Shown one piece after another: positions 1 to 64,000 of a stretch of DNA of 64,000 bases. Source of the DNA: Roseibium aggregatum. Its GTDB lineage: Bacteria; Pseudomonadota; Alphaproteobacteria; Rhizobiales; Stappiaceae. A program made the position numbers and the translations under genes. How positions within the stretch are numbered: the stretch's first letter is position 1; each line of letters begins with the position of its first letter. The notes beneath the pieces were generated by a model. The model was not told the origin of the DNA. It did not search any database and was given only the letters and a program-made list of their open reading frames with translations. The stretch spans positions 1-64,000 of the forward strand of contig NZ_JABFCZ010000006.1 in the NCBI RefSeq assembly GCF_014692675.1, read 5' to 3'.

Positions 1-127
1 GGGCGACAACGTGTCGGTTGACGTCGAGCTGATCGTGCCGATCGCCATGGAAGAAGGCCTGCGCTTCGCTATCCGCGAAGGTGGCCGCACCGTCGGTGCA
101 GGCGTCGTCGCTTCCATCATCGAGTAA
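1..127 (+). CDS. tuf: Elongation factor Tu, C-terminal end (partial)
   Basis: The window opens inside a reading frame that encodes the last 41 residues of EF-Tu and stops at TAA 125-127. The visible part contains [15 protein letters not shown], the end of beta-barrel domain 3, which contacts tRNA and kirromycin-type inhibitors in characterised EF-Tu. EF-Tu is the GTPase that delivers aminoacyl-tRNA to the ribosome. It lies directly upstream of rpsJ, the usual str-to-S10 order in bacteria. The N-terminal GTPase domain lies outside the window. Confidence 0.95.
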
Positions 128-132
128 TTGAC

Positions 133-175
133 GGCAGGGCCTGTCGCTTCGTTTGAAACGCGGGCAGGCCCGCCT
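133..175 (+). promoter_or_regulatory. Inverted repeat in tuf-rpsJ leader
   Basis: GGGCCTG at 137-143 and CAGGCCC at 165-171 can pair across a 21-base loop in the 68-base gap between tuf and rpsJ. No U-tract follows, so this is more likely an mRNA leader or processing hairpin than a terminator. No function can be read from the sequence alone. Confidence 0.35.
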
Positions 176-195
176 GTCTTATCGGGAAACCAAAA

Positions 196-504
196 ATGAA
201 CGGTCAGAATATCCGGATCCGCCTTAAGGCATTCGACCACCGTATTCTCGACGCCTCCACCAAGGAGATCGTCAATACGGCAAAGCGGACCGGTGCGCAG
301 GTGCGGGGACCCGTGCCGCTGCCGACGCGGATCGAGAAGTACACGGTGCTTCGCGGCCCGCACATCGATAAGAAAAGCCGCGATCAGTTCGAGATGCGCA
401 CGCACAAGCGCCTGCTCGACATCGTTGATCCGACGCCCCAGACGGTTGACGCTCTTATGAAGCTCGACCTGGCTGCTGGTGTCGACGTCGAGATCAAGCT
501 CTGA
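196..504 (+). CDS. rpsJ: 30S ribosomal protein S10
   Basis: The 102-residue protein has the full normal length and the S10 signature [18 protein letters not shown] near the N-terminus. S10 packs in the head of the 30S subunit, and as NusE in other bacteria it also joins antitermination complexes. It is the first gene of the S10 operon, 68 bases after tuf and 23 bases before rplC. Confidence 0.98.
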
Positions 505-527
505 GGCGGATCGAAGGGGACACGTCA

Positions 528-1238
528 ATGCGTTCTGGAGTGATCGCTCAGAAAGTGGGCATGACCCGTATCTACAACGATGCGGGAGAACATGTGCCGG
601 TCACAGTTCTGAAACTGGACGGCTGCCAGGTGGTTGCCCACCGGACTGAAGAAAAGAACGGCTATACCGCGCTGCAGGTCGGCGCAGGTGCAGCCAAGGT
701 AAAGAACACGCCGAAGGCGATGCGCGGTCACTTTGCTGTTGCAAAGGTCGAGCCGAAGCGCACGCTGGCCGAGTTCCGGGTGTCTTCTGACAACCTCATC
801 GACGTTGGCGCGGAAATAACCGCCGACCACTATGTCGAAGGTCAGTTCGTGGACGTGACCGGCACCTCGATCGGTAAGGGTTTTGCCGGTGTGATGAAGC
901 GCCACAACTTCGGTGGTGGCCGCGCATCCCACGGTAACTCGATCTCGCACCGTTCCCACGGTTCGACCGGTCAGTGTCAGGACCCGGGCCGCGTGTTCAA
1001 GGGCAAGAAGATGGCCGGTCACATGGGCGACGTCCGCGTGACCACGCAGAACCTGAAGGTTGTGCGTACTGATGTTGAACGCGGCCTGATCATGGTCGAG
1101 GGATCGGTTCCGGGCGCCAAGGGCGGCTGGATCCTGGTTCGCGACGCGATCAAGAAGGCGCTGCCGGATGGGGTTCCGATGCCGGGTGCATTCCGGGCTC
1201 CTGAGGGCGCTGCCGCCGCCGGGAAGGAGAGTGAGTGA
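528..1238 (+). CDS. rplC: 50S ribosomal protein L3
   Basis: This 236-residue protein has the long central L3 loop ([15 protein letters not shown], then [20 protein letters not shown]) that reaches toward the peptidyl-transferase centre. The Gln in GQCQ corresponds to the region methylated in E. coli L3. A low-complexity Ala/Glu tail ([11 protein letters not shown]) ends the protein. The TGA stop at 1236-1238 overlaps the rplD ATG by one base. Confidence 0.98.
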
Positions 1239-1858
1239 TGGAACTCCAGGTCAAGACCCTCGAAGGCGGGGCGGCCGGTTCGATCACGGTGTCTGACGAG
1301 ATCTTCGGTCTCGAGCCGCGCACCGATCTGATCCACCGCGTGGTGCGCTGGCAGCTTGCCAAGCGCCAGGCCGGTACACACAAGGCGCTGGCCCGTTCGG
1401 AAGTTTCCGGCTCGACGAAGAAGTTCGTCCGCCAGAAAGGCTCCGGCGGCGCCCGTCACGGCAACAAGAAGGCCCCGCAGTTCCGCGGCGGCGGCAAGGC
1501 ATTCGGTCCGGTCGTTCGCGACCACGGCCACGACCTGCCAAAGAAGGTGCGCGCTCTCGGGCTGAAGCACGTTCTGTCCGCCAAGGCAAAGGCCGACAGC
1601 CTGATCGTTGTCGAGGATGCCAAGGCAGCCGAAGCCAAGACCAAGGCGCTCAAGGCCCAGTTTTCCAAGCTGGGTCTGTCGAACGCCCTGATCATCTACG
1701 GCTCCGAGCTCGACCGGAACTTCGCTCTTGCCTCGCGCAACATCCCGAACGTGGATGTGCTGCCGGTCCAGGGCATCAACGTTTACGACATCATGCGCGC
1801 CGGCACCCTGGTGCTGACGAAGGCTGCGGTGTCCGCACTTGAGGAGCGCTTCAAATGA
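1238..1858 (+). CDS. rplD: 50S ribosomal protein L4
   Basis: L4 lines the polypeptide exit tunnel; the tip of its loop is visible as the basic segment [22 protein letters not shown] near residues 65-90. I place the start at ATG 1238, which overlaps the rplC stop, rather than at the in-frame GTG 1235; this gives 206 residues, normal for the family. In E. coli L4 represses its own operon; nothing here shows whether that applies. Confidence 0.97.
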
Positions 1859-2148
1859 GCAAACTTCCTCACTACGACAAGATCGTCGGCCCGGTGATCA
1901 CCGAGAAGGCGACCATGGCTTCCGAAGAGAACAAGGTTGTCTTCAAGGTCGCAAACGACGCGACGAAGCCGGAAATCAAGGCAGCGGTGGAAGCACTGTT
2001 CGGCGTCAAGGTCGCAGCCGTCAACACCCTCGTCCGCAAGGGCAAGGTGAAGCGGTTCAAAGGCCGGCTGGGCCGTCAGTCCGACTTCAAGAAGGCCGTC
2101 GTAACGCTTCAGGAAGGTCACGCGATCGACGTGACCACCGGGCTCTAA
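1855..2148 (+). CDS. rplW: 50S ribosomal protein L23
   Basis: A 97-residue L23 of normal length. It begins with [13 protein letters not shown], the conserved start of the family, and has the basic extension [14 protein letters not shown] that contacts 23S rRNA at the tunnel exit. This is the docking site for trigger factor and SRP in other bacteria. Its ATG overlaps the end of rplD by four bases (ATGA), suggesting translational coupling. Confidence 0.97.
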
Positions 2149-2165
2149 GGCGGGGACGATAGAAA

Positions 2166-2999
2166 ATGGCACTTAAGACATTCAATCCGACCTCGCCGGG
2201 CCGCCGCCAGCTGGTCCAGGTTGACCGGTCCGATCTGTGGAAAGGCAAGCCGGTCAAGACCCTGACCGAAGGCCTGTCCAAGACCGGTGGCCGCAACAAC
2301 ATGGGCCGCCTGACGGCACGCAACGTCGGTGGTGGTCACAAGCGCTCCTACCGTCTGGTCGACTTCAAGCGTCGCAAGTTCGACGTTCCGGCCAAGGTCG
2401 AGCGCCTGGAATACGATCCGAACCGGACCGCATTCATCGCGCTGATCCGTTATGAAGACGGCGAGTTGAGCTACATCCTGGCGCCGCAGCGCCTGGCCGT
2501 CGGCGACACCGTCGTCTCCGGTCAGTCGGTCGACGTGAAGCCGGGCAACGCGATGCCGCTGGCCTCCATTCCGGTCGGCACGATCGTACACAACATCGAG
2601 CTGAAGCCGGGCAAGGGTGCGCAGATCGCTCGCTCCGCCGGTGCTTTCGTTCAGGTCGTTGGCCGTGACCAGGGTTACACCACCCTGCGTCTGATGTCGG
2701 GCGAGCAGCGCCGTGTTCTCGGTACCTGCATGGCTTCCATCGGCGCAGTGTCCAACCCGGATCACAGCAACATCAATTACGGCAAGGCCGGCCGTTCCCG
2801 CTGGCTGGGCGTTCGCCCGCACACCCGCGGTGTTGTCATGAACCCGGTCGACCACCCGCATGGCGGTGGTGAAGGCCGGACTTCCGGTGGCCGTCATCCG
2901 GTTACCCCTTGGGGTAAGCCGACCAAAGGTAAGCGCACGCGGCGTAACAAGTCGACGGACAAGTACATTGTCCGTAGCCGCCACGCGCGCAAGAAGTAA
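2166..2999 (+). CDS. rplB: 50S ribosomal protein L2
   Basis: The full-length 277-residue protein carries the L2 signature [13 protein letters not shown], with the His required for peptidyl-transferase assembly, near residue 230, followed by the basic C-terminal tail ([10 protein letters not shown]). L2 binds domain IV of 23S rRNA and supports subunit joining. It sits 17 bases after rplW and 12 bases before rpsS. Confidence 0.98.
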
Positions 3000-3011
3000 A
3001 GGACAAGGATC

Positions 3012-3290
3012 GTGGCACGTTCGATCTGGAAAGGTCCGTTTGTTGACGGGTATCTGCTGAAGAAAGCGGACAAGGTTCGTGAATCCGGCCGCAACGAGGT
3101 CATCAAGACCTGGAGCCGCCGCTCGACGATCCTGCCGCAGTTCGTCGGTCTCACCTTCGGTGTCTACAACGGTCAGAAGCACGTTCCGGTGCTGGTGTCT
3201 GAAGAGATGATTGGTCACAAGTTCGGCGAGTTCTCGCCGACCCGGACCTATTACGGACACGGCGCCGACAAGAAGGCGAAGAGGAAGTAA
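3012..3290 (+). CDS. rpsS: 30S ribosomal protein S19
   Basis: The 92-residue protein has the S19 core [15 protein letters not shown] and the later [21 protein letters not shown]. The start is GTG at 3012, confirmed by the conserved MARSIWKG N-terminus. S19 forms a heterodimer with S13 in the 30S head. It is followed by rplV after two bases. Confidence 0.98.
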
Positions 3291-3292
3291 CG

Positions 3293-3673
3293 ATGGGCAA
3301 GCCGAAGCGTGAGCGGACGCTCGCTGACAACGAGGCCCGGGCAATGACCCGCATGCTGCGCATTTCTCCGCGCAAGCTGAACCTCGTTGCGGCTGCTATC
3401 CGCGGCAAGAAGGTCGGTACCGCGATTGCGGATCTGACATTCTCCCGCAAGCGTATCGCGCAGGACGTCAAGAAGACCCTGATGTCCGCGATTGCGAATG
3501 CGGAAAACAATCACGACCTGGATATCGACAACCTGGTGGTTGCCGAAGCTCATGTTGGCAAGGCATTTGTCATCAAGCGTTTCCAGCCCCGTGCACGCGG
3601 TCGTGTTGGCCGGATCGAGAAGCCGTTCTCGAACCTGACCATCGTTGTCCGTGAAGTCGAGGAGAGTGCCTGA
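3293..3673 (+). CDS. rplV: 50S ribosomal protein L22
   Basis: This 126-residue L22 shows the conserved [16 protein letters not shown] segment and the exit-tunnel beta-hairpin region [13 protein letters not shown], where macrolide-resistance changes occur in other species. The last base of its TGA stop (3671-3673) is the first base of the rpsC ATG. Confidence 0.97.
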
Positions 3674-4401
3674 TGGGTCACAAAGTCAATCCGATCGGCA
3701 TGCGCCTCGGGATCAACCGCACCTGGGATTCGCGTTGGTATGCCAACAAGGGTGAGTACGGCGATCTTCTCCATGAAGATTTCCGCATCCGTGAATTTCT
3801 GCTCAACGAACTGAAGCAGGCAGCTGTTTCCAAGGTCGTTATCGAGCGCCCGCACCGCAAGTGCCGCGTCACCATCCACTCCGGTCGTCCGGGTGTGGTC
3901 ATCGGCAAGAAGGGTGCGGACATCGAGCGTCTTCGCAAGAAGATCGCCGAGATCACCAATTCGGAAGTGCACATCAACATCGTTGAAGTGCGCAAGCCGG
4001 AAATCGACGCGACGCTGGTCGCCGCTTCGATCGCACAGCAGCTGGAACGCCGTGTTGCCTTCCGCCGCGCCATGAAGCGGGCCGTTCAGTCGGCCATGCG
4101 TCTGGGCGCACAGGGCATCCGGATCAACTGCGGTGGCCGTCTCGGCGGTGCGGAAATTGCGCGTATCGAATGGTACCGCGAAGGCCGCGTGCCGCTGCAC
4201 ACCCTGCGTGCCGACATCGACTACGGTGTCGCATCCGCTCACACCGCTTACGGTGTCTGCGGCGTGAAGGTGTGGATCTTCAAGGGTGAGATCCTCGAGC
4301 ACGACCCGATGGCGTCTGAGCGCCGTGCGACGTCCGGCTCGGATTCAAACCAGGGTGATCGCGGCGGACGCCGGGATCGTGGTCGCGAGCGCGCAGCTTA
4401 A
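3673..4401 (+). CDS. rpsC: 30S ribosomal protein S3
   Basis: The 242-residue S3 has an N-terminal KH domain with the GKKG loop ([17 protein letters not shown], near residues 75-92) and a C-terminal S3 domain ([27 protein letters not shown] in part). It ends with a polar Arg/Gly/Asp tail after about residue 215, common in alphaproteobacterial S3. S3 lines the mRNA entry channel and contributes to ribosomal helicase activity. It overlaps rplV by one base and is followed by a 47-base gap. Confidence 0.98.
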
Positions 4402-4448
4402 TTTAAGCTGCACGACGTTCGTCAAACACTAGGAACGAGAGAAGAACG

Positions 4449-4862
4449 ATGCTGCAACCGAAGCGAACGAAGTTCCGCAAGCAGCACAAGGGCCGCATCC
4501 ACGGTCTGTCGAAGGGAGGCACCGACCTCAACTTCGGCAACTACGGTCTGAAGGCGTTGGAGCCGGAGCGGGTTACCGCTCGTCAGATCGAGGCAGCCCG
4601 TCGTGCCATGACCCGTCACATGAAGCGTGCGGGCCGTGTCTGGATCCGCATCTTCCCGGATGTGCCGGTCTCCACCAAGCCGGCGGAAGTCCGCATGGGT
4701 AAGGGTAAGGGTTCTCCGGATTACTGGGCCTGCCGCGTCAAGCCCGGCCGGATCATGTTCGAGATCGATGGTGTGCCGGAAGATATTGCGCGTGAAGCAA
4801 TGCGTCTTGCCGCAGCCAAGCTGCCGATCAAGTGCCGTTTCGTTCAGCGTATCGGCGAATAA
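4449..4862 (+). CDS. rplP: 50S ribosomal protein L16
   Basis: A 137-residue L16 beginning [16 protein letters not shown], which is diagnostic. L16 sits near the A-site finger and helps position aminoacyl-tRNA. The Arg region [16 protein letters not shown] matches the conserved segment that is hydroxylated in some bacteria. rpmC follows after 21 bases. Confidence 0.98.
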
Positions 4863-4883
4863 GGCAGTCGAGGAGTTAGTGCC

Positions 4884-5084
4884 ATGAAGGCGACAGACGT
4901 AAGGGCAAAGACCCTGGACGAGCTCCGCACGGAACTCGAAGGCCTGAAGAAAGAGCAGTTCAACCTGCGCTTCCAGAAGGCCACCGGTCAGCTCGAGAAC
5001 ACTGGGCGTGTGCGGCAGGTCCGCCGCCAGATCGCCCAAATTCAGACGATCATGCGCGAAAAGCGCGTGGCGGCAAGCGCGTAA
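4884..5084 (+). CDS. rpmC: 50S ribosomal protein L29
   Basis: The 66-residue two-helix protein contains [20 protein letters not shown], the family signature. L29 contacts L23 at the tunnel exit and forms part of the SRP and trigger-factor platform. It lies between rplP and rpsQ, ten bases before the rpsQ start. Confidence 0.97.
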
Positions 5085-5094
5085 GGAGACGGTA

Positions 5095-5322
5095 ATGCCG
5101 AAGCGCATTTTGCAGGGCACCGTTGTCAGCAACGCGAATGACAAGACGGTGACGGTGAAGGTGGAGCGTCGCTTCACACACCCGCTGCTCAAGAAGACCG
5201 TGCGCCGGTCCAAGAAGTACCGCGCGCACGACGAAGCAAACAAGTACCAGGTTGGCGACATTGTTCAGATCGAAGAATGCGCGCCGATCTCCAAAAACAA
5301 GCGTTGGACCGTGGTCAACTGA
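5095..5322 (+). CDS. rpsQ: 30S ribosomal protein S17
   Basis: I start this gene at ATG 5095, preceded by AAGGAG at 5083-5088; a longer in-frame opening that overlaps rpmC is not needed. The resulting 75-residue protein has the S17 OB fold ([21 protein letters not shown] and later [22 protein letters not shown]). S17 binds 16S rRNA early in 30S assembly. A 69-base gap separates it from rplN, the widest gap in this half of the cluster. Confidence 0.97.
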
Positions 5323-5391
5323 CCACGTCCTAAAGGTTGAGCATCAGGCGCCCGTGGCAGGTGCGCCGGACAGAGAACAAGGCAGCCAGTC

Positions 5392-5760
5392 ATGATTCAG
5401 ATGCAAACAAACCTCGACGTGGCCGACAATTCCGGCGCCCGTCGTGTCATGTGCATCAAAGTGCTCGGCGGCTCAAAGCGCAAATACGCCCAGGTTGGCG
5501 ACATCATCGTCGTTAGCGTCAAAGAGGCTATTCCGCGGGGCCGCGTTAAGAAGGGCGACGTGATGAAGGCTGTCGTCGTGCGCACGGCGAAGGACATTCG
5601 CCGCCCCGACGGCAGCGTGATCCGGTTCGACCGCAATGCGGCCGTCCTGGTGAACAACAACAAGGAGCCGGTCGGCACCCGTATCTTCGGTCCGGTGCCG
5701 CGCGAACTCCGTGCAAAGAACCATATGAAAATCATCTCGCTCGCGCCGGAGGTGCTCTGA
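5392..5760 (+). CDS. rplN: 50S ribosomal protein L14
   Basis: A 122-residue L14 that starts [18 protein letters not shown], typical for the family. L14 lies at the subunit interface beside L19 and is the binding site for the silencing factor RsfS in other bacteria. It is the first gene of the classical spc operon. Its TGA stop overlaps the rplX ATG by one base. Confidence 0.98.
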
Positions 5761-6077
5761 TGGCTGCGAAAATTAAATCAGGCGACACGGTCATCGTGCT
5801 GACGGGTCGCGACAAGGGCAAGACCGGCGAAGTCATCAAGATGATGCCGGACGACAACAAGGCCCTGGTTCGCGGCGTGAACATGGTGCGTCGTCACCAG
5901 CGCCAGACCCAGACGCAGGAAGGCGGGATCATCGCTAAGGAAGCGCCGATCCACCTGTCGAACATCGCGATTGTCGATCCTCAGGACGGCAAGGCAACGC
6001 GCGTCGGTTTCAAGGTGCGTGAAGACGGCACCAAGGTCCGTGTGGCCAAGCGCTCGGGAGATCTGATCGATGGCTGA
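5760..6077 (+). CDS. rplX: 50S ribosomal protein L24
   Basis: The 105-residue L24 has an N-terminal KOW motif ([20 protein letters not shown], residues 7-26), which nucleates 50S assembly by binding the 5' end of 23S rRNA. Its end overlaps the start of rplE by eight bases, which points to coupled translation. Confidence 0.97.
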
Positions 6078-6627
6078 GACCAACACCATGCCGCGTCTGC
6101 GCCAGCAGTATGACAGCGTCATCCGGCAGCAGCTGCAGGAAAAGTTCAATTACAAGAACCCCATGCAGGTGCCGGCTCTGGAAAAAATCGTCTTGAACAT
6201 CGGTGTCGGCGAAGCCGTTGCCGATTCCAAGAAGGCACGTATCGCTGCTGAAGACCTGGCGCTGATCGCCGGTCAGAAGCCGGTGATCACCAAGGCGAAA
6301 AAGTCGATCGCGACCTTCAAGGTGCGCGAAGGCATGCCGCTGGGTGCGAAGGTGACCCTGCGCCGCCAGCAGATGTACGAATTCCTGGACCGTCTGATCA
6401 CCATCGCGCTGCCGCGCGTTCGTGACTTCCGCGGTTTGAACCCGAAGTCCTTTGACGGCCGCGGCAACTACGCCATGGGCATCAAGGAACATATCGTGTT
6501 CCCGGAAATTGAGTACGACAAGGTCGACCAGATCTGGGGTATGGACGTGATCGTCTGCACCACGGCTCCGAATGATGACGAAGCGCGCGAGCTTCTGCGC
6601 GCGTTCAACTTCCCGTTCAGCAAGTAA
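6070..6627 (+). CDS. rplE: 50S ribosomal protein L5
   Basis: This 185-residue L5 contains [17 protein letters not shown] and later [18 protein letters not shown], both family signatures. L5 binds 5S rRNA together with L18 and forms bridge B1b with S13. The start overlaps the end of rplX. Confidence 0.98.
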
Positions 6628-6656
6628 GCGGCGCGGGAAAGGAACGAGGAACGACG

Positions 6657-6962
6657 ATGGCGAAGAAGAGCGCGGTCGAAAAGAACAAGCGTCGCGAGAA
6701 GCTTGTCGAGAAATACGCTGAGAAGCGCGCTGCCCTCAAGGCGATGGCCAAGGACGAGAGCCTGTCCCTTGAAGAGCGGTTCAATGCACGTCTCAAGCTG
6801 GCGAAACTGCCGCGGAACTCCGCGCCGAACCGGGTTCGCAACCGTTGCGAAGTCTCGGGCCGGCCGCGCGGCTACTACCGCAAGCTGAAGATGTCGCGTA
6901 TCGCGCTTCGTGAACTGGGCTCCCTGGGCAAGATCCCGGGCCTGGTCAAGTCGAGCTGGTAA
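6657..6962 (+). CDS. rpsN: 30S ribosomal protein S14 (zinc-independent form)
   Basis: The 101-residue S14 ends in [20 protein letters not shown] and has only one Cys, so it lacks the CxxC pairs of the zinc-binding short form. This long, zinc-free type is normal in proteobacteria. It sits in the 30S head next to S10 and S3. An RBS-like GGAACGAGG lies at 6640-6650. Confidence 0.97.
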
Positions 6963-6974
6963 GGAGAAACTCCG

Positions 6975-7373
6975 ATGGCAATTTCCGATCCGTTGGGGGA
7001 TATGCTGACCCGGATCCGCAACGCGCAGATGCGTCGCAAGGGCAAGGTCAGCTCACCGAATTCCAAATTGCGTGCACATGTGCTTGATGTGCTTGCAAAG
7101 GAAGGCTACATCCGTGGCTACACGACGGTCGAATACGAGGGCGGCAAGTCCGAGTTGGAGATCGAACTGAAGTATTTCGATGGCGAACCGGTCATCCGCA
7201 CGATTGAGCGGGTCTCCAAGCCGGGCCGCCGGGTTTATTCTTCGGTAAAGAACATCCCGCATGTCTCCAATGGCCTGGGCGTGTCGATCATTTCGACTCC
7301 GCGCGGCGTCATGAGCGACCATCAGGCGCGGGACGAAAACGTAGGCGGCGAGGTTCTGTGCCGCGTCTTCTGA
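6975..7373 (+). CDS. rpsH: 30S ribosomal protein S8
   Basis: A 132-residue S8 with N-terminal [16 protein letters not shown] and the C-terminal signature [18 protein letters not shown]8 binds the central domain of 16S rRNA, and in E. coli it represses the spc operon by binding the rplE leader. No equivalent mRNA structure could be confirmed here. Confidence 0.98.
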
Positions 7374-7414
7374 TGCGGTGCACTCGCCTTAACTGAAACG
7401 ACAAGGTTGGTCAG

Positions 7415-7948
7415 ATGTCTCGAATTGGCAAAAAGCCAGTCCCCGTGCCGAGCGGGGTAACGGCAACGATCAACGGCCAGACGGTTGAAGTCAAAGGGCC
7501 GAAGGGGGAACTCTCCTTCATGCTCAACGACAACGTGCTGGCCGAAATGACGGACGGCGGGATCAAGGTTGATCCGCGCGGTAACTCCAAGACGGCTCGC
7601 TCCATGTGGGGCATGAGCCGGACCATGGTGCAGAACATCGTCACGGGCGTGAGCGACGGCTTCGAACGGAAGCTGGAAATCACCGGTGTCGGTTACCGTG
7701 CACAGGTCCAGGGTTCGAACCTTCAGCTGGCGCTGGGTTTCTCGCACGATGTCCTCTATCCGATTCCGGAAGGGATCGACATCAAGTGCCCGAAGCCGAC
7801 GGAGATCGTGATCTCCGGTATCGACAAGCAGACAGTAGGCCAGGTTGCGGCCGAAATCCGCAAGTTCCGCCCGCCGGAGCCCTACAAGGGCAAAGGCGTT
7901 CGTTATGCGGGCGAATTCATCGTCCGCAAAGAAGGCAAGAAGAAGTAA
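7415..7948 (+). CDS. rplF: 50S ribosomal protein L6
   Basis: The 177-residue L6 begins [15 protein letters not shown] and shows the two repeated domains typical of the family, ending with [16 protein letters not shown]6 lies near the GTPase-associated centre and is needed for late 50S maturation. Confidence 0.98.
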
Positions 7949-7960
7949 CGGACCAGGATC

Positions 7961-8323
7961 ATGGCGAACAGCAAAATTGCTTTCGAACGCCGCCGCGATC
8001 GCGTGCGCCGTTCTATCAAGAAGGTGGCGAACGGACGTCCGCGGCTTTCTATCTTCCGCTCGTCGAAGCAGATCTACGCTCAGATCATCGACGACGGCAA
8101 AGGACAGACGATTGCCTCTGCCTCGACGATCGAAAAGGATCTGAAGGGCAACCTGAAGACGGGCGCCGATACCGCTGCTGCGGCAGCCGTCGGCAAGCTT
8201 GTCGCCGAGCGCGCTCTGGCTGCCGGTGTCAAGCAGGTCGTGTTCGACCGGGGCGGATACATGTATCACGGGCGCATCAAGGCGCTTGCCGATGCAGCCC
8301 GCGAAGGCGGACTGGAATTCTGA
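7961..8323 (+). CDS. rplR: 50S ribosomal protein L18
   Basis: A 120-residue L18 with the basic N-terminus [12 protein letters not shown] and the C-terminal [20 protein letters not shown] signature. It binds 5S rRNA with L5. It is 12 bases downstream of rplF and 41 bases upstream of rpsE. Confidence 0.97.
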
Positions 8324-8364
8324 CCAGCGCCCGTTGGCGCTCCTAAGAACGGAAGACGTATAAA

Positions 8365-8928
8365 ATGGCGAGACAGGATAATCGCGATCGCGAAGAGCGA
8401 GACAGCGAATTCGTCGACAAGCTGGTCCACATCAACCGCGTCGCCAAGGTGGTCAAGGGTGGCCGCCGTTTCGGCTTCGCAGCGCTGGTCGTCGTCGGCG
8501 ACCAGAAGGGCCGTGTCGGCTTCGGTCATGGCAAGGCACGTGAAGTGCCGGAAGCCATCCGCAAGGCAACGGAAGCTGCCAAGCGCACCATGATCCGCGT
8601 TCCCCTGCGGGAAGGCCGGACCCTTCACCACGATGTGGAAGGCCGTCACGGTGCGGGCAAGGTTCTGTTGCGCGCGGCTCCGGCCGGTACCGGTATCATT
8701 GCCGGTGGTCCGATGCGTGCGGTTTTCGAAACGCTCGGCGTGCAGGACGTGGTGGCGAAGTCCCTGGGGACCTCCAACCCCTACAACATGGTTCGCGCTA
8801 CCTTTGCAGCGCTGACCAAGGAAGACAGCCCGCGTTCGGTCGCGGCACGCCGCGGCCTGAAGGTCTCGGTGCTGCAATCGCGCCGTCGTGATAAAGATGA
8901 TGCGGCTCCGGCGGCTGCCGAGGCTTGA
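8365..8928 (+). CDS. rpsE: 30S ribosomal protein S5
   Basis: The 187-residue S5 has the dsRNA-binding-like N-domain ([20 protein letters not shown], near residues 26-45), where spectinomycin resistance and ram changes map in other bacteria, followed by the [20 protein letters not shown] segment. The tail is Ala-rich. S5 lies at the mRNA entrance with S3 and S4. Confidence 0.98.
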
Positions 8929-8969
8929 CCTCGGCCGCTCCGGTACCCAGCTGAATAAGGGTTAGTTCC

Positions 8970-9164
8970 ATGGCGAACACCGAAAACACTGTCACGGTCG
9001 AACAGATCGGCAGCCCGCTGCGCCGTCCCAAGGACCAGCGCGCGACGCTCATCGGTCTCGGCCTGAACAAGATGCACCGCCGTTCCACACTGAAGGATAC
9101 TCCTGAAGTGCGCGGCATGATCAATAAGGTCCAGCATCTCGTTCGCGTCGTCGAAGACGCGTAA
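8970..9164 (+). CDS. rpmD: 50S ribosomal protein L30
   Basis: The 64-residue protein has the L30 pattern [20 protein letters not shown] followed by [21 protein letters not shown]30 is small and sometimes absent in other phyla, but normal here between rpsE and rplO. Confidence 0.96.
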
Positions 9165-9185
9165 CCGGGATCGGGAGATAAAAAG

Positions 9186-9653
9186 ATGAAGCTCAACGAA
9201 CTCAGGGACAATCCCGGTTCCACTCCGAGCCGCACCCGCGTCGCACGCGGCATCGGTTCGGGCAAGGGCAAGACCGGCGGCCGCGGCGTGAAGGGGCAGA
9301 AGTCCCGTTCCGGCGTTGCGATCAAGGGCTTTGAAGGCGGTCAGATGCCGCTTCACCGCCGTCTGCCGAAGCGTGGCTTTACGAACATCTTCGCCAAGGA
9401 ATACAACGTTGTTTCCCTTGGCCGTGTTCAGCAGGCCATCGACGCCGGCAAACTCGACGCCGGTGCGGCCGTTACGGTCGAGGCTCTCAAGGCCGCAGGT
9501 ATTGTCAAGCGCGTCAAGGACGGTGTCCGTCTGGTAAGCGATGGCGAACTGAAGGCAGCTGTCACCTTTGAAATCGCCGGCGCCTCCAAGGCTGCCGCTG
9601 AAGCGGTTGAAAAGGCTGGCGGCAAGGTTGTCGTTCTGGGAGCTCAGGCCTAA
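9186..9653 (+). CDS. rplO: 50S ribosomal protein L15
   Basis: A 155-residue L15 with the Gly-rich, basic N-terminal arm ([20 protein letters not shown]), which threads through 23S rRNA, and a globular C-terminal half. It is 21 bases after rpmD and is followed by secY after 50 bases, as in most spc operons. Confidence 0.97.
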
Positions 9654-9703
9654 CAGGCCTGGGTTTTTCCCGTTTGTCGGCACAAAACTGACCGGAGTAG
9701 GGC

Positions 9704-11038
9704 ATGGCATCCGCCGCCGAACAACTGGCGTCAAATCTCAATTTCTCAGCTTTCGCCAAGGCTGAAGAACTCAAGAAGCGCATCTGGTTCACGCTGGGGG
9801 CGCTTTTGGTTTATCGACTGGGGACTTACATCCCGCTTCCGGGCATTAATCCGGAAGCCTTCGCGAACGCCTTCAACCAGGCGCAGTCCGGTATCATCGG
9901 CATGTTCAACATGTTCTCCGGTGGTGCGGTTCAGCGCATGGCGATCTTCGCGCTCGGCATCATGCCGTACATCTCCGCCTCCATCATCATGCAGCTGATG
10001 ACGACCGTCGTGCCGTCGCTGGAGCAGATGAAGAAGGAAGGCGAGCAGGGACGTAAGGTCATCAACCAGTATACCCGCTACGGTACGGTGATCCTGGCCG
10101 CCTTCCAGGCCTACGGCATCGCCGTCGGCCTTGAGGGCGCAACCAATGTCGTTTCCGATCCGGGCTGGTTCTTCCGTGCGTCCACGGTCATCACGCTGGT
10201 CGGCGGCACCATGTTCCTCATGTGGCTGGGTGAACAGATCACCTCGCGCGGCATCGGTAACGGCATTTCGCTGATCATCTTCGCCGGTATCGTTGCCGGC
10301 CTGCCGAAGGCGGTCGTCTCGACGCTCGAACTCGGCCGCCAGGGCGCGCTTGCCACCTGGATCATCCTGATGGTGGTCGTGGTCGCCGTCGTCGTGATCG
10401 GGGTCATTGTGTTCATGGAACGCGCCCAGCGGCGCCTGCTGATCCAGTATCCGAAGCGCCAGATGGGCAACCGGATGTTCGAGGGCAACACGTCGTTCCT
10501 GCCGCTGAAGCTGAACACCGCCGGTGTTATCCCTCCGATCTTCGCGTCTTCGCTGCTGCTGGTTCCGGCCACCGTTGCCGGGTTCGCCGGCCAGGGCGGA
10601 TCGAACGAATGGGTGACCACCATCACGGCGCTGCTGGGCCACGGCCAGCCGCTCTACATGGTCTTCTATGCGTCGATGATCATCTTCTTCAGCTTCTTCT
10701 ATACGGCGATCGTGTTCAATCCGACCGACACCGCGGATAACCTGAAGAAACACGGCGGCTTCATTCCGGGCATTCGCCCGGGTGAAAGGACGGCGCAGTA
10801 CATCGATTATGTGCTGACCCGTGTCACCGTCGTGGGGGCGATCTACATCACCCTCGTTTGTCTATTACCCGAATTCCTCATTTCGGCGACAGGCGTTCCG
10901 TTCTATTTCGGGGGAACCTCGCTGTTGATTGTGGTCAGCGTGACCATGGATACTGTATCCCAGATCCAGGGCCATCTGCTCGCTCATCAGTACGAGGGCC
11001 TTGTAAAGAAAGCGAAACTAAGGGGGAGACGCCGATGA
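9704..11038 (+). CDS. secY: Protein translocase subunit SecY
   Basis: This 444-residue polytopic inner-membrane protein has the SecY signatures [19 protein letters not shown] (TM2) and [13 protein letters not shown] (TM4) and about ten hydrophobic segments. SecY forms the Sec protein-conducting channel with SecE and SecG. The N-terminus is cytoplasmic and has the Lys-rich [14 protein letters not shown]. Its TGA overlaps the adk ATG (ATGA), so the two genes are likely translationally coupled. Confidence 0.98.
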
Positions 11039-11631
11039 GGCTCATTCTGGTCGGACCGCCGGGGGCGGGGAAGGGAACACAGGCAACGCGTCTGGTCGCC
11101 AAATATGGCATTCCCCAACTGTCGACGGGCGACATGCTGCGGGCAGCCGTTGCGGCACAGACACCGATCGGCCTGAAGGCCAAGGAAGTCATGGACGCCG
11201 GCGGCCTGGTCTCCGATGAAATCGTCGTCGGCATCATCCGGGACCGGATCGGCGAGGAGGATGCTCAGAAGGGGTTTATCCTCGACGGCTTCCCGCGCAC
11301 GCTGGCCCAGGCCGAGGCCCTGGACCAGATGCTGAGCGAAAAGGGCATCAAGCTCGACAGCGTCCTGGAACTGCGGGTCGACCAGGAAAAGCTCGTCGGC
11401 CGGATCATCAACCGGGCCGAGGAAGCCAAGGCAAAGGGCGAAGCGGTCCGCAAGGACGACGATCCGGAAGTCTTCAAGCAGCGGCTTGAGGCCTATAACC
11501 GCGATACCGCGGTGGTCGTGCCCTACTACGCCAAGAGCGGCCTTTTGACCGTTGTTGACGGAATGCAGTCAATCGACGAGGTGACCGCGGCGATCGATGC
11601 CGTGCTTTCCCGTCTTGACGAAAACGTTTAG
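11035..11631 (+). CDS. adk: Adenylate kinase (short-LID type)
   Basis: The enzyme interconverts ATP + AMP and 2 ADP. The start is ATG 11035, overlapping the secY stop, giving 198 residues. It has the P-loop [10 protein letters not shown] (residues 7-16), the AMP-binding STGDMLR, and the core FILDGFPRT motif. The LID segment is very short ([20 protein letters not shown]) with no zinc Cys, the form seen in many alphaproteobacteria. Adk commonly follows secY in spc operons. Confidence 0.98.
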
Positions 11632-11833
11632 AGCCGTTAAAGGACGCGCTCAATCTGAAATGAGTGGTGTCGCTCCCGTCTTGCGCGGGACCGGCACATT
11701 CTGTGCTTGGTGAACCTGATTTGGTTGGGAACCCCGGCAAAAACAAGTGCTCCGCAAGGGCCGGCCTCCACCGGACGCGGGGAATAACAGTGGACGCGGC
11801 TGTTTTTTGCAGCTGCCAGAAATGGAGACGAAC
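11632..11833 (+). other. adk-rpsM intergenic leader
   Basis: This 202-base gap is the largest inside the ribosomal cluster. It holds several short inverted repeats (for example GGGCCGGCC at 11758) but no terminator with a U-tract and no credible small gene. It may hold an internal promoter for the alpha operon (rpsM-rpsK-rpoA-rplQ); none could be assigned firmly. Confidence 0.4.
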
Positions 11834-12202
11834 GTGGCACGTATTGCTGGCGTTAACATCCCGACGAACAAGCGCGTTGTCATCGCGCTTCAGTATATTC
11901 ACGGCATCGGCGCGAAGCTGGCGCAGGAAATCACCGAAAAGGTGAACATTGCCCCGGAACGCCGCGTGAACGAGCTTTCCGACGCAGAAGTGCTGCAGAT
12001 CCGTGAAACCATCGACCGCGATTACATGGTCGAAGGCGATCTGCGCCGTGACACCGCAATGAACATCAAGCGTCTGATGGACCTCGGCTGCTACCGCGGC
12101 CTGCGGCACCGCCGCGGTCTTCCGGTTCGCGGTCAACGGACTCATACGAACGCCCGCACCCGCAAGGGTCCGGCTAAGCCGATCGCAGGCAAGAAGAAGT
12201 AA
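11834..12202 (+). CDS. rpsM: 30S ribosomal protein S13
   Basis: I start this gene at GTG 11834 ([15 protein letters not shown]), the conserved N-terminus, giving 122 residues; an ATG further upstream would add unrelated residues. The basic C-terminal tail ([18 protein letters not shown]) contacts tRNA in the P site. S13 is the first gene of the alpha operon. The gene for S4 (rpsD) is not in this operon, as is usual in alphaproteobacteria. Confidence 0.97.
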
Positions 12203-12269
12203 ACCACCAGCGATTGGCGGTGGAGCTGCCGGGATTACGGCAGTGTAGAGATCGAAGTAAGGAACAAGA

Positions 12270-12659
12270 ATGGCTAAAGACACGACACGCGTGCGTCGCC
12301 GCGAACGCAAGAACATCTCGTCCGGCGTTGCGCATGTGAATTCGACATTCAACAATACCATGATCACGATCACGGATGCCCAGGGCAATGCAATTTCCTG
12401 GTCGTCTGCCGGTGCACTCGGCTTCAAGGGTTCGCGTAAGTCTACCCCTTATGCTGCCCAGGTTGCCGCTGAAGACGCTGCCAAGAAGGCCGCCGAACAC
12501 GGCATGCGTACGCTGGAAGTGGAAGTTCGTGGTCCGGGCTCGGGCCGTGAATCGGCTCTTCGCGCCCTCCAGGCTGCCGGTTTCCTGATCACGTCGATCC
12601 GCGATGTGACGCCGATTCCGCACAACGGCTGCCGTCCGCGCAAGCGTCGCCGCGTCTAA
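12270..12659 (+). CDS. rpsK: 30S ribosomal protein S11
   Basis: A 129-residue S11 with [35 protein letters not shown] (in part) and a C-terminal [11 protein letters not shown], all diagnostic. S11 forms the 30S platform with S6, S18 and S21. An RBS-like AAGGAA lies about 10 bases before the ATG. Confidence 0.98.
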
Positions 12660-12749
12660 GGCCTCACCGCCTGACGCAAATGTTTCTCCAATGGCAAAGA
12701 ATAGTCCGGGCGCAAACAGGCCGGACGGGATAGCCGAAGGGGCAAGAAC

Positions 12750-13772
12750 GTGACCATTCAAAAGAACTGGCAAGAACTGATCAAGCCGACCAAGCTCGAA
12801 GTCAAGCCGGGTGAAGACCCCCGGTTTCTGGCGACGGTTGTCGCCGAGCCGCTCGAGCGCGGATACGGCCTGACGCTGGGCAATGCCCTACGCCGCATCC
12901 TTCTGTCCTCGTTGCAGGGGGCGGCCGTGACGGCGGTGCAGATCGACGGCGTGCTGCACGAGTTCTCGTCGATCCCCGGCGTCCGCGAAGACGTGACCGA
13001 CATCGTTCTCAACATCAAGGAAATCGCCATCCGCATGGAAGGCGAAGGTCCCAAGCGCATGGTCGTGCGCAAGCAGGGCCCGGGTGTTGTGACCGCCGGT
13101 GACATCCAGACCGTGGGCGATGTGGAAGTGCTCAACCCGGACCTCGTCCTGTGCACGCTGGACGAAGGTGCGGAAATCCGCATGGAATTCACCGTCAACA
13201 CCGGCAAGGGCTACGTGTCTTCCGACCGTAACCGCCCGGAAGACGCTCCGATCGGTCTGATCCCGGTCGACAGCCTCTATTCCCCGGTGAAGAAGGTTTC
13301 CTATAAGGTCGAGAACACCCGTGAGGGCCAGGTCCTCGACTATGACAAGCTTACCCTGACCGTCGAAACCGATGGTTCGGTGAAGCCGGATGACGCTGTG
13401 GCTTTCGCAGCGCGCATCCTCCAGGACCAACTGTCCATCTTCGTCAATTTCGAAGAGCCGAAGCGCGAAGCAGCCGAGGAAACCGTCCCGGAACTCGCCT
13501 TCAACCCGGCCCTTCTGAAGAAGGTCGACGAGCTGGAACTGTCGGTCCGTTCGGCCAACTGCCTGAAGAACGACAATATCGTGTATATTGGCGATCTCAT
13601 TCAGAAGACCGAAGCGGAAATGCTGCGCACGCCGAACTTCGGCCGCAAGTCGCTCAACGAGATCAAGGAAGTTCTCGCACAGATGGGCCTGCATCTGGGC
13701 ATGGAAGTGGCCAACTGGCCGCCTGAGAACATCGAAGATCTCGCCAAGCGTTACGAAGACCATCAGTATTAA
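12750..13772 (+). CDS. rpoA: DNA-directed RNA polymerase alpha subunit
   Basis: This 340-residue subunit starts at GTG 12750 with [17 protein letters not shown]. The N-terminal domain (about residues 1-235) dimerises and contains [18 protein letters not shown]. The C-terminal domain (about 255-330) has the HhH fold [16 protein letters not shown], whose Arg corresponds to E. coli Arg265, contacting UP elements and activators. It scaffolds assembly of beta and beta'. Its length is normal and it lies between rpsK and rplQ. Confidence 0.98.
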
Positions 13773-13846
13773 GGGACGCAAGCGTCCCTGAAGGATCAAC
13801 CGGGTAGGGCACGAGACGAGCCGCCCGACAGAAAAAGGAGAGGGCC

Positions 13847-14272
13847 ATGCGCCACGGTAAAGCCGGCCGCAAGCTCAACCGGACCTCTAGCCACCGCAAG
13901 GCTATGTTCGCAAATATGGCGGCGTCGCTGATCAAGCATGAACAGATCGTCACGACCCTGCCGAAGGCCAAGGAAATGAAGCCGATCATCGACAAGCTGA
14001 TTACGCTCGGCAAGCGCGGTGATCTTCACGCACGCCGCCAGGCGATTTCGCAGGTTCGCGATGTCGCCATGGTGCGCAAGCTGTTCGATACGCTCGGCGA
14101 ACGCTACAAGGACCGCCAGGGCGGCTACAGCCGGGTTCTGAAGGCCGGTTTCCGCCACGGCGACAGTGCTCCGATGGCCGTGATCGAACTGGTCGATCGT
14201 GACATGGATGCCCGCGGTTCCGAAGACCGGGCTCGCGTTGAAGCCGAAGCAGCGGCAGAAAACGCAGCGTAA
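13847..14272 (+). CDS. rplQ: 50S ribosomal protein L17
   Basis: The 141-residue L17 begins [20 protein letters not shown], the family signature, and ends with an Ala/Glu-rich tail. An RBS AAAGGAG lies just upstream (13834-13840). It is the last gene of the ribosomal cluster and is followed 26 bases later by a strong terminator. Confidence 0.98.
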
Positions 14273-14297
14273 ACAAGACTTTAAATTAACAGTCTGT

Positions 14298-14329
14298 AAA
14301 AGGCGGGTCTTAACCCGCCTTTTATTTTG
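14298..14329 (+). terminator. Rho-independent terminator after rplQ
   Basis: A perfect stem AAAAGGCGGGT / ACCCGCCTTTT (14298-14308 and 14313-14323) with a CTTA loop is followed by ATTTTG. It closes the long S10-spc-alpha transcript. The downstream 14330-14475 is AT-rich with no gene and probably holds the promoter of the next gene. Confidence 0.93.
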
Positions 14330-14475
14330 TTTTGAATTGTCAACAGGAAAGATTGCCTTTGTTTTCAATAGGATGAGTTTGCAACCGTCTGTAATTTTCC
14401 TGATTATCGTTATTTTAACCGCCCTAAACGAAAGTCTCATCCAATCCTAGTATTACCGCTGGTGGGGAGGATGGA

Positions 14476-16665
14476 ATGGACGCGGAACAGCAATCATCCG
14501 CAGAGAATTACAAGAAGAACCGGTTCTTGCGGCTCAAGGTTATCGTGCCGGTTCTTATGGTCGGTGTCACTTTCGCTTCCTGCGTAGCAGTCGGTATCGG
14601 TGGCTACCTTAACGCGCGTTCGGGGCTGAAGCAGGCGGCCCAGGGCGAGCTGACCATGGTGGCCAGGGCGCGTCAGGCCTTGGTCGGCATGCGTCTGGAA
14701 GGGCTGGCCGGCTCCTTGTCGAACGTTTCCTCCGGCGCCGGCGCGGCACTTGCGCTCAACGACATGAACTCGGCCCTGGTGAACCTGGAAAACGACCGGG
14801 CATCTCTGAAGGAATATTTCCAGCCGGATGGGTCCACTCCGGCAGAACGCGCGGAAAAGACCGGCAAGGACAACAAGACCATGTACGCCTGGCGTCACAC
14901 GGACGTCCACGGCAGCTTCTTTTCCGAATGGAAGAACGGCAACTACGCGGATATCTACGTCCTCAACAAGGAAGGCCGGGTGATCTATACGGTCACCAAG
15001 TCGGCTGACTTCCTTGAAAAGGTCGATGGCGACATGCTGAAGGATACCGCGCTCGCGACGGTCTACAAAGAGGCCATGGCCGGCGAAAAGGGGCAGCAGT
15101 TCTTCTCCAAGTTCGAGAAATACGGCCCCGCGGGCGGTGAAGCCTCCATGTTCATCGGCTCGCCGGCCTTCCTGACGTCCTTTACCGGTGAAGAGCTGGG
15201 CGGTGTCGTCGTTATCCGGATCAACTCCGGATATCTCGAAGCCGTGACCAACGACCGCAAGGGCCTGGGTGAAACCGGCCAGGTCTATATGGTCAATCAG
15301 GACGGAACCCTGATCACCAACCAGCCGCTGTCTGCGGAACCGACCGCGCTGACCAAGACCATGGCGTCCGAACTGGTCACCAAGGCGGCCGGCGGTATGG
15401 AAACCAAGGGTATGATGACCGGTCAGGACGGGGTCGACCGCCTGATGGTCGCGGAACCGGTGACCTTCGGTGACGAGAGCTGGGCGATGGTCGCGGAGCT
15501 CTCCGAAGCGGAATCCATGGCCAGCGTCGATGAAATGCGCAACTCCATGATCCTGTCGACGCTGATCACCGTCGGTATCGCAGCGGTCATCGCCCTGTTC
15601 TTCTCCCGCTCGATCACCAACCCGCTCGGCACGCTGGTGACCGCGCTGGAAGACATCGCACGGGGCAATCACAGCGCCGATATCTCCGCGGCGCGGCGCG
15701 GCGACGAAATCGGCGACATCGGCCGGGCCGTCGTCAAGATCCGCGAAAATGCGGCCGAGGAGCAGGAGCGCCGGGCGGAACTGGAAGCGCAGAACGCGCG
15801 AACCCAGGCCGAGCAGCGCAAGGAAATGCTGGGCGGACTTGCCGCGGAATTCGAGGCAAGCGTGGGCAAGGTGGTCGAGCATGTGACCCATTCCGCAATG
15901 ACCTTGCGGGATGCGGCCGACGAGATGCGCAAGATGACGGAGGAATCCGGCGACACCTCGACCCGTGCCGCCCAGGTCTCCGCCGATGCCATGAACGAAG
16001 TGCAGTCGATCGCGACCGCCTCGGACCAGCTGTCGAGCTCCATTCAGGAAATCTCGTCGCTGATCGAGCGGTCTTCGGCAGTTGCCCAGACGGCGACGGT
16101 GCGTGCGGAGTCCACCAACAGCACGGTGCGGTCGCTGGCGGAAGCCGCCAACCGCATCGGCGAGGTGGTGACCCTGATCAGCGATATCGCCGACCAGACC
16201 AACCTGCTTGCGCTCAACGCCACGATCGAGGCGGCACGCGCCGGCGAGGCGGGCAAAGGCTTTGCGGTCGTTGCCTCGGAGGTGAAGGAACTCGCCTCTC
16301 AGACCGGCAAGGCCACCGGCGAGATCCAGCAGCAGATCGACGCGATCCGACAGGCAACCGAAGAAGCGGTCTCCGCAATCGGCGAAATCCAGGAGACGAT
16401 CGGCGAGATCACCCAGTCGGTGACCGACGTTTCCGCCGCCGTGACGGAGCAGAGCTTCGCCACCCGGGGCATTGCCGAAAACACCCAGCGGGCCGCGGAA
16501 GGCACGTCGCGGGTCTCGGAAGACATTTCCAACGTCAGCGAGATGTCTCAGAAGACCAACGAATCCGCCAACGTCTTCACCGAAAAGGTGGCAGAGCTCT
16601 CCGAACAGGCCAGCCATCTGGACCGGGAGGTCCGCGGATTCCTGTCTCAGGTCCGCTCCGCCTGA
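14476..16665 (+). CDS. Methyl-accepting chemotaxis protein with Cache-like periplasmic domain
   Basis: This 729-residue receptor has a first membrane segment near residues 22-45, a periplasmic sensor of about 310 residues (to about 355) that looks like a double-Cache domain (YADIYVLNKEGRVIYT, GQVYMVNQDGTLITN), a second membrane segment at 356-376, HAMP (about 377-430) and a methyl-accepting signalling domain. The kinase-contact hairpin tip is [20 protein letters not shown] near residues 568-587. No CheR-tethering pentapeptide is visible at the C-terminus. GGGGAGG at 14464-14470 is the likely RBS. No ligand can be named. The gene lies alone between the ribosomal cluster and the protease, bounded by terminators on both sides. 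Confidence 0.93.
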   Translation: MDAEQQSSAENYKKNRFLRLKVIVPVLMVGVTFASCVAVGIGGYLNARSGLKQAAQGELTMVARARQALVGMRLEGLAGSLSNVSSGAGAALALNDMNSALVNLENDRASLKEYFQPDGSTPAERAEKTGKDNKTMYAWRHTDVHGSFFSEWKNGNYADIYVLNKEGRVIYTVTKSADFLEKVDGDMLKDTALATVYKEAMAGEKGQQFFSKFEKYGPAGGEASMFIGSPAFLTSFTGEELGGVVVIRINSGYLEAVTNDRKGLGETGQVYMVNQDGTLITNQPLSAEPTALTKTMASELVTKAAGGMETKGMMTGQDGVDRLMVAEPVTFGDESWAMVAELSEAESMASVDEMRNSMILSTLITVGIAAVIALFFSRSITNPLGTLVTALEDIARGNHSADISAARRGDEIGDIGRAVVKIRENAAEEQERRAELEAQNARTQAEQRKEMLGGLAAEFEASVGKVVEHVTHSAMTLRDAADEMRKMTEESGDTSTRAAQVSADAMNEVQSIATASDQLSSSIQEISSLIERSSAVAQTATVRAESTNSTVRSLAEAANRIGEVVTLISDIADQTNLLALNATIEAARAGEAGKGFAVVASEVKELASQTGKATGEIQQQIDAIRQATEEAVSAIGEIQETIGEITQSVTDVSAAVTEQSFATRGIAENTQRAAEGTSRVSEDISNVSEMSQKTNESANVFTEKVAELSEQASHLDREVRGFLSQVRSA

Positions 16666-16691
16666 TCCGCAACGCGGAACCAGAAAACACC

Positions 16692-16728
16692 AACGGCCGC
16701 CGGTTCTCCCGGCGGCCGTTTTGTTTTT
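16692..16728 (+). terminator. Rho-independent terminator after chemotaxis receptor gene
   Basis: A 12-bp perfect stem AACGGCCGCCGG / CCGGCGGCCGTT (16692-16703, 16709-16720) with loop TTCTC is followed by TTGTTTTT. It begins 26 bases after the stop codon of the receptor gene. Confidence 0.93.
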
Positions 16729-16759
16729 AGGACAAGCAGGGCCGCACCACACCCGCTGC

Positions 16760-16868
16760 TGTCATTCCCGCGTGTTTGGTTGTTTGATCGGGGAGGTCTG
16801 GGCCTATACCGGGAGGACACGGCGTACTGGGTCTCGGCTCTCCGCTTACGCTCCGGCCCGGATGACAA
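16760..16868. repeat. Extragenic inverted-end repeat, copy 1 (degenerate)
   Basis: This segment starts TGTCATTCCCG and ends CCCGGATGACA, an imperfect inverted pair about 110 bases apart. Two other stretches (27140-27261 and 49310-49422) have the same style: GTCAT-C-CCGG ends with a GGATCCCGGGTCTC-like inner part. The body of the three copies is poorly conserved. Together with flanking unassigned DNA it fills the 363-base gap between the receptor terminator and the protease start; no gene is seen in that gap. Confidence 0.55.
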
Positions 16869-17028
16869 TCTGAATATGTGGCACGGCCTTGCATCACACT
16901 CAGGCCGTCATCACTTCTCCCGAAACCGCTTTTTTCCTGCGCTTTGCCATTGCCTCTTTTTGTCCCCATCTGGCATGTATCAGAACCGGCGACGGGGTGC
17001 GGATTCGCTAGTATTTGGAGAAAGTTTC

Positions 17029-18468
<1,440 letters not shown>

Positions 18469-18504
18469 GGGGTTCAAAAGCACTCGCTTTCGAACCGGGT
18501 TCGT

Positions 18505-18646
18505 CTCCCCCCTTGAGGGGGAGATGTCACCGCAGGTGACAGAGGGGGGTAACGACAGTGGCGTTAGATTCCGGTGCTTCGGTATGTCGAGAGGCTGACA
18601 CCCCCCTCTGTCCGCTAAAGCGGACATCTCCCCCTCAAGGGGGGAG
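18505..18646. repeat. Long palindromic intergenic repeat, copy 1
   Basis: Left arm 18505-18550 and right arm 18599-18646 are inverted copies beginning and ending with CTCCCCCCTTGAGGGGGAG and its complement, separated by about 48 unrelated bases. Each arm has its own apical stem: GTCACC/GGTGAC on the left and GTCCGCT/AGCGGAC on the right. The element starts 37 bases after the protease stop codon. A second copy is at 31956-32094. Similar G-tract palindromes are widespread in Hyphomicrobiales genomes to my recollection; I did not check a database. Confidence 0.85.
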
Positions 18647-18680
18647 AGGGGCGCAAGGGGCAGAGGAATGAGACCGATTG

Positions 18681-18724
18681 TTTCCCTCAGAAGGGAAACG
18701 TTTCAGGAGATAATGCGGCAGTGA
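18681..18724 (+). promoter_or_regulatory. rarA leader: hairpin and three-codon upstream ORF
   Basis: A hairpin TTTCCCT-CAGA-AGGGAAA (18681-18698) is followed by AGGAG at 18705-18709 and then by ATG-CGG-CAG-TGA (18713-18724). The A of this TGA stop lies inside the rarA start: rarA begins at GTG 18721, which overlaps the CAG-TGA. The Shine-Dalgarno is well spaced for the ATG and too far (about 11 bases) from the GTG. The arrangement would fit reinitiation or coupling from a minimal leader peptide, or it marks a mutated older start. Confidence 0.5.
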
Positions 18725-20031
18725 GCGATCTTTTCGAAGCTTCGGGATTGGCAGCGGACGTGGCCCGTCCGCTGGCGGACCGGCTGCGGCCGCAGAAGCT
18801 TGGTGATGTGGTCGGGCAGGATCACCTGCTCGGGCCCGAAGGCACGCTGTCGCGCATGCTCAAGAGCCGGACGCTCGGGTCGCTGATCTTCTGGGGGCCG
18901 CCGGGGACGGGCAAGACCACCGTCGCACGCCTGCTGGCGGCGGAAACCGATCTTGCCTTCGAGCAGATCTCGGCGATCTTCTCCGGTGTTGCCGATCTGA
19001 AGAAGGTGTTCGAAACCGCCCGTGCGCGGCGGATGAGCGGGCGGTCCACGCTGCTTTTCGTCGACGAGATCCACCGGTTCAACCGGGCCCAGCAGGACAG
19101 CTTCCTGCCGGTCATGGAAGACGGCACGATCACGCTCGTCGGCGCGACGACGGAAAACCCGTCCTTCGAGCTCAATGCCGCGCTTCTGTCGCGCTCCCAC
19201 GTGATGACCTTTCATTCCCTCAATATCGAGGCGCTCAACAGGCTGCTGGACCGCGCGGAGGAAGTGGAAGACAAACCGCTGCCGCTCGATCAGGAGGCCC
19301 GCGCGGTGCTGGTGCGCATGGCCGACGGCGACGGCCGCTCGGCGCTCACGCTCGCCGAGGACGTGTGGCGGGCCGCGGATGAGGGCGAGGTGTTTGACGC
19401 GGAGCGCCTGCAGGAGATCGTCCAGCGCCGGGCACCGATCTACGACAAGAGCGCGGACGGCCACTACAATCTGATCTCCGCGCTGCACAAGTCGGTGCGC
19501 GGGTCCGATCCGGATGCGGCGCTCTACTGGTTCTGCCGCATGCTGGACGGCGGCGAAGATCCGCTTTATCTCGCCCGCCGGCTGATCCGCATGGCGGTGG
19601 AGGATATCGGTCTTGCCGACCCGCATGCGCTGGTGCAGGCGAATGCGGCGCGCGATGCCTATCAGATGCTGGGCTCGCCGGAAGGCGAACTGGCGCTCGC
19701 CCAGACGGTGGTCTATCTGGCGACCGCGCCGAAATCGAACGGGGTCTATATGGCCTACAAGGCGGCAACCCGCAGCGCCAAGACCAGCGGTTCCCTGCTG
19801 CCGCCCAAGCACATCCTCAATGCGCCGACGAAGCTGATGAAAGAGGAAGGCTACGGGGCCGGCTATCAGTACGATCACGACGCGCCGGACGGCTTCTCCG
19901 GCCAGGACTATTTTCCCGAGGATCTCGGGCGTCAGACCTATTACGATCCCCCGGAGCGCGGCTTTGAGCGCGAATTGCGCAAGCGTCTGGAATACTGGAG
20001 CAAACTGCGCCGGGAACGCGGTGGAGCCTAG
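18721..20031 (+). CDS. rarA: Replication-associated recombination protein A (RarA/MgsA)
   Basis: A 436-residue AAA+ ATPase of the clamp-loader clade. It has RPLADRLRPQKLGDVVGQDH near the N-terminus, Walker A GPPGTGKTT (about residues 60-68), Walker B LLFVDEIHRF, sensor-1 LVGATTENPSFE and the MgsA C-terminal tetramerisation part (ILNAPTKLMKEEGYGAGYQYDHD in part). RarA acts at stalled replication forks and binds SSB. Start is GTG 18721. In related genomes it follows the Do-type protease gene, as here. Confidence 0.95.
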   Translation: MSDLFEASGLAADVARPLADRLRPQKLGDVVGQDHLLGPEGTLSRMLKSRTLGSLIFWGPPGTGKTTVARLLAAETDLAFEQISAIFSGVADLKKVFETARARRMSGRSTLLFVDEIHRFNRAQQDSFLPVMEDGTITLVGATTENPSFELNAALLSRSHVMTFHSLNIEALNRLLDRAEEVEDKPLPLDQEARAVLVRMADGDGRSALTLAEDVWRAADEGEVFDAERLQEIVQRRAPIYDKSADGHYNLISALHKSVRGSDPDAALYWFCRMLDGGEDPLYLARRLIRMAVEDIGLADPHALVQANAARDAYQMLGSPEGELALAQTVVYLATAPKSNGVYMAYKAATRSAKTSGSLLPPKHILNAPTKLMKEEGYGAGYQYDHDAPDGFSGQDYFPEDLGRQTYYDPPERGFERELRKRLEYWSKLRRERGGA

Positions 20032-20201
20032 GGTCCGTACCCTGGGGATCACGCGAGCCGCCGGGATGCAACATAACGTGATCCGCACTTGCGTTACGTT
20101 CCGACTAAAGGGCGCTATCCTCCGGTTCTGGCGTCAAGCCGCTCTTAAGAAGGCCGGGAGTACACTCACCGCGTTCTCTGTGGGTCTAAGGCGCAAACGG
20201 G

Positions 20202-22601
20202 ATGAAGGAACTCGAGCTCCGGCTGGCATTTGTATTTTATGGCGGCGTTTCGCTGGCCATCTACATGCATGGCGTGAGCCGTGAAGTGCTCAATCTGGTC
20301 CGTGCCTCCGCTTCGCGCGCCGCTGGCAACGGGCGCATCTATGTGGCCCCGTCCCTCGACCGGCCGGCCTCTCCCAGCGAAAAGGTCTACCGGGATATTC
20401 TCGACCGGATTGCCGGTACCATCGATATCCGCGTTGTTGCCGATGCGATCGCGGGCGCGTCCGCGGGCGGTGTCAACGGTATCATGCTGGCGCGTGCGCT
20501 GGCCCACGACCTGCCGCTCGACAGCCACCGGGACCTGTGGCTGAAAAACGCCGATGTGACGGAATTGGCGCGGCCGCAGAACGGATTTTCCCGCTACCTC
20601 AAATCGGGCGTCAGCCCCGTGCTCGACACGTTGATCTCGCGCCAGCTCAAGGCCCGGATCAAGGATCCCGAAACCCGGGACAAGCTGCGCACCTTCATGC
20701 AGTCGCGCTGGTTCAAGCCGCCGTTTTCCGGCTCACGCTACATCGGCTGGATGCTGGACGCCTGCGCCGCCATGGACGAGCACATGGAGGAGGGCCGGAC
20801 CCTGATACCACGCGGCCAGACCCTGGACCTGTTCGTGACCCTGACGGACTATTACGGCCAGCGCCGGCGCATTCGCATCGATGATCCCAATTTCATCGAG
20901 GAACTGGACCATCGCCGGATCCTGAATTTTCACGCCATGCACCGGATGCCGGGCGATCTTCTGAGCCAGTTCGGCTCGGAGTGCATTCCCGAACTGGTGT
21001 TTGCCGCGCGGGCAACCTCCTCTTTCCCCGGCGCCTTTGCCCCGGCGACGGTATCGGAGATGGACCATGCCCTGAAGAAGTTCCGTCTTCCCTGGCCGAA
21101 CCGGACCGCCTTCCTGGCCAAGGGGCTGGAAATAGAACCCGAGCAGCCCGGCTATCGCTGTTTTGTCGACGGCAGCGTCGTCATGAACAAGCCGTTCGGG
21201 CCGGTGATCGACGTCATCAAGCAAAGGCCTGCATCGAGAGAGGTCGCGCGCCGGCTGGTCTATGTGGATCCGGCGCCCGGAGGCGTGGAGGCGGTGGAGG
21301 AGAACGGGCAGCCCATGCCGAGCTTCTTCCGCACCATCCTGGCCTCGCTCGCCCATATTCCGCGCAATGAACCCATCGGCGACGACTTGAGGGATATCGA
21401 AGCCCGCAATCGCAGGGGACATTGGCTGGCGGAGACGATCGCCGCCGCGGACCCGGTCGTGGACAAGGCTGTGCGCAAGATCCTGCGCGGCCGGACCCGG
21501 ATTAAGGCCGAAGCGTTGACGAAATACCGGGCGCTCGCCAATGCGGATGCCCATACCCAGGCCGGATATGCCTTCCTGAACTACCAGTCGCTCAAGCTGC
21601 ATGCGATCTGCGAGCGGTTGTCGGACCTGATCGCAGCGATGGCCGGACCGACAGGGCGGGCGGAGCGCAAGGATGCGCTCCTGTGGCTGATCGGCAGCCA
21701 TTTCGCGGGTCTTGCCAAGGATAGCGGGGAGGGGCCGCCCGATCCGGATACGGAGGTGGTCGGTCTCCTACGTGGCCTCGATGTCGACTACCGTGTCCGG
21801 CGCCTGCGCTTTGCCATTCGCAAACTCAACGGCCTCTATCACCGCGTTCGGGAGATGGATGACGATGGTCAGGCCATTGCCGGTCTCGACCATCTCAAGA
21901 GCCGGCTCTACCAGCAGATCGACAATCTGCGCTGGCGCTGGCGGGAGGATTTCTACGGCGAGGACAGCCGCAGTCTTGCGGAAGACCTGTGCCAGGTCCT
22001 GTCGCAGCCGCCTGAAGAAGGGCCCGACAGGACCACGCTTCTAAGGGAACTCCTGGAGCATCTGGCGCACCTCATGGGGTTGCAGGATCTCGACCGGATG
22101 CAGGATGAGGTGTTCGCGGAACTCACCCAGGACCCGCTGCTGGCGGACGCGGTCGGCCGGGAGCTGACCGAGCGCTACGTCGGCTTCGCGTTTTATGACC
22201 TGGTGACCTTTCCGCTGCTGCAGAGCAACGACTTTTCCGAGGTCAGCGAGATCCTGGTCGATCGCATCAGTCCGCGCGATGCCGGCAGCTTCGGGGCCGA
22301 CGGTTTCGAGCTCAAGGGCGAAAATCTCAATGCCTTCGGCGCGTTTTTCAACCGGCGCTGGCGCGAGCACGATTATCTGTGGGGCCGGCTGAACGCGGCG
22401 GATCGGCTGATCAGCATCGTGCTGTCGGCGGCTGGAACGAAGATCCTGTCGCCGGAGGACGAGCGGGCCTGCCGCCATGCGATCTTCAGCGCGATCCTGG
22501 ACGAGGAAGAGCAGGTCCTGACCGCGGATCCGGAGCTGATTCCGCCGATCCGCGAGCAAATTGCCGCATTGGCCGGCGAAACGGTCGATTTCTGTATCTA
22601 A
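20202..22601 (+). CDS. Large patatin-like phospholipase-family protein
   Basis: The 799-residue protein has the patatin catalytic core: oxyanion-hole loop FYGGVSLAIYMHG (residues 12-24), nucleophile Ser87 in AGASAGG (GxSxG), and catalytic Asp323 in FVDGSVV. The remaining 450 or so residues form a helical C-terminal region of the kind annotated DUF3376 in patatin-like proteins. No signal peptide or membrane segment is visible. Patatins hydrolyse acyl esters of phospholipids; the true substrate is unknown. It lies 170 bases after rarA and 125 bases before three membrane hydroxylase genes, which may hint at membrane lipid turnover, but no shared operon is proven. Confidence 0.88.
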   Translation: MKELELRLAFVFYGGVSLAIYMHGVSREVLNLVRASASRAAGNGRIYVAPSLDRPASPSEKVYRDILDRIAGTIDIRVVADAIAGASAGGVNGIMLARALAHDLPLDSHRDLWLKNADVTELARPQNGFSRYLKSGVSPVLDTLISRQLKARIKDPETRDKLRTFMQSRWFKPPFSGSRYIGWMLDACAAMDEHMEEGRTLIPRGQTLDLFVTLTDYYGQRRRIRIDDPNFIEELDHRRILNFHAMHRMPGDLLSQFGSECIPELVFAARATSSFPGAFAPATVSEMDHALKKFRLPWPNRTAFLAKGLEIEPEQPGYRCFVDGSVVMNKPFGPVIDVIKQRPASREVARRLVYVDPAPGGVEAVEENGQPMPSFFRTILASLAHIPRNEPIGDDLRDIEARNRRGHWLAETIAAADPVVDKAVRKILRGRTRIKAEALTKYRALANADAHTQAGYAFLNYQSLKLHAICERLSDLIAAMAGPTGRAERKDALLWLIGSHFAGLAKDSGEGPPDPDTEVVGLLRGLDVDYRVRRLRFAIRKLNGLYHRVREMDDDGQAIAGLDHLKSRLYQQIDNLRWRWREDFYGEDSRSLAEDLCQVLSQPPEEGPDRTTLLRELLEHLAHLMGLQDLDRMQDEVFAELTQDPLLADAVGRELTERYVGFAFYDLVTFPLLQSNDFSEVSEILVDRISPRDAGSFGADGFELKGENLNAFGAFFNRRWREHDYLWGRLNAADRLISIVLSAAGTKILSPEDERACRHAIFSAILDEEEQVLTADPELIPPIREQIAALAGETVDFCI

Positions 22602-22726
22602 GCGCCAGCCACTGTTTGCATTGCAACGTCGGGTGTTTTTATAAAGAGGAACGATCCGTTTTTCGAAGCCGGAGGGAGCCTTGGTCCCGTCCGGGTTACT
22701 CATTCCCAAGTGGGCCCAAGTGGGAC

Positions 22727-23506
22727 ATGTTCATGGCATTGGTGGAAAATCCCATCCTGAACGGCATTCTGGAATTTGTCCTGCTTTTTGCCGCGCTTTA
22801 TCTCGCAAGCCTGGTCATCCTGTTTTCCGTCGGCCTTGTCATGACCGCGCTCAACGCCCGCCATCCGGAGCGGCGCATTCAGAAGCGGGATCCGTCGCAC
22901 CAGCCGCTGCGGGACATCAAGTCGTCGATGCGGCAGCTTTCCATCACCAGCACCTGCCTGGCGATCGGGCTCTACGCCCAGTTCAACGGCTGGACCCTGG
23001 TGCAGCCAATGGCGCTGTCCTGGTGGTCGGCGCCGCTGTTTTTCGTCCTGTCGCTCATCCTGCACGACACCTGGTTCTACTGGGGGCACCGGATCCTGCA
23101 CACCAAGGCGTTCTACCGGTTTCACAAGCCGCACCACATGACCATTACGCCGACGGTCTGGTCGAACGATGCCGGCTCGTCGGTGGACACGCTGTTTGCC
23201 CATACCTATTACGCGCTGGTGCTGTTCGTCGTTCCCATGCCGGCGGCGGTCTTTCTCGCCCACCGGGTCTTCGACCAGGTGTCGGCGGCCATCGGCCATT
23301 GCGGCTATGAGCATTTCGCCAGCCCAACCGCGCGCCGGCCCTGGCCGCTGCTGTGCACGCTCTATCACGACCAGCATCACCAGTATTTCGTCTATAATTA
23401 CGCCAACTACTTCTCCTTCTGGGACCGGTTGTGCGGCACGGTTCACCCGACCTACGATCAGAGGGTCGCGGAGTTCGAAGGGATCTACGCGGAACAGCGG
23501 AACTAG
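22727..23506 (+). CDS. Sterol desaturase/fatty acid hydroxylase family protein (paralogue 1)
   Basis: I start at ATG 22727 (259 residues); ATG 22733 is also possible. Two or three membrane segments near the N-terminus precede the histidine boxes of integral-membrane di-iron oxygenases: HDTWFYWGHRILH, HKPHH and HDQHH. Such enzymes insert oxygen or a double bond into lipid substrates such as fatty acids, sterols or carotenoids. It is the first of three tandem paralogues with the same architecture; the next starts three bases after its stop. A direct repeat CCAAGTGGG occurs twice just upstream (22707-22724). Substrate unknown. Confidence 0.85.
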   Translation: MFMALVENPILNGILEFVLLFAALYLASLVILFSVGLVMTALNARHPERRIQKRDPSHQPLRDIKSSMRQLSITSTCLAIGLYAQFNGWTLVQPMALSWWSAPLFFVLSLILHDTWFYWGHRILHTKAFYRFHKPHHMTITPTVWSNDAGSSVDTLFAHTYYALVLFVVPMPAAVFLAHRVFDQVSAAIGHCGYEHFASPTARRPWPLLCTLYHDQHHQYFVYNYANYFSFWDRLCGTVHPTYDQRVAEFEGIYAEQRN

Positions 23507-23509
23507 ACG

Positions 23510-24280
23510 ATGCAACTCGTTTTGGACTACCTGACCGTTTTCGCCGCGATCTACGCGGCCATGCTGGCCGTCTATTTCGCGACCGGCCTGACCATGACGG
23601 TGATCAACGCCCGCCATCCGGACCGGCGTATCCAGAAACACCGGGACGGCATGAAGCGGGTGAAGAAGGAAATCCGCGCGTCCCTGTCCGCGCTTGCGAC
23701 CTCGTCGGTGCTCCTGTCGGCGGGCTATTTCGCGCAAACGCAGGGCTGGACACTGGTCGCGCCGCTGCCGCTTTCCTGGTGGTCGTTCCCGTTGATGTTC
23801 GTGATCTGCATGGTCCTGTTCGACGGCTGGTTCTACTGGGGCCACCGGATCCTGCATTGGCCGTCGCTTTACAAGTGGCATCTGCCGCATCACCGCTCCG
23901 TCGCGCCGACGGTGTGGAGCAATGACAGCTCGGCGATCGTCGACACGCTGATCGAGCACGGCTTCTACCTGGTCGTCTGGTTCGTGCTGCCGGTTCCGGC
24001 GCTTTCGGTATTCGCGCTGCGCCTGTTCGACCAGATCACGGGCATGGTCGGCCATTCGGGCTTTGAATATTTTGCCTCGAAGTCGTCGCGCTGGCCGTCG
24101 CCGATGATCTGCACCACCTTTCATGACCTGCATCATTCCCAGTTCCACTATAACTATGGCAACTTCTTCTCCATCTGGGACCGGCTGATGGGAACGGTTC
24201 ACCCGGGCTATGATGCGATGGTCAAGGAAATGGAGACGACGGGCGAAATCCCCGATACGGCTCTTGAAAAGGTGCGCTGA
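23510..24280 (+). CDS. Sterol desaturase/fatty acid hydroxylase family protein (paralogue 2)
   Basis: A 256-residue membrane protein parallel to its two neighbours. Histidine boxes are DGWFYWGHRILH, HLPHHRS and HDLHHSQF, and the motif NARHPDRRIQKH in the loop after the first hydrophobic stretch is shared with both paralogues. The catalytic histidines appear intact. It begins three bases after paralogue 1, so the two are almost certainly cotranscribed. Confidence 0.87.
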   Translation: MQLVLDYLTVFAAIYAAMLAVYFATGLTMTVINARHPDRRIQKHRDGMKRVKKEIRASLSALATSSVLLSAGYFAQTQGWTLVAPLPLSWWSFPLMFVICMVLFDGWFYWGHRILHWPSLYKWHLPHHRSVAPTVWSNDSSAIVDTLIEHGFYLVVWFVLPVPALSVFALRLFDQITGMVGHSGFEYFASKSSRWPSPMICTTFHDLHHSQFHYNYGNFFSIWDRLMGTVHPGYDAMVKEMETTGEIPDTALEKVR

Positions 24281-24337
24281 TATGCGCAGATCCTGCCCAG
24301 GCCTTTCGAGGTACGTTGGCACAAAGCGGAACGGAAC

Positions 24338-25120
24338 ATGCTGAATCAGGCCCTCGACATCTTTCTGGACTTCCTGCCGTTCTGGGCGGTGGCCTACGGG
24401 GTCAACGTGTTCCTGTATTTCGCCACCGGTTGGGTGCTGGTGACGATCCAGAACCGGCATCCGGAGCGTCGGATCCAGGCCCACCGGCGCGGTGAAAAGC
24501 GCAGAGGCAAGGAAATCCGCCAGAGTGTCTGGTCGCTGACGGCGACCGCCGGCTGCCTTGCGGGCGGGGTTTTCCTCTCGGTGCGCGGCTACACGTTCGT
24601 GGACCCGCTGCCGCTGACCTGGTGGTCCGTGCCGCTGATGTTCGTCATCTCCGTCGTCGCCTTCGATGCCTGGTTCTACTGGGGGCACCGGATGATGCAC
24701 ACCAAGTGGCTCTACCGCTTCCATGCGGAGCATCACCGCTCCGTGGCGCCGACCGTCTGGAGCACCTATTCCGACGATCTGGTCGATGCCTTCGTCATGC
24801 AAAGCTATTACCTGTGGGCGGTGCTGTTCCTGCCGATCCCGGCCGTGGTGCTCGTCGCCCACCGGCTGTGGGACCATTTCAACGGCACCATCGGCCATTC
24901 GGGCTTCGAGTTCTACGCCTCGCCGCTGTCGCGGATGCCGTCGCCCATGGTCTGCGTGACCTTCCACGACCAGCACCATTCCCGCTTCAAGTACAATTTC
25001 GCCAATTTCTTTTCCTTCTGGGACCGGCTGTGCGGCACCATTGATCCGAAATACGATGAGCAGGTGAAGAAATTCGAGGCGATGGGCAAGGATGCCGACA
25101 AACAGGTTGCGGCGGAATAG
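24338..25120 (+). CDS. Sterol desaturase/fatty acid hydroxylase family protein (paralogue 3)
   Basis: A 260-residue member of the tandem set with DAWFYWGHRMMH, HAEHHRS and HDQHHSRF boxes and NRHPERRIQAHRR in the shared loop. Like the others it ends ANFFSFWDRLCGT followed by a short acidic tail. By eye it is closer to paralogue 2 in its second box (PHHRS/EHHRS) and to paralogue 1 in its third (HDQHH). The 57-base gap before it holds no terminator. Confidence 0.87.
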   Translation: MLNQALDIFLDFLPFWAVAYGVNVFLYFATGWVLVTIQNRHPERRIQAHRRGEKRRGKEIRQSVWSLTATAGCLAGGVFLSVRGYTFVDPLPLTWWSVPLMFVISVVAFDAWFYWGHRMMHTKWLYRFHAEHHRSVAPTVWSTYSDDLVDAFVMQSYYLWAVLFLPIPAVVLVAHRLWDHFNGTIGHSGFEFYASPLSRMPSPMVCVTFHDQHHSRFKYNFANFFSFWDRLCGTIDPKYDEQVKKFEAMGKDADKQVAAE

Positions 25121-25166
25121 ACCGGCCGCGACGCCCCTTATCACTCACTTCACTCCGTTGCTGCCC

Positions 25167-25394
25167 ATGCTTGAATTCCTCGACAAGATCCCTCTGACCG
25201 GCCTATTGCTGTTCGCAATCGTGCTCGGCCTCGCCCCGTTCCTCCCCGAGCCGCATCTGGTGGAAAAGCTGCGCATGCTTGCGCAGGGGCAGCTGAAGAA
25301 GCCCATCGATATCTTCGACCTTTTCTGGCACACATGGCCGATCGTGCTCGTTATTCTGAAACTGATACGGATGCGGCAGACGGGCGCGTTCTAA
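25167..25394 (+). CDS. Small conserved membrane protein
   Basis: A 75-residue protein starting at ATG 25167 (MLEFLDKIPLTGLLLFAIVL). It has one N-terminal membrane segment (about residues 9-25), a polar LPEPHLVEKLRML middle and a second hydrophobic stretch (WPIVLVILKLI). I recall short proteins of this pattern in proteobacteria labelled 'RND transporter', a name with no functional basis for this size. It lies between the hydroxylases and crcB, 46 bases after the former. Function unknown. Confidence 0.7.
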   Translation: MLEFLDKIPLTGLLLFAIVLGLAPFLPEPHLVEKLRMLAQGQLKKPIDIFDLFWHTWPIVLVILKLIRMRQTGAF

Positions 25395-25412
25395 GGTATT
25401 TTTGAGGGGCTC

Positions 25413-25796
25413 ATGAACCATTTCCTCCTTGTCGCGCTGGGCGGCGGCATCGGCGCGGGCCTGCGCCATCTGGTCGGTCTGTGGACGCTGAGGGCCTTCG
25501 GCCCCGGCTTTCCCTACGGCACCATCACCGTGAATATCGTCGGCTCGCTGATCATGGGGCTCTTCATCGGCTGGCTCGTCCGCCATGGTGTGGGCGGGTC
25601 GCAATCCCTGCGCTATTTCGTGGCAACGGGCATGCTCGGCGGCTTCACCACCTTTTCCGCGTTTTCGCTCGATGTGGCGCTGATGTGGGAGCGCGGCGAC
25701 ACCCAGGCGGCGGTCGCCTATGTGCTCCTGTCCGTGGCGCTTTCCATTGCAGCCGTCTTCGCCGGCCTGTTCGTGATGCGCCAACTGGCGGCCTGA
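25413..25796 (+). CDS. crcB: Fluoride ion channel CrcB/Fluc
   Basis: The 127-residue four-helix protein has the Fluc motifs GGGIGAGLRH (residues 10-19), TITVNIVGSLIMG and GMLGGFTTFSAFSLD, with the Phe and Asn residues that line the fluoride pore. Fluc works as a dual-topology dimer exporting fluoride. I found no crcB riboswitch in the short upstream gap of 18 bases. The next gene, rluC, is 117 bases downstream; the crcB-rluC order is common in Hyphomicrobiales. Confidence 0.95.
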   Translation: MNHFLLVALGGGIGAGLRHLVGLWTLRAFGPGFPYGTITVNIVGSLIMGLFIGWLVRHGVGGSQSLRYFVATGMLGGFTTFSAFSLDVALMWERGDTQAAVAYVLLSVALSIAAVFAGLFVMRQLAA

Positions 25797-25912
25797 GGGG
25801 CGTCTCTCTTGCCTCTGACCGTCGCAGGGCTTTCAAAATTCCCTGAAACCGCCTATATGCGGGGCCGACCCTATGCGCCGGCCGGACGGCCGCTTGCGCC
25901 AAAGAGAACGAA

Positions 25913-26917
25913 ATGTCCGCAATCGACCAGAAAAAAGTGACCGCAGACGAGGCGGGCATGCGCCTCGACCGCTGGTTCAAGGTGCACTATCCGGGACTGG
26001 GCTTCGGCCGGCTGCAGAAACTGCTGCGCACCGGACAGGTGCGCCTGGACGGCAAGCGGGCGGAAAGCTCGACCCGGATCGCCAAGGGGCAGATCGTTCG
26101 CGTGCCGCCGCTCGGCGTGGAACTGAGCGCGGACGATACGAAGAACAAGAAGCCGAAATCGACCAAGCTGATTGCCGACGACCGCAAGGCGATCGAGGAC
26201 ATGATGCTGTTCGAGGACGATCACGTGATGGTCCTCAACAAGCCGGCGGGGCTCGCCGTGCAGGGCGGCTCCGGGCTGAAGCGTCATCTGGACGGCATGC
26301 TCGACGCCTTTACCGACCGCAAGGGCAATAAGCCGAAGCTGGTGCACCGGCTCGACCGGGAAACGTCGGGCATCATTCTGGTCGCCAAGACACGGAAAGC
26401 CGCCCAGGAGCTCACAAAAGCGTTCCGTCACCGCAACACCCGCAAGATCTACTGGGCGATGCTGGCCGGCGTTCCCAAGCCCAAGCAGGGCCGTATCTCC
26501 ACCTTCCTCGCACGCTCCGAGGAAAAGGAGCGCATGCGCGTGGCGCGCCAGGGCGAGGACGACGCCCAGCACGCGGTCTCGCTCTATTCGGTGGTGGAAC
26601 AGTCGGCGCAGAAGCTTGCCTGGGTCTCCATGCGCCCCGTGACCGGCCGGACGCACCAGCTCCGCGCCCATGCGGCCCATATCGGCCATCCGATCATCGG
26701 CGACGACAAGTATTTCAACATCGAGAACTGGGAGCTGCCCGGCGGCATCCAGAACCGGCTGCACCTGCTCGCCCGCCGGATCGTCATCCCGCATCCGTCG
26801 GGCCACGGCGTCATCGACGTCTCCGCCCCCCTGCCGCCGCACATGCAGCAGACCTGGAACCTGCTCGGTTTCGACGCCTCCGACTACGACCCGGACATGA
26901 ACGACCCGGAGGAGTGA
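25913..26917 (+). CDS. rluC: RluA-family 23S rRNA pseudouridine synthase (RluC-like)
   Basis: This 334-residue enzyme has an N-terminal S4 RNA-binding domain (about residues 12-75, MRLDRWFKVHYPGLGFGRLQ in part) and the RluA-type catalytic domain with Asp148 in HRLDRETSGI. The GRTHQLRAHAAHIGHPIIGD motif follows. RluC modifies three uridines of 23S rRNA in E. coli; exact targets here are an inference. The coding region is followed 19 bases later by a peculiar hairpin repeat (26937). Confidence 0.92.
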   Translation: MSAIDQKKVTADEAGMRLDRWFKVHYPGLGFGRLQKLLRTGQVRLDGKRAESSTRIAKGQIVRVPPLGVELSADDTKNKKPKSTKLIADDRKAIEDMMLFEDDHVMVLNKPAGLAVQGGSGLKRHLDGMLDAFTDRKGNKPKLVHRLDRETSGIILVAKTRKAAQELTKAFRHRNTRKIYWAMLAGVPKPKQGRISTFLARSEEKERMRVARQGEDDAQHAVSLYSVVEQSAQKLAWVSMRPVTGRTHQLRAHAAHIGHPIIGDDKYFNIENWELPGGIQNRLHLLARRIVIPHPSGHGVIDVSAPLPPHMQQTWNLLGFDASDYDPDMNDPEE

Positions 26918-26936
26918 GGAGTGTTGGGCTTGCCCA

Positions 26937-27002
26937 TGAAACGCCAACGATTTGGCGTTTCAAGCGACGAACGCCCGAAGCCCTAGCGGAGGGCTGGGGC
27001 GG
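26937..27002 (+). repeat. CGAT-loop hairpin element, copy A
   Basis: A perfect 11-bp stem TGAAACGCCAA / TTGGCGTTTCA (26937-26947, 26952-26962) with loop CGAT is joined without spacer to a conserved tail beginning AGCGACGAACGCCC and containing AGCCCT-AGCGG-AGGGCT. The hairpin starts 19 bases after the rluC stop codon, in the same orientation. Copies B (27018) and C (32190, minus) have the same size and loop but a different stem sequence. Confidence 0.85.
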
Positions 27003-27017
27003 TTAGCTCTTAGCCGG

Positions 27018-27080
27018 CCAATCGACAACGATTTGTTGATTGGAATGCCGAATGCCCGGAGCCCTGGCGAAGGGCTGGCA
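27018..27080 (+). repeat. CGAT-loop hairpin element, copy B
   Basis: The 11-bp stem CCAATCGACAA / TTGTTGATTGG (27018-27028, 27033-27043), complete if one G-U pair is allowed, again encloses CGAT. The tail begins AATGCCGAATGCCC and contains AGCCCT-GGCGA-AGGGCT. It follows copy A in tandem after about 15 bases; the bases just before the stem are AGCCGG, as in copy C. Confidence 0.82.
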
Positions 27081-27139
27081 TGTCCCGCGTATCCGGTTCA
27101 GCATCGGGATTGGGGAAAGAGCGTACCACGCCCCCAAAC

Positions 27140-27261
27140 CGTCACCCCGGACTTGATCCGGGGCCTACTCGCCGAGCCGTCTACCGCAGCTCTGGTCGTG
27201 AGCACAACGGCTCTGGAAACGAGTGGATCCCGGGTCTCTCTTCGTTCGCCCGGGACGACAA
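27140..27261. repeat. Extragenic inverted-end repeat, copy 2
   Basis: The segment begins CGTCACCCCGGACTTGATCC and ends GGATCCCGGGTCTC plus CCGGGACGAC, an imperfect inverted pair about 122 bases apart. This is the best-preserved member of the family that also includes 16760-16868 and 49310-49422. It lies in the roughly 400-base gene-free stretch after rluC, together with the two CGAT elements. No coding region is supported there. Confidence 0.65.
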
Positions 27262-27318
27262 TCGTGGGGTGGGCCGGCCTTGTCCGCCACACGTCAATCG
27301 TTTTCAGCCGCCCCGCCT

Positions 27319-27483
27319 CTACTGACCCAGCGCAATGAGCCCGATGGCGATTATGGTCACCATCAGCCCGCCGAGCGCCAGCTTCCAGGCATCCGACCGC
27401 TTCTTCAGCCCCGGCCAGCCGAGCGGCTTGATGATCTGGACCAGGGCCAGGGCAAGCATGAACAGGACGATGATCTTGGTCAA
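27319..27483 (-). CDS. Hidden small membrane protein, 54 residues
   Basis: The minus strand carries an open frame from TTG 27483 to TAG 27319. The product starts MTKIIVLFMLALALVQIIK, continues PLGWPGLKKRSDAWKLALGG and ends in a second hydrophobic stretch, VTIIAIGLIALGQ. A GGAG lies about 7 bases before the TTG, so this start is supported. Two membrane helices joined by a basic loop are predicted. I recall similar short hypothetical proteins in Hyphomicrobiales but could not check. It is 137 bases downstream of the metallo-beta-lactamase gene on the same strand. Confidence 0.65.
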   Translation of the reverse strand: MTKIIVLFMLALALVQIIKPLGWPGLKKRSDAWKLALGGLMVTIIAIGLIALGQ

Positions 27484-27620
27484 CGGAAGCTCCGGGACGA
27501 GGCGATTGGTGTGAGAAGGATCAATAGAGGGGATAGGCCTGGGAGTCGAGGGACGCCCAAGCCCTTATCAGCTCAAGGTGTGATCTTGCAGAGGGCTGTC
27601 TGCCGCCAGATCCTGGCACC

Positions 27621-29000
27621 CTAGATCTTGTAACTCTGGTGAAAGTCCGGCATTTCCACGCGGGTGTGCTTGAGGGCCTTGGCGAAGTTTTCCTTCTTTT
27701 CCTTTTCGCCGTGAATCAGGAAGGTGATTTCCGGCTTGCCGGTCTGGCGGTGCCAGGCGAGCAGTTCGGACCGGCCGGCATGGGCGGAAAAGCCGTTGAT
27801 GGTGTGGATCTTGGCCCTGACCGGGATCTCCTTGCCCCACAGGCGGACCGAGCGGGCGCCGTCGACGATAATGCGCGCGAGCGTGCCTTCCGCAGCATAG
27901 CCGACGAAGATGACGCTGCAGTCGGAATGGGCCAGGTTGTGCTGCAGATGGTGGCGCACGCGACCGCCGGTGCACATGCCGGAACCCGCCATGAGGATCG
28001 CGCCGGAGCGGATCTGGTTCAGCGCCATCGATTCAGAGGTTTCGCGGGTGAAATGCAGGTCGGGCAGCTTGAACGGGTCCTGACCGCTGTTGAGCATCCT
28101 TTCGATGTCGGTGCGCATGGCCTCCGGATGGCGGCGGAAGATCTGGGTTGCGGAGATCGCCATGGGCGAATCCAGGAATACATGCAGCGTGTCCGGGATT
28201 TCCTTGCGTTCCATACCTTCGCGCAGGAAGAACAGGAGTTCCTGCGCGCGCTCCAGGGCGAAGGTGGGGATGATCACGTTGCCGCCGCGCTCCTGGGCGT
28301 CGCGGATGGCTTCGTAGAATTCGTCGATGGAGGCTTGCAGCGGGCGGTGGTCGCGGTCGCCGTAGGTGGTTTCCATGACCACGATATCGACGTCCGACGG
28401 CGCCTGGTTGTCGCTGAGCAGCGGCCTGTGGTCCGGGCCGAGGTCGCCGGAGAAAAGGACCCGTCTCTTGTGACCTTCCTCCTCCAGCTCCAGCAGGACG
28501 CTGGCCGAGCCGAGGATATGGCCGGCATCGACGAAGGTGGCGGTGATGCCGTGGGCGAGGTGGATCGGCTTGTCGTAATCGGCGTTGCGTCCGAAGCGGT
28601 CCATGGCATCGAAGGCGTCCATGGTGTCGTAAAGCGGCTCGCTGCCCTTGCTGTGGTTGCCGTGGCGCCGGCGCCGGCGGGCCTCTTCCTCGTGCAGGTG
28701 GGCCGAATCGAGCATGACCAGGCGGGCGAGGTCGCGGGTGGCGGCGGTGCAGATGATTTCGCCCCGGAACCCCTGTTTGACCAGCAGCGGGATCCGTCCG
28801 CAGTGATCGAGATGGGCGTGGGTCAGAAGCAGGATATCGATTTGGCGGGGATCGAAGCCGAAGGGCTCGGTGTTTTCCTCGTTGAGTTCGTGTCCGCCCT
28901 GGAACATGCCGCAATCGACCAGGATCTTCTTGCCGGCACAGGTGATCATGTGGCACGAGCCGGTCACACCGGTCGCAGCTCCGTGAAACGAAATCTCCAT
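27621..29000 (-). CDS. Metallo-beta-lactamase/beta-CASP RNA-processing hydrolase
   Basis: The 459-residue protein starts at ATG 29000, preceded by GAGGAG. It has the MBL metal-binding motif THAHLDHCGRIP (HxHxDH) near residues 62-72, a central beta-CASP domain (GGNVIIPTFALERAQELLFFL in part) and a C-terminal RMMBL part with GFSAHAGRSELLAW. This is the CPSF73/RNase J-like architecture; relatives cleave RNA, but the substrate here is unproven. It is oriented against rluC and lies 46 bases downstream of a LOG-family gene on the same strand, so the two may be cotranscribed. Confidence 0.88.
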   Translation of the reverse strand: MEISFHGAATGVTGSCHMITCAGKKILVDCGMFQGGHELNEENTEPFGFDPRQIDILLLTHAHLDHCGRIPLLVKQGFRGEIICTAATRDLARLVMLDSAHLHEEEARRRRRHGNHSKGSEPLYDTMDAFDAMDRFGRNADYDKPIHLAHGITATFVDAGHILGSASVLLELEEEGHKRRVLFSGDLGPDHRPLLSDNQAPSDVDIVVMETTYGDRDHRPLQASIDEFYEAIRDAQERGGNVIIPTFALERAQELLFFLREGMERKEIPDTLHVFLDSPMAISATQIFRRHPEAMRTDIERMLNSGQDPFKLPDLHFTRETSESMALNQIRSGAILMAGSGMCTGGRVRHHLQHNLAHSDCSVIFVGYAAEGTLARIIVDGARSVRLWGKEIPVRAKIHTINGFSAHAGRSELLAWHRQTGKPEITFLIHGEKEKKENFAKALKHTRVEMPDFHQSYKI

Positions 29001-29045
29001 TGTCCGGCGTCTCCTCAATTTGCCGATTGTTCTTATGTGCTGACG

Positions 29046-29999
29046 CTATGCCGTGAGGGGTTTTCCGGCAAGCTCGTACCAGCGCAGAATATCCTCCCAG
29101 ATCTCTTCGGCCGTTTCGGCGTACCAGAACAGGTCCCGGTCCTCCGGGTCGATCACGCCTTCGGCCACAAGGAAATCGGGGTCGAACACCTTGCGCCAGT
29201 AGGCTTCGCCGACGAGAATCACAGGCACGGGGGCGATCTTGCGGGTCTGGATCAGCGTCAGGGTCTCGAACAACTCGTCAAGGGTGCCATAGCCGCCGGG
29301 GAAGACCACGAGCGCGCGGGCGCGCATCACGAAATGCAGCTTGCGCAGTCCGAAATAGTGGAAGCGGAAGCACAGGTCCGGCGTGACGTAGGGGTTGGGA
29401 TATTGCTCGTGGGGCAGGGTGATGTTGAGCCCGACCGTGCGCGCGCCCACATCCGCAGCTCCCCGGTTGGCCGCCTCCATCATGCCCGGACCGCCGCCGG
29501 TGACGACCGCCAGATGGTCGCCGACCTTGTGTTCGGCTTCGCCGACCAGCCGGCCGAATTCCCGTGCGATGTCATAGTAGCGGCTCTTGTCGAGCACCCT
29601 GAGGGCGATCGCATGGCGCTGGGCCAGGTCCTTGTTTTCCGGGTCTCGCTCCAATGCGGCCTCAAGATCGGCAACCTTTCGGCGCGCTGCCGACGGTTCG
29701 GAGACGCGGGTGCTGCCGAAAACGACGATCGAATGGGCGATGCCGTGTTCCTGGAAAAGGGTTTCGGCCTTGGTGTAGTCGAGCTGCAGCCGGATGCCGC
29801 GGGTCTCGTCCCGGTTCAGGAAATCGACGTCCTCATCGGCCTGGCGGTAGTTCGGGCTGCGCATGATGGCGGCGACGAGTTCCGGCGCCTTCGGGTCCTC
29901 GTGGCTCGGCTTGGGAGATTTCCAGGGCAGATCGGTCTGGCGGCATTCGGCTTGCGCAGGGCAGGGCTTGCAGGGTGACAGTTTAGGATCTTGGGGCAT
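29046..29999 (-). CDS. LOG-family nucleoside 5'-monophosphate phosphoribohydrolase-like protein
   Basis: A 317-residue Rossmann-fold protein with both LOG motifs, GGGPGMMEAANRG (phosphate binding) and PGGYGTLDELFE (catalytic). Family members remove the base from nucleoside monophosphates; some make free cytokinins in plants and plant-associated bacteria, others act as PpnN-like nucleotide nucleosidases. The N-terminal 120 residues, with CKPCPAQAECRQT at the start, go beyond the minimal LOG domain. 'Lysine decarboxylase' is an old misnomer for this family. Confidence 0.88.
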   Translation of the reverse strand: MPQDPKLSPCKPCPAQAECRQTDLPWKSPKPSHEDPKAPELVAAIMRSPNYRQADEDVDFLNRDETRGIRLQLDYTKAETLFQEHGIAHSIVVFGSTRVSEPSAARRKVADLEAALERDPENKDLAQRHAIALRVLDKSRYYDIAREFGRLVGEAEHKVGDHLAVVTGGGPGMMEAANRGAADVGARTVGLNITLPHEQYPNPYVTPDLCFRFHYFGLRKLHFVMRARALVVFPGGYGTLDELFETLTLIQTRKIAPVPVILVGEAYWRKVFDPDFLVAEGVIDPEDRDLFWYAETAEEIWEDILRWYELAGKPLTA

Positions 30000-30147
30000 C
30001 TTGCTGGTTTCTCGGACTGAATTCGGCTCGCGGAATCGCCTGTCGGGGCGGCGGTCCGGTTTCGCCGGATCTTATACCAATCATCATTGATGACGATCCG
30101 TATTACCCCAAATGGCGGCAGAATGAGTTCCGCCTGAGGGAGCAGAG
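30000..30147 (+). other. Intergenic region with TCATCA-T-TGATGA inverted repeat
   Basis: Between two divergent genes lies TCATCATTGATGA at 30081-30093, a 6-bp inverted repeat with a one-base centre, preceded by TTATACCAA (30072-30080). It could be an operator or a promoter element for either direction. No further support is visible. Confidence 0.35.
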
Positions 30148-30423
30148 ATGAAAATACTGCTACTTGTACCTGAGCGCGCAAATTGTCCGATTCTCTTTCG
30201 TCAATTGGCCCAGCTTTTCGACACGCAGTTGATTGGCTACGAGGATGGGGCGCGTTTCGAACGGATCTCGGCGAGGTCCGCAGGAGTGCCGCGGCAGGGG
30301 CGTGACCGGAGGGAAACAACGTCTTTCCGGCAACGGCCTGCACTGCCGTGCGGAGTTCTCCTTCCGGCTGCCTTGCCTCGGCTCTTGACCCGGCCGGGAA
30401 AACCCGCCACATGCGGGGCCTGA
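30148..30423 (+). CDS. Doubtful small protein, 91 residues
   Basis: This frame has a fair RBS (GAGGGAG, five bases before ATG 30148) and starts MKILLLVPERANCPILFRQL, but after about residue 45 the composition turns into Arg/Pro/Gly-rich sequence like translated noncoding DNA. Either a short real protein has lost its stop, or the frame is chance. No family recognised. Confidence 0.25.
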   Translation: MKILLLVPERANCPILFRQLAQLFDTQLIGYEDGARFERISARSAGVPRQGRDRRETTSFRQRPALPCGVLLPAALPRLLTRPGKPATCGA

Positions 30424-30453
30424 GACACAAGCCCTGAAGAGCATCCAAATTCC

Positions 30454-31134
30454 ATGTATCTCGTTATCTTCGATTGCGACGGCACTCTGGTGGACAGCCA
30501 GGAGACCATCCTGCACGGGCTGGAGGTCGGCTTTGCGGCTGCCGGTTTGCCGATGCCGGAGCGGCGCACGGCGCTTTCCATCGTCGGCCTGTCGCTCGAA
30601 CGGGCCTTCCTGACGCTGGTGGGTCCGGAGAACGCCCACCACGTGACCACAATGGCCGATGCCTATCGGGCCTCGAAAGTGGAACGGCGGGGACAGGGGC
30701 TGGACCTCGATCCGCTTTACCCCGGCACCATGGACATGTTCGACCGGCTGGCGGCGCGCGACGATGTGCTTTTGGGTATCGCGACCGGCAAGGCGCGACG
30801 GGGCGTTGATCACATGGTCGAGGTACATGGGCTCCACGGCCGGTTTATCACCATCCAGACGGCGGATACCTCGCCCTCCAAACCCCATCCGGATATGATC
30901 CTGCAGGCGCTTGCCGAGACCGGGGCGGAGGCAGCCAACACGGTCATGATCGGCGACACGTCCTTCGACATGGAAATGGCTGCGGCCGCAAACGTGCGCA
31001 GCATCGGGGTCACCTGGGGTTACCATGACCGGCCGCGCCTGGAACTTGCCGGGGCGGCTCACGTAATCGATCATTTCGACCAGCTCGACGGTGTGCTGGA
31101 GCAACTTTTCGGGTTTGACAGGGAAACGGCGTAA
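30454..31134 (+). CDS. HAD-superfamily phosphatase (Gph-like)
   Basis: The 226-residue protein has the HAD motif I FDCDGTLVDS (nucleophile Asp7, acid Asp9), motif II IATGKARRG, motif III Lys in PSKPHPDMI and motif IV IGDTSFDMEMA. The helical cap (about residues 15-85) is of the C1 type. Phosphoglycolate phosphatases and related nucleotidases belong here; the substrate is not decided. Its stop overlaps the ATP12 start by one base, and this HAD-ATP12 pair is usual in Hyphomicrobiales after crcB-rluC. Confidence 0.9.
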   Translation: MYLVIFDCDGTLVDSQETILHGLEVGFAAAGLPMPERRTALSIVGLSLERAFLTLVGPENAHHVTTMADAYRASKVERRGQGLDLDPLYPGTMDMFDRLAARDDVLLGIATGKARRGVDHMVEVHGLHGRFITIQTADTSPSKPHPDMILQALAETGAEAANTVMIGDTSFDMEMAAAANVRSIGVTWGYHDRPRLELAGAAHVIDHFDQLDGVLEQLFGFDRETA

Positions 31135-31904
31135 TGCGCGACCTTCTTGAAACGCTGGCCGACGACGCGGCCAAGGATCCGGAACAGCGGGCGCGGGAAC
31201 TGTCCCGGCGCCAGTTGCCGAAACGATTCTACGAACGCGCGGAACATGCTGAAACCGAAGGCGGTTTTGCGATTCATCTCGACGGCCGGCCAGTGAAAAC
31301 GCCGGGCAAGGCGGTCCTCGTCCTGCCGAGTGAGGCGCTTGCAAAGGCGGTAGCCGCAGAATGGGCCGCGCAGGAAAAGGAAATCAATCCGGCCAACATG
31401 CCGCTGACACGGATCAGCAATTCCGCGATCGATGCGGTTTCTGTCCGGTTCGCCGAGGTCGCCGACGAGATCGCCCGCTTCTGCGGCACCGATGCGCTCT
31501 GTTATCGGGCGGACGATCCAGAAACACTCGTCCAGCGCCAGACGGAGCTGTGGGATCCGGTGCTTGCTTGGGCAGAAGATCTGCTCGGCAATCGTTTCGT
31601 CCTGATTGGGGGCATCATCCATCAGGACCAGCCAGAGCCGCTCCTGAAGGCGTTCCGGGCCCGGCTCGATGGTCTCAAACCACTTCAGCTCGCGGCCCTT
31701 CACACGGCAACGACCCTGTCCGGGTCCGCCGTCCTGGCGCTCGCCGTACTCGAGGGACGGCTGACGGCCGATGACGCCTGGCAGGCCGCCCACGTGGAAG
31801 AGGACTTCAACATCGAACGCTGGGGCGAGGACGCCGAAGCCGCCGCCATCCGCGCCTACAAGCGCAAGGAATTCGAAGCGGCGGGTCTGATCCTGAAGGG
31901 GTGA
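31134..31904 (+). CDS. ATP12 family F1-ATPase assembly chaperone
   Basis: The 256-residue protein has the ATP12 N-terminal segment RRQLPKRFYERAEHAETEGG and the conserved ALHTATTLSGSAVLALAVLEG. In mitochondria Atp12 holds the ATP synthase alpha subunit before F1 assembly; alphaproteobacteria have the ancestral version. The ATG overlaps the stop of the HAD gene, so expression is coupled. Length is normal. Confidence 0.92.
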   Translation: MRDLLETLADDAAKDPEQRARELSRRQLPKRFYERAEHAETEGGFAIHLDGRPVKTPGKAVLVLPSEALAKAVAAEWAAQEKEINPANMPLTRISNSAIDAVSVRFAEVADEIARFCGTDALCYRADDPETLVQRQTELWDPVLAWAEDLLGNRFVLIGGIIHQDQPEPLLKAFRARLDGLKPLQLAALHTATTLSGSAVLALAVLEGRLTADDAWQAAHVEEDFNIERWGEDAEAAAIRAYKRKEFEAAGLILKG

Positions 31905-31955
31905 GGCGGCGTGATCGGATGATGTTAGCGGCAGGGTCATGCCCCTTGCACCCGT

Positions 31956-32094
31956 CTCCCCCCTTGAGGGGGAGATGTCCGTGTCAACGGACAGAGGGGG
32001 GTATCGGACTTGCAACAAATCGAGGCGGTGGCGTGTGACGCTTCCGCTGTCACCCCCCTCTGTCACCGCCGGCATCTCCCCCTCAAGGGGGGAG
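31956..32094. repeat. Long palindromic intergenic repeat, copy 2
   Basis: Left arm 31956-32002 and right arm 32052-32094 repeat the CTCCCCCCTTGAGGGGGAG ends of copy 1 (18505-18646). The left apical stem is GTCCGT/ACGGAC, different from copy 1's GTCACC/GGTGAC yet still self-complementary; the right apical stem is partly broken (GTCACCGCCGGC). The element starts 51 bases after the ATP12 stop. Confidence 0.85.
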
Positions 32095-32124
32095 AGGGGA
32101 GCAAGTCGAAGAACTGAGACCGGC

Positions 32125-32190
32125 CCCGCCCGGCCCTTCGCTATGGCTTCGGGCGTTCGGCGCTCAAAAAGCAAAATCGTTTGCTTTTTG
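32125..32190 (-). repeat. CGAT-loop hairpin element, copy C
   Basis: On the minus strand an 11-bp stem CAAAAAGCAAA / TTTGCTTTTTG (32190-32180, 32175-32165) with loop CGAT is followed without spacer by the conserved tail AGCGCCGAACGCCCGAAGCC and on to about 32125. The hairpin begins 20 bases after the mgtE stop codon, in the sense orientation of mgtE. Tail identity with copy A (26963-27002) is high. Confidence 0.85.
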
Positions 32191-32210
32191 CCGGCTCCGC
32201 CGGACGCGCC

Positions 32211-33626
32211 TCACCCCAAGTAAAACGTCGTTGCCATCAGGAAGAACACCAGCACGCCGAGCACGTCGTTGGTGGAGGTGATGAAGACGCCGGTGGCCAT
32301 GGCCGGGTCGATGCCGAACTTGTCGAGCACGATGGGGATGATGGCGCCGACCATGGCGGCGAGCGTCGTGACGCAGAGCAGGGAAAACGACGTGGCGAGC
32401 GCCAGATGGACCGGATCGGTTATGGGGACCACCGTCGAGGCGATCATCACCAGCGTAGCGAGAATGCAGCCGGCGACGGCGCCGTTCGCAAGGGCCGCGA
32501 TGAATTCCTTCATCAGCCGGAAGGCGATATCGCCGGACCACAGCGCACCGGTCGCAATCCCCTGAACGGCGACGGCAGACGCCTGCAGGCCGGCGTTGCC
32601 CGCCATGGACATGGTGACCGGAATGAAGGCGGCGAGAATGGCGGCGGTGGAAAGCTGGTGCTCGAAGGAGCCGACCACGCTGGCGGCGACGCTGGAACCG
32701 ATCAGGCCGGCGAGCAGCCAGGGCAGGCGGCCGCGCATGATCTTCAGGACCGTGTCGTCGGCCTTGGCCTCCGACGACACACCACTCATCAGGAGCATGT
32801 CCTCGGTGGCTTCCTCGGAAGCGACACGGGCCATCTGCTTCGGCGTGATCCGGCCGATCAGCTGGCCGTCGGCATTGAGCACCGGGACCGTGTGCATGTC
32901 GCGCTTGCGGGCGAGGCGGAGCACTTCCTCCTGGTCGGTTTCGGCGGAGACGGCCAGGAAGTCCCGGTTCATGATTTCCGCGAGCGTCGCTTCCGGTGGC
33001 GACAGCAGCAGCTTGCCGACTGCAATGGTGCCGGTCAGGCGGCCTTCGTCGTCCAGCACATAGACGGTGTAAATCTTGCGGATCCGCTCGGCCTCGGCCC
33101 GGATCAGGGCGGAGGCATCCTCCACGGTGCAGGTTTCGGGCAGGGCGACGAACTTGCGGGCCATGATGCGGCCGGCGCTGTCGTCGGCGTAGGCTTCGAA
33201 CCCGGCGACGGCTTCCACATCGGGCAGGCGTTCGGCCAGGGTCTCGGCGACTTCGTCAGGGAAGTCGTTGAGCATTTCCGCCGCGTCGTCCGGATCGAGG
33301 CCGGCGAGGATGTCGCGGAACTGCTCCAGGGTGGATTCCTCCATGAGGATGGAGCGGAACTCCGGCCTGAGTTCGGCGATCACCTTGATGGATGGATTGG
33401 ACGGCAGCCATTTGAACAGCTTGCGCGCCTGCTTCAGCCGCAGGCGGACCAGAAGCTGCATGACGTCGATCGGGTCCCAGCGCTTCATCAGATCGACGAG
33501 GGCGATGCGCTCGCCCGCCTTGATCATCTGCCGGATCCTGGCCAGCGTCGCGTCATTGGCTTCCAGCGGTTCCTGTGCCGGCTCGCGATGCCAGACGAGG
33601 GTTTCAGGCTCATCGATGACTGTCAT
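32211..33626 (-). CDS. mgtE: Magnesium transporter MgtE (first copy)
   Basis: The 471-residue protein has a cytoplasmic N-domain of helical repeats (about residues 20-140), two CBS domains (about 145-265, RIMARKFVALPETCTVED and later NRDFLAVSAETDQEE) and five membrane segments with the MgtE signature VTMSMAGNAGLQASAVAVQG lining the pore. MgtE forms a Mg2+-gated dimeric channel. A second MgtE gene is at 60149-61567; the two differ clearly outside the pore. It lies 94 bases upstream-side of the Anbu operon's end, on the same strand. Confidence 0.94.
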   Translation of the reverse strand: MTVIDEPETLVWHREPAQEPLEANDATLARIRQMIKAGERIALVDLMKRWDPIDVMQLLVRLRLKQARKLFKWLPSNPSIKVIAELRPEFRSILMEESTLEQFRDILAGLDPDDAAEMLNDFPDEVAETLAERLPDVEAVAGFEAYADDSAGRIMARKFVALPETCTVEDASALIRAEAERIRKIYTVYVLDDEGRLTGTIAVGKLLLSPPEATLAEIMNRDFLAVSAETDQEEVLRLARKRDMHTVPVLNADGQLIGRITPKQMARVASEEATEDMLLMSGVSSEAKADDTVLKIMRGRLPWLLAGLIGSSVAASVVGSFEHQLSTAAILAAFIPVTMSMAGNAGLQASAVAVQGIATGALWSGDIAFRLMKEFIAALANGAVAGCILATLVMIASTVVPITDPVHLALATSFSLLCVTTLAAMVGAIIPIVLDKFGIDPAMATGVFITSTNDVLGVLVFFLMATTFYLG

Positions 33627-33720
33627 CGCACGCTCCAGGTCCGTCCGTTTCGGCGCTTCGGCGCCACGAACTGACTGTTCGCTTAACGCCGCGCCGAATG
33701 CAAGGCGACGTTTCTTCAGA

Positions 33721-34455
33721 TCAGACTTCCAGTTCCTCGATTTCGGTAAAGGCGTCGCGGAGCGCGTCGGACCAGGCCTTGGACAGCTTGCGGAAATAGG
33801 GATCGTCCTTCTCGATCCGCAGCTGGCGTTCCGACGAAAAGCTGTCCTTGTTGTAGAGCAGCAGGTCGATCGGCAGGCCGACGGAGAGGTTCGAGCGCAG
33901 GGTGGAATCGAAAGACAGCAGGATCATCTTCGCGCCTTCGCCCAGGCGCATGTCGGCATGGGTGACCCGGTCCAGGATCGGCTTGCCGTATTTGTGCTCG
34001 CCGATCTGCAGGTAGGGCGTGTCGTCGCTCACCTCGATGAAGTTGCCCGCGGAATAGACCTGGAACAGGCGCGGCTCCTCGCCCTTGATCTGACCGCCCA
34101 GGATGAAGGTGACGAAGAAGTTTTCGGCGCTCGCCTCCAGGGCCTCGCCGTCGATCTGGCGCACCTCGCGCACGGCGCTGCCGACGAGCCGGGCCGCCTG
34201 GAACATGGTTTCCACATTCATCAGCGTGGCGCGGTTGCCGTCGAGGCCGCCGGCGATATGCTCGGTCAGGATGGACACCACCGCCTGGGTCACGGCGAGG
34301 TTGCCGGCCGACAGCAGGGTAATCACCCGTTCGCCCGGTTTTTCCCAGACGTGGAGCTTTTTGAAGGTGGAGACATTGTCGAGACCGGCATTGGTGCGCG
34401 TATCGGCGGCAAACACAAGGCCACGGTCGAGTTTCAGTCCAACGCAATAGGTCAT
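33721..34455 (-). CDS. Anbu proteasome-like peptidase
   Basis: A 244-residue member of the Ntn-hydrolase/proteasome beta-like fold, starting MTYCVGLKLDRGLVFAADTRT. Removal of Met would expose Thr2 as nucleophile, and the GLVFAADTRTNAG segment matches the proteasome-type Asp and Lys region (FKKLHVW). Anbu proteins assemble open helical rings in studied species, and their peptidase activity is weak or undetected. Here it is the last gene of a four-gene operon with transglutaminase, alpha-E and ATP-grasp partners. Old annotation may say 'peptidase' or '20S proteasome'. Confidence 0.9.
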   Translation of the reverse strand: MTYCVGLKLDRGLVFAADTRTNAGLDNVSTFKKLHVWEKPGERVITLLSAGNLAVTQAVVSILTEHIAGGLDGNRATLMNVETMFQAARLVGSAVREVRQIDGEALEASAENFFVTFILGGQIKGEEPRLFQVYSAGNFIEVSDDTPYLQIGEHKYGKPILDRVTHADMRLGEGAKMILLSFDSTLRSNLSVGLPIDLLLYNKDSFSSERQLRIEKDDPYFRKLSKAWSDALRDAFTEIEELEV

Positions 34456-34489
34456 CTTCGTTTCTCACAGACCTTGGCAGGTCGCCCGC

Positions 34490-34507
34490 GGGCAACCCCG
34501 GTTGCCC
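34490..34507 (-). other. Hairpin over transglutaminase stop codon
   Basis: GGGCAACC and GGTTGCCC (34490-34497, 34500-34507) can form an 8-bp stem that reaches into the TAG stop codon of the transglutaminase gene, 35 bases before the Anbu start. It has no U-tract, so it may tune the Anbu-to-partner ratio rather than end transcription. Confidence 0.4.
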
Positions 34508-35331
34508 TATTGCTGCTGTTGTTGCTGGCGCGTGGCCTGTTCCACGTCCACCTCGACATCCATGTTTTCTTCCTGACCGCCGAACCGGATGCCGCGTATG
34601 GGAGCAGCGGAACGCGAATCCAGGCCTGTGGTCAAGCGGATATATCGATCCGTCGGACAGATAGCGTTGGATATATCGAAGCCGACCCAGCCGAGATCGG
34701 GAACGAAGGCTTCGGCCCAGGCATGGTGGGCCTCCGAGGACTGCTCGTCTTCCAGGAGCAGATAGCCGGAAATGTAGCGGGCCGGCACATCGATCGAGCG
34801 GCAGGCGGCGATGAAGATATGGGCGTGGTCCTGGCACACCCCTTCGCCGTTGGCGAGTGCGGAGACGGCCGTGGCATGGGTCTCGGTCACGCCCACCTTG
34901 TAATCGACCTTGTCGCGGATGGAATGCATCAGCTCGTGCAGGCCGGAGATCAGGTCGTCTTTTTCCGCCGCCGCGGCGAGGCGGCGGATCGCCTGGTTGG
35001 CCTTGGTCTGGGGCGTGAACCGGGTAAAGATCCGCGGCGGCGAGGAGGTGCCGTTCTCAAAGCCGATTACGCCGTTGACGTCAAAGGTATCAACCGTTCC
35101 GGATGCGGTGATTTCGACTTCTTCCGACATGCCATGAGCGGAGACCATATGCACCAGATTGCCGAACGCGTCTTCGTAGGCGGTGGCCCGGTCCATACCC
35201 GGCGCGTCGATCTTCCAGTCGATGACCGTCTGGGCCGGACCCGTCTTCGGCGTCAGGCGGATCTGCTGCATCGCATTGGCAAGCGGGGCGTCGTAGCGGT
35301 AATGGGTCTTGTGCCGAACGGTCAGTCGCAT
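34507..35331 (-). CDS. Transglutaminase-like cysteine protease of the Anbu operon
   Basis: The 274-residue protein has an N-terminal beta domain (about 1-100, MRLTVRHKTHYRYDAPLANA in part) and a papain-like transglutaminase core with the triad Cys166 (GEGVCQDHAH), His203 (EAHHAWAEAF) and Asp219 (GWVGFDIS). No signal peptide, so it is cytoplasmic. It ends with a run of six Gln (QQQQQQ), which might itself be a substrate for an amide-forming or amide-cleaving partner. It lies 51 bases upstream of Anbu and 23 bases after the alpha-E gene. Confidence 0.9.
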   Translation of the reverse strand: MRLTVRHKTHYRYDAPLANAMQQIRLTPKTGPAQTVIDWKIDAPGMDRATAYEDAFGNLVHMVSAHGMSEEVEITASGTVDTFDVNGVIGFENGTSSPPRIFTRFTPQTKANQAIRRLAAAAEKDDLISGLHELMHSIRDKVDYKVGVTETHATAVSALANGEGVCQDHAHIFIAACRSIDVPARYISGYLLLEDEQSSEAHHAWAEAFVPDLGWVGFDISNAICPTDRYIRLTTGLDSRSAAPIRGIRFGGQEENMDVEVDVEQATRQQQQQQ

Positions 35332-35354
35332 ATCGGATACCGGCTCCCGTTTCT

Positions 35355-36305
35355 TCAGGCAAAGTTGTAGTCAATCGACAACTGATGGGCGAAGGCGTTG
35401 TTGCGCCCGATGAAGTCGGTCAGGAATTCATGCAGCCCGTTGTTGTAGATTGCGTCCATGTTCGTCGACTTCAGGTCCTTCCAGATCTGCGAGCCCATTT
35501 CCAGGCTCGGCTGAACCGATCCGTAAAACTCACCGAGGTCCTCGACCGTATCGTCGATCCAGTTGTAGCAATGGGCGAGCGAGCGGGGCATTTCGTCCCT
35601 GAGGATCAGGAAGGTCGCGATATTGCCCGCCTTCAACTTCGCATCCTGATAGGCGAAGCGGTAGCTCCTGAGACCTGAAAGGGCCCTGAGGATCACGATC
35701 CACTGGTAACGCTCGCCCGATGCACCGCCGGCGACGTCATTGTCGGGCAGGAGCACCCAGTATTGGGTGTCGAGAATGCGTGCCGTGTTTTCCGCCCGCT
35801 CGACGAAATTGCCGAGCTGGCTGAAGTAGTAGCCGTCGTCGCGCAGGATCGTGTTCAGGAGCGCCCCGCGGAAGAGGTGCGACCGTTGGCTGATCCAGGC
35901 CAGGAAGTCCGGCAGCTTTTCCTGGGTGATCGACTGGGGATTGACGTCCGCGAACTCGATCCAGGTGGTGTTGATCGCTTCCCAGAGTTCGGCCGTGATG
36001 CCGGTCCTGACCGCGCGGGCATTGTTGCGCGCCGTTTCCAGGCAGACCCGGACGCTGGAGGGATTGGTCTTGTCGAAGACCATGTAGGAGATCACGCCCC
36101 TGGGCGTCAGCTCTCCGACCTTTTCCGTAAATCCGAATTCGCTGCCCGAACTTGCCAGGGCAAAGCGCCAGTTTTCGCCGTCGGCCTGTCCGGCATGGGT
36201 CACCATGGCGGTGCGGTAGGCAGCCTGCAGTAATTTTGCGGTGTTCTGGGCGCGCTCTTGATAGCGCGACATCCAGAAGAGCGAGGAGGCGGTACGTCCA
36301 AGCAT
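35355..36305 (-). CDS. Alpha-E domain protein of the Anbu operon
   Basis: The 316-residue all-helical protein begins MLGRTASSLFWMSRYQERAQ, the usual start; an earlier TTG/GTG opening is rejected. The motif ERA[QE]NTA occurs twice, at the N-terminus (YQERAQNTAKLL) and in the middle (FVERAENTARIL), showing an internal duplication. Alpha-E proteins occur almost only beside circularly permuted ATP-grasp proteins and are predicted to help peptide-bond-like ligation. Old name DUF403. Seven bases separate it from the ATP-grasp gene. Confidence 0.92.
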   Translation of the reverse strand: MLGRTASSLFWMSRYQERAQNTAKLLQAAYRTAMVTHAGQADGENWRFALASSGSEFGFTEKVGELTPRGVISYMVFDKTNPSSVRVCLETARNNARAVRTGITAELWEAINTTWIEFADVNPQSITQEKLPDFLAWISQRSHLFRGALLNTILRDDGYYFSQLGNFVERAENTARILDTQYWVLLPDNDVAGGASGERYQWIVILRALSGLRSYRFAYQDAKLKAGNIATFLILRDEMPRSLAHCYNWIDDTVEDLGEFYGSVQPSLEMGSQIWKDLKSTNMDAIYNNGLHEFLTDFIGRNNAFAHQLSIDYNFA

Positions 36306-36312
36306 GATCCGG

Positions 36313-37737
36313 TCAGTCCTCCAGTACCCAGGTGTCCTTGGTGCCACCGCCCTGGCTCGAATTGACCACCAGGGAGCCCTTTTTCAGGGCGACACGGGTC
36401 AGTCCGCCGGGGGTGATGCGCACCTGGTCGCCGATCAGAACGAAGGGACGCAGATCCACGTGGCGGGGGGCGACGCCGGAGGCGACATGGGTCGGGCAGG
36501 CCGACAGCGCCAGGGTCGGCTGGGCAATGTAGTTGGATGGATTCGACATCAGGATCTTGCGGAACTCGGCGATCTGGCGTTTGGAGGCGGTCGGGCCGAT
36601 CAGCATGCCGTAGCCGCCGGAGCCATGGACCTCCTTGACGACGATCTCTTCCAGATGGTCGAGCACATAGGCCAGATCGTCCTCGCGCGAACAGTTCCAG
36701 GTCGGCACGTTGTTCAGTATCGGCTTCTGGCCGGTATAGAACTCGATGATGTCGGGCACATAGGCATAAATCGCCTTGTCGTCGGCAATGCCGGTTCCCG
36801 GTGCGTTGCAGATGGTGACATTGCCGGCACGATAGGCATCGAACAGGCCCGGTACGCCCAGCATGCTGTCCGGATTGAAGGTGAGGGGGTCGAGGAAGGC
36901 ATCGTCGATCCGGCGGTAGATCACATCCACCTGCTGCGGCTCACGGGTGGTGCGCATGAACACCTTGCCTTCGTCCACGAAGAGATCGCGGCCCTCGACC
37001 AGTTCCACGCCCATGGAGTCGGCCAGGAAGGCATGCTCGAAATAGGCCGAGTTGTAGATGCCCGGTGTCAGCACACAGACGGTCTGTTCCGACTTCGACA
37101 GGTCCGGGGCGACGCTTTCCAGCGTCTGGCGCAGGTTTTCCGGGTAGTGTTCCACCGGCGCGATGCGGTGCATCTCGAACAGGTCCGGGAACATGCGCAT
37201 CATGGTTTCCCGGTTTTCCATCATGTAGGAGACGCCCGACGGCGTGCGGGTGTTGTCCTCCAGCACGTAGAATTCGTTTTCCGACACCCGCACCAGGTCG
37301 GTGCCGATGATGTGGGCGTAGACCTTCTGCGCCGGGGTAAAGCCGACCATTTCCGGCAGGAAGGCGTCGTTCTGGATGATCAGGCTTTCGGGAATGCGTC
37401 CGGCGCGCAGGATCTCCTGGCGGTGGTAGATGTCGTGAAGAAAGGCGTTCAGCGCCCGCACCCGCTGGTCGATGCCGGCAGACAGCCGGCGCCATTCGGA
37501 TGCGGAGATGATCCTGGGGATCGGGTCGAAGGGGATCAGCCGTTCCGTGGCCTCGTCGGCGCCATAAACGGCAAAGGTGATGCCGAGCCTGCGAAAGATC
37601 GTTTCCGCTTCGCGGGTCTTGCGGGACAGGTAGTTGGGCGGCTTGGCGTCCAGCCATGCGGACAGCCTTGCATAGGCGGCCCGCGGATTGCCCGCATTGT
37701 CCAGCATCTCGTTAAAGTATGAACGCTCTTCGGCCAT
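36313..37737 (-). CDS. Circularly permuted ATP-grasp ligase (type 2) of the Anbu operon
   Basis: A 474-residue protein if started at ATG 37737 (MAEERSYFNEMLDNAG), which has GGGGAGG two bases before it; ATG 37752 and TTG 37773 are in frame and cannot be excluded. Motifs are IIQNDAFLPEMVG, FYVLEDNTRTPSGVSYMMEN, YRRIDDAFLDPL, VVKEVHGSGGYGMLIGP and NSSQGGGTKDTWVLED, the signatures of the DUF404/DUF407 family. Circularly permuted ATP-grasp enzymes are predicted amide ligases, as proposed in comparative work on pupylation-like systems; no substrate is known. It is the first gene of the operon and is divergent from pccB. Confidence 0.9.
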   Translation of the reverse strand: MAEERSYFNEMLDNAGNPRAAYARLSAWLDAKPPNYLSRKTREAETIFRRLGITFAVYGADEATERLIPFDPIPRIISASEWRRLSAGIDQRVRALNAFLHDIYHRQEILRAGRIPESLIIQNDAFLPEMVGFTPAQKVYAHIIGTDLVRVSENEFYVLEDNTRTPSGVSYMMENRETMMRMFPDLFEMHRIAPVEHYPENLRQTLESVAPDLSKSEQTVCVLTPGIYNSAYFEHAFLADSMGVELVEGRDLFVDEGKVFMRTTREPQQVDVIYRRIDDAFLDPLTFNPDSMLGVPGLFDAYRAGNVTICNAPGTGIADDKAIYAYVPDIIEFYTGQKPILNNVPTWNCSREDDLAYVLDHLEEIVVKEVHGSGGYGMLIGPTASKRQIAEFRKILMSNPSNYIAQPTLALSACPTHVASGVAPRHVDLRPFVLIGDQVRITPGGLTRVALKKGSLVVNSSQGGGTKDTWVLED

Positions 37738-37952
37738 TACCTCCCCGTTCATCGCTGCTGCGTTGTTAGGCAATCATGGCAAATTGGAGCACGGTGTCAA
37801 AGTGTATTCTTAAGGCGTCCGTGATTACCGATTAGGCAACAGGGCGCCGACTCGTGCTTTTTGCGGAGGTCGCAACTCCGCCCATGTGCTGACTATGCGT
37901 GCGTCGGTGCACATGCTAGGACCACATAAAATTACCTGTTTCGGAGACAGCC
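37738..37952. promoter_or_regulatory. Divergent promoter region between Anbu operon and pccB
   Basis: These 215 bases must serve both directions. They contain GCGGAG-N7-CTCCGC around 37863-37880 and CATGTGC (37883-37889) paired with GCACATG (37909-37915). The latter lies 38 bases before the pccB start and could be an operator. No -10/-35 pair could be assigned firmly. Confidence 0.4.
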
Positions 37953-39485
37953 ATGAAGGAAATCCTTGCCGAACTGGAAGCGCGCCGCGGAACCGCGCGC
38001 CTGGGGGGTGGTGAACGGCGGATCGAGGCCCAGCACAAGAAAGGCAAGCTGACGGCCCGCGAACGGATCGAAATCCTGCTGGACGAAGGGTCCTTCGAGG
38101 AATTCGACATGTTCAAGACCCACCGCTGCACCGATTTCGGCATGGATGAGCAGCATATACCGGGCGATGGCGTGGTGACCGGATGGGGCACCGTCAACGG
38201 CCGGACCGTCTATGTGTTTTCCAAGGATTTCACTGTCTTCGGCGGATCACTGTCGGAGACCCATGCCCAAAAGATCATCAAGATCCAGGACATGGCCCTG
38301 CAGAACCGCGCACCGATCATCGGCCTGTTCGATGCGGGCGGCGCGCGTATCCAGGAAGGGGTCGCAGCTCTTGGCGGCTACGGCGAGGTGTTCCAGCGCA
38401 ACGTACTGGCTTCCGGCGTGATCCCGCAGATCTCGCTGATCATGGGACCGTGCGCGGGCGGCGACGTCTATTCGCCGGCGATGACCGATTTCATCTTCAT
38501 GGTGCGCGATACCTCTTACATGTTCGTCACCGGTCCGGACGTCGTGAAGACCGTGACCAACGAAACGGTGACGGCGGAAGAACTGGGCGGGGCCTCTGTC
38601 CACACGGTGAAATCCTCCATCGCCGACGGGGGCTTCGACAACGATGTCGAGGCGCTTTCGGAAATGCGCCGGCTGATCGACTTCCTGCCGATGAACAACC
38701 AGGCGGATCTTCCGGAACTGACCTGCCACGACGATCCGGACCGGATCGACGACAGCCTCGATACCCTGATTCCGAACAATCCGAACAAGCCCTACGACAT
38801 GAAGGAGCTTGTGCTGAAGACGGTGGACGAGGGCGACTTTTACGAAATCCAGGAAAAATTCGCCGGCAACATCATCACCGGCTTCGGCCGGATGGAGGGC
38901 CGGACGGTCGGCATCGTCGCCAACCAGCCGATGGTGCTGGCCGGCGTTCTCGATTCCGACGCCAGCCGGAAGGCGGCCCGGTTCGTGCGCTTCTGCGACT
39001 GTTTCAACATTCCGCTTGTGACCTTCGTCGACGTGCCGGGCTTCCTGCCGGGCACGGCCCAGGAATACGGCGGACTGATCAAGCACGGCGCCAAGCTCTT
39101 GTTCGCCTATGCGGAAGCCACTGTGCCGAAGGTGACCGTGATCACCCGCAAGGCCTATGGCGGCGCCTATGACGTGATGAGCTCCAAGCACATCCGGGGC
39201 GATGTCAACTACGCCTGGCCGACCGCGGAAATCGCGGTCATGGGCGCCAAGGGGGCGGTCGAGATCCTGTACCGCTCCGAACTGGGCGATGCGGACAAGA
39301 TCGCGAAGCGTACCAAGGATTACGAGGAGAGGTTCGCCAATCCGTTCGTGGCCGCCGAGCGCGGCTATATCGACGAGGTGATCCTGCCCCACTCCACGCG
39401 CCGCCGGGTGGCGCGGGCGCTTGCCCTGCTGCGTTCGAAGAACCTGCAGAACCCGTGGAAGAAGCACGACAACATTCCGCTTTGA
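37953..39485 (+). CDS. pccB: Propionyl-CoA carboxylase beta chain (carboxyltransferase)
   Basis: The 510-residue carboxyltransferase transfers CO2 from carboxybiotin to propionyl-CoA, making methylmalonyl-CoA. It has [20 protein letters not shown], the acyl-CoA site [19 protein letters not shown] and oxyanion loops including [17 protein letters not shown] and [19 protein letters not shown]. Length is normal. In most alphaproteobacteria pccB lies close to pccA; here pccA (44568) is on the same strand but about 5 kb downstream. Confidence 0.95.
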
Positions 39486-39498
39486 CGGCGGAATGTTG
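39470..39498. other. Hairpin spanning the pccB stop codon
   Basis: CAACATTCCGC and GCGGAATGTTG (39470-39480, 39488-39498) form a perfect 11-bp stem; the loop TTTGACG contains the TGA stop. No U-tract follows. It lies between the convergent pccB and GGDEF-EAL genes and may end or protect transcripts from either side. Confidence 0.55.
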
Positions 39499-39515
39499 AT
39501 GGCGCGGGCGCAGGA

Positions 39516-41378
39516 CTAACCCGCGTTGCGGGCAGGCTGGTCCTTGTCGTCCCGGAGGGTGTGCAGTGCGGTGAGCAGGGTTTCGATGTCGCGCCGGGGC
39601 ATTGGCCGGCCATAGAGGAAGCCCTGAACCTGCTCGCAGCCTTCGGCCATCAGGATATTGGCCTGTTCAAGCGTTTCGACGCCCTCCGCGATGACGTCCA
39701 TCTTCAGGGCATGGCCCATGCTGATGATGGCGCGCACGATGGCGTCCGCATCGTCCTCGTTGCCGATATCGTTGATGAACGAGCGGTCGATCTTGATCTT
39801 GTCGAAGGGAAACTGCCGCAGATAGCCCAGGCTGGAAAAGCCCGTGCCGAAGTCGTCCAGCGCAATCTGGACGCCCATCTCCTTGAGTTCCCTCAGGATC
39901 GTGAGTGTCCGTTCGGTATCGCCGATCAGATTGTCTTCCGTAATTTCCAGTTCAAGCCGTTCGGGCGGCAGACCGGATTCCTCAAGGGCGGAATAGATGA
40001 TCCGCGTCAGTCCGGTCTGCTGGAACAGGCTGGGAGCGAGATTGACGGCGATCTTCAGGTCACCCCACCGAACCGCGTCGTGGCAGGCCTTGTGCACGAT
40101 CCATTCCGTCAGCGGCCGCATCATGCCGCTGGTTTCGGCGATCGGAATGAATTGGGACGGCGGAATTTCACCCATCTCCGGGTGCTGCCAGCGCGCGAGG
40201 GCCTCGAAACCGGTGATCTTCTGCGTCGAGAGTTCCACCTGCGGCTGATATTCCAGCCTCAGGTCCTCATTCGTCAACGCCTTGCGCAGGCCGGCTTCCA
40301 GCGATTTGCGGCGGCGCAAGTCCGAGTTCATTTCCTCTTCGAAGAAATGATAGGTGTTCCGGCCGTTCTGTTTGGATTTGTAAAGGGCGAGGTCCGCGCT
40401 GTTGAGCAGGAGAGACGGGCGGACCTTGCAGTCTTTCGTGCAAATGGCAATGCCGATGCTGACCCCGACAAAAGCTTCGGTTCCATTCAGATTGAAGGGC
40501 TTTTTGAAGGCAGCGATCAGACGTTCGGCCGTTGCCGCCGCCATTTGCGGGTCGGCAATTCCGATCTGACAGGCGGCGAATTCGTCACCGCCGAGACGCG
40601 CCAGAACATCTCCCTCGCGCAGGCACTCCTTCATCCGGGAGGCGGCCTGGTAGAGGAGCTGGTCGCCGGCGGCATGGCCGAGGGTGTCATTGATATCCTT
40701 GAAGAAATCCAGGTCGAAGGCGTAAATGGTCACCGCGTCGGGTAACCTGCGTCCCGCGCGCAGAACCTTGCCAAGCCGGTCGATGAACAAGGCCCGGTTC
40801 GGCAGATCCGTCAATGAGTCATGGGTCGCCAGATAGGTGATGCGCTCCCAGGCCCTGGTCAACATGCGCATGGGGACCATGCGGAATGCCCAATAGACGA
40901 AAATGCTCGACAGCAGCGAGAAGGCGGCGACGACCGCGCCTTGCTTGTAGAGCGGTTCAAGCGAATGAACGATTTCCAGATGGCCGACCGGGGTGCCGTA
41001 GTCGGTCAATTCATGCCAAACGCGTGCGTTCGGCCATGTGTATTCGGGTTCGATCGCAGGACGCTGGACGATGAGTTTTCCATCGTTGCGGACCACTCGG
41101 TGAAAGTTCTCGTTTTTCAGTCCTTCACCGTCCTCGAGCATTTCGCCGATGCGGCCGGATTCGAACTGCCAGTATTCGGGATTCGTGTTGATCAGCCGTG
41201 TGATCTGACGGGCTTTGAACTTAGCCTCTCCGATTATTTCGCCGTGGATACTCAGATAGCCGAAATACAGATACAGAGCAGGAGGACCGACGGCGATCAC
41301 AACCGTGGTGAAGATCGCGATCCACCTGATCAGTCGGATGAAGGGGCCGTCGCCCTGAGTCATTCTGTAAGTTCCCAT
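39516..41378 (-). CDS. Membrane-bound GGDEF-EAL cyclic-di-GMP enzyme
   Basis: The 620-residue protein has a membrane segment at about residues 19-40, a periplasmic part of about 110 residues, a second membrane segment near 150-170, then GGDEF and EAL domains. GGDEF is intact (ARLGGDEFAA) with an RxxD inhibitory site (REGD) five residues before it. EAL is intact (GFEALARWQ) with DDFGTGFSS and IAEGVETLEQA. It may therefore both make and break c-di-GMP, and the balance cannot be predicted. It begins six bases after a periplasmic binding protein gene, suggesting that this protein delivers its signal. Confidence 0.93.
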   Translation of the reverse strand: MGTYRMTQGDGPFIRLIRWIAIFTTVVIAVGPPALYLYFGYLSIHGEIIGEAKFKARQITRLINTNPEYWQFESGRIGEMLEDGEGLKNENFHRVVRNDGKLIVQRPAIEPEYTWPNARVWHELTDYGTPVGHLEIVHSLEPLYKQGAVVAAFSLLSSIFVYWAFRMVPMRMLTRAWERITYLATHDSLTDLPNRALFIDRLGKVLRAGRRLPDAVTIYAFDLDFFKDINDTLGHAAGDQLLYQAASRMKECLREGDVLARLGGDEFAACQIGIADPQMAAATAERLIAAFKKPFNLNGTEAFVGVSIGIAICTKDCKVRPSLLLNSADLALYKSKQNGRNTYHFFEEEMNSDLRRRKSLEAGLRKALTNEDLRLEYQPQVELSTQKITGFEALARWQHPEMGEIPPSQFIPIAETSGMMRPLTEWIVHKACHDAVRWGDLKIAVNLAPSLFQQTGLTRIIYSALEESGLPPERLELEITEDNLIGDTERTLTILRELKEMGVQIALDDFGTGFSSLGYLRQFPFDKIKIDRSFINDIGNEDDADAIVRAIISMGHALKMDVIAEGVETLEQANILMAEGCEQVQGFLYGRPMPRRDIETLLTALHTLRDDKDQPARNAG

Positions 41379-41384
41379 CTGCGA

Positions 41385-42251
41385 TTACCGGCCCGGTTCG
41401 GCGACGTCATGGCCGGTCGCAGTCAGAATGTCGCGGCCGGTCTTGGAAAAAACATAGGTCACAAAGGCTTCGAGCGCTTCTGAGGGGTCTTTCCCGACCA
41501 CCAGATAGAGGGTCTTGCAATAGGGGTAATCGCCCGAGTGAAGCCCGTCCACGGAGGCAACCTGGCCGTCGAATGTCAGCGGCTTGAGGTTCCGGCTCTC
41601 GCTCAGGATCTGAGCCAGCGTCGTCAAGCCCAGCGATCCGGGGATCGTTTCCAGGGCCGATGCGTTGTCCTGGTCCGTGACGGCAACCAGAAGCTCATTC
41701 CGGGTGAAAGCTGTCGCAATGGCCGCGTCCAATTCCCTCGAAAGGCCGCGTAACAGCTGGGTATCGCTTTCCTGTTCGGGGCGCAGGATCAGGCGAAGCG
41801 GCGTACCGTCCTGCCACTTGGAGGTCGCGCCTGAATAAATGCCGGGCAGTTCGGAAAGGGTGACATTGCCGGACGGGGTTTTCTTGTGTGTGGCAAAGAC
41901 GATCGGGGTCCGGGCGTAGAGGGTGGCGGACAGGCCTTTTGCGCTTTCCTTGTCCTTCAGCGGCCGGGCGCTGAGTGCCAGGTCTATCTTTCCCGCATCG
42001 AGTGCCTTGATGCCGCCGCCGGAGCCAAGACTGGGCAGGACGACCGTCTTGATTTCGGGGTGATCTTCGGAAAATGCCTTGGCCAGCAATTGCATGCCGC
42101 CGAGGGCGGTTCCTGTGCCGCCGATGACGAGCCGGGCCGGCGAACCGGCTGCGCCCGCCTGGGGAGCAAGGGCAATGACGGCTGTTGCAGCGATGGCGAA
42201 TGTGAACGTCCTGACAGAACGTCCACTAAATAAACCGAAGAAGTCTTTCAT
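41385..42251 (-). CDS. Periplasmic phosphate-binding-like protein (PstS type II fold)
   Basis: A 288-residue secreted protein: signal peptide residues 1 to about 34 (IAATAVIALAPQAGA), then a type II periplasmic binding fold with RLVIGGTGTALGGMQLLAKA and LGSGGGIKALDAGKIDLALS, the latter like the anion-binding part of PstS. No ABC transporter genes are nearby; instead the gene is six bases upstream of a membrane GGDEF-EAL gene. It likely senses an anion or small solute rather than feeding a transporter. Ligand unknown. Confidence 0.85.
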   Translation of the reverse strand: MKDFFGLFSGRSVRTFTFAIAATAVIALAPQAGAAGSPARLVIGGTGTALGGMQLLAKAFSEDHPEIKTVVLPSLGSGGGIKALDAGKIDLALSARPLKDKESAKGLSATLYARTPIVFATHKKTPSGNVTLSELPGIYSGATSKWQDGTPLRLILRPEQESDTQLLRGLSRELDAAIATAFTRNELLVAVTDQDNASALETIPGSLGLTTLAQILSESRNLKPLTFDGQVASVDGLHSGDYPYCKTLYLVVGKDPSEALEAFVTYVFSKTGRDILTATGHDVAEPGR

Positions 42252-42535
42252 TCGCCCGAGCTCAGTTGATCAATATCGGGCTCACCTATAAGTTATTGAC
42301 GTATAGGAAGAGTAAATATGGCTATTTTGGGATATATTTAAGAAATATGTCGTCACTTATATAATGAAGAAAACCTTAGCAGCACAAAATTCGCGTTTGG
42401 AGAACTGGCGATCAGGTCTGCGAATTCTGATGCAAAGAGCCGCCGCACCCACCCGACAGATTCCGGGTTCGGGCATCGGAAGAAATTGCTTCGCTGCGGT
42501 GGGAATTCAGGAGTTGTCCGGCTGTTTATTCTGTG
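42252..42535. other. AT-rich gene-free stretch
   Basis: Nearly 300 bases, AT-rich near 42280-42370, upstream of the periplasmic binding protein gene. It should hold the promoter for that operon on the minus strand. Short open frames on both strands here have no RBS and no recognisable product. A terminator-like hairpin follows at 42536. Confidence 0.5.
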
Positions 42536-42576
42536 CCGCCAAGGCCCGTTATCAGGGCCCTGGCGGTTTTCATTTT
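42536..42576 (+). terminator. Terminator-like hairpin facing the plus strand
   Basis: CCGCCAAGGCCC and GGGCCCTGGCGG (42536-42547, 42555-42566) pair at 11 of 12 positions and are followed on the plus strand by TTTTCATTTTC. No plus-strand gene ends here; on the minus strand it lies four bases after a stop codon but lacks a U-tract. It suggests an unannotated plus-strand transcript, or it acts as a 3' stabiliser of the minus-strand gene. Confidence 0.5.
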
Positions 42577-42579
42577 CAC

Positions 42580-42873
42580 TCAGTTGCTGAATAGCGGTTG
42601 CCGGCATTCCAGGCCGACAAGGCATTTCGGATTGTCGCGCGTTGGCCCGAGTTGCGGGAAGGCGGCCTCTTCCCTGGTACAGTAGCGTCGATCCGACACA
42701 TACCGGGAGAAGGTGTAAGGGCCGGTCGTAAAGACCACCGAGCCGTTTCGCAGAACCATCTGCTGGGCCTCAAGGCAGGTCATGCGGCGCAGGTCGGGGC
42801 GAGCGAGGGCGAACTGGCTCATGGACAGGACGAGAAACACAGCAATCGATATGATTTTCGTTATGGACTTCAC
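42580..42873 (-). CDS. Small secreted four-Cys protein (paralogue 1)
   Basis: Starting at GTG 42873, with GGAGG five bases before it, the product has 97 residues. Residues 1 to about 23 are a signal peptide (ISIAVFLVLSMSQFALA); the mature part is RPDLRRMTCLEAQQMVLRNG, a FTTGPYTFSRYVSDRRYC segment and CLVGLECRQPLF, with four Cys that could form two disulfides. A close paralogue is at 43006-43308 with the same start spacing. I recall this as a conserved hypothetical family of Hyphomicrobiales; no function is known. Confidence 0.85.
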   Translation of the reverse strand: MKSITKIISIAVFLVLSMSQFALARPDLRRMTCLEAQQMVLRNGSVVFTTGPYTFSRYVSDRRYCTREEAAFPQLGPTRDNPKCLVGLECRQPLFSN

Positions 42874-43005
42874 TGGAACCTCCACTAAACGAGTGCAGAT
42901 GATAGCCCGAACGGATGTAGAGCGAGGAATTGCGCCGGCAAGGCTTCTCGAGCGGTCACAGTGCCGTTGGCTGCAACCGTCCGTCAGGCGTCCTCATTTA
43001 TAGGT

Positions 43006-43308
43006 TCAACGTTCCCAGGGCGAAAACAGCGGCTCGCGGCATTCATAGCCGACGAGGCATCTCGGGTTGTCGCGGGTCGGGCCGAGTTGGGGGTAGGCGG
43101 CCTGCCCCCAGTCGCAGAAGCGGGCGTCGGCGACAAACCGGGAGAATGTATATTGCCCGGTCGTGAACACCACCGCGCCGTTGCGCTGGACCATCTGTTG
43201 CGCTTGCAGGCAGGTCATGCGTCTGAGATCAGGTCGAGCCTGGGCAAACTGGCTCAATGACAGAACAATGAAAACAGTGATCGAAATGATTTTTGCAAGG
43301 GACCGCAT
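43006..43308 (-). CDS. Small secreted four-Cys protein (paralogue 2)
   Basis: Starting at ATG 43308 (GGAGG five bases upstream), 100 residues with signal peptide ISITVFIVLSLSQFAQA and mature RPDLRRMTCLQAQQMVQRNG. It shares all four Cys and the FTTGQYTFSRFVADARFC and CLVGYECREPLF segments with its neighbour (roughly 70% identity by eye), so the pair arose by recent tandem duplication. 132 bases lie between them. The sharpest difference is CTREEAAF against CDWGQAAY in the central loop. Confidence 0.87.
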   Translation of the reverse strand: MRSLAKIISITVFIVLSLSQFAQARPDLRRMTCLQAQQMVQRNGAVVFTTGQYTFSRFVADARFCDWGQAAYPQLGPTRDNPRCLVGYECREPLFSPWER

Positions 43309-43406
43309 ATGTGCCTCCACAGATAGGGCCTACGATAACAGATCATAGCCGAAATAGAGCAATACGGCAGCAAGGCGACAAGATGGCGATGACGGATAAG
43401 TGAGAA

Positions 43407-43778
43407 TCAACCCTGCGGCGGTCGGTCCCTGAGCAGTTCGACACTGACCTTGCCGGTCGGGACGGGAAGAGGTGCGCTGGGCTTGTGGACGCGGATACGG
43501 ATCCGCTGGATGCGGTCGTCGGACTTGAAAACCGCCTCGATAACCTGCGCGGCGAGCCGTTCGATCATCTTGAAACGGGTTTCGGTGACGGCTGTCTCCA
43601 CTGTCTTGAGCAGGGAGGCGTAGCAGACCGTGTCGGCGTACTCGTCGGTTTCACAGACCTTCTGCAGGTCGATCCAGCAGGTCAGGTCGACATGAAACCT
43701 TTGGCCGAGCTTTGCCTCTTCGTCATAAAGACCGTGATAGGCAAAAAAGGCGAGGTCTTCGAGGTGGATCGCATCCAT
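43407..43778 (-). CDS. folB: Dihydroneopterin aldolase
   Basis: The 123-residue enzyme starts at ATG 43778 (MDAIHLEDLAFFAYHGLYDE), the typical FolB N-terminus; a longer opening is rejected. It has GQRFHVDL, the helix MIERLAAQVIEAVF and VHKPSAPLP with the active-site Lys. FolB converts dihydroneopterin to hydroxymethyl-dihydropterin and glycolaldehyde in folate synthesis. In many Hyphomicrobiales folB is next to folP/folK; here they are absent. Confidence 0.92.
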   Translation of the reverse strand: MDAIHLEDLAFFAYHGLYDEEAKLGQRFHVDLTCWIDLQKVCETDEYADTVCYASLLKTVETAVTETRFKMIERLAAQVIEAVFKSDDRIQRIRIRVHKPSAPLPVPTGKVSVELLRDRPPQG

Positions 43779-43898
43779 GGCGCTTGATCTTCCGTGACAG
43801 GGCCTTTCGGGGAGGCGCTGCGACGGGCTTAGAGGCTCCACTTCCGAAAAGCGAGTCCCATGATCAAAAATATCTGCCGGTATGGAGGAACGGTCTTG

Positions 43899-44363
43899 TT
43901 AACCGCCGCTCGCCGGCGAACAGGCCGTCCCGGGCAGCACGTCCCTGGCACCGTCGAGGGAGAAGCCTGCATGGCGGTCGTCGGCGAAGGTGACCGCAAG
44001 GCGGGTTGCTGACCGGATCTGGTTCCACAGATAGACGAAATTGTCGGCGCAGGTCGGGCAGTTCGTCGGCAGGTAACCGTTCCTGTCGGCGTCCAGCTTG
44101 ACGAAGCTGCGGCCGATCGCGATTTCGACCCTTTTGCTGGGAGGAGCGGGCTGGCCTTCGATGTCGATGCTGATCAGGCTGACGGGTTTGTTCCGCTGCG
44201 ACTTGCACCAGATCGTAAAATGAGCGCCGTCGTTGTTGACCGTCCAGTATTTCGTATAGCCCTGAACGATTCCGCTCTGCCATCTGCCAACCTGGGCCGC
44301 GGAAGCGGTGCCCGGTACCAAGGCGATTATTAAAAAGACAGCGAGTTTTCGCAGGCCGATCAT
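43899..44363 (-). CDS. Secreted hypothetical protein
   Basis: With start ATG 44363 (GGGAGG seven bases upstream) the product has 154 residues: signal peptide residues 1-22 (KLAVFLIIALVPGTASA), then a beta-rich mature part with WCKSQRN and NCPTCADNFVYLW. Four Cys, two as CPTC, are present. I do not recognise the family. It lies 120 bases upstream of folB on the same strand and divergent to pccA. Confidence 0.75.
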   Translation of the reverse strand: MIGLRKLAVFLIIALVPGTASAAQVGRWQSGIVQGYTKYWTVNNDGAHFTIWCKSQRNKPVSLISIDIEGQPAPPSKRVEIAIGRSFVKLDADRNGYLPTNCPTCADNFVYLWNQIRSATRLAVTFADDRHAGFSLDGARDVLPGTACSPASGG

Positions 44364-44410
44364 AGGTTTTCCTCCCAGGGTCGGAATATTAGACATGGAA
44401 TATGTTAAAA

Positions 44411-44439
44411 TTGACTATATGGCTTTTCTTCCGGATATT
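44411..44439 (+). promoter_or_regulatory. Candidate sigma-70 promoter for pccA
   Basis: TTGACT (44411-44416), a 17-base spacer and GATATT (44434-44439) lie in an AT-rich stretch, giving a 5' leader of about 120 bases before the pccA ATG. The -35 box is good and the -10 box is fair. Confidence 0.5.
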
Positions 44440-44567
44440 TTTCAGGCCGGATAAGGACCGGCTGTGGGCGGGGGATGCGCGAAACCACTGCCCATCTTTT
44501 GGATATGTTGCACCTGGCGCGGCCTGCACATACAAACGTTCGACGATAAAAAACGGGCTGAGTGTGC

Positions 44568-46580
44568 ATGTTTTCCAAGATCCTGATTGCCAACCGTGGT
44601 GAAATCGCGTGCCGGGTCATCAAGACCGCGCGGCGCATGGGCATCAAGACCGTGGCGGTCTACTCGGATGCCGACCGGGATGCGCTGCATGTGGAAATGG
44701 CCGACGAGGCCGTCCATATCGGGCCGGCCGCGGCGGCCGAATCCTATCTCATCCCGGAAAAGATCATCGCGGCCTGCAAGGAAACCGGCGCGGAAGCGGT
44801 TCACCCGGGGTACGGCTTCCTGTCGGAACGGGCAAGTTTCCCGGAAATGCTCGCCAGGGAAGGCATCGTCTTCATCGGTCCGAACCCGCGCGCCATTACA
44901 GCCATGGGCGACAAGATCGAATCCAAGAAATTCGCCAATGAGGCCAAGGTCAGCACGGTGCCGGGCTACCTCGGGGTCATTGAATCGCCGGATCAGGCGG
45001 TGGAGATCGCCGAGGACATCGGGTATCCGGTGATGATCAAGGCGTCGGCCGGCGGCGGCGGCAAGGGCATGCGTATTGCCTGGAATGCGGAGGAAGCCCG
45101 CGACGGCTACACCCGCTCCAAGTCGGAAGCCGCGTCTTCCTTCGGCGATGACCGGGTGTTCATCGAGAAATTCATCGAGAACCCGCGTCACATCGAAATC
45201 CAGGTGCTCGGCGACAAGCACGGCAACGCCATCTATCTGGGCGAGCGCGAATGTTCCATCCAGCGCCGGAACCAGAAGGTCATCGAGGAAGCGCCGTCGC
45301 CGCTGCTCGACGAGGCGACGCGCGCCAAGATGGGCGAGCAGGCCGTGGCGCTCGCCAAGGCCGTGGACTATGACAGCGCAGGCACCGTGGAATTCGTCGC
45401 CGGCCAGGACAAGAGCTTCTATTTCCTGGAAATGAACACCCGCCTGCAGGTGGAGCATCCGGTCACTGAACTGATCACGGGCATCGACCTTGTGGAACAG
45501 ATGATCCGGGTCGCCGCCGGTGAGAAGCTGGAAATCGAACAAAAGGACGTCAAGCTGAACGGCTGGGCGGTGGAAAGCCGCATCTATGCGGAAGACCCGT
45601 ACCGCAATTTCCTGCCGTCCATCGGCCGGCTGGTGCGCTATGCGCCGCCTGAGGAAAGCACCAGCGACGGCGTGACGGTCCGCAACGACACCGGCGTGGT
45701 CGAGGGCTCGGAAATCTCCATGTTCTACGACCCGATGATCGCCAAGCTGATCACCCATGCCCCGACGCGCGACGAGGTCATCGACGCCATGAGCGAGGCG
45801 CTCGACGCCTTCTATGTGGACGGCATCCAGCACAATGTGCCGTTCCTGACCGCGCTCATGAACCATCCGCGCTGGCGCTCCGGTCAGTTGGCGACCGGCT
45901 TCATCGCCGAGGAATATCCGGACGGTTTCTTTCCCTCGCATCCGGATGAGGCCGCCACCGGCGTGCTGGCGGCCGTGGCCCTGTCCATGGGCGCGCTCAA
46001 CCGGGAGCGGCTCGACCATCTGCCGGGCCGCCTGCGGCCCCATTCGGGCGCGATCCGCGAGAACTGGGTGGTCAAGGTCGACAAGACTTACGTGCCGGTC
46101 CGACTGGCCGCCGGCTATCCGGGCACGCCGGTCGAGATCGATGTGGCCATCGGCGACGGTCCGGTCACGACAGTGGAATCGGACTGGGCTCCGGGGCAGG
46201 CGCTCTGGAACGGATCGGTCGGAGGACGGCCGGTGGTCGTCCAGGTGCGCCCGGTTCTGGGCGGCTATCGCCTCGACTGGCAGGGGTTTTCGGTGATCGC
46301 CAAGGTGATGACGCCGCGCATGGCCGAACTCGATGCGCTGATGCCGGAAAAGCTTCCGCCGGATACGTCCAAGATGCTGCTCTGCCCGATGCCGGGCCTC
46401 GTCGTTTCCATCGCTGTGGAAGAAGGCCAGGAGGTCAAGGCCGGGGAGCAGCTTGCCATCGTCGAAGCCATGAAGATGGAAAACGTGCTCAGGGCCGAAC
46501 GGGACTGCACGGTCTCCGCGATCAAGGCGAAGGCGGGCGACAGCCTCGCCGTCGACGCGGTGATCATGGAATTCAGCTGA
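44568..46580 (+). CDS. pccA: Propionyl-CoA carboxylase alpha chain (biotin carboxylase plus biotin carrier)
   Basis: The 670-residue subunit (ATG 44568; GTG 44562 also possible) has a biotin carboxylase domain (about 1-450: FSKILIANRGEIACRVI, GGGGKGMRI, EMNTRLQVEHPVTE), a central BT domain and a C-terminal biotinyl domain with AMKMEN, whose Lys carries biotin. It carboxylates biotin with ATP and bicarbonate and works with PccB (37953). The pathway leads from propionyl-CoA (odd-chain fatty acids, Val, Ile, Met) via methylmalonyl-CoA to succinyl-CoA. No mutase gene is in the window. Confidence 0.95.
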   Translation: MFSKILIANRGEIACRVIKTARRMGIKTVAVYSDADRDALHVEMADEAVHIGPAAAAESYLIPEKIIAACKETGAEAVHPGYGFLSERASFPEMLAREGIVFIGPNPRAITAMGDKIESKKFANEAKVSTVPGYLGVIESPDQAVEIAEDIGYPVMIKASAGGGGKGMRIAWNAEEARDGYTRSKSEAASSFGDDRVFIEKFIENPRHIEIQVLGDKHGNAIYLGERECSIQRRNQKVIEEAPSPLLDEATRAKMGEQAVALAKAVDYDSAGTVEFVAGQDKSFYFLEMNTRLQVEHPVTELITGIDLVEQMIRVAAGEKLEIEQKDVKLNGWAVESRIYAEDPYRNFLPSIGRLVRYAPPEESTSDGVTVRNDTGVVEGSEISMFYDPMIAKLITHAPTRDEVIDAMSEALDAFYVDGIQHNVPFLTALMNHPRWRSGQLATGFIAEEYPDGFFPSHPDEAATGVLAAVALSMGALNRERLDHLPGRLRPHSGAIRENWVVKVDKTYVPVRLAAGYPGTPVEIDVAIGDGPVTTVESDWAPGQALWNGSVGGRPVVVQVRPVLGGYRLDWQGFSVIAKVMTPRMAELDALMPEKLPPDTSKMLLCPMPGLVVSIAVEEGQEVKAGEQLAIVEAMKMENVLRAERDCTVSAIKAKAGDSLAVDAVIMEFS

Positions 46581-46603
46581 TTCTCCGTAGCGGACGGAAT
46601 TCG

Positions 46604-46645
46604 AGGCGGCGCGCGCGGCAACGTTCGGGCCGCCTTGCCGTTTCT
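46604..46645 (+). terminator. Weak terminator candidate after pccA
   Basis: AGGCGGC (46604-46610) and GCCGCCT (46629-46635) can pair over an 18-base loop, followed by TGCCGTTTCT. It starts 24 bases after the pccA stop. The U-tract is poor, so this is only a candidate. Confidence 0.35.
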
Positions 46646-46760
46646 GCCTCAAGCTTTGCGTCGACGGACCTGTGACATCGTTTAGGCTTTTCCTCACCGG
46701 TGCGGCGGTATACAGAGCGGCATAAACGTCTTCTTCAGCTCTGTCGTCTATCGGGCCTTC

Positions 46761-47417
46761 ATGATCTATTCCACACTTCTGTTCGATCTGGACGGGACGC
46801 TGACGGATCCCTTCGTCGGCATCACCCGTTCCATCCAGTATGCGCTGGACAAGATGGGCGCGTCCCGTATCCCCGAGGCGGAAGACCTGCGCTGGTGCAT
46901 CGGACCGCCGCTGTGGGAAAGCTTCGGCATTCTGCTGGAGACCGGCGACCGGGCCGTGCAGGACCGGGCGGTTACCTTCTACCGTGAGCGCTACACCACC
47001 GAAGGCCTGTTCGAGAACACCGTCATCGACGGTATCGAGCGCCTCGTCGGAGACCTTGAGGCCAGCGGCCGCAAGATGTTCGTGGCCACCTCCAAACCGC
47101 ACGCCTATGCGGCCAGGATCATCGAGCATTTCGGCCTGCTGCCGCATTTCGGCAAGGTCTACGGCTCGGAACTGGACGGCACGCGCTCGGCGAAGTCGGA
47201 TCTGATCGCCTTTATCCTGGAGCAGGAAAAGATCGCCGCTACCGAGTGCGTCATGGTCGGAGACCGCAAGCACGACCTGATCGGGGCGAAGGCCAACAAG
47301 GTCGCCGCCCTGGGTGTGACCTGGGGCTATGGCAGCCGCGAGGAACTGGAGGCGGAGCACCCGGCCGCGATCTTTGACCGTCCGCAGGAACTGGGAACCT
47401 GGGTCATCACCGGTTGA
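46761..47417 (+). CDS. HAD-superfamily hydrolase (phosphoglycolate phosphatase/5'-nucleotidase-like)
   Basis: A 218-residue HAD enzyme with motif I FDLDGTLTD (Asp9, Asp11), motif II VATSKPHAYA, Lys in the SAKSDLIAFI region and motif IV MVGDRKHDLIGA. The cap contains RWCIGPPLWESF. The pattern resembles proteins called Gph or YjjG-like; substrate undecided. It is 180 bases downstream of pccA and unrelated in sequence detail to the HAD protein at 30454. Confidence 0.88.
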   Translation: MIYSTLLFDLDGTLTDPFVGITRSIQYALDKMGASRIPEAEDLRWCIGPPLWESFGILLETGDRAVQDRAVTFYRERYTTEGLFENTVIDGIERLVGDLEASGRKMFVATSKPHAYAARIIEHFGLLPHFGKVYGSELDGTRSAKSDLIAFILEQEKIAATECVMVGDRKHDLIGAKANKVAALGVTWGYGSREELEAEHPAAIFDRPQELGTWVITG

Positions 47418-47427
47418 GGTGATTCCG

Positions 47428-47452
47428 ACCTGCGTTCTGCAGGTTGTTTCCG
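47428..47452 (+). terminator. Weak hairpin after HAD gene
   Basis: ACCTGC-GTTCT-GCAGGT (47428-47444) is followed by TGTTTCC. The stem is short and the U-tract weak; it lies 10 bases after the stop codon. A candidate only. Confidence 0.4.
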
Positions 47453-47580
47453 GTCAGGAGCTGCTTACCTGAATTTCCGTTTTCGGCTGCTTTCGGCCGG
47501 ATCCATGCCATTCCGTAAGGAAATGTTATGGAGTTGTTCCTACGTAGAAAACACTAGGGGCTGCGGGAGCCGGAACAGTG

Positions 47581-48867
47581 ATGACGAGCGTTGCGACGGA
47601 ACATATCTGTGAGGGGAATGCGCCCGCAACGGTCGGCTATTTCGGAAAACCGGAAGAACCCCGCCCAACCCTTCCTGCGGGCTATCGCCTCCAGCCTCTC
47701 GACATAGCCTCGAATTCTTCTGCCGACGACCTTGCAGCCTGCATCGTTTCCGTCTCGCCGGACGATGCCGGCAGCATGCTGCGCCGGGTTCGCCTGGCGG
47801 TCGGAGATACGTGTTTCGTGATCGCCTTTGTTCGTGAAGGCTTGGGTGAGGACTGGATGCCGCGCCTGTTGGACCTGGGGGCGGACGACGTCTTGAGCGA
47901 AGCCGCCGGAGACCAGGCCGCCATCGCGCTCAAGAGGGCGGAGAAAGCGGCCCGCTACCGCCGGCAGATGCGGGAGACCGTGAGCCGTCTCGGGACCGAG
48001 CGCGATAATCTGCAGGCGGCAATCGACAATCTGCCGTCGCCGATCTTCTTCAAGGACAGGCAGGGGATCTACAGCGGCTGCAATGTGGCCTTCACGCGCT
48101 ACATCGGCCTGCCGGCGGACCAGGTAAAGGGGGCGAGCGTCTATGACGTGGCGCCCGAACACCTCGCGAAGGTGTATGAGGAAGCCGACGAAGAGCTGAT
48201 GCGCAAGGGCGGCACCCAGTTCTACGAGGCCAAGGTCCGCTATGCGGACGGCGAAGAACGTCATGTGATGTTCAGCAAGGCCGTGACGCGCGACCATTCC
48301 ACCGGGGAGGTGAACGGCCTGGCCGGTGCGATGCTGGACATTACCGATCGCAAGCAGCTTGAGGAGCAGCTCCGGCGCGCGGCCGATTTCGATCACCTGA
48401 CCGGAGCCTTCAACCGGCGCAAGTTTTTCAAGACGGCGGGAGAGGTCGAAACAGAGGCCCGGGAAACCGGCGCCGGCCTGGCGGTTCTCGTGATCGATGT
48501 GGACAATTTCAAGGGGATCAACGACCGGCACGGCCACGCGGTCGGCGACAGTGCGCTGTGCCATCTCGTCGAGCAGCTGGACGAACATCTGAGCGAGGGG
48601 CACTTTTTTGCCCGGGCCGGCGGCGAGGAATTCTTTGTCCTGCTCAGGGACTGCGATCTCGACGGCGCCGCCGCCATCGCGGAATCGATCCGCCGGAGGA
48701 TCGAAAACAGCATCTTCAGCGAGAGCGGCGTGGTGCTCAGCTACCGGGTCAGTATCGGTGTCGCGGCTCTTGCGGCGGACGAAACGGTTTCCTCGGCGCT
48801 GATGCGTGCCGACAAGGCCCTCTACAAGGCCAAGAAGGTCGGCCGGAACAGGGTTTTCGTCGCTTGA
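47581..48867 (+). CDS. Diguanylate cyclase with pseudo-receiver, PAS and GGDEF domains
   Basis: I start at ATG 47581 (428 residues); the GTG just before it is also possible. Residues about 35-125 look like a receiver domain (MPRLLDLGADDVLSEAAGD) but lack a clear phospho-acceptor Asp. A PAS domain follows (about 145-265, NLPSPIFFKDRQGIYSGCN), then GGDEF with ARAGGEEFFV. No RxxD inhibitory site is present five residues before GGEEF, so product feedback at that site is unlikely. No membrane segment is seen, so it is cytoplasmic. It likely makes c-di-GMP in response to a PAS-bound cue. Confidence 0.9.
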   Translation: MTSVATEHICEGNAPATVGYFGKPEEPRPTLPAGYRLQPLDIASNSSADDLAACIVSVSPDDAGSMLRRVRLAVGDTCFVIAFVREGLGEDWMPRLLDLGADDVLSEAAGDQAAIALKRAEKAARYRRQMRETVSRLGTERDNLQAAIDNLPSPIFFKDRQGIYSGCNVAFTRYIGLPADQVKGASVYDVAPEHLAKVYEEADEELMRKGGTQFYEAKVRYADGEERHVMFSKAVTRDHSTGEVNGLAGAMLDITDRKQLEEQLRRAADFDHLTGAFNRRKFFKTAGEVETEARETGAGLAVLVIDVDNFKGINDRHGHAVGDSALCHLVEQLDEHLSEGHFFARAGGEEFFVLLRDCDLDGAAAIAESIRRRIENSIFSESGVVLSYRVSIGVAALAADETVSSALMRADKALYKAKKVGRNRVFVA

Positions 48868-48959
48868 ACGTCGCCGCAGCGGCGACGTTTCGTGCTAGTC
48901 TGAAATCCAGTCGGTGAAATTCTGAATGCTCCCGCCGGTTGCCGGCGGAAGGGGACCTC

Positions 48960-49247
48960 ATGACTTCCTCAAACAAATGCGTCCGGGCGATCATCAGCGG
49001 CCGGGTCCAGGGTGTCGGCTACCGCGCCTGGTGCGCGCGTGCCGCAAGTGCACGCGGCCTGTCCGGCTGGGTGCGCAATCGCCGTTCGGGAGCGGTGGAA
49101 GCGCTGTTTTGCGGAGACGCGGCAACCGTGGACGCAATGCTTGCGGCTGTCTGGGACGGGCCTCAATTCTCCAGGGTGCTTGAGGTGGAGGTGATCGGTG
49201 AGACCGAAACGCATTGCGGGGCTTTCGAGGTGCGCGATACGTGTTGA
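48960..49247 (+). CDS. Acylphosphatase
   Basis: A 95-residue protein starting at ATG 48960 (GGAAGGGG about 8 bases before). The core VRAIISGRVQGVGYRAWC holds the catalytic Arg of GYR, and GWVRNRRSG holds the catalytic Asn. Acylphosphatases hydrolyse acyl-phosphate bonds such as in 1,3-bisphosphoglycerate or acetyl phosphate. Normal length; 92 bases after the diguanylate cyclase, same strand. Confidence 0.92.
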   Translation: MTSSNKCVRAIISGRVQGVGYRAWCARAASARGLSGWVRNRRSGAVEALFCGDAATVDAMLAAVWDGPQFSRVLEVEVIGETETHCGAFEVRDTC

Positions 49248-49309
49248 AGCCAAGGCGGCGGCAACGGCAAAATGCGCGGCGCGTAATGCAAGGTCTGCGG
49301 ATTTCCTTT

Positions 49310-49422
49310 GTTGTCATCTCCGCGAAAGAGGGGAACCGTACTCCGTGAGGCTTGTTGCTTGAACCGTGAGCGAACGGGCTACTAGGTCCCGGATCTCCCT
49401 GACGTTCGCGCGGGATGACAAC
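49310..49422. repeat. Extragenic inverted-end repeat, copy 3 (degenerate)
   Basis: The segment begins GTTGTCATC and ends GATGACAAC, a perfect 9-bp inverted pair about 113 bases apart. The inner part contains GGTCCCGGATCTC and TTCGCGCGGGATGAC, like copy 2 (27140-27261). It sits in the 405-base gene-free gap between the acylphosphatase gene and sqdB; the rest of that gap is AT-richer toward sqdB and should hold the sqdB promoter. Confidence 0.6.
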
Positions 49423-49652
49423 CGGGACCGGATCGGGTGCCGAGCCATTCTCCACCCGTGTTAGGCCAATATTCCTGGAGCCTTTTCCAGAACCTTCCTG
49501 TTAACCTCTGGCGGCGGCACGTTATTTTTCCTAAGCTTTCCTTCGAGTCAGTTGCCGTTGTCATGTTTTTCACATGCAAATGTCGTTTACCGTGTGACTC
49601 GGATTGTAAGCCGGCTTGCCGGTGTGCAGATATTTGATCAAAGGAGATGGTC

Positions 49653-50873
49653 GTGAAGATTGCAGTTCTTGGTGGAGACGGGTTTGTCGGATGGCCGACG
49701 TCGCTGCATCTGTCCGATCTGGGCCACGAAGTTCACATCATCGACAATCTGAGCCGGCGCTGGATCGATACCGAGCTCGGCGTGCAGTCGCTGACGCCGA
49801 TGGATTCCATCCAGGAGCGCACCCGGATCTGGAAACAGGAGACGGGCAACAAGATCCATTTCCACCTGATCGACATCGCGTCCGACTACGAGGTCTTCAA
49901 GAAGTGGCTGGCGGAAGCCAGGCCGGACGCGATCATCCATTTCGCCGAACAGCGGGCCGCGCCTTATTCGATGAAGTCGGACCGGCACAAGAACTACACG
50001 GTCAGCAACAACGTCAATGCGACCCACCACCTGCTGAACGCCATGGTGGAGCTCGATCTGGACGCCCATCTCGTTCACCTGGGCACCATGGGCGTCTATG
50101 GTTATTCGACCGTGGGCGCCGCTATCCCCGAAGGCTATCTGCCGGTCGGGATCGAGACCATGGACGGGGAAACGGTTTCCCAGGAAATCCTCTATCCGGC
50201 CAATCCGGGCTCGATCTACCACATGACCAAGTGCCTGGATCAGCTCCTATTCCAGTTCTACGCCAAGAACGACGGCCTGAGGATCACCGACCTGCACCAG
50301 GGCATCGTCTGGGGCACCCACACCGAGCAGACCCGGCGCCACGAGCAGCTGATCAACCGGTTCGACTATGACGGCGATTACGGCACGGTCCTGAACCGGT
50401 TCCTGATCCAGGCGGCGATCGACTATCCGCTGACGGTTCACGGTACCGGCGGCCAGACACGGGCCTTCATCCATATCCAGGATTCGGTGCGCTGCATCGA
50501 GCTGGCGCTGAAGAACCCGCCGGCGAAGGGCGACCGGGTCAAGGTGTTCAACCAGATGACGGAGACCCACCGGGTGCGGGATCTCGCCGAACTCATCTCC
50601 AAGATGACCGGGGCGAAGATCGCCTGGCTGCCCAACCCGCGCAAGGAAGCGCCGGAAAACGATCTGGTGGTCAGGAACGACCAGTTCCTGGAGCTCGGCC
50701 TGGAGCCGATCACGCTGGCCGAAGGGTTGCTTTCGGAAGTTGTCGACGTGGCGAAGAAATACGCCTACCGCGTCGACCGCAGCCGGGTTCCGGCCATCTC
50801 CGCCTGGACCAAGGAAATCGCCAAAGAGGTGGAAAAAGACCCGGAGCATCCGCGTCTGCGTTCGGTATCTTGA
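49653..50873 (+). CDS. sqdB: UDP-sulfoquinovose synthase
   Basis: The 406-residue enzyme starts at GTG 49653 with AAGGAG six bases upstream; the ATG at 49647 sits directly on that Shine-Dalgarno and is less likely. It has the Rossmann motif GGDGFVGWPTSLHL, catalytic Tyr in SIYHMTKCLDQ (YxxxK type) and RAFIHIQDSVRCIEL. SqdB makes UDP-sulfoquinovose from UDP-glucose and sulfite, the first committed step of sulfolipid (SQDG) synthesis. sqdD follows after four bases. Confidence 0.95.
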   Translation: MKIAVLGGDGFVGWPTSLHLSDLGHEVHIIDNLSRRWIDTELGVQSLTPMDSIQERTRIWKQETGNKIHFHLIDIASDYEVFKKWLAEARPDAIIHFAEQRAAPYSMKSDRHKNYTVSNNVNATHHLLNAMVELDLDAHLVHLGTMGVYGYSTVGAAIPEGYLPVGIETMDGETVSQEILYPANPGSIYHMTKCLDQLLFQFYAKNDGLRITDLHQGIVWGTHTEQTRRHEQLINRFDYDGDYGTVLNRFLIQAAIDYPLTVHGTGGQTRAFIHIQDSVRCIELALKNPPAKGDRVKVFNQMTETHRVRDLAELISKMTGAKIAWLPNPRKEAPENDLVVRNDQFLELGLEPITLAEGLLSEVVDVAKKYAYRVDRSRVPAISAWTKEIAKEVEKDPEHPRLRSVS

Positions 50874-50877
50874 AGTC

Positions 50878-51750
50878 ATGCCTCATGATGATATCGGGCC
50901 GGTGTTTGAAGAACCGGCCCGAAGCTCCCATGCCTATGTGACCCTGGTCACCAATCCGGACTATGTGACCGGAGCGGTCGCCCTGCTGCGATCGCTGCGC
51001 CGGACGGGAACGGAGGCGGATCTGGTGGTACTGCACACCCCCGGCGTGGACGATGAGGACCTGGACCCCCTGCGCCAGTTCTCGCCACGGCTCGGCGCCT
51101 GCGAGCGCCTAGCCACATCCGAGGCCTTCAACGAACGCCATGAACGCGGACGGCTGCACACCGCGGCCCCCTTCACCAAGGGCGACAAGCCGAAGTTCCA
51201 CACGCCGCTCGACAATTTCGTCAAGCTGAGGCTGTGGCAGCTTGAGGATTACGAAAGCGTGGTCTTCATCGATGCGGACGCCATCGTGCTGAAGAGTTGC
51301 GACAAGCTGTTCGGCTATCCGGAGTTCTGTGCCGCCCCCAATGTCTATGAGGCGCTTGCCGACTTTCACCGCATGAACAGCGGCGTCTTTACCGCCAGAC
51401 CGTCCAAGGCGACCTTCGCGCGGATGATGACCGTTCTGGACCGGCCGGACGTGTTCTGGCGCCGAACCGACCAGACCTTCCTGCAGACCTTCTTTCCCGA
51501 CTGGCACGGCCTGCCGGTCTTTTGCAACATGCTGCAATATGTCTGGTTCAACCTTCCAGAGCTGTGGGACTGGGGGCAAATCCGCGTGTTGCATTTCCAG
51601 TATGAAAAGCCCTGGCAGGTGGATAATCCCAAGGCGGAAAGCCTTAAGCCGTTGATCGACCTGTGGCGGGCGTTTTATACCGGTGAAGGCATTCCGGACG
51701 ACATCGGCGCGCTCCCCGGACCCGTGGTACCGACGAAAGAAAACCCCTGA
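50878..51750 (+). CDS. sqdD: Glycosyltransferase family 8 protein SqdD
   Basis: A 290-residue GT8 (glycogenin-like) protein, ATG 50878. The N-terminus AYVTLVTNPDYVTGAVALL and the DxD motif VVFIDADAIVL (near residue 127) mark the nucleotide-sugar and metal site. In Rhodobacter sphaeroides and Sinorhizobium meliloti sqdD is the middle gene of sqdBDC and needed for sulfolipid; it probably transfers sulfoquinovose. It overlaps sqdC by one base. Confidence 0.9.
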   Translation: MPHDDIGPVFEEPARSSHAYVTLVTNPDYVTGAVALLRSLRRTGTEADLVVLHTPGVDDEDLDPLRQFSPRLGACERLATSEAFNERHERGRLHTAAPFTKGDKPKFHTPLDNFVKLRLWQLEDYESVVFIDADAIVLKSCDKLFGYPEFCAAPNVYEALADFHRMNSGVFTARPSKATFARMMTVLDRPDVFWRRTDQTFLQTFFPDWHGLPVFCNMLQYVWFNLPELWDWGQIRVLHFQYEKPWQVDNPKAESLKPLIDLWRAFYTGEGIPDDIGALPGPVVPTKENP

Positions 51751-52625
51751 TGCATGTGCTTCTGACCGGCGGGACCGGTGTCCTCGGGCGGTTCATCGCA
51801 GCCGGCCTGCTTGAGGCCGGGCACGAGGTGACCTTTCTCGGCCGCACGGAGCCGGAGGATAGCCGTGTCGGCTTTATTCCCTGGGAGTTGTCGGCCGCCG
51901 ATATCGACCTGCCTGCCGCGGATGCGCTGGTTCATTGCGCGCTGGAGCATGTACCGGGCCGATACCGTGGCGGGGAGGGGGACGATCCGGCGGGCTTCCT
52001 GCTCGCCAATGTCGACGGGACGCGCAAGCTGTTCCAGGCGGCGAAGACGGCCGGAGTGCGGCACTGCGTGTTTCTCTCGAGCCGGGCGGTCTATGCGGAC
52101 AACGGCCAGTGGGACGTGCTGACGGAGGCAGCCGCGATCCGTCCCGATACGCTCTACGGGCAGGTGAAGCTCGCGGGCGAAGAGGCGCTGCAGGCGCTGT
52201 GCACTGAGCATTTTTCCGGAACCTCCCTGCGGGCGACCGGCATCTACGGCCTGCCGCCGGGGGTTGCCACCCATAAATGGTCGGAGCTTTTTTCGAATTT
52301 CAGGAACGGTGCAACGGTGCTGCCGCGCGTGGGCACGGAGGTGCATGGCGAAGATCTCGCCGCCGCCGTGCTGCTCGTTCTGGAAAAGGTGGGCGAGCGG
52401 GCATCGCCCTTCGAGGTCTACAACGTCTCCGACCTGCTGCTCGACCGGCAGGACCTTTTGAAGCTCTACGCCGAGGCGACCGGCTGTGAGACGGCGCTGC
52501 CGCCCCGTGCGCCCGGGCCGGTCGGCGTCATGGAGCCGGGCAAGCTGAAGGTGCTCGGCTGGGCTCCGGGCGGCATGGGGAAGCTGCGGGAATTCGTGGA
52601 AGCGGTGGCGACTGAGGTCAACTAA
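51750..52625 (+). CDS. sqdC: SqdC-like NAD-dependent epimerase/dehydratase family protein
   Basis: The 291-residue short-chain dehydrogenase-like protein starts HVLLTGGTGVLGRFIAAGLL with the dinucleotide-binding GGTGVLG, and has Tyr in the DTLYGQVKLAGEE region (YxxxK). In R. sphaeroides loss of sqdC gives an incomplete sulfoquinovosyl compound, so SqdC probably acts late in SQDG assembly. The ATG overlaps the sqdD stop, completing a tight sqdBDC operon. Confidence 0.85.
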   Translation: MHVLLTGGTGVLGRFIAAGLLEAGHEVTFLGRTEPEDSRVGFIPWELSAADIDLPAADALVHCALEHVPGRYRGGEGDDPAGFLLANVDGTRKLFQAAKTAGVRHCVFLSSRAVYADNGQWDVLTEAAAIRPDTLYGQVKLAGEEALQALCTEHFSGTSLRATGIYGLPPGVATHKWSELFSNFRNGATVLPRVGTEVHGEDLAAAVLLVLEKVGERASPFEVYNVSDLLLDRQDLLKLYAEATGCETALPPRAPGPVGVMEPGKLKVLGWAPGGMGKLREFVEAVATEVN

Positions 52626-52690
52626 CGAGAGCGATCAAGTCGAGGATGGGGGCTGTACAAGTGGTGAGGCGCTTCCCCTTACTTCCGCCC

Positions 52691-53416
52691 TCACGCCACC
52701 GTCCGCGTCGGCCCGAAAATCTTCTCGAACTCCGCGCGCAGGACGGTGTCGCTTTCCGCCATGGAGACAGGGATGCCGAGGTCGACGAGGCTGGTGACGC
52801 CGTGGTCCTGGACGCCGCAAGGGACGATGCCGGTAAAATGCTCCAGATCCGGATCCACGTTGAAGCTGATGCCGTGGAAGGTCACCCATTTGCGCACGCG
52901 GATGCCGATGGCGGCGATCTTGTCTTCCACGTCGGCGCCCCGGTCCGGCCGGCGCACCCAGACGCCGACCCGGTCCTCGCGGCGCTCGCCGCGGATGTGA
53001 TACTGCCACAGCGTGTTGATCAGCCAGGCTTCGAGCGCTGCCACGAAGGCGCGGATGTCCTGGCGGCGGCGCTTCAGGTCCAGCATGACGTAGGCGACCC
53101 GCTGGCCGGGGCCGTGATAGGTGAACTGGCCGCCGCGGCCGGTCTTGAAGACCGGAAAGCGGTCGGGCGCGACCAGGTCGCCTGCGTCCGCGCTGGTGCC
53201 GGCGGTATAAAGCGGGGGGTGCTCCAGCAGCCAGACCCGTTCGTTGCCGGTTCCGGCGCTGATCCGGGCCACATGGGCCTCCATTTCCGCCACCGCCTCC
53301 TCGTAACCGACGAGATCGTCGGAGACGACCCAGTCAACGGGAGGCCATTCCACCGGCGGGCTGGAAACCTGGGGAAGAAAGTCGTGGGCGAGGTTTTCGC
53401 GTTCCGGATGGGACAT
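52691..53416 (-). CDS. lipB: Octanoyl-[acyl-carrier-protein]:protein octanoyltransferase
   Basis: The 241-residue LipB carries [20 protein letters not shown] and [15 protein letters not shown], the active-site Cys in [11 protein letters not shown], and the catalytic Lys in DKIAAIGIR. It moves octanoyl groups from ACP to lipoyl domains of 2-oxoacid dehydrogenases and GcvH. It is convergent with sqdC and divergent to fliN, with a 109-base shared intergenic promoter region (53417-53525). Confidence 0.94.
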
Positions 53417-53525
53417 GGGGTGCTTTAAGCTTTTGTTAACGATTTGCGCCGTGAATAGGGTCTTAAGGTTTCGTTAAGATGCCTGTTCGCGCGCAGCATC
53501 ATTCTCATACAGACGGAAGGCTGTC

Positions 53526-53792
53526 ATGGCCACCTTCGATGAAATCAATGTCGATATCTCGGTCGTTCTCGGCTCCTCGGAAATGCCGGTGCACCAGTTG
53601 CTGCGCATGGGCCGCGGCGCGGTGATCGATCTCGATGTGCGCGAGGACGAGGACGTGTCGATCTACGCCAACAACACGCTTGTGGCGAAAGGGCAGGTGG
53701 TCCTGCTCGGCGAACGGGTCGGGATCTCGATTACAGAGGTCCTGATGCGCAGTCCCGAGATCCGTCCGATGCGCACGGACGGGCCGCTTTAA
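53526..53792 (+). CDS. fliN: FliN-type flagellar motor switch protein, stand-alone
   Basis: The 88-residue protein is a single SpoA (FliN/MopA) domain: VDISVVLGSSEMPVHQLLRM, GRGAVIDLDVREDEDVSIYANN and VAKGQVVLLGERVGISITEVL. FliN forms the lower C-ring of the flagellar motor with FliM and FliG. No other flagellar gene is near. In related genomes a lone fliN-like gene can also stand outside the flagellar cluster, so it may be a second copy. It lies just before tRNA-Leu. Confidence 0.88.
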   Translation: MATFDEINVDISVVLGSSEMPVHQLLRMGRGAVIDLDVREDEDVSIYANNTLVAKGQVVLLGERVGISITEVLMRSPEIRPMRTDGPL

Positions 53793-53897
53793 GCGGCTTC
53801 TTAGCCGTTGTGAATTATTCTGAAAAGCGCACTTGCTAAGCAGAATCCGATTTGCTACATGAGGCGCCTCGACGCCGACCGGCGCCGGGAAAAATTT

Positions 53898-53984
53898 GCG
53901 GTCGTGGCGGAATTGGTAGACGCGCAGCGTTGAGGTCGCTGTGGGGTAAAACCCGTGGAAGTTCGAGTCTTCTCGACCGCACCA
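53898..53984 (+). tRNA. tRNA-Leu (anticodon GAG)
   Basis: The 87-base gene folds as a class II tRNA: acceptor GCGGTCG / CGACCGC, D-arm with GGTAG, anticodon stem CAGCG / CGCTG around TTGAGGT (anticodon GAG, reading CUC and CUU), a long variable arm and the T-arm GTTCGAGTC. CCA is encoded at 53982-53984. No integrase gene lies nearby. Confidence 0.97.
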
Positions 53985-54099
53985 TTTATCTCTCTTCACA
54001 CTGTCGCGATCTTCGATCGCTTCGCTCCAGAGGGGGCGGCCAAAGTGGCCGGCGCGCAGTCGCGCTTGCGAACCCTTCGGGTTCGTGCACCTTACAAAG
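53985..54099 (+). ncRNA. Structured region after tRNA-Leu, possible small RNA
   Basis: Between the tRNA and a strong terminator lie about 115 bases with three compact hairpins: GCGATC-TTC-GATCGC near 54005, GGCC-AAAGT-GGCC near 54039 and GCGAACCC-TTCG-GGTTCGTGC near 54068-54087. It is either the 3' trailer of the tRNA transcript or a small RNA. No open reading frame with an RBS is seen. Confidence 0.4.
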
Positions 54100-54145
54100 A
54101 AAGCCCTTGCAGGATCTTCCGGTGAAGCTCCCGCAAGGGCTTTTT
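54100..54145 (+). terminator. Terminator downstream of tRNA-Leu
   Basis: AAAGCCCTTGC (54100-54110) and GCAAGGGCTTT (54133-54143) form a stem with a 22-base loop, followed by TTGATT. The U-run begins inside the stem end (TTTTT 54141-54145). It ends the tRNA-Leu transcript. Confidence 0.85.
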
Positions 54146-54553
54146 GATTCCAGGCAGCCGGATTCGCGATCGCCACGCAATTGACCGGAATCATGCCTTG
54201 CCGGCACGGGCTTATGCCCCGAAGCCTGCCGCGTTTGATACGCGCGCGAATTCGCGAGTTGGGTCCTAAATCTTCCGCTAAGTAATTTTTCGCGGCAATG
54301 TTACTTTGAAAATCAAATATATCTTTGCGCCAAGCCAAGGCTCTTCGCGCCTGCAGCAATTGTTTTTCCCATATTTCAATATCAATTCTGCCTAAATAAC
54401 GGGCGTAAACATATATATTGATTATATTAAATAATTTTTAAGTATAAAATACGCTTACTAATTAGGCAAAGTTACCAATTATTAGGCAATAGTAAGGGTA
54501 TTTACGTATATCGCTCGATCCGAGCCGATCTTCAGAACCTTCCCGAGGCCGAC
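54146..54553. other. Gene-free AT-rich region upstream of receptor pseudogene
   Basis: About 400 bases: the first 100 have ordinary composition, while 54280-54510 is strongly AT-rich with many short A/T runs and repeated TTAGGCAA (54464, 54482), a likely promoter region for the following gene. No gene, tRNA or clear repeat found. Confidence 0.55.
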
Positions 54554-56613
54554 ATGCGGACTTTCTTGCTTAACCTTAAAATTCGAACCAGGATTGCACT
54601 CGTTTCTCTCCTGCCAATGCTCGGGCTTGCCTATTTCGCGGCGGCCAATCTTGTTGACCGGTATACGACCGCCTCCGAAGCCGAAGCCATTGCGGAGCTG
54701 TCCCGGACGGCGCCGGTGATCAGCGGGCTCGTCCATGAACTCCAGAAGGAGCGCGGCGCTTCGGCAGGCTTCATCGGATCCCATGGCGGAACAAACTTCG
54801 TGTCTGTCCTGAATGAGCAGAAGAAGCTGACCGATCAGGTGCGGCAACGCTATGAGTCGGTGGCGCTCATCAAGGAGTTGATCGGGGAAGGGGGGCTTTT
54901 CGGCGAGCACGCATCCGCGGCCCGCGACCGGCTGGCCAGGCTGGATGCTATCCGGTCGGACGTCCAAGGGCTGAAGCTTAATTCTTCGCAGATGGCCGCC
55001 TTTTATACCGACCTCATAACCGATCTCCTGAGCATGATCGAATCCATGAACGGAATTGCTGACGATGCCGGATCGTTCGCCAGATCGTCGCCTATTCCAG
55101 TTTGCTTCAAGGTAAGGAACGGGCCGGCATCGAACGCGCTGTCGGCGCCGGCGGCTTCTCGTCCGGTGCCTTCAACGCCGAGAGCTACCAGAAGTTCGTG
55201 CGCCTCGGCGCCATGCAGAATGTCTATTTTGCCGTTTTTGACCGCTACGCCGCCGAGGAAGAGAAGCAACTGCTCGACAATACGCTTGCCGGCGATGCGG
55301 CAAAGGCGGTCGGCAATTCCCGAAAGGTTGCCTATGGGAGCGCTTTCGGCGGATCTCTGGAAACCGTGTCCGGAGCCGACTGGTTCTCACAGGCGACCGC
55401 CAGGATCAACGCTCTCAAACAGGTCGAAGACCAGGTTGCGGCCAAGCTGACCGATCTTGCCGATTCGATTGCCGCCTCGGCCAATGGCAGCTTCTACTTT
55501 TCCCTGTCCGTTGCCCTTGCCGTCTTTGCCGTGGTCGTGGCGCTTGCCATCATGATCATCGGGTCCATCACCGGTCCGATCGCACGGATTGTCTCCACCA
55601 TGAGCCGGCTTGCGGAGGGGCGGACCGACATCGACCTCAGCGGCGCTGAAAACAGAAGTGAAATCGGCGATATGGTCCGCGCGGTCATGGTGTTCAAGGA
55701 TAACAAGATCAAGGCAGACGAGTTGGCCGTCCGGGAGGCCGAGGAAACCAAAAAGCGCGAAGAGCGCGCACGGTATATCGAGCAACTGACCAGGGACTTC
55801 GACGCCGACATTTCCGAATTGCTCAATGCCGTGGCGGGCGCCTCGACGGAAATGGAAAGCACCGCGCAATCGATGTCGAATATCGCAGACGACACCAACC
55901 ATCGGGCAACGACGGTGGCTGGCGCGGCCGAAGAGGCTTCCGCCAATGTCCAGACCGTGGCGACGGCGACGGAGGAATTGTCCAGTTCCATTCAGGAAAT
56001 CTCCCGGCAGGTCGCCCAGTCCTCGGATATTGCCGGTCGTGCCGTCGACCAGGCTACGAACACCGATCAACAGATCCAGGGGCTTTCGATAGCGTCGCAG
56101 CGGATCGGCGAAGTCATCAGCCTGATTTCCGATATTGCCGAACAGACCAATCTGCTCGCCCTGAATGCGACCATCGAGGCCGCGCGGGCGGGGGATGCCG
56201 GAAAGGGATTTGCCGTGGTCGCGGCCGAGGTCAAGGAATTGGCCAGCCAGACCGCCAAGGCCACGGAAGATATCAGTCAGCAGATCGGCAACATCCAGAA
56301 CGAGACCGAGGGCGCGGTAACGGCGATCCAGTCGATCGGTACGACAATCTCGGAAATCAACGAGATTGCCTCCAGTATCGCTTCCGCGGTGGAAGAGCAG
56401 ACGGCCGCTACACAGGAGATCGCCCGAAACGTGGAGCAGGCTGCCTCCGGTACGGATCAGGTGACAGCCAACATCCTGGAAGTTACGCGGGCTGCAAGCG
56501 AGACCGGAGCCGCGGCAACCCAGGTGACCGCAACGGCCGGTGAACTCAGCACCAAGTCCGAACTGCTCAAGGCCCAGGTGGAAAAATTCCTGACCGAGGT
56601 CAGGGCAGCGTAA
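54554..56613 (+). pseudogene. NIT-domain methyl-accepting chemotaxis protein, frameshifted
   Basis: Two frames together encode one receptor. Frame one (from ATG 54554) gives a membrane segment at residues 14-34 and the start of a nitrate/nitrite-sensing NIT domain (VHELQKERGASAGFIG); after about residue 172 (GIADDA) it turns into nonsense. Frame two takes over at about 55072 with [20 protein letters not shown], the rest of the NIT domain, a second membrane segment (about 55490-55560), HAMP and the signalling domain with [20 protein letters not shown]. The simplest repair is one extra base near 55070 (GCCGG-ATC read as GCCGGGATC). The full protein would have about 686 residues. It may be a real mutation or a sequence error. 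Confidence 0.85.
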
Positions 56614-56686
56614 CCCGGCAACAAGAAGCAGCGCGCGCCGCCATGCGCTCTGCACCACATGGCATGGCAGCGCCAATCGTGATCGG

Positions 56687-57577
56687 CTAAGGGGCGGTGG
56701 CGCCAGACACGCCGCCGACCCGGGCGAGCGTTTCCTGCCGCAGGACCTTGCTCAGGTCATGGGCGAGGGGCGAGGCATTCGGCGCCAGCAAGAGCCGCAC
56801 CTCGATCGCAGGCAGAACAGGAAGCTTCAGCGATCTGCCGACACAAGCGATGTCCTGCGGTCTGCCGTGGTCCGTGCGCACGCCGACGCCCAGGCCGGAG
56901 CGCAGGGCGGCCCAGATGCCCGGCAGGCTGGGGGTTGTCAGGGCAGCCCGCCAGCGCATTTCTCCCTGTTCGAGCGCAGAAAGGGCTGCCTGGCGGAACA
57001 GGCAGGGGTGGTTGAACAGCACCAGGGGGACAGGGCTTCCGGTCAACGTCTCCAGGAAGGCTTCGCAGGCGAGCCACTGCATGGGCATGTCGCAGAGAAG
57101 CTCGCCCTCGTCAGGGGCTCCGGACTTGAAGAAGGCGATGGCGACATCGAGACGGCCGGCGCGCACTTCTTCTGCAAGATTGTGGTTCTCGCCGGCACGG
57201 ACTTCCACGTGGACATTCTCATGCGCACCGGCAAACGCCTTCAGTGTCGCCGGCATCACGTCGTCGAAGAAATCCTGCGGCAAGCCTAGGCGCACGGCTG
57301 CCGTCGTGGTGGTCGAGCCCAGGGCAAGCGCCGCCTCGTCGTTGAGGGCGACGATCCGTCGGGCATAGGCGACGAAGGCTTCGCCGGCTTCTGTCGGCAC
57401 CAGTCCGCGGCCCTTGCGGACGAAGAGTGGGGTTCCCGCCTGCTGCTCCAGCTTCTTGAGCTGCATGCTGATGGCCGATTGCGAGCGGCCCAGCTGGATT
57501 GCCGCGCGGGCGAAGCTGCCTAGGTCGGTGCCGGCTACGACCGCGCGCAAGGCATCGATATCGAAGGTTGGGTTCAC
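56687..57577 (-). CDS. LysR-family transcriptional regulator
   Basis: I choose GTG 57577 (296 residues, NPTFDIDALRAVVAGTDLGS); a TTG at 57604 would add nine residues. The N-terminal winged helix (LGSFARAAIQLGRSQSAISM, about residues 17-36) and a C-terminal substrate-binding fold are clear. LysR proteins usually control a divergent neighbour, here an MFS transporter gene 113 bases away. Effector unknown. Confidence 0.9.
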   Translation of the reverse strand: MNPTFDIDALRAVVAGTDLGSFARAAIQLGRSQSAISMQLKKLEQQAGTPLFVRKGRGLVPTEAGEAFVAYARRIVALNDEAALALGSTTTTAAVRLGLPQDFFDDVMPATLKAFAGAHENVHVEVRAGENHNLAEEVRAGRLDVAIAFFKSGAPDEGELLCDMPMQWLACEAFLETLTGSPVPLVLFNHPCLFRQAALSALEQGEMRWRAALTTPSLPGIWAALRSGLGVGVRTDHGRPQDIACVGRSLKLPVLPAIEVRLLLAPNASPLAHDLSKVLRQETLARVGGVSGATAP

Positions 57578-57690
57578 TTCAAGAATCCGGAAATCAAACT
57601 TCAAAATTATTCGATATTTTTAAGTATTACGCGCTGCTACCGTTCGGATCAAGCCGGGGCGGCCGTCTTCACGGGGAACCCGGGCCCTGA

Positions 57691-58956
57691 ATGAAACCAC
57701 CGGACAGGCGGAAAATGACAGCAGGAACAACAGCAGCGGAGAAAGTGAGCCGCGATACGGTCATCATCGTTACGGCCGGGGGGATTGTGCTTGCCCTGGC
57801 CTTCGGAGTAAGGGCGGTCTTCGGCGGCGTGGTGCAGCCATTGTCGGACGATCTGTTCGGCGGCCGGATCGAGATCTTTTCCCTGTCGATCGCGATCCAG
57901 AATCTGGTCTGGGGGCTCGCGCAACCGGGCTTCGGGATGATCGCGGACAGATACGGCGACCGGCCGGCCTTGTGGCTGGGCTTCGTCTGTTACGCCGCGG
58001 GCATGGGCGTCTGTGTTCTGGGAACCACGCCGCTCGCACAGCATCTTGGGGCGGGGGTGTTGGTCGGCATGGGCATTTCAGGCACGGCCTTTGGAACCGT
58101 GCTGGCGGTGGTCGGGCGTGTTGCCCCGCCGGACAAGCGCAGTTTTTATCTCGGCGTCGCATCGGCCATGGGATCGGCCGGCCAGGCGCTGCTGCCATTG
58201 CTGGTGTCCTGGCTGATTGCATGGTTCGACTGGCGGATGACGCTCGTCATCGTGACCGGGCTGCTCGCGCCGATGGCGCTGTGCATTCCCTTTCTGCGGA
58301 CGGGCGGTCACGGCGTAAGCGAAGACGATCCGGTCGACCTTGGGCAGACCGTACGCCGGGCCTTCGGCCATACCAGCTTCACCTTGCTCAGCGCCGGGTT
58401 CTTCGTCTGCGGCTTCCATCTGGCTTTCATCACCGCGCATCTGCCGAATTTCGTGCAGAACTTCTGCACGGGCACCAACCTGTCGCCGGAGGAACTGCGC
58501 GGGCTGGGACTTCGTGCCCTTGCGCTGGCGGGCTTCGCCAATATTTTCGGGACGCTCTTTGCTTCGCGGCTCGGAGGACGGTTTCCCAAGCCCTATGTCC
58601 TTGCGGCGATCTATGCGCTTCGGGCGCTGGTCATCCTCGGCTTCATCTCCTTTCCCGTTACGCCGGCGTCGGTTCTGGTGTTCGGGTTCGTGATGGGCGG
58701 GCTCTGGCTTTCGACCGTTCCGTTGACCAGCGCGCTTGTGCTCGTGATGTTCGGTCCGCGCGCCATGGGTACGCTGTTCGGCTTCGTCTTTCTAAGCCAC
58801 CAGCTCGGCAGTTTCGCAGGCGCCTGGCTGGGCGGCGTCTGGTTCGACCGCACCGGGAGCTACGACATGGTCTGGTACGTGGCCATCGTTCTGGGCATTG
58901 CCTCCGCCGTCATCCATCTCCTGGTTCAGGAACGCCCGGCGCCCGTGCCGGCGTGA
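57691..58956 (+). CDS. Major facilitator superfamily transporter
   Basis: The 421-residue protein has about 12 membrane segments and the MFS loop motif GMIADRYGDRPALW between TM2 and TM3. Its pattern (RAVFGGVVQPLSDDLFG, QNLVWGLAQPGFGM) resembles oxalate/formate antiporter-like or monocarboxylate-type carriers; the substrate is undecided. ATG 57718 (MTAGTTAAEK) is an alternative start. It is divergent from the LysR gene, likely its regulator. Confidence 0.88.
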   Translation: MKPPDRRKMTAGTTAAEKVSRDTVIIVTAGGIVLALAFGVRAVFGGVVQPLSDDLFGGRIEIFSLSIAIQNLVWGLAQPGFGMIADRYGDRPALWLGFVCYAAGMGVCVLGTTPLAQHLGAGVLVGMGISGTAFGTVLAVVGRVAPPDKRSFYLGVASAMGSAGQALLPLLVSWLIAWFDWRMTLVIVTGLLAPMALCIPFLRTGGHGVSEDDPVDLGQTVRRAFGHTSFTLLSAGFFVCGFHLAFITAHLPNFVQNFCTGTNLSPEELRGLGLRALALAGFANIFGTLFASRLGGRFPKPYVLAAIYALRALVILGFISFPVTPASVLVFGFVMGGLWLSTVPLTSALVLVMFGPRAMGTLFGFVFLSHQLGSFAGAWLGGVWFDRTGSYDMVWYVAIVLGIASAVIHLLVQERPAPVPA

Positions 58957-59095
58957 GCGGTGTCCTGAGCGGCGGTTGGCCCTTTTTCCGGAAAATAGCC
59001 ACCGGGACTTGCTCCTGACGGAAAGGCTTTGCAGGATCGTGCCCGCGTAACGCGCAAGGGCAATTGATTCACAAGCCGAGAGCAGGGAGCCGGCA

Positions 59096-59425
59096 ATGCC
59101 ATCCAGGCGTCCGACCAGGAAACCGCAACTCGCCGCCGCTGCTCTCGCCTTCCTTACCCTGACCGCGTTCATTTCCCCCGAGCAGGCGCGGAACATGCAG
59201 CGCAACCCGTCGACCTTCGGCACCATGCTGTGCCGCCAGTTCTGGTATCTGGAAAACAAGATCCTCGCGGAGGGCCGGGTGTGCCTGAAGTCGGACCGGG
59301 CGCGGCGGGCGTTCAAGAACGCAAAGCCTTGTATTTCCGGCGACGAAAACATTCTGCCTCGGCGGGTGCGCGACTATCTGGCGGAACTGCGCAAGGCGGC
59401 GGCGAAGAAGGGGTGTTTCCGGTGA
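59096..59425 (+). CDS. Secreted hypothetical protein with YARHG-like motif
   Basis: The 109-residue protein has a basic, hydrophobic N-terminus like a signal peptide (LAAAALAFLTLTAFI) and a mature part CRQFWYLENKILAEGRVCLK followed by ARRAFKNAKPC. The pattern C-x-x-x-W-Y-x-x-N-x-I-x-x-x-G-x-C-F/L resembles the YARHG domain of some extracellular proteins. Function unknown. Confidence 0.65.
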   Translation: MPSRRPTRKPQLAAAALAFLTLTAFISPEQARNMQRNPSTFGTMLCRQFWYLENKILAEGRVCLKSDRARRAFKNAKPCISGDENILPRRVRDYLAELRKAAAKKGCFR

Positions 59426-59431
59426 GGGGAG

Positions 59432-60010
59432 GTGGAGATAGCCGCATTTGGGAGGGCAAACCTCGATTTGAAAAGCTTCGGAAGATTGCCACATGACCCG
59501 CCCCCTTCTTGGAAAATAAGTGGCATCGGGGATCTGATCGGTGCGCTTTGCGCGCTGGCCGACAGCGGGTATTGGAGCAAGTCCGATATCGCGTCCTGGG
59601 CCGACAGGATCATTGCAGCGATTGAAACGCCTCGATACTGGCTCGTCGATTTGAGTCTGCGTGCTTCCTCCGATGTGCCTGACAGCGATGTGGTGAAATT
59701 CGATCAAGTGGACTGGTTTGAAGCGAATTTTCCTGACGACCTCAACGATATGACCGCCGGACTTGTCCTGCTCAATTTTGATTGCGGCCGCCTATCGGAA
59801 GAAGAAAACAGGCACAAGGTTGGGGAACTCGCCGACGGGGGTTATGTGACCGGGATCGAAATCGAGGAAATGTGGGACATTCCGCTGGATGACGCGAGGC
59901 TGAACCTGCTCCGGCTCCTTGGTCGGGAGGTGCTGGCCTCCGTGGACGTGGACAGGGTGTCCTCCTGCCATAGTGAATTGGTCTCTCCGACCCGTCTTCA
60001 GCCTTTTTAA
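59432..60010 (+). CDS. Hypothetical protein, 192 residues
   Basis: The frame from GTG 59432 to TAA 60010 begins only six bases after the preceding stop, with GAGGGGAGG over the start. It has no signal peptide or Cys pairs; it looks acidic and globular (GIGDLIGALCALADSGYW, SWADRIIAAIE, VVKFDQVDWFEANF). No family recognised. The start is uncertain because the RBS overlaps it. Confidence 0.55.
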   Translation: MEIAAFGRANLDLKSFGRLPHDPPPSWKISGIGDLIGALCALADSGYWSKSDIASWADRIIAAIETPRYWLVDLSLRASSDVPDSDVVKFDQVDWFEANFPDDLNDMTAGLVLLNFDCGRLSEEENRHKVGELADGGYVTGIEIEEMWDIPLDDARLNLLRLLGREVLASVDVDRVSSCHSELVSPTRLQPF

Positions 60011-60148
60011 GAAGAATTTTCCGAAGCTTGTGGAGTTCCACCGGTTTTCCGGTGGCAAAGCTGCGCCGGCAAGGCTACTCCTGTGGCGAGGGCGGGCCTT
60101 TGACGGGACGGGTGCGCCGATGGCGCGGATTGGAGCGAGGAGGGAGCG

Positions 60149-61567
60149 ATGACACAGGCCGATATGCTTGACGACCCGACTCCCCCCGAGGCGGAAGACC
60201 TCACTGTCCGCGACGAGGAAGGCCGTCTTCATCCGGACTTCATCGCCGCCGTGGAAGCGGCGATCGAGGCAGGTGACGGGCCGTCCCTGATCGAACTTGC
60301 CGGCAATCTGCACGAGGCGGATACAGGCGACCTGCTGGAAGCGCTGAACGAGGAAGAGCGTTTCGCCTATGTCCGGCTCCTGGGCGACGCCTTCGATTAT
60401 ACGGCGCTGACGGAAACGGACGAGGCAATCCGGCGCCAGCTGCTGGAAGTGCTGCCGCACCAGCAAATCGCCGAAGGCCTGGGCGATCTTGATTCCGATG
60501 ACGCGGTCTACATCCTTGAGGATCTGGACGAGGAAGACCAGGCAGCGATCCTGGGCGAGCTTCCCTATGCGGACCGGGCGCAGCTGCAGAAGTCGCTGGA
60601 CTATCCGGAAGAATCCGCCGGGCGGCGGATGCAGACCGAGTTCATCGCGGTCGCGCCCTTCTGGACCGTCGGCCAGACCATCGACTACATGCGCGAGGCG
60701 CGCGACCTGCCCGACAGCTTCTACGAGATCTATGTGGTCGATCCGGCGTTCCGTCTGCTGGGCGCCGTGGCGCTCGACAAGGTGCTGCGCACCGGGCGGG
60801 ACGAGAAAGTCACCTCGATCATGACCGAAACCCGGCACTGGGTACTTGCGACGGACGACCAGGAAGAGGTCGCCCGCATGTTCGAGCGCTATAACCTGGT
60901 CTCCTGCGCCGTCGTCGACGACGCCGACCGGCTGGTGGGCGTGATGATGGTCGACGATATCGTCGACGTCATCCAGGAAGAGGCGGAAGAGGACCTGCGC
61001 GCCCTTGCCGGTGTGGGGGACGAAGAGATCTCCGACAGCGTGGTCACCATCGCCCGGTCGCGACTGACCTGGCTGGTGGTCAATCTGGCCACCGCAGTGC
61101 TTGCCTCCGTCGTGATTGCGCTGTTCGAGGATACGATCCACGCCATGGTCGCACTCGCCGTGCTGATGCCGATCGTCGCGTCCATGGGCGGCAATGCCGG
61201 CACCCAGACCATGACGGTCGCCGTTCGCGGTATCGCCACCCAGGAACTGAGTGCGCGCAACCTGTTGCGCGTGCTCAACCGTGAAGTGCTGGTGAGTTTC
61301 GTGAACGGGATTGCGCTGGCGGTGCTGATCGGCTTCACCGCCTATCTCTGGTTTTCCAGTCCCGGGCTCGGCATCGTCATCGGCGGCGCGATCGTCATCA
61401 ACATGCTGTTTGCCGGCCTGTCCGGGCTGCTGATCCCGATTGCGCTCGACAAGATGAACGTGGACCCGGCGATTGCCTCCAGCGTGTTCGTGACCACCGT
61501 GACCGACGTGGTCGGCTTCTTCGCCTTCCTCGGGATTGCCGCCCTGTGGTTCAATCTGCCGCTGTAG
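60149..61567 (+). CDS. mgtE: Magnesium transporter MgtE (second copy)
   Basis: The 472-residue protein (ATG 60149, GGAGGGAG just upstream) has the N-domain with helical repeats (LLEVLPHQQIAEGLGDLDSD), two CBS domains (about 140-265) and five membrane segments with MPIVASMGGNAGTQTMTVAV in the pore helix. Compared with the first copy the pore motif is GGNAGTQTM rather than AGNAGLQAS, nearer to the canonical MgtE. Both may be functional with different regulation. Confidence 0.94.
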   Translation: MTQADMLDDPTPPEAEDLTVRDEEGRLHPDFIAAVEAAIEAGDGPSLIELAGNLHEADTGDLLEALNEEERFAYVRLLGDAFDYTALTETDEAIRRQLLEVLPHQQIAEGLGDLDSDDAVYILEDLDEEDQAAILGELPYADRAQLQKSLDYPEESAGRRMQTEFIAVAPFWTVGQTIDYMREARDLPDSFYEIYVVDPAFRLLGAVALDKVLRTGRDEKVTSIMTETRHWVLATDDQEEVARMFERYNLVSCAVVDDADRLVGVMMVDDIVDVIQEEAEEDLRALAGVGDEEISDSVVTIARSRLTWLVVNLATAVLASVVIALFEDTIHAMVALAVLMPIVASMGGNAGTQTMTVAVRGIATQELSARNLLRVLNREVLVSFVNGIALAVLIGFTAYLWFSSPGLGIVIGGAIVINMLFAGLSGLLIPIALDKMNVDPAIASSVFVTTVTDVVGFFAFLGIAALWFNLPL

Positions 61568-61580
61568 GGGACGTTCGAAT

Positions 61581-62057
61581 TCAGGCTGCCGCTTGCAGCA
61601 GGTTGTCGCGCAGGGCCGCGATCCGGGCCTGAAGATCCCTCAGCTCGTCCAGCGAGATGCCGGAGGCGGCAAGGATGCAGCTGGCGAAATCCGTTGTTTC
61701 CCGTTTCAGCTCCTTGCCCGAGCCGGTCAGCCGGATGCGCACCTGGCGCTCGTCCTTGTCGTCGCGCACACGGGTGACGAAACCAAGGCTTTCCAGGCGT
61801 TTCAGGAGCGGCGTTAGCGTGTTGGATTCCAGATGCAGCCGGGCGCCGATCTCGCCGACGAGCCGGCCGTCCTGTTCCCACAGGGCGACCATGGCGAGAT
61901 ATTGCGGATAGGTCAGGCCCAGCTTCTGCAAGAGCGGCTTGTAGACCCGGTGCATGGCGTGATTGGCCGAATACAGCGAAAAGCACAGGAACTGGCTCAA
62001 GGGGATGTCGCTGGTTTCGAGCCGCTGCGCCGGATCCTTGGAATGTGTGTCAGTCAT
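61581..62057 (-). CDS. ohrR: OhrR, MarR-family organic peroxide sensor (2-Cys type)
   Basis: The 158-residue repressor starts at ATG 62057 (MTDTHSKDPAQRLETSDIPL); longer openings on this strand are chance. Cys25 in SQFLCFSLYSAN is the peroxidatic Cys of OhrR, and Cys127 (TTDFASCIL) fits the second Cys of the 2-Cys class known from Xanthomonas. The winged helix contains ESNTLTPLLKRLESLGFVTR and the wing DKDERQVRI. Peroxide oxidation releases it from DNA. It is divergent from ohr, its usual target. Confidence 0.93.
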   Translation of the reverse strand: MTDTHSKDPAQRLETSDIPLSQFLCFSLYSANHAMHRVYKPLLQKLGLTYPQYLAMVALWEQDGRLVGEIGARLHLESNTLTPLLKRLESLGFVTRVRDDKDERQVRIRLTGSGKELKRETTDFASCILAASGISLDELRDLQARIAALRDNLLQAAA

Positions 62058-62091
62058 TGAAAAGGGTTCCTTGTCGACTGCCTTTAAAATA

Positions 62092-62177
62092 ATTCGCACG
62101 CGATATAATCGCAACCGCTTGATTTCTGAATTCGGTTGTCTATATAAATCGTATACGATATAATCGTGTGCGATATT
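62092..62177. promoter_or_regulatory. Repeated OhrR operator-like palindromes
   Basis: ATCGTATACGAT (62148-62159) is a perfect 12-base palindrome and is repeated after 15 bases as ATCGTGTGCGAT (62163-62174), giving two tandem 15-base units. A third related unit, read on the minus strand as ATCGCGTGCGAATT (62105-62092), lies near the ohrR start. They are placed to control both divergent genes; binding by OhrR is inferred. Confidence 0.7.
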
Positions 62178-62223
62178 AAACGAGCCTGCCGGCCAGCAGT
62201 GCAGGTCAGAAGGAGACGGGAAA

Positions 62224-62649
62224 ATGACAGTGGACGTTAAATACACCGCCAAGGCCAAGGCAACGGGCGGACGCGACGGTGCGGCGGAAACCCTTGACGG
62301 CAGCTTCGCCGTCAAGCTGGCAACGCCCAAGGAACTGGGCGGCGCAGGCGGTCCGGGCAACAATCCGGAGCAGCTCTTTGCCGCAGGCTATTCTGCCTGT
62401 TTCATCGGTGCGCTCAAATTCGTCGCCGGTCAGGAAAAGCTCGCCATTCCGGCGGAGACCTACATTGTTTCCGAGGTCGGTATCGGTCCGCGGTCGGAAG
62501 GCGGGTTCGGCCTGACGGTTTCGCTCGGGATCTCCCTTCCGGGTCTGGACAGGGCGCAGGCGGAGGCCCTGGTCGCCAAGGCGCATCAGGTCTGCCCCTA
62601 TTCCAACGCGACCCGCAACAACATCGACGTCAAGCTGAGCGTGATCTGA
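62224..62649 (+). CDS. ohr: Organic hydroperoxide resistance protein Ohr
   Basis: The 141-residue OsmC-fold peroxidase has Cys59 (GYSACFIGAL) and Cys124 (HQVCPYSNATR), the catalytic pair, plus the catalytic Arg in the early loop (GRDG). It reduces fatty-acid and other organic hydroperoxides using lipoylated proteins. AAGGAGA lies about 8 bases before the ATG. The divergent ohrR and the repeated operators indicate peroxide induction. Confidence 0.95.
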   Translation: MTVDVKYTAKAKATGGRDGAAETLDGSFAVKLATPKELGGAGGPGNNPEQLFAAGYSACFIGALKFVAGQEKLAIPAETYIVSEVGIGPRSEGGFGLTVSLGISLPGLDRAQAEALVAKAHQVCPYSNATRNNIDVKLSVI

Positions 62650-62750
62650 AGACGCAGCTGCAGGCGGCCTTCCGCAAGGGGCGTGCTTGATTGCATGCCC
62701 CTTTCGCTTTTAGGGTTCAGGCTCCAACACCATTACAAGGCCCGGACCCA

Positions 62751-63182
62751 ATGACCGGCACACCACCCCGACTGGACGGCATCCTGGAGACGTCCGTTTA
62801 TGTGGATGACATGGAGACCGCCCACGCGTTTTATTCCGGCGTGCTCGGCCTGAAGCGGATGGTCTCCGGAGATCGCCTTTATGCCTATGACGCCGGTCCG
62901 GCGCAGACGCTGCTCGTCTTCCACCGGGGGCACACGGGCGAGGATGTTCAGACGCCGGGCGGTGTCGTTCCCGGACACGATACCACCGGTCCGTCCCACT
63001 TCGCGTTCCGCACGAGCCGCGAGGCCCTGGACGACTGGCGGGCGTATCTTGGAACCTCCGACGTTGAGATCATCAGCGAGGTCAATTGGCCCGCCGGCGG
63101 ACAAAGCCTTTACTTTCGCGATCCGGACGGCAATGTTCTGGAAATCGCGGCGCCGCCGCTTTGGCCGAATTTCGAGGCGTGA
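62751..63182 (+). CDS. VOC-superfamily (glyoxalase/dioxygenase fold) protein
   Basis: A 143-residue protein starting at ATG 62751. Two betaalphabetabetabeta units are visible: LETSVYVDDMETAHAFYSGV and FAFRTSREALDDWRAYLG, ending in YFRDPDGNVLEIAAPP with the metal-ligand Glu. Family members include glyoxalase I, bleomycin resistance and ring-cleaving dioxygenases; substrate undecided. Confidence 0.85.
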   Translation: MTGTPPRLDGILETSVYVDDMETAHAFYSGVLGLKRMVSGDRLYAYDAGPAQTLLVFHRGHTGEDVQTPGGVVPGHDTTGPSHFAFRTSREALDDWRAYLGTSDVEIISEVNWPAGGQSLYFRDPDGNVLEIAAPPLWPNFEA

Positions 63183-63227
63183 TTTTCAGAACGTGATTAG
63201 GGCAAGGCATTGCCTTGCGGGGGCAGT

Positions 63228-63938
63228 ATGAAATTCTTGCAGGCGGTATTGCGGGTGCTGTTCTACATCGCCGTGGGCGGTGTCATTTCAATCGCGGGAG
63301 CGGCGTTCTTCTTCATGCATTGGGAACCGAACCGGGAAAAACATCCGCTGCGCGGCATCGACGTGTCCCATCACCAGGGCGAGATCGACTGGCAGCAGGT
63401 GGCCGGCGACGATGTGGCCTTCGCCTATATCAAGGCAAGCGAAGGCGGGGATTTCCAGGACAAGGCCTTCGAGGCGAACTACAGGGGCGCGACCGGCGCC
63501 GGACTGCCCTGGGGCGCCTATCATTTCTTCAGCCTGTGCAAGACCGGCGCGGCCCAGGCGGCCAATTTCCTCAACACCCTGCCGGGCGACCTGCCGATGC
63601 TGGCGCCGGTGCTCGATCTGGAGTTCGAGGGAAACTGCGCCGATCGTCCGCCGCAGAAGGATGTGGTGCGCGAGATATCGCATTTCGTGACGCTGGTCGA
63701 ACAGGCGACCGGGCAGTCGGTCATCCTCTATGTCCCCAAGCCTTTCTACGAAACCTATATGAAGGGCGAGGGCGTCAACCGGCGCCTCTGGGCGCGCTCG
63801 ATCTGGCATTCTCCCGGCTATGTGAAGAAATGGAGCCTGTGGCAGTACCACAAGCGCGGCAAGGTCGCCGGCATTTCGGGCGATGTGGACCTGAATGTCC
63901 TGGCAAGTGACCTGCCGTTGGGCGGTTTGAAAAAATAG
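63228..63938 (+). CDS. GH25-family muramidase (lysozyme), membrane-anchored
   Basis: The 236-residue protein starts at ATG 63228. An uncleaved N-terminal membrane anchor (about residues 7-30, VLFYIAVGGVISIAGAAFFF) leads into a GH25 domain: RGIDVSHHQGEIDWQQV, AFAYIKASEGGDFQD and the catalytic DLEFEGNC (Asp-x-Glu). GH25 enzymes cut the MurNAc-GlcNAc bond of peptidoglycan. The stop is followed by a small hairpin at 63933. Confidence 0.9.
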   Translation: MKFLQAVLRVLFYIAVGGVISIAGAAFFFMHWEPNREKHPLRGIDVSHHQGEIDWQQVAGDDVAFAYIKASEGGDFQDKAFEANYRGATGAGLPWGAYHFFSLCKTGAAQAANFLNTLPGDLPMLAPVLDLEFEGNCADRPPQKDVVREISHFVTLVEQATGQSVILYVPKPFYETYMKGEGVNRRLWARSIWHSPGYVKKWSLWQYHKRGKVAGISGDVDLNVLASDLPLGGLKK

Positions 63939-63960
63939 CCCGTAAGCTATTTATATTCTT
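63933..63960 (+). terminator. Short AT-rich hairpin at end of GH25 gene
   Basis: AAATAGC-CCGTAA-GCTATTT (63933-63952) overlaps the stop codon and is followed by ATATTCTT. The stem has seven pairs and is AT-rich, so this is a weak terminator candidate. The last 40 bases of the window are AT-rich with nothing assignable. Confidence 0.4.
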
Positions 63961-64000
63961 AACATAATTACTACGTGTTGACTTTAACGTAAAAAGAGCT

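Follow-up and report, generated by a model that had tools for sequence, protein, structure and literature searches.

Directly behind a gene of Roseibium aggregatum that we take to be rluC, two tandem hairpins, A and B, have stems that differ in sequence and are nevertheless complementary. To what unit do these hairpins belong, and what keeps their arms paired while the sequence changes? We address this for a window of 64,000 nucleotides (the whole stretch of DNA analysed; contig NZ_JABFCZ010000006.1, positions 1 to 64,000) and for gene ends in related genomes.

The original prediction, made from the window alone, described 11-bp stems closed by a CGAT loop at 26937-26962 (A) and 27018-27043 (B). 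We confirm these hairpins, the complementarity of their stems with a single G-T pair, in B, the conserved tail with its own hairpin in both copies, and the spacing of 19 bases that separates hairpin A from the stop of rluC (26915-26917). The repeat is real, but its unit does not start with this hairpin; its start is the stop codon, and an outer stem, P1, and a further hairpin belong to it as well. In the alignment to our covariance model (R2), the unit starts at the TGA of rluC (26915), is about 80 bases long (roughly 80-90 bp) and reads, from 5' to 3', GRG-TGA-G, P1, hairpin 1, hairpin 2, A, P1', CGAAC and hairpin 3. P1 is formed by the five bases that start with the G after TGA and the five that end at the C of CGAAC; it encloses hairpins 1 and 2, and hairpin 3 stands after P1'.

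The rluC-like pseudouridine synthase gene (25913-26917, forward strand, from the open reading frame list; the name is presumed, after the original prediction) lends its stop TGA to element A as the first triplet. Element A (26915-26994, forward strand, TGAG ... GGGC) scores 84.8 bits with R2 (E=1.3e-17). Its P1 strands, GGAGT (26918-26922) and GCGAC (26964-26968), are opposed in the R2 alignment with the two middle pairs mismatched (G.A and A.G); elsewhere in the family P1 shows covariation. Hairpin 1 (26925-26936, TGGG/CCCA) is seen in the fold and covaries in other copies; hairpin 2 is TGAAACGCCAA-CGAT-TTGGCGTTTCA. Hairpin 3 lies in the tail (26973-26994) and is modelled as GCCC...GGGC from the R2 alignment and the fold, whereas arms of the GCCCT/AGGGC type pair in the unaided fold, as originally described. 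Element B follows in tandem (26995-27075, forward strand, 62.0 bits, E=2.2e-12). It has neither a TGAG start nor an intact P1, and its hairpin 2, CCAATCGACAA-CGAT-TTGTTGATTGG, recurs in the sister genome G018: the unit that begins at the stop of rluC there (L071) has the same stem, fully paired. A third, complete copy lies on the reverse strand (32133-32213, 107 bits, E=1e-22), and its first triplet is the TGA of a transporter gene (32211-33626, reverse strand, from the open reading frame list) that is presumably mgtE-like. This third copy is a training row of R2; A and B are absent from the training rows, and given their E-values they are not due to chance. DNA folds of the isolated units give z = -5.2 (A), -3.1 (B) and -4.6 (third copy). 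The unaided fold of the third copy is exactly the model structure, while those of A and B are without P1 as modelled. Searching with the tail pattern returned the third copy and, on contig C35 of this genome, three more. Positions 31950-32100 hold two palindromes rich in CT/GA (CTCCCCCCTTGAGGGGGAG and relatives), and similar CT-rich ones stand behind rlmE in related genomes.

The pairing is retained across copies. When 11 copies were aligned, with rows and structure chosen by us, 94.3% of 297 cells paired, against 78.7% after shuffling and 30-44% after sliding, and both sides had changed in 15 of the 27 pairs. At a single orthologous site, the stop of lepA in 11 congeneric species with equal-length, gap-free units, 95.0% of 242 cells paired (75.5% shuffled, 26-42% slid), with both sides changed in 13 of 22 pairs. 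The original prediction held that the structure is selected or made by copying and proposed to look for covariation in relatives; the arms indeed vary widely yet pair, and at lepA paired arms are kept in spite of sequence change. It named unpaired arms, or arms identical among copies, as outcomes that would speak against it. Neither describes the family, though some copies do share identical arms, for example L391-L393.

The loop, on the other hand, is not fixed as had been claimed. Among 174 parsed stems CGAT is only a subtype (14), and GGT (43), AGT (33) and TTGC (24) are commoner, beside others. Loop orientation is strongly kept (GGT 43 versus ACC 2; CGAT 14 versus ATCG 0), from which we conclude that template switching seldom inverts the loop, or that inverted loops are removed. 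Hairpin 2 is better paired than P1, for which 60 units give 243 Watson-Crick, 10 G-T, 7 A-C and 40 other pairs. In L211, the first 60 bases past the lepA stop show hairpin 2 reduced to TCAATTGA with P1 and hairpin 1 intact. In L411, L419, L421, L435 and L459 an unusual sequence (e.g. CCCGGCAGGGC...) replaces hairpin 3 after CGAACG or CGAAAG, as if these copies were embedded in another repeat. A presumed likeness of TGAG/CGAAC to the hammerhead or K-turn was set aside on reading.

The placement of the unit is equally distinctive. Units begin at the stops of genes that, judging by their translated ends, we take to be clpS, uup, rluC, mgtE, queF and lepA. TGAG closes an open frame at 16 of 17 places examined; the exception, L142, has no TGAG stop before it and was rejected as a copy. 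The inner units of tandem arrays start without a stop codon. TGAG opens 115 of 140 copies, and for 73 of these 115 the TGA ends an open frame of 100 codons or more, compared with 11 and 33 in the shifted frames; the other 42 close no 100-codon frame. Training R2 on copies with TGAG stop codons favours TGAG starts, not the frame. GRG precedes TGAG in 98 of 117 copies, and the column consensus of these 117 TGAG copies gives GGGGTGAG as the left end. In the window, an open reading frame at 31134-31904 ends in GGGGTGAGG (31898-31905), that is, with GGGGTGAG at the stop and no R2 match behind it; this is either an empty target or a remnant.

Gene ends with and without the element can be compared directly at rlmE, uup and rluC (30 loci each, 90 in total). 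R2 finds the element in 12 (6, 4 and 2, respectively), and all 12 start directly at the gene end as defined by relatives. The gene ends in TGAG at 9 of the 12 loci with an element and at 17 of the 78 without (P=0.0005, three genes together), which suggests that the stop usually comes with the element. At rlmE the six carriers among 30 relatives all have the unit from the identical base after the FKG codons, which strengthens the case for exact placement. Three of these units start with TGAG and end the gene. The other three (L494, L495, L497) start with CGAG, and here the reading frame continues into the unit and adds a C-terminal tail; these cases weaken the idea that the element supplies the stop, which is evidently not required. 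The stop codon itself differs with presence: element-free rlmE genes that end at FKG use TAG in 15 of 15 cases, and element-bearing ones that end there use TGA in 3 of 3. The right flanks at rlmE are too divergent to read the other junction. The idea that P1 is copied from the target, taken from L393, was rejected, as filled rlmE sites share GAAGC and empty sites read TAG plus other sequence.

Sister genomes differ in what they carry at one stop. At rluC, the unit adjoining the stop in G018 carries a B-type stem; G000, the genome of the window, has A at the stop with a 5'-shortened B behind it (by eye). At lepA the situation is reversed: G000 has one unit, and in G018 another unit occupies the stop, with a 5'-shortened piece of the G000 type behind it (by eye). 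Much also looks inherited, as the lepA copies are clustered on a tree of the gene ends. They fall mostly in one clade of 28 with 21 carriers, and 6 changes suffice versus 14.8 when shuffled, on a tree with many forks open. By eye, a unit or its remains, some decayed, is present at 22 of 44 readable lepA sites (14 of 44 by the automatic caller; the unreadable site of G031 was left out).

In the genus, taken to be about Roseibium since the query LepA, from the same-genus genome G033, is 99% identical to that of a named Roseibium record, R2 matches occur in at least 10 of 45 genomes at E<=0.001 and in at least 15 of 45 at E<=0.5. In the order the number is at least 69 of 397 at E<=0.05 (11 candidates scored per genome), and in the class at least 5 of 385 at E<=0.001, the source genome included (12 scored per genome). 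Stricter filters were used in these scans, so the genome counts are floors, and R2 misses other element types. Among 80 named lepA loci, four have a unit at the stop by eye (L268, L294, L316 and L332); of the last three, which were scored with R2, L316 and L332 are recovered and L294 is weak (E 0.013). A search of a plasmid collection with one order-type copy gave partial matches in two records, both from Aminobacter. In 800 kb of G180 there is no R2 match better than E 0.2, although at least 11 copies are listed for that genome as a whole, so copies are sparse there. L147-L149 were rejected as chance matches that do not resemble the element. One lepA record, L284, bears the name Bacillus subtilis SK6B4 and has a LepA with 85% identity to the alphaproteobacterial query; it is probably mislabelled or from a mixed assembly.

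Are the arms maintained in DNA or in RNA? Of 192 pooled rows, 174 could be parsed (18 were dropped, including L137, L138 and L203), giving 96 distinct hairpin 2 stems, 65 of them perfectly paired, with 1021 pairs: 987 Watson-Crick, 13 G-T, 13 A-C and 8 other. Two earlier, poorer parsers gave 68 distinct stems with 11 G-T and 9 A-C, and 84 distinct stems (152 of 208 parsed) with 13 G-T and 10 A-C. For comparison, nine tRNAs from the 800 kb of G180 and the window have 180 Watson-Crick, 11 G-T and 0 A-C pairs of 191 (P=0.003), a contrast to be read knowing that ARAGORN itself favours G-T. The equality of G-T and A-C exceptions favours upkeep as DNA over RNA, and would also be expected from decayed copies of perfect masters. 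Comparisons of nearest neighbours lean in the opposite direction, as under RNA upkeep. In 66 such stem pairs there are 23 uncompensated sites, 12 G-T versus 4 A-C (P=0.077), and 53 compensated ones (30 of transition type, 23 of transversion type). On balance, the arms are likely maintained at the DNA level.

We therefore have to weigh an element that acts in RNA, at the 3' end of the message, where the fold would block exonucleases, end transcription or act on ribosomes as they terminate, and the pairing would be kept by selection at the transcript level. The sense orientation at stop codons, the strong covariation at the orthologous lepA site, the firmly kept loop orientation and the nearest-neighbour lean to G-T are all what it predicts. 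Equal numbers of G-T and A-C in the 96 stems are not, and the scan for terminators and promoters found no terminator-like site at 26700-27500. Rfam likewise has no match to the element: at gathering score there is only a tRNA in the window, and the five element loci give nothing at E<=1. Many orthologous genes also do without the element, which is absent by eye from 22 of 44 readable lepA sites and by R2 from 24 of 30 rlmE, 26 of 30 uup and 28 of 30 rluC loci. We regard an RNA-level element as rather unlikely.

We favour, as reasonably probable, a non-autonomous mobile foldback DNA of about 80-90 bp, of the REP/TIR kind, that targets stop codons. Several known families are comparable. The TIRs with the motif GGGGWSAS are reported beside TIRYT transposase genes (PMC3733652, in the part available). 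The left end GGGGTGAG fits this motif, which is matched exactly in 53 of 117 copies, and the published passages also describe TIRs as moderately abundant, in dimers and clusters, with partly self-complementary tracts (PMC3733652, PMC6006769), as here. Those same passages make no mention of stop-codon placement or freely changing arms. Unlike TIRs, our element was not found beside a Y1 transposase gene. At E<=1e-5, 26 of the 30 genomes chosen lack Y1_Tnp (PF01797), the source genome among them; the other four, including the element carriers G323, G349 and G415, have one. None of the five Y1 places has an element within 1.5 kb on each side (less for L500), the best R2 match there being E 0.34. 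Few Y1 genes are reported in alphaproteobacteria such as Rhizobiales (PMC6006769, passages available), in keeping with our element.

GTAG REPs, which are associated with RAYT, are also small dispersed palindromic repeats, and their ends are reported to give TAG stop codons to flanking open reading frames (PMC3733652, same passages). Our element differs in having its hairpins inside an enclosing stem, in using TGA rather than TAG and in occurring mostly in searched genomes without Y1; no GTAG tag was found within six bases of the left end in any of 117 copies. The CGTC REPs share the host class, the alphaproteobacteria, and are reported to lack a dedicated transposase (PMC3733652, in the part available). 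By eye, the ends of the listed copies do not show the CGTC tag and CCA-like tail of that group: the start is TGAG or a variant of it, and most copies end in GGGCCGG. Just downstream of B, at 27140-27163, CGTC is followed by the palindrome CCCCGGACTTGATCCGGGG, which resembles a REP of the CGTC type.

The element could already have been described from rhizobia as RIME or Br-REP, which we judge quite unlikely. Rhizobial intergenic regions are said to contain dozens of RIMEs, Sm-repeats and other palindromes (PMC2573895, portions available), and Br-REP1 of Bradyrhizobium belongs to a three-palindrome element located in 3' UTRs (PMC5082802, portions available), thus sharing the three stem-loops and the location. 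In contrast, the central stem of Br-REP1 is reported with one consensus in those portions (PMC5082802), whereas the stem here varies freely, and by eye the three copies in the window look different from the printed consensus sequences of Br-REP1 and Br-REP2. In open-licence literature, where RIME is known to us by mentions only and the Br-REPs were compared by eye, we found no printed description of a stop-codon family. Our element would probably be a variant of a known REP/TIR-like kind, unless it is RIME1 or RIME2 itself. It appears to work like REP/TIR elements; we do not claim membership itself. Finally, simple duplication of a few copies of one sequence with coincidental arm differences, for which the nearly identical copies in the order (L391, L392, L393) might be cited, is ruled out, as far as such a thing can be, by the 96 distinct stems with 65 perfectly paired and by control slides that all lower pairing to 26-44%.

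How might such a stop-codon-targeting foldback DNA work? We suggest that its left end, GRG-TGAG, often settles exactly where the last sense codon meets the stop, so that the element's own TGA would become the stop codon and the protein would be unchanged; if the TGA is lost, the protein would read on into the element. As single-stranded DNA it could fold so that P1 surrounds hairpins 1 and 2 and hairpin 3 lies beyond them. A nuclease or transposase would then recognise the fold together with the short motifs TGAG and CGAAC and the loop in its orientation, not the sequence of the arms. Later insertions may hit a stop codon that is already occupied and displace the resident copies downstream, which would build arrays; no transposition event was seen among the loci compared. 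The complementarity of the arms could be kept by foldback recognition, by template-switch copying from arm to arm, or by both. Template switching between hairpin arms, described for RNA genes in the portions available of PMC8794818, lets the arms change together while the loop is kept; the present case is a mobile repeat, for which that mechanism is not shown there. The full combination, a stop-codon-targeting mobile DNA that brings its own stop, is recognised by shape alone and has its arms rewritten together by arm-to-arm copying, is a possibility that we advance tentatively.

If our explanation is correct, a repeat would multiply at gene ends at little cost, replacing the stop codon without changing the protein. 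The family would also offer a natural series of near-perfect palindromes whose arms vary, a setting for testing template-switch copying against selection on RNA. Loss of the TGA, as in three rlmE genes, lengthens the protein, and the element may thus be a source of new C-terminal tails.
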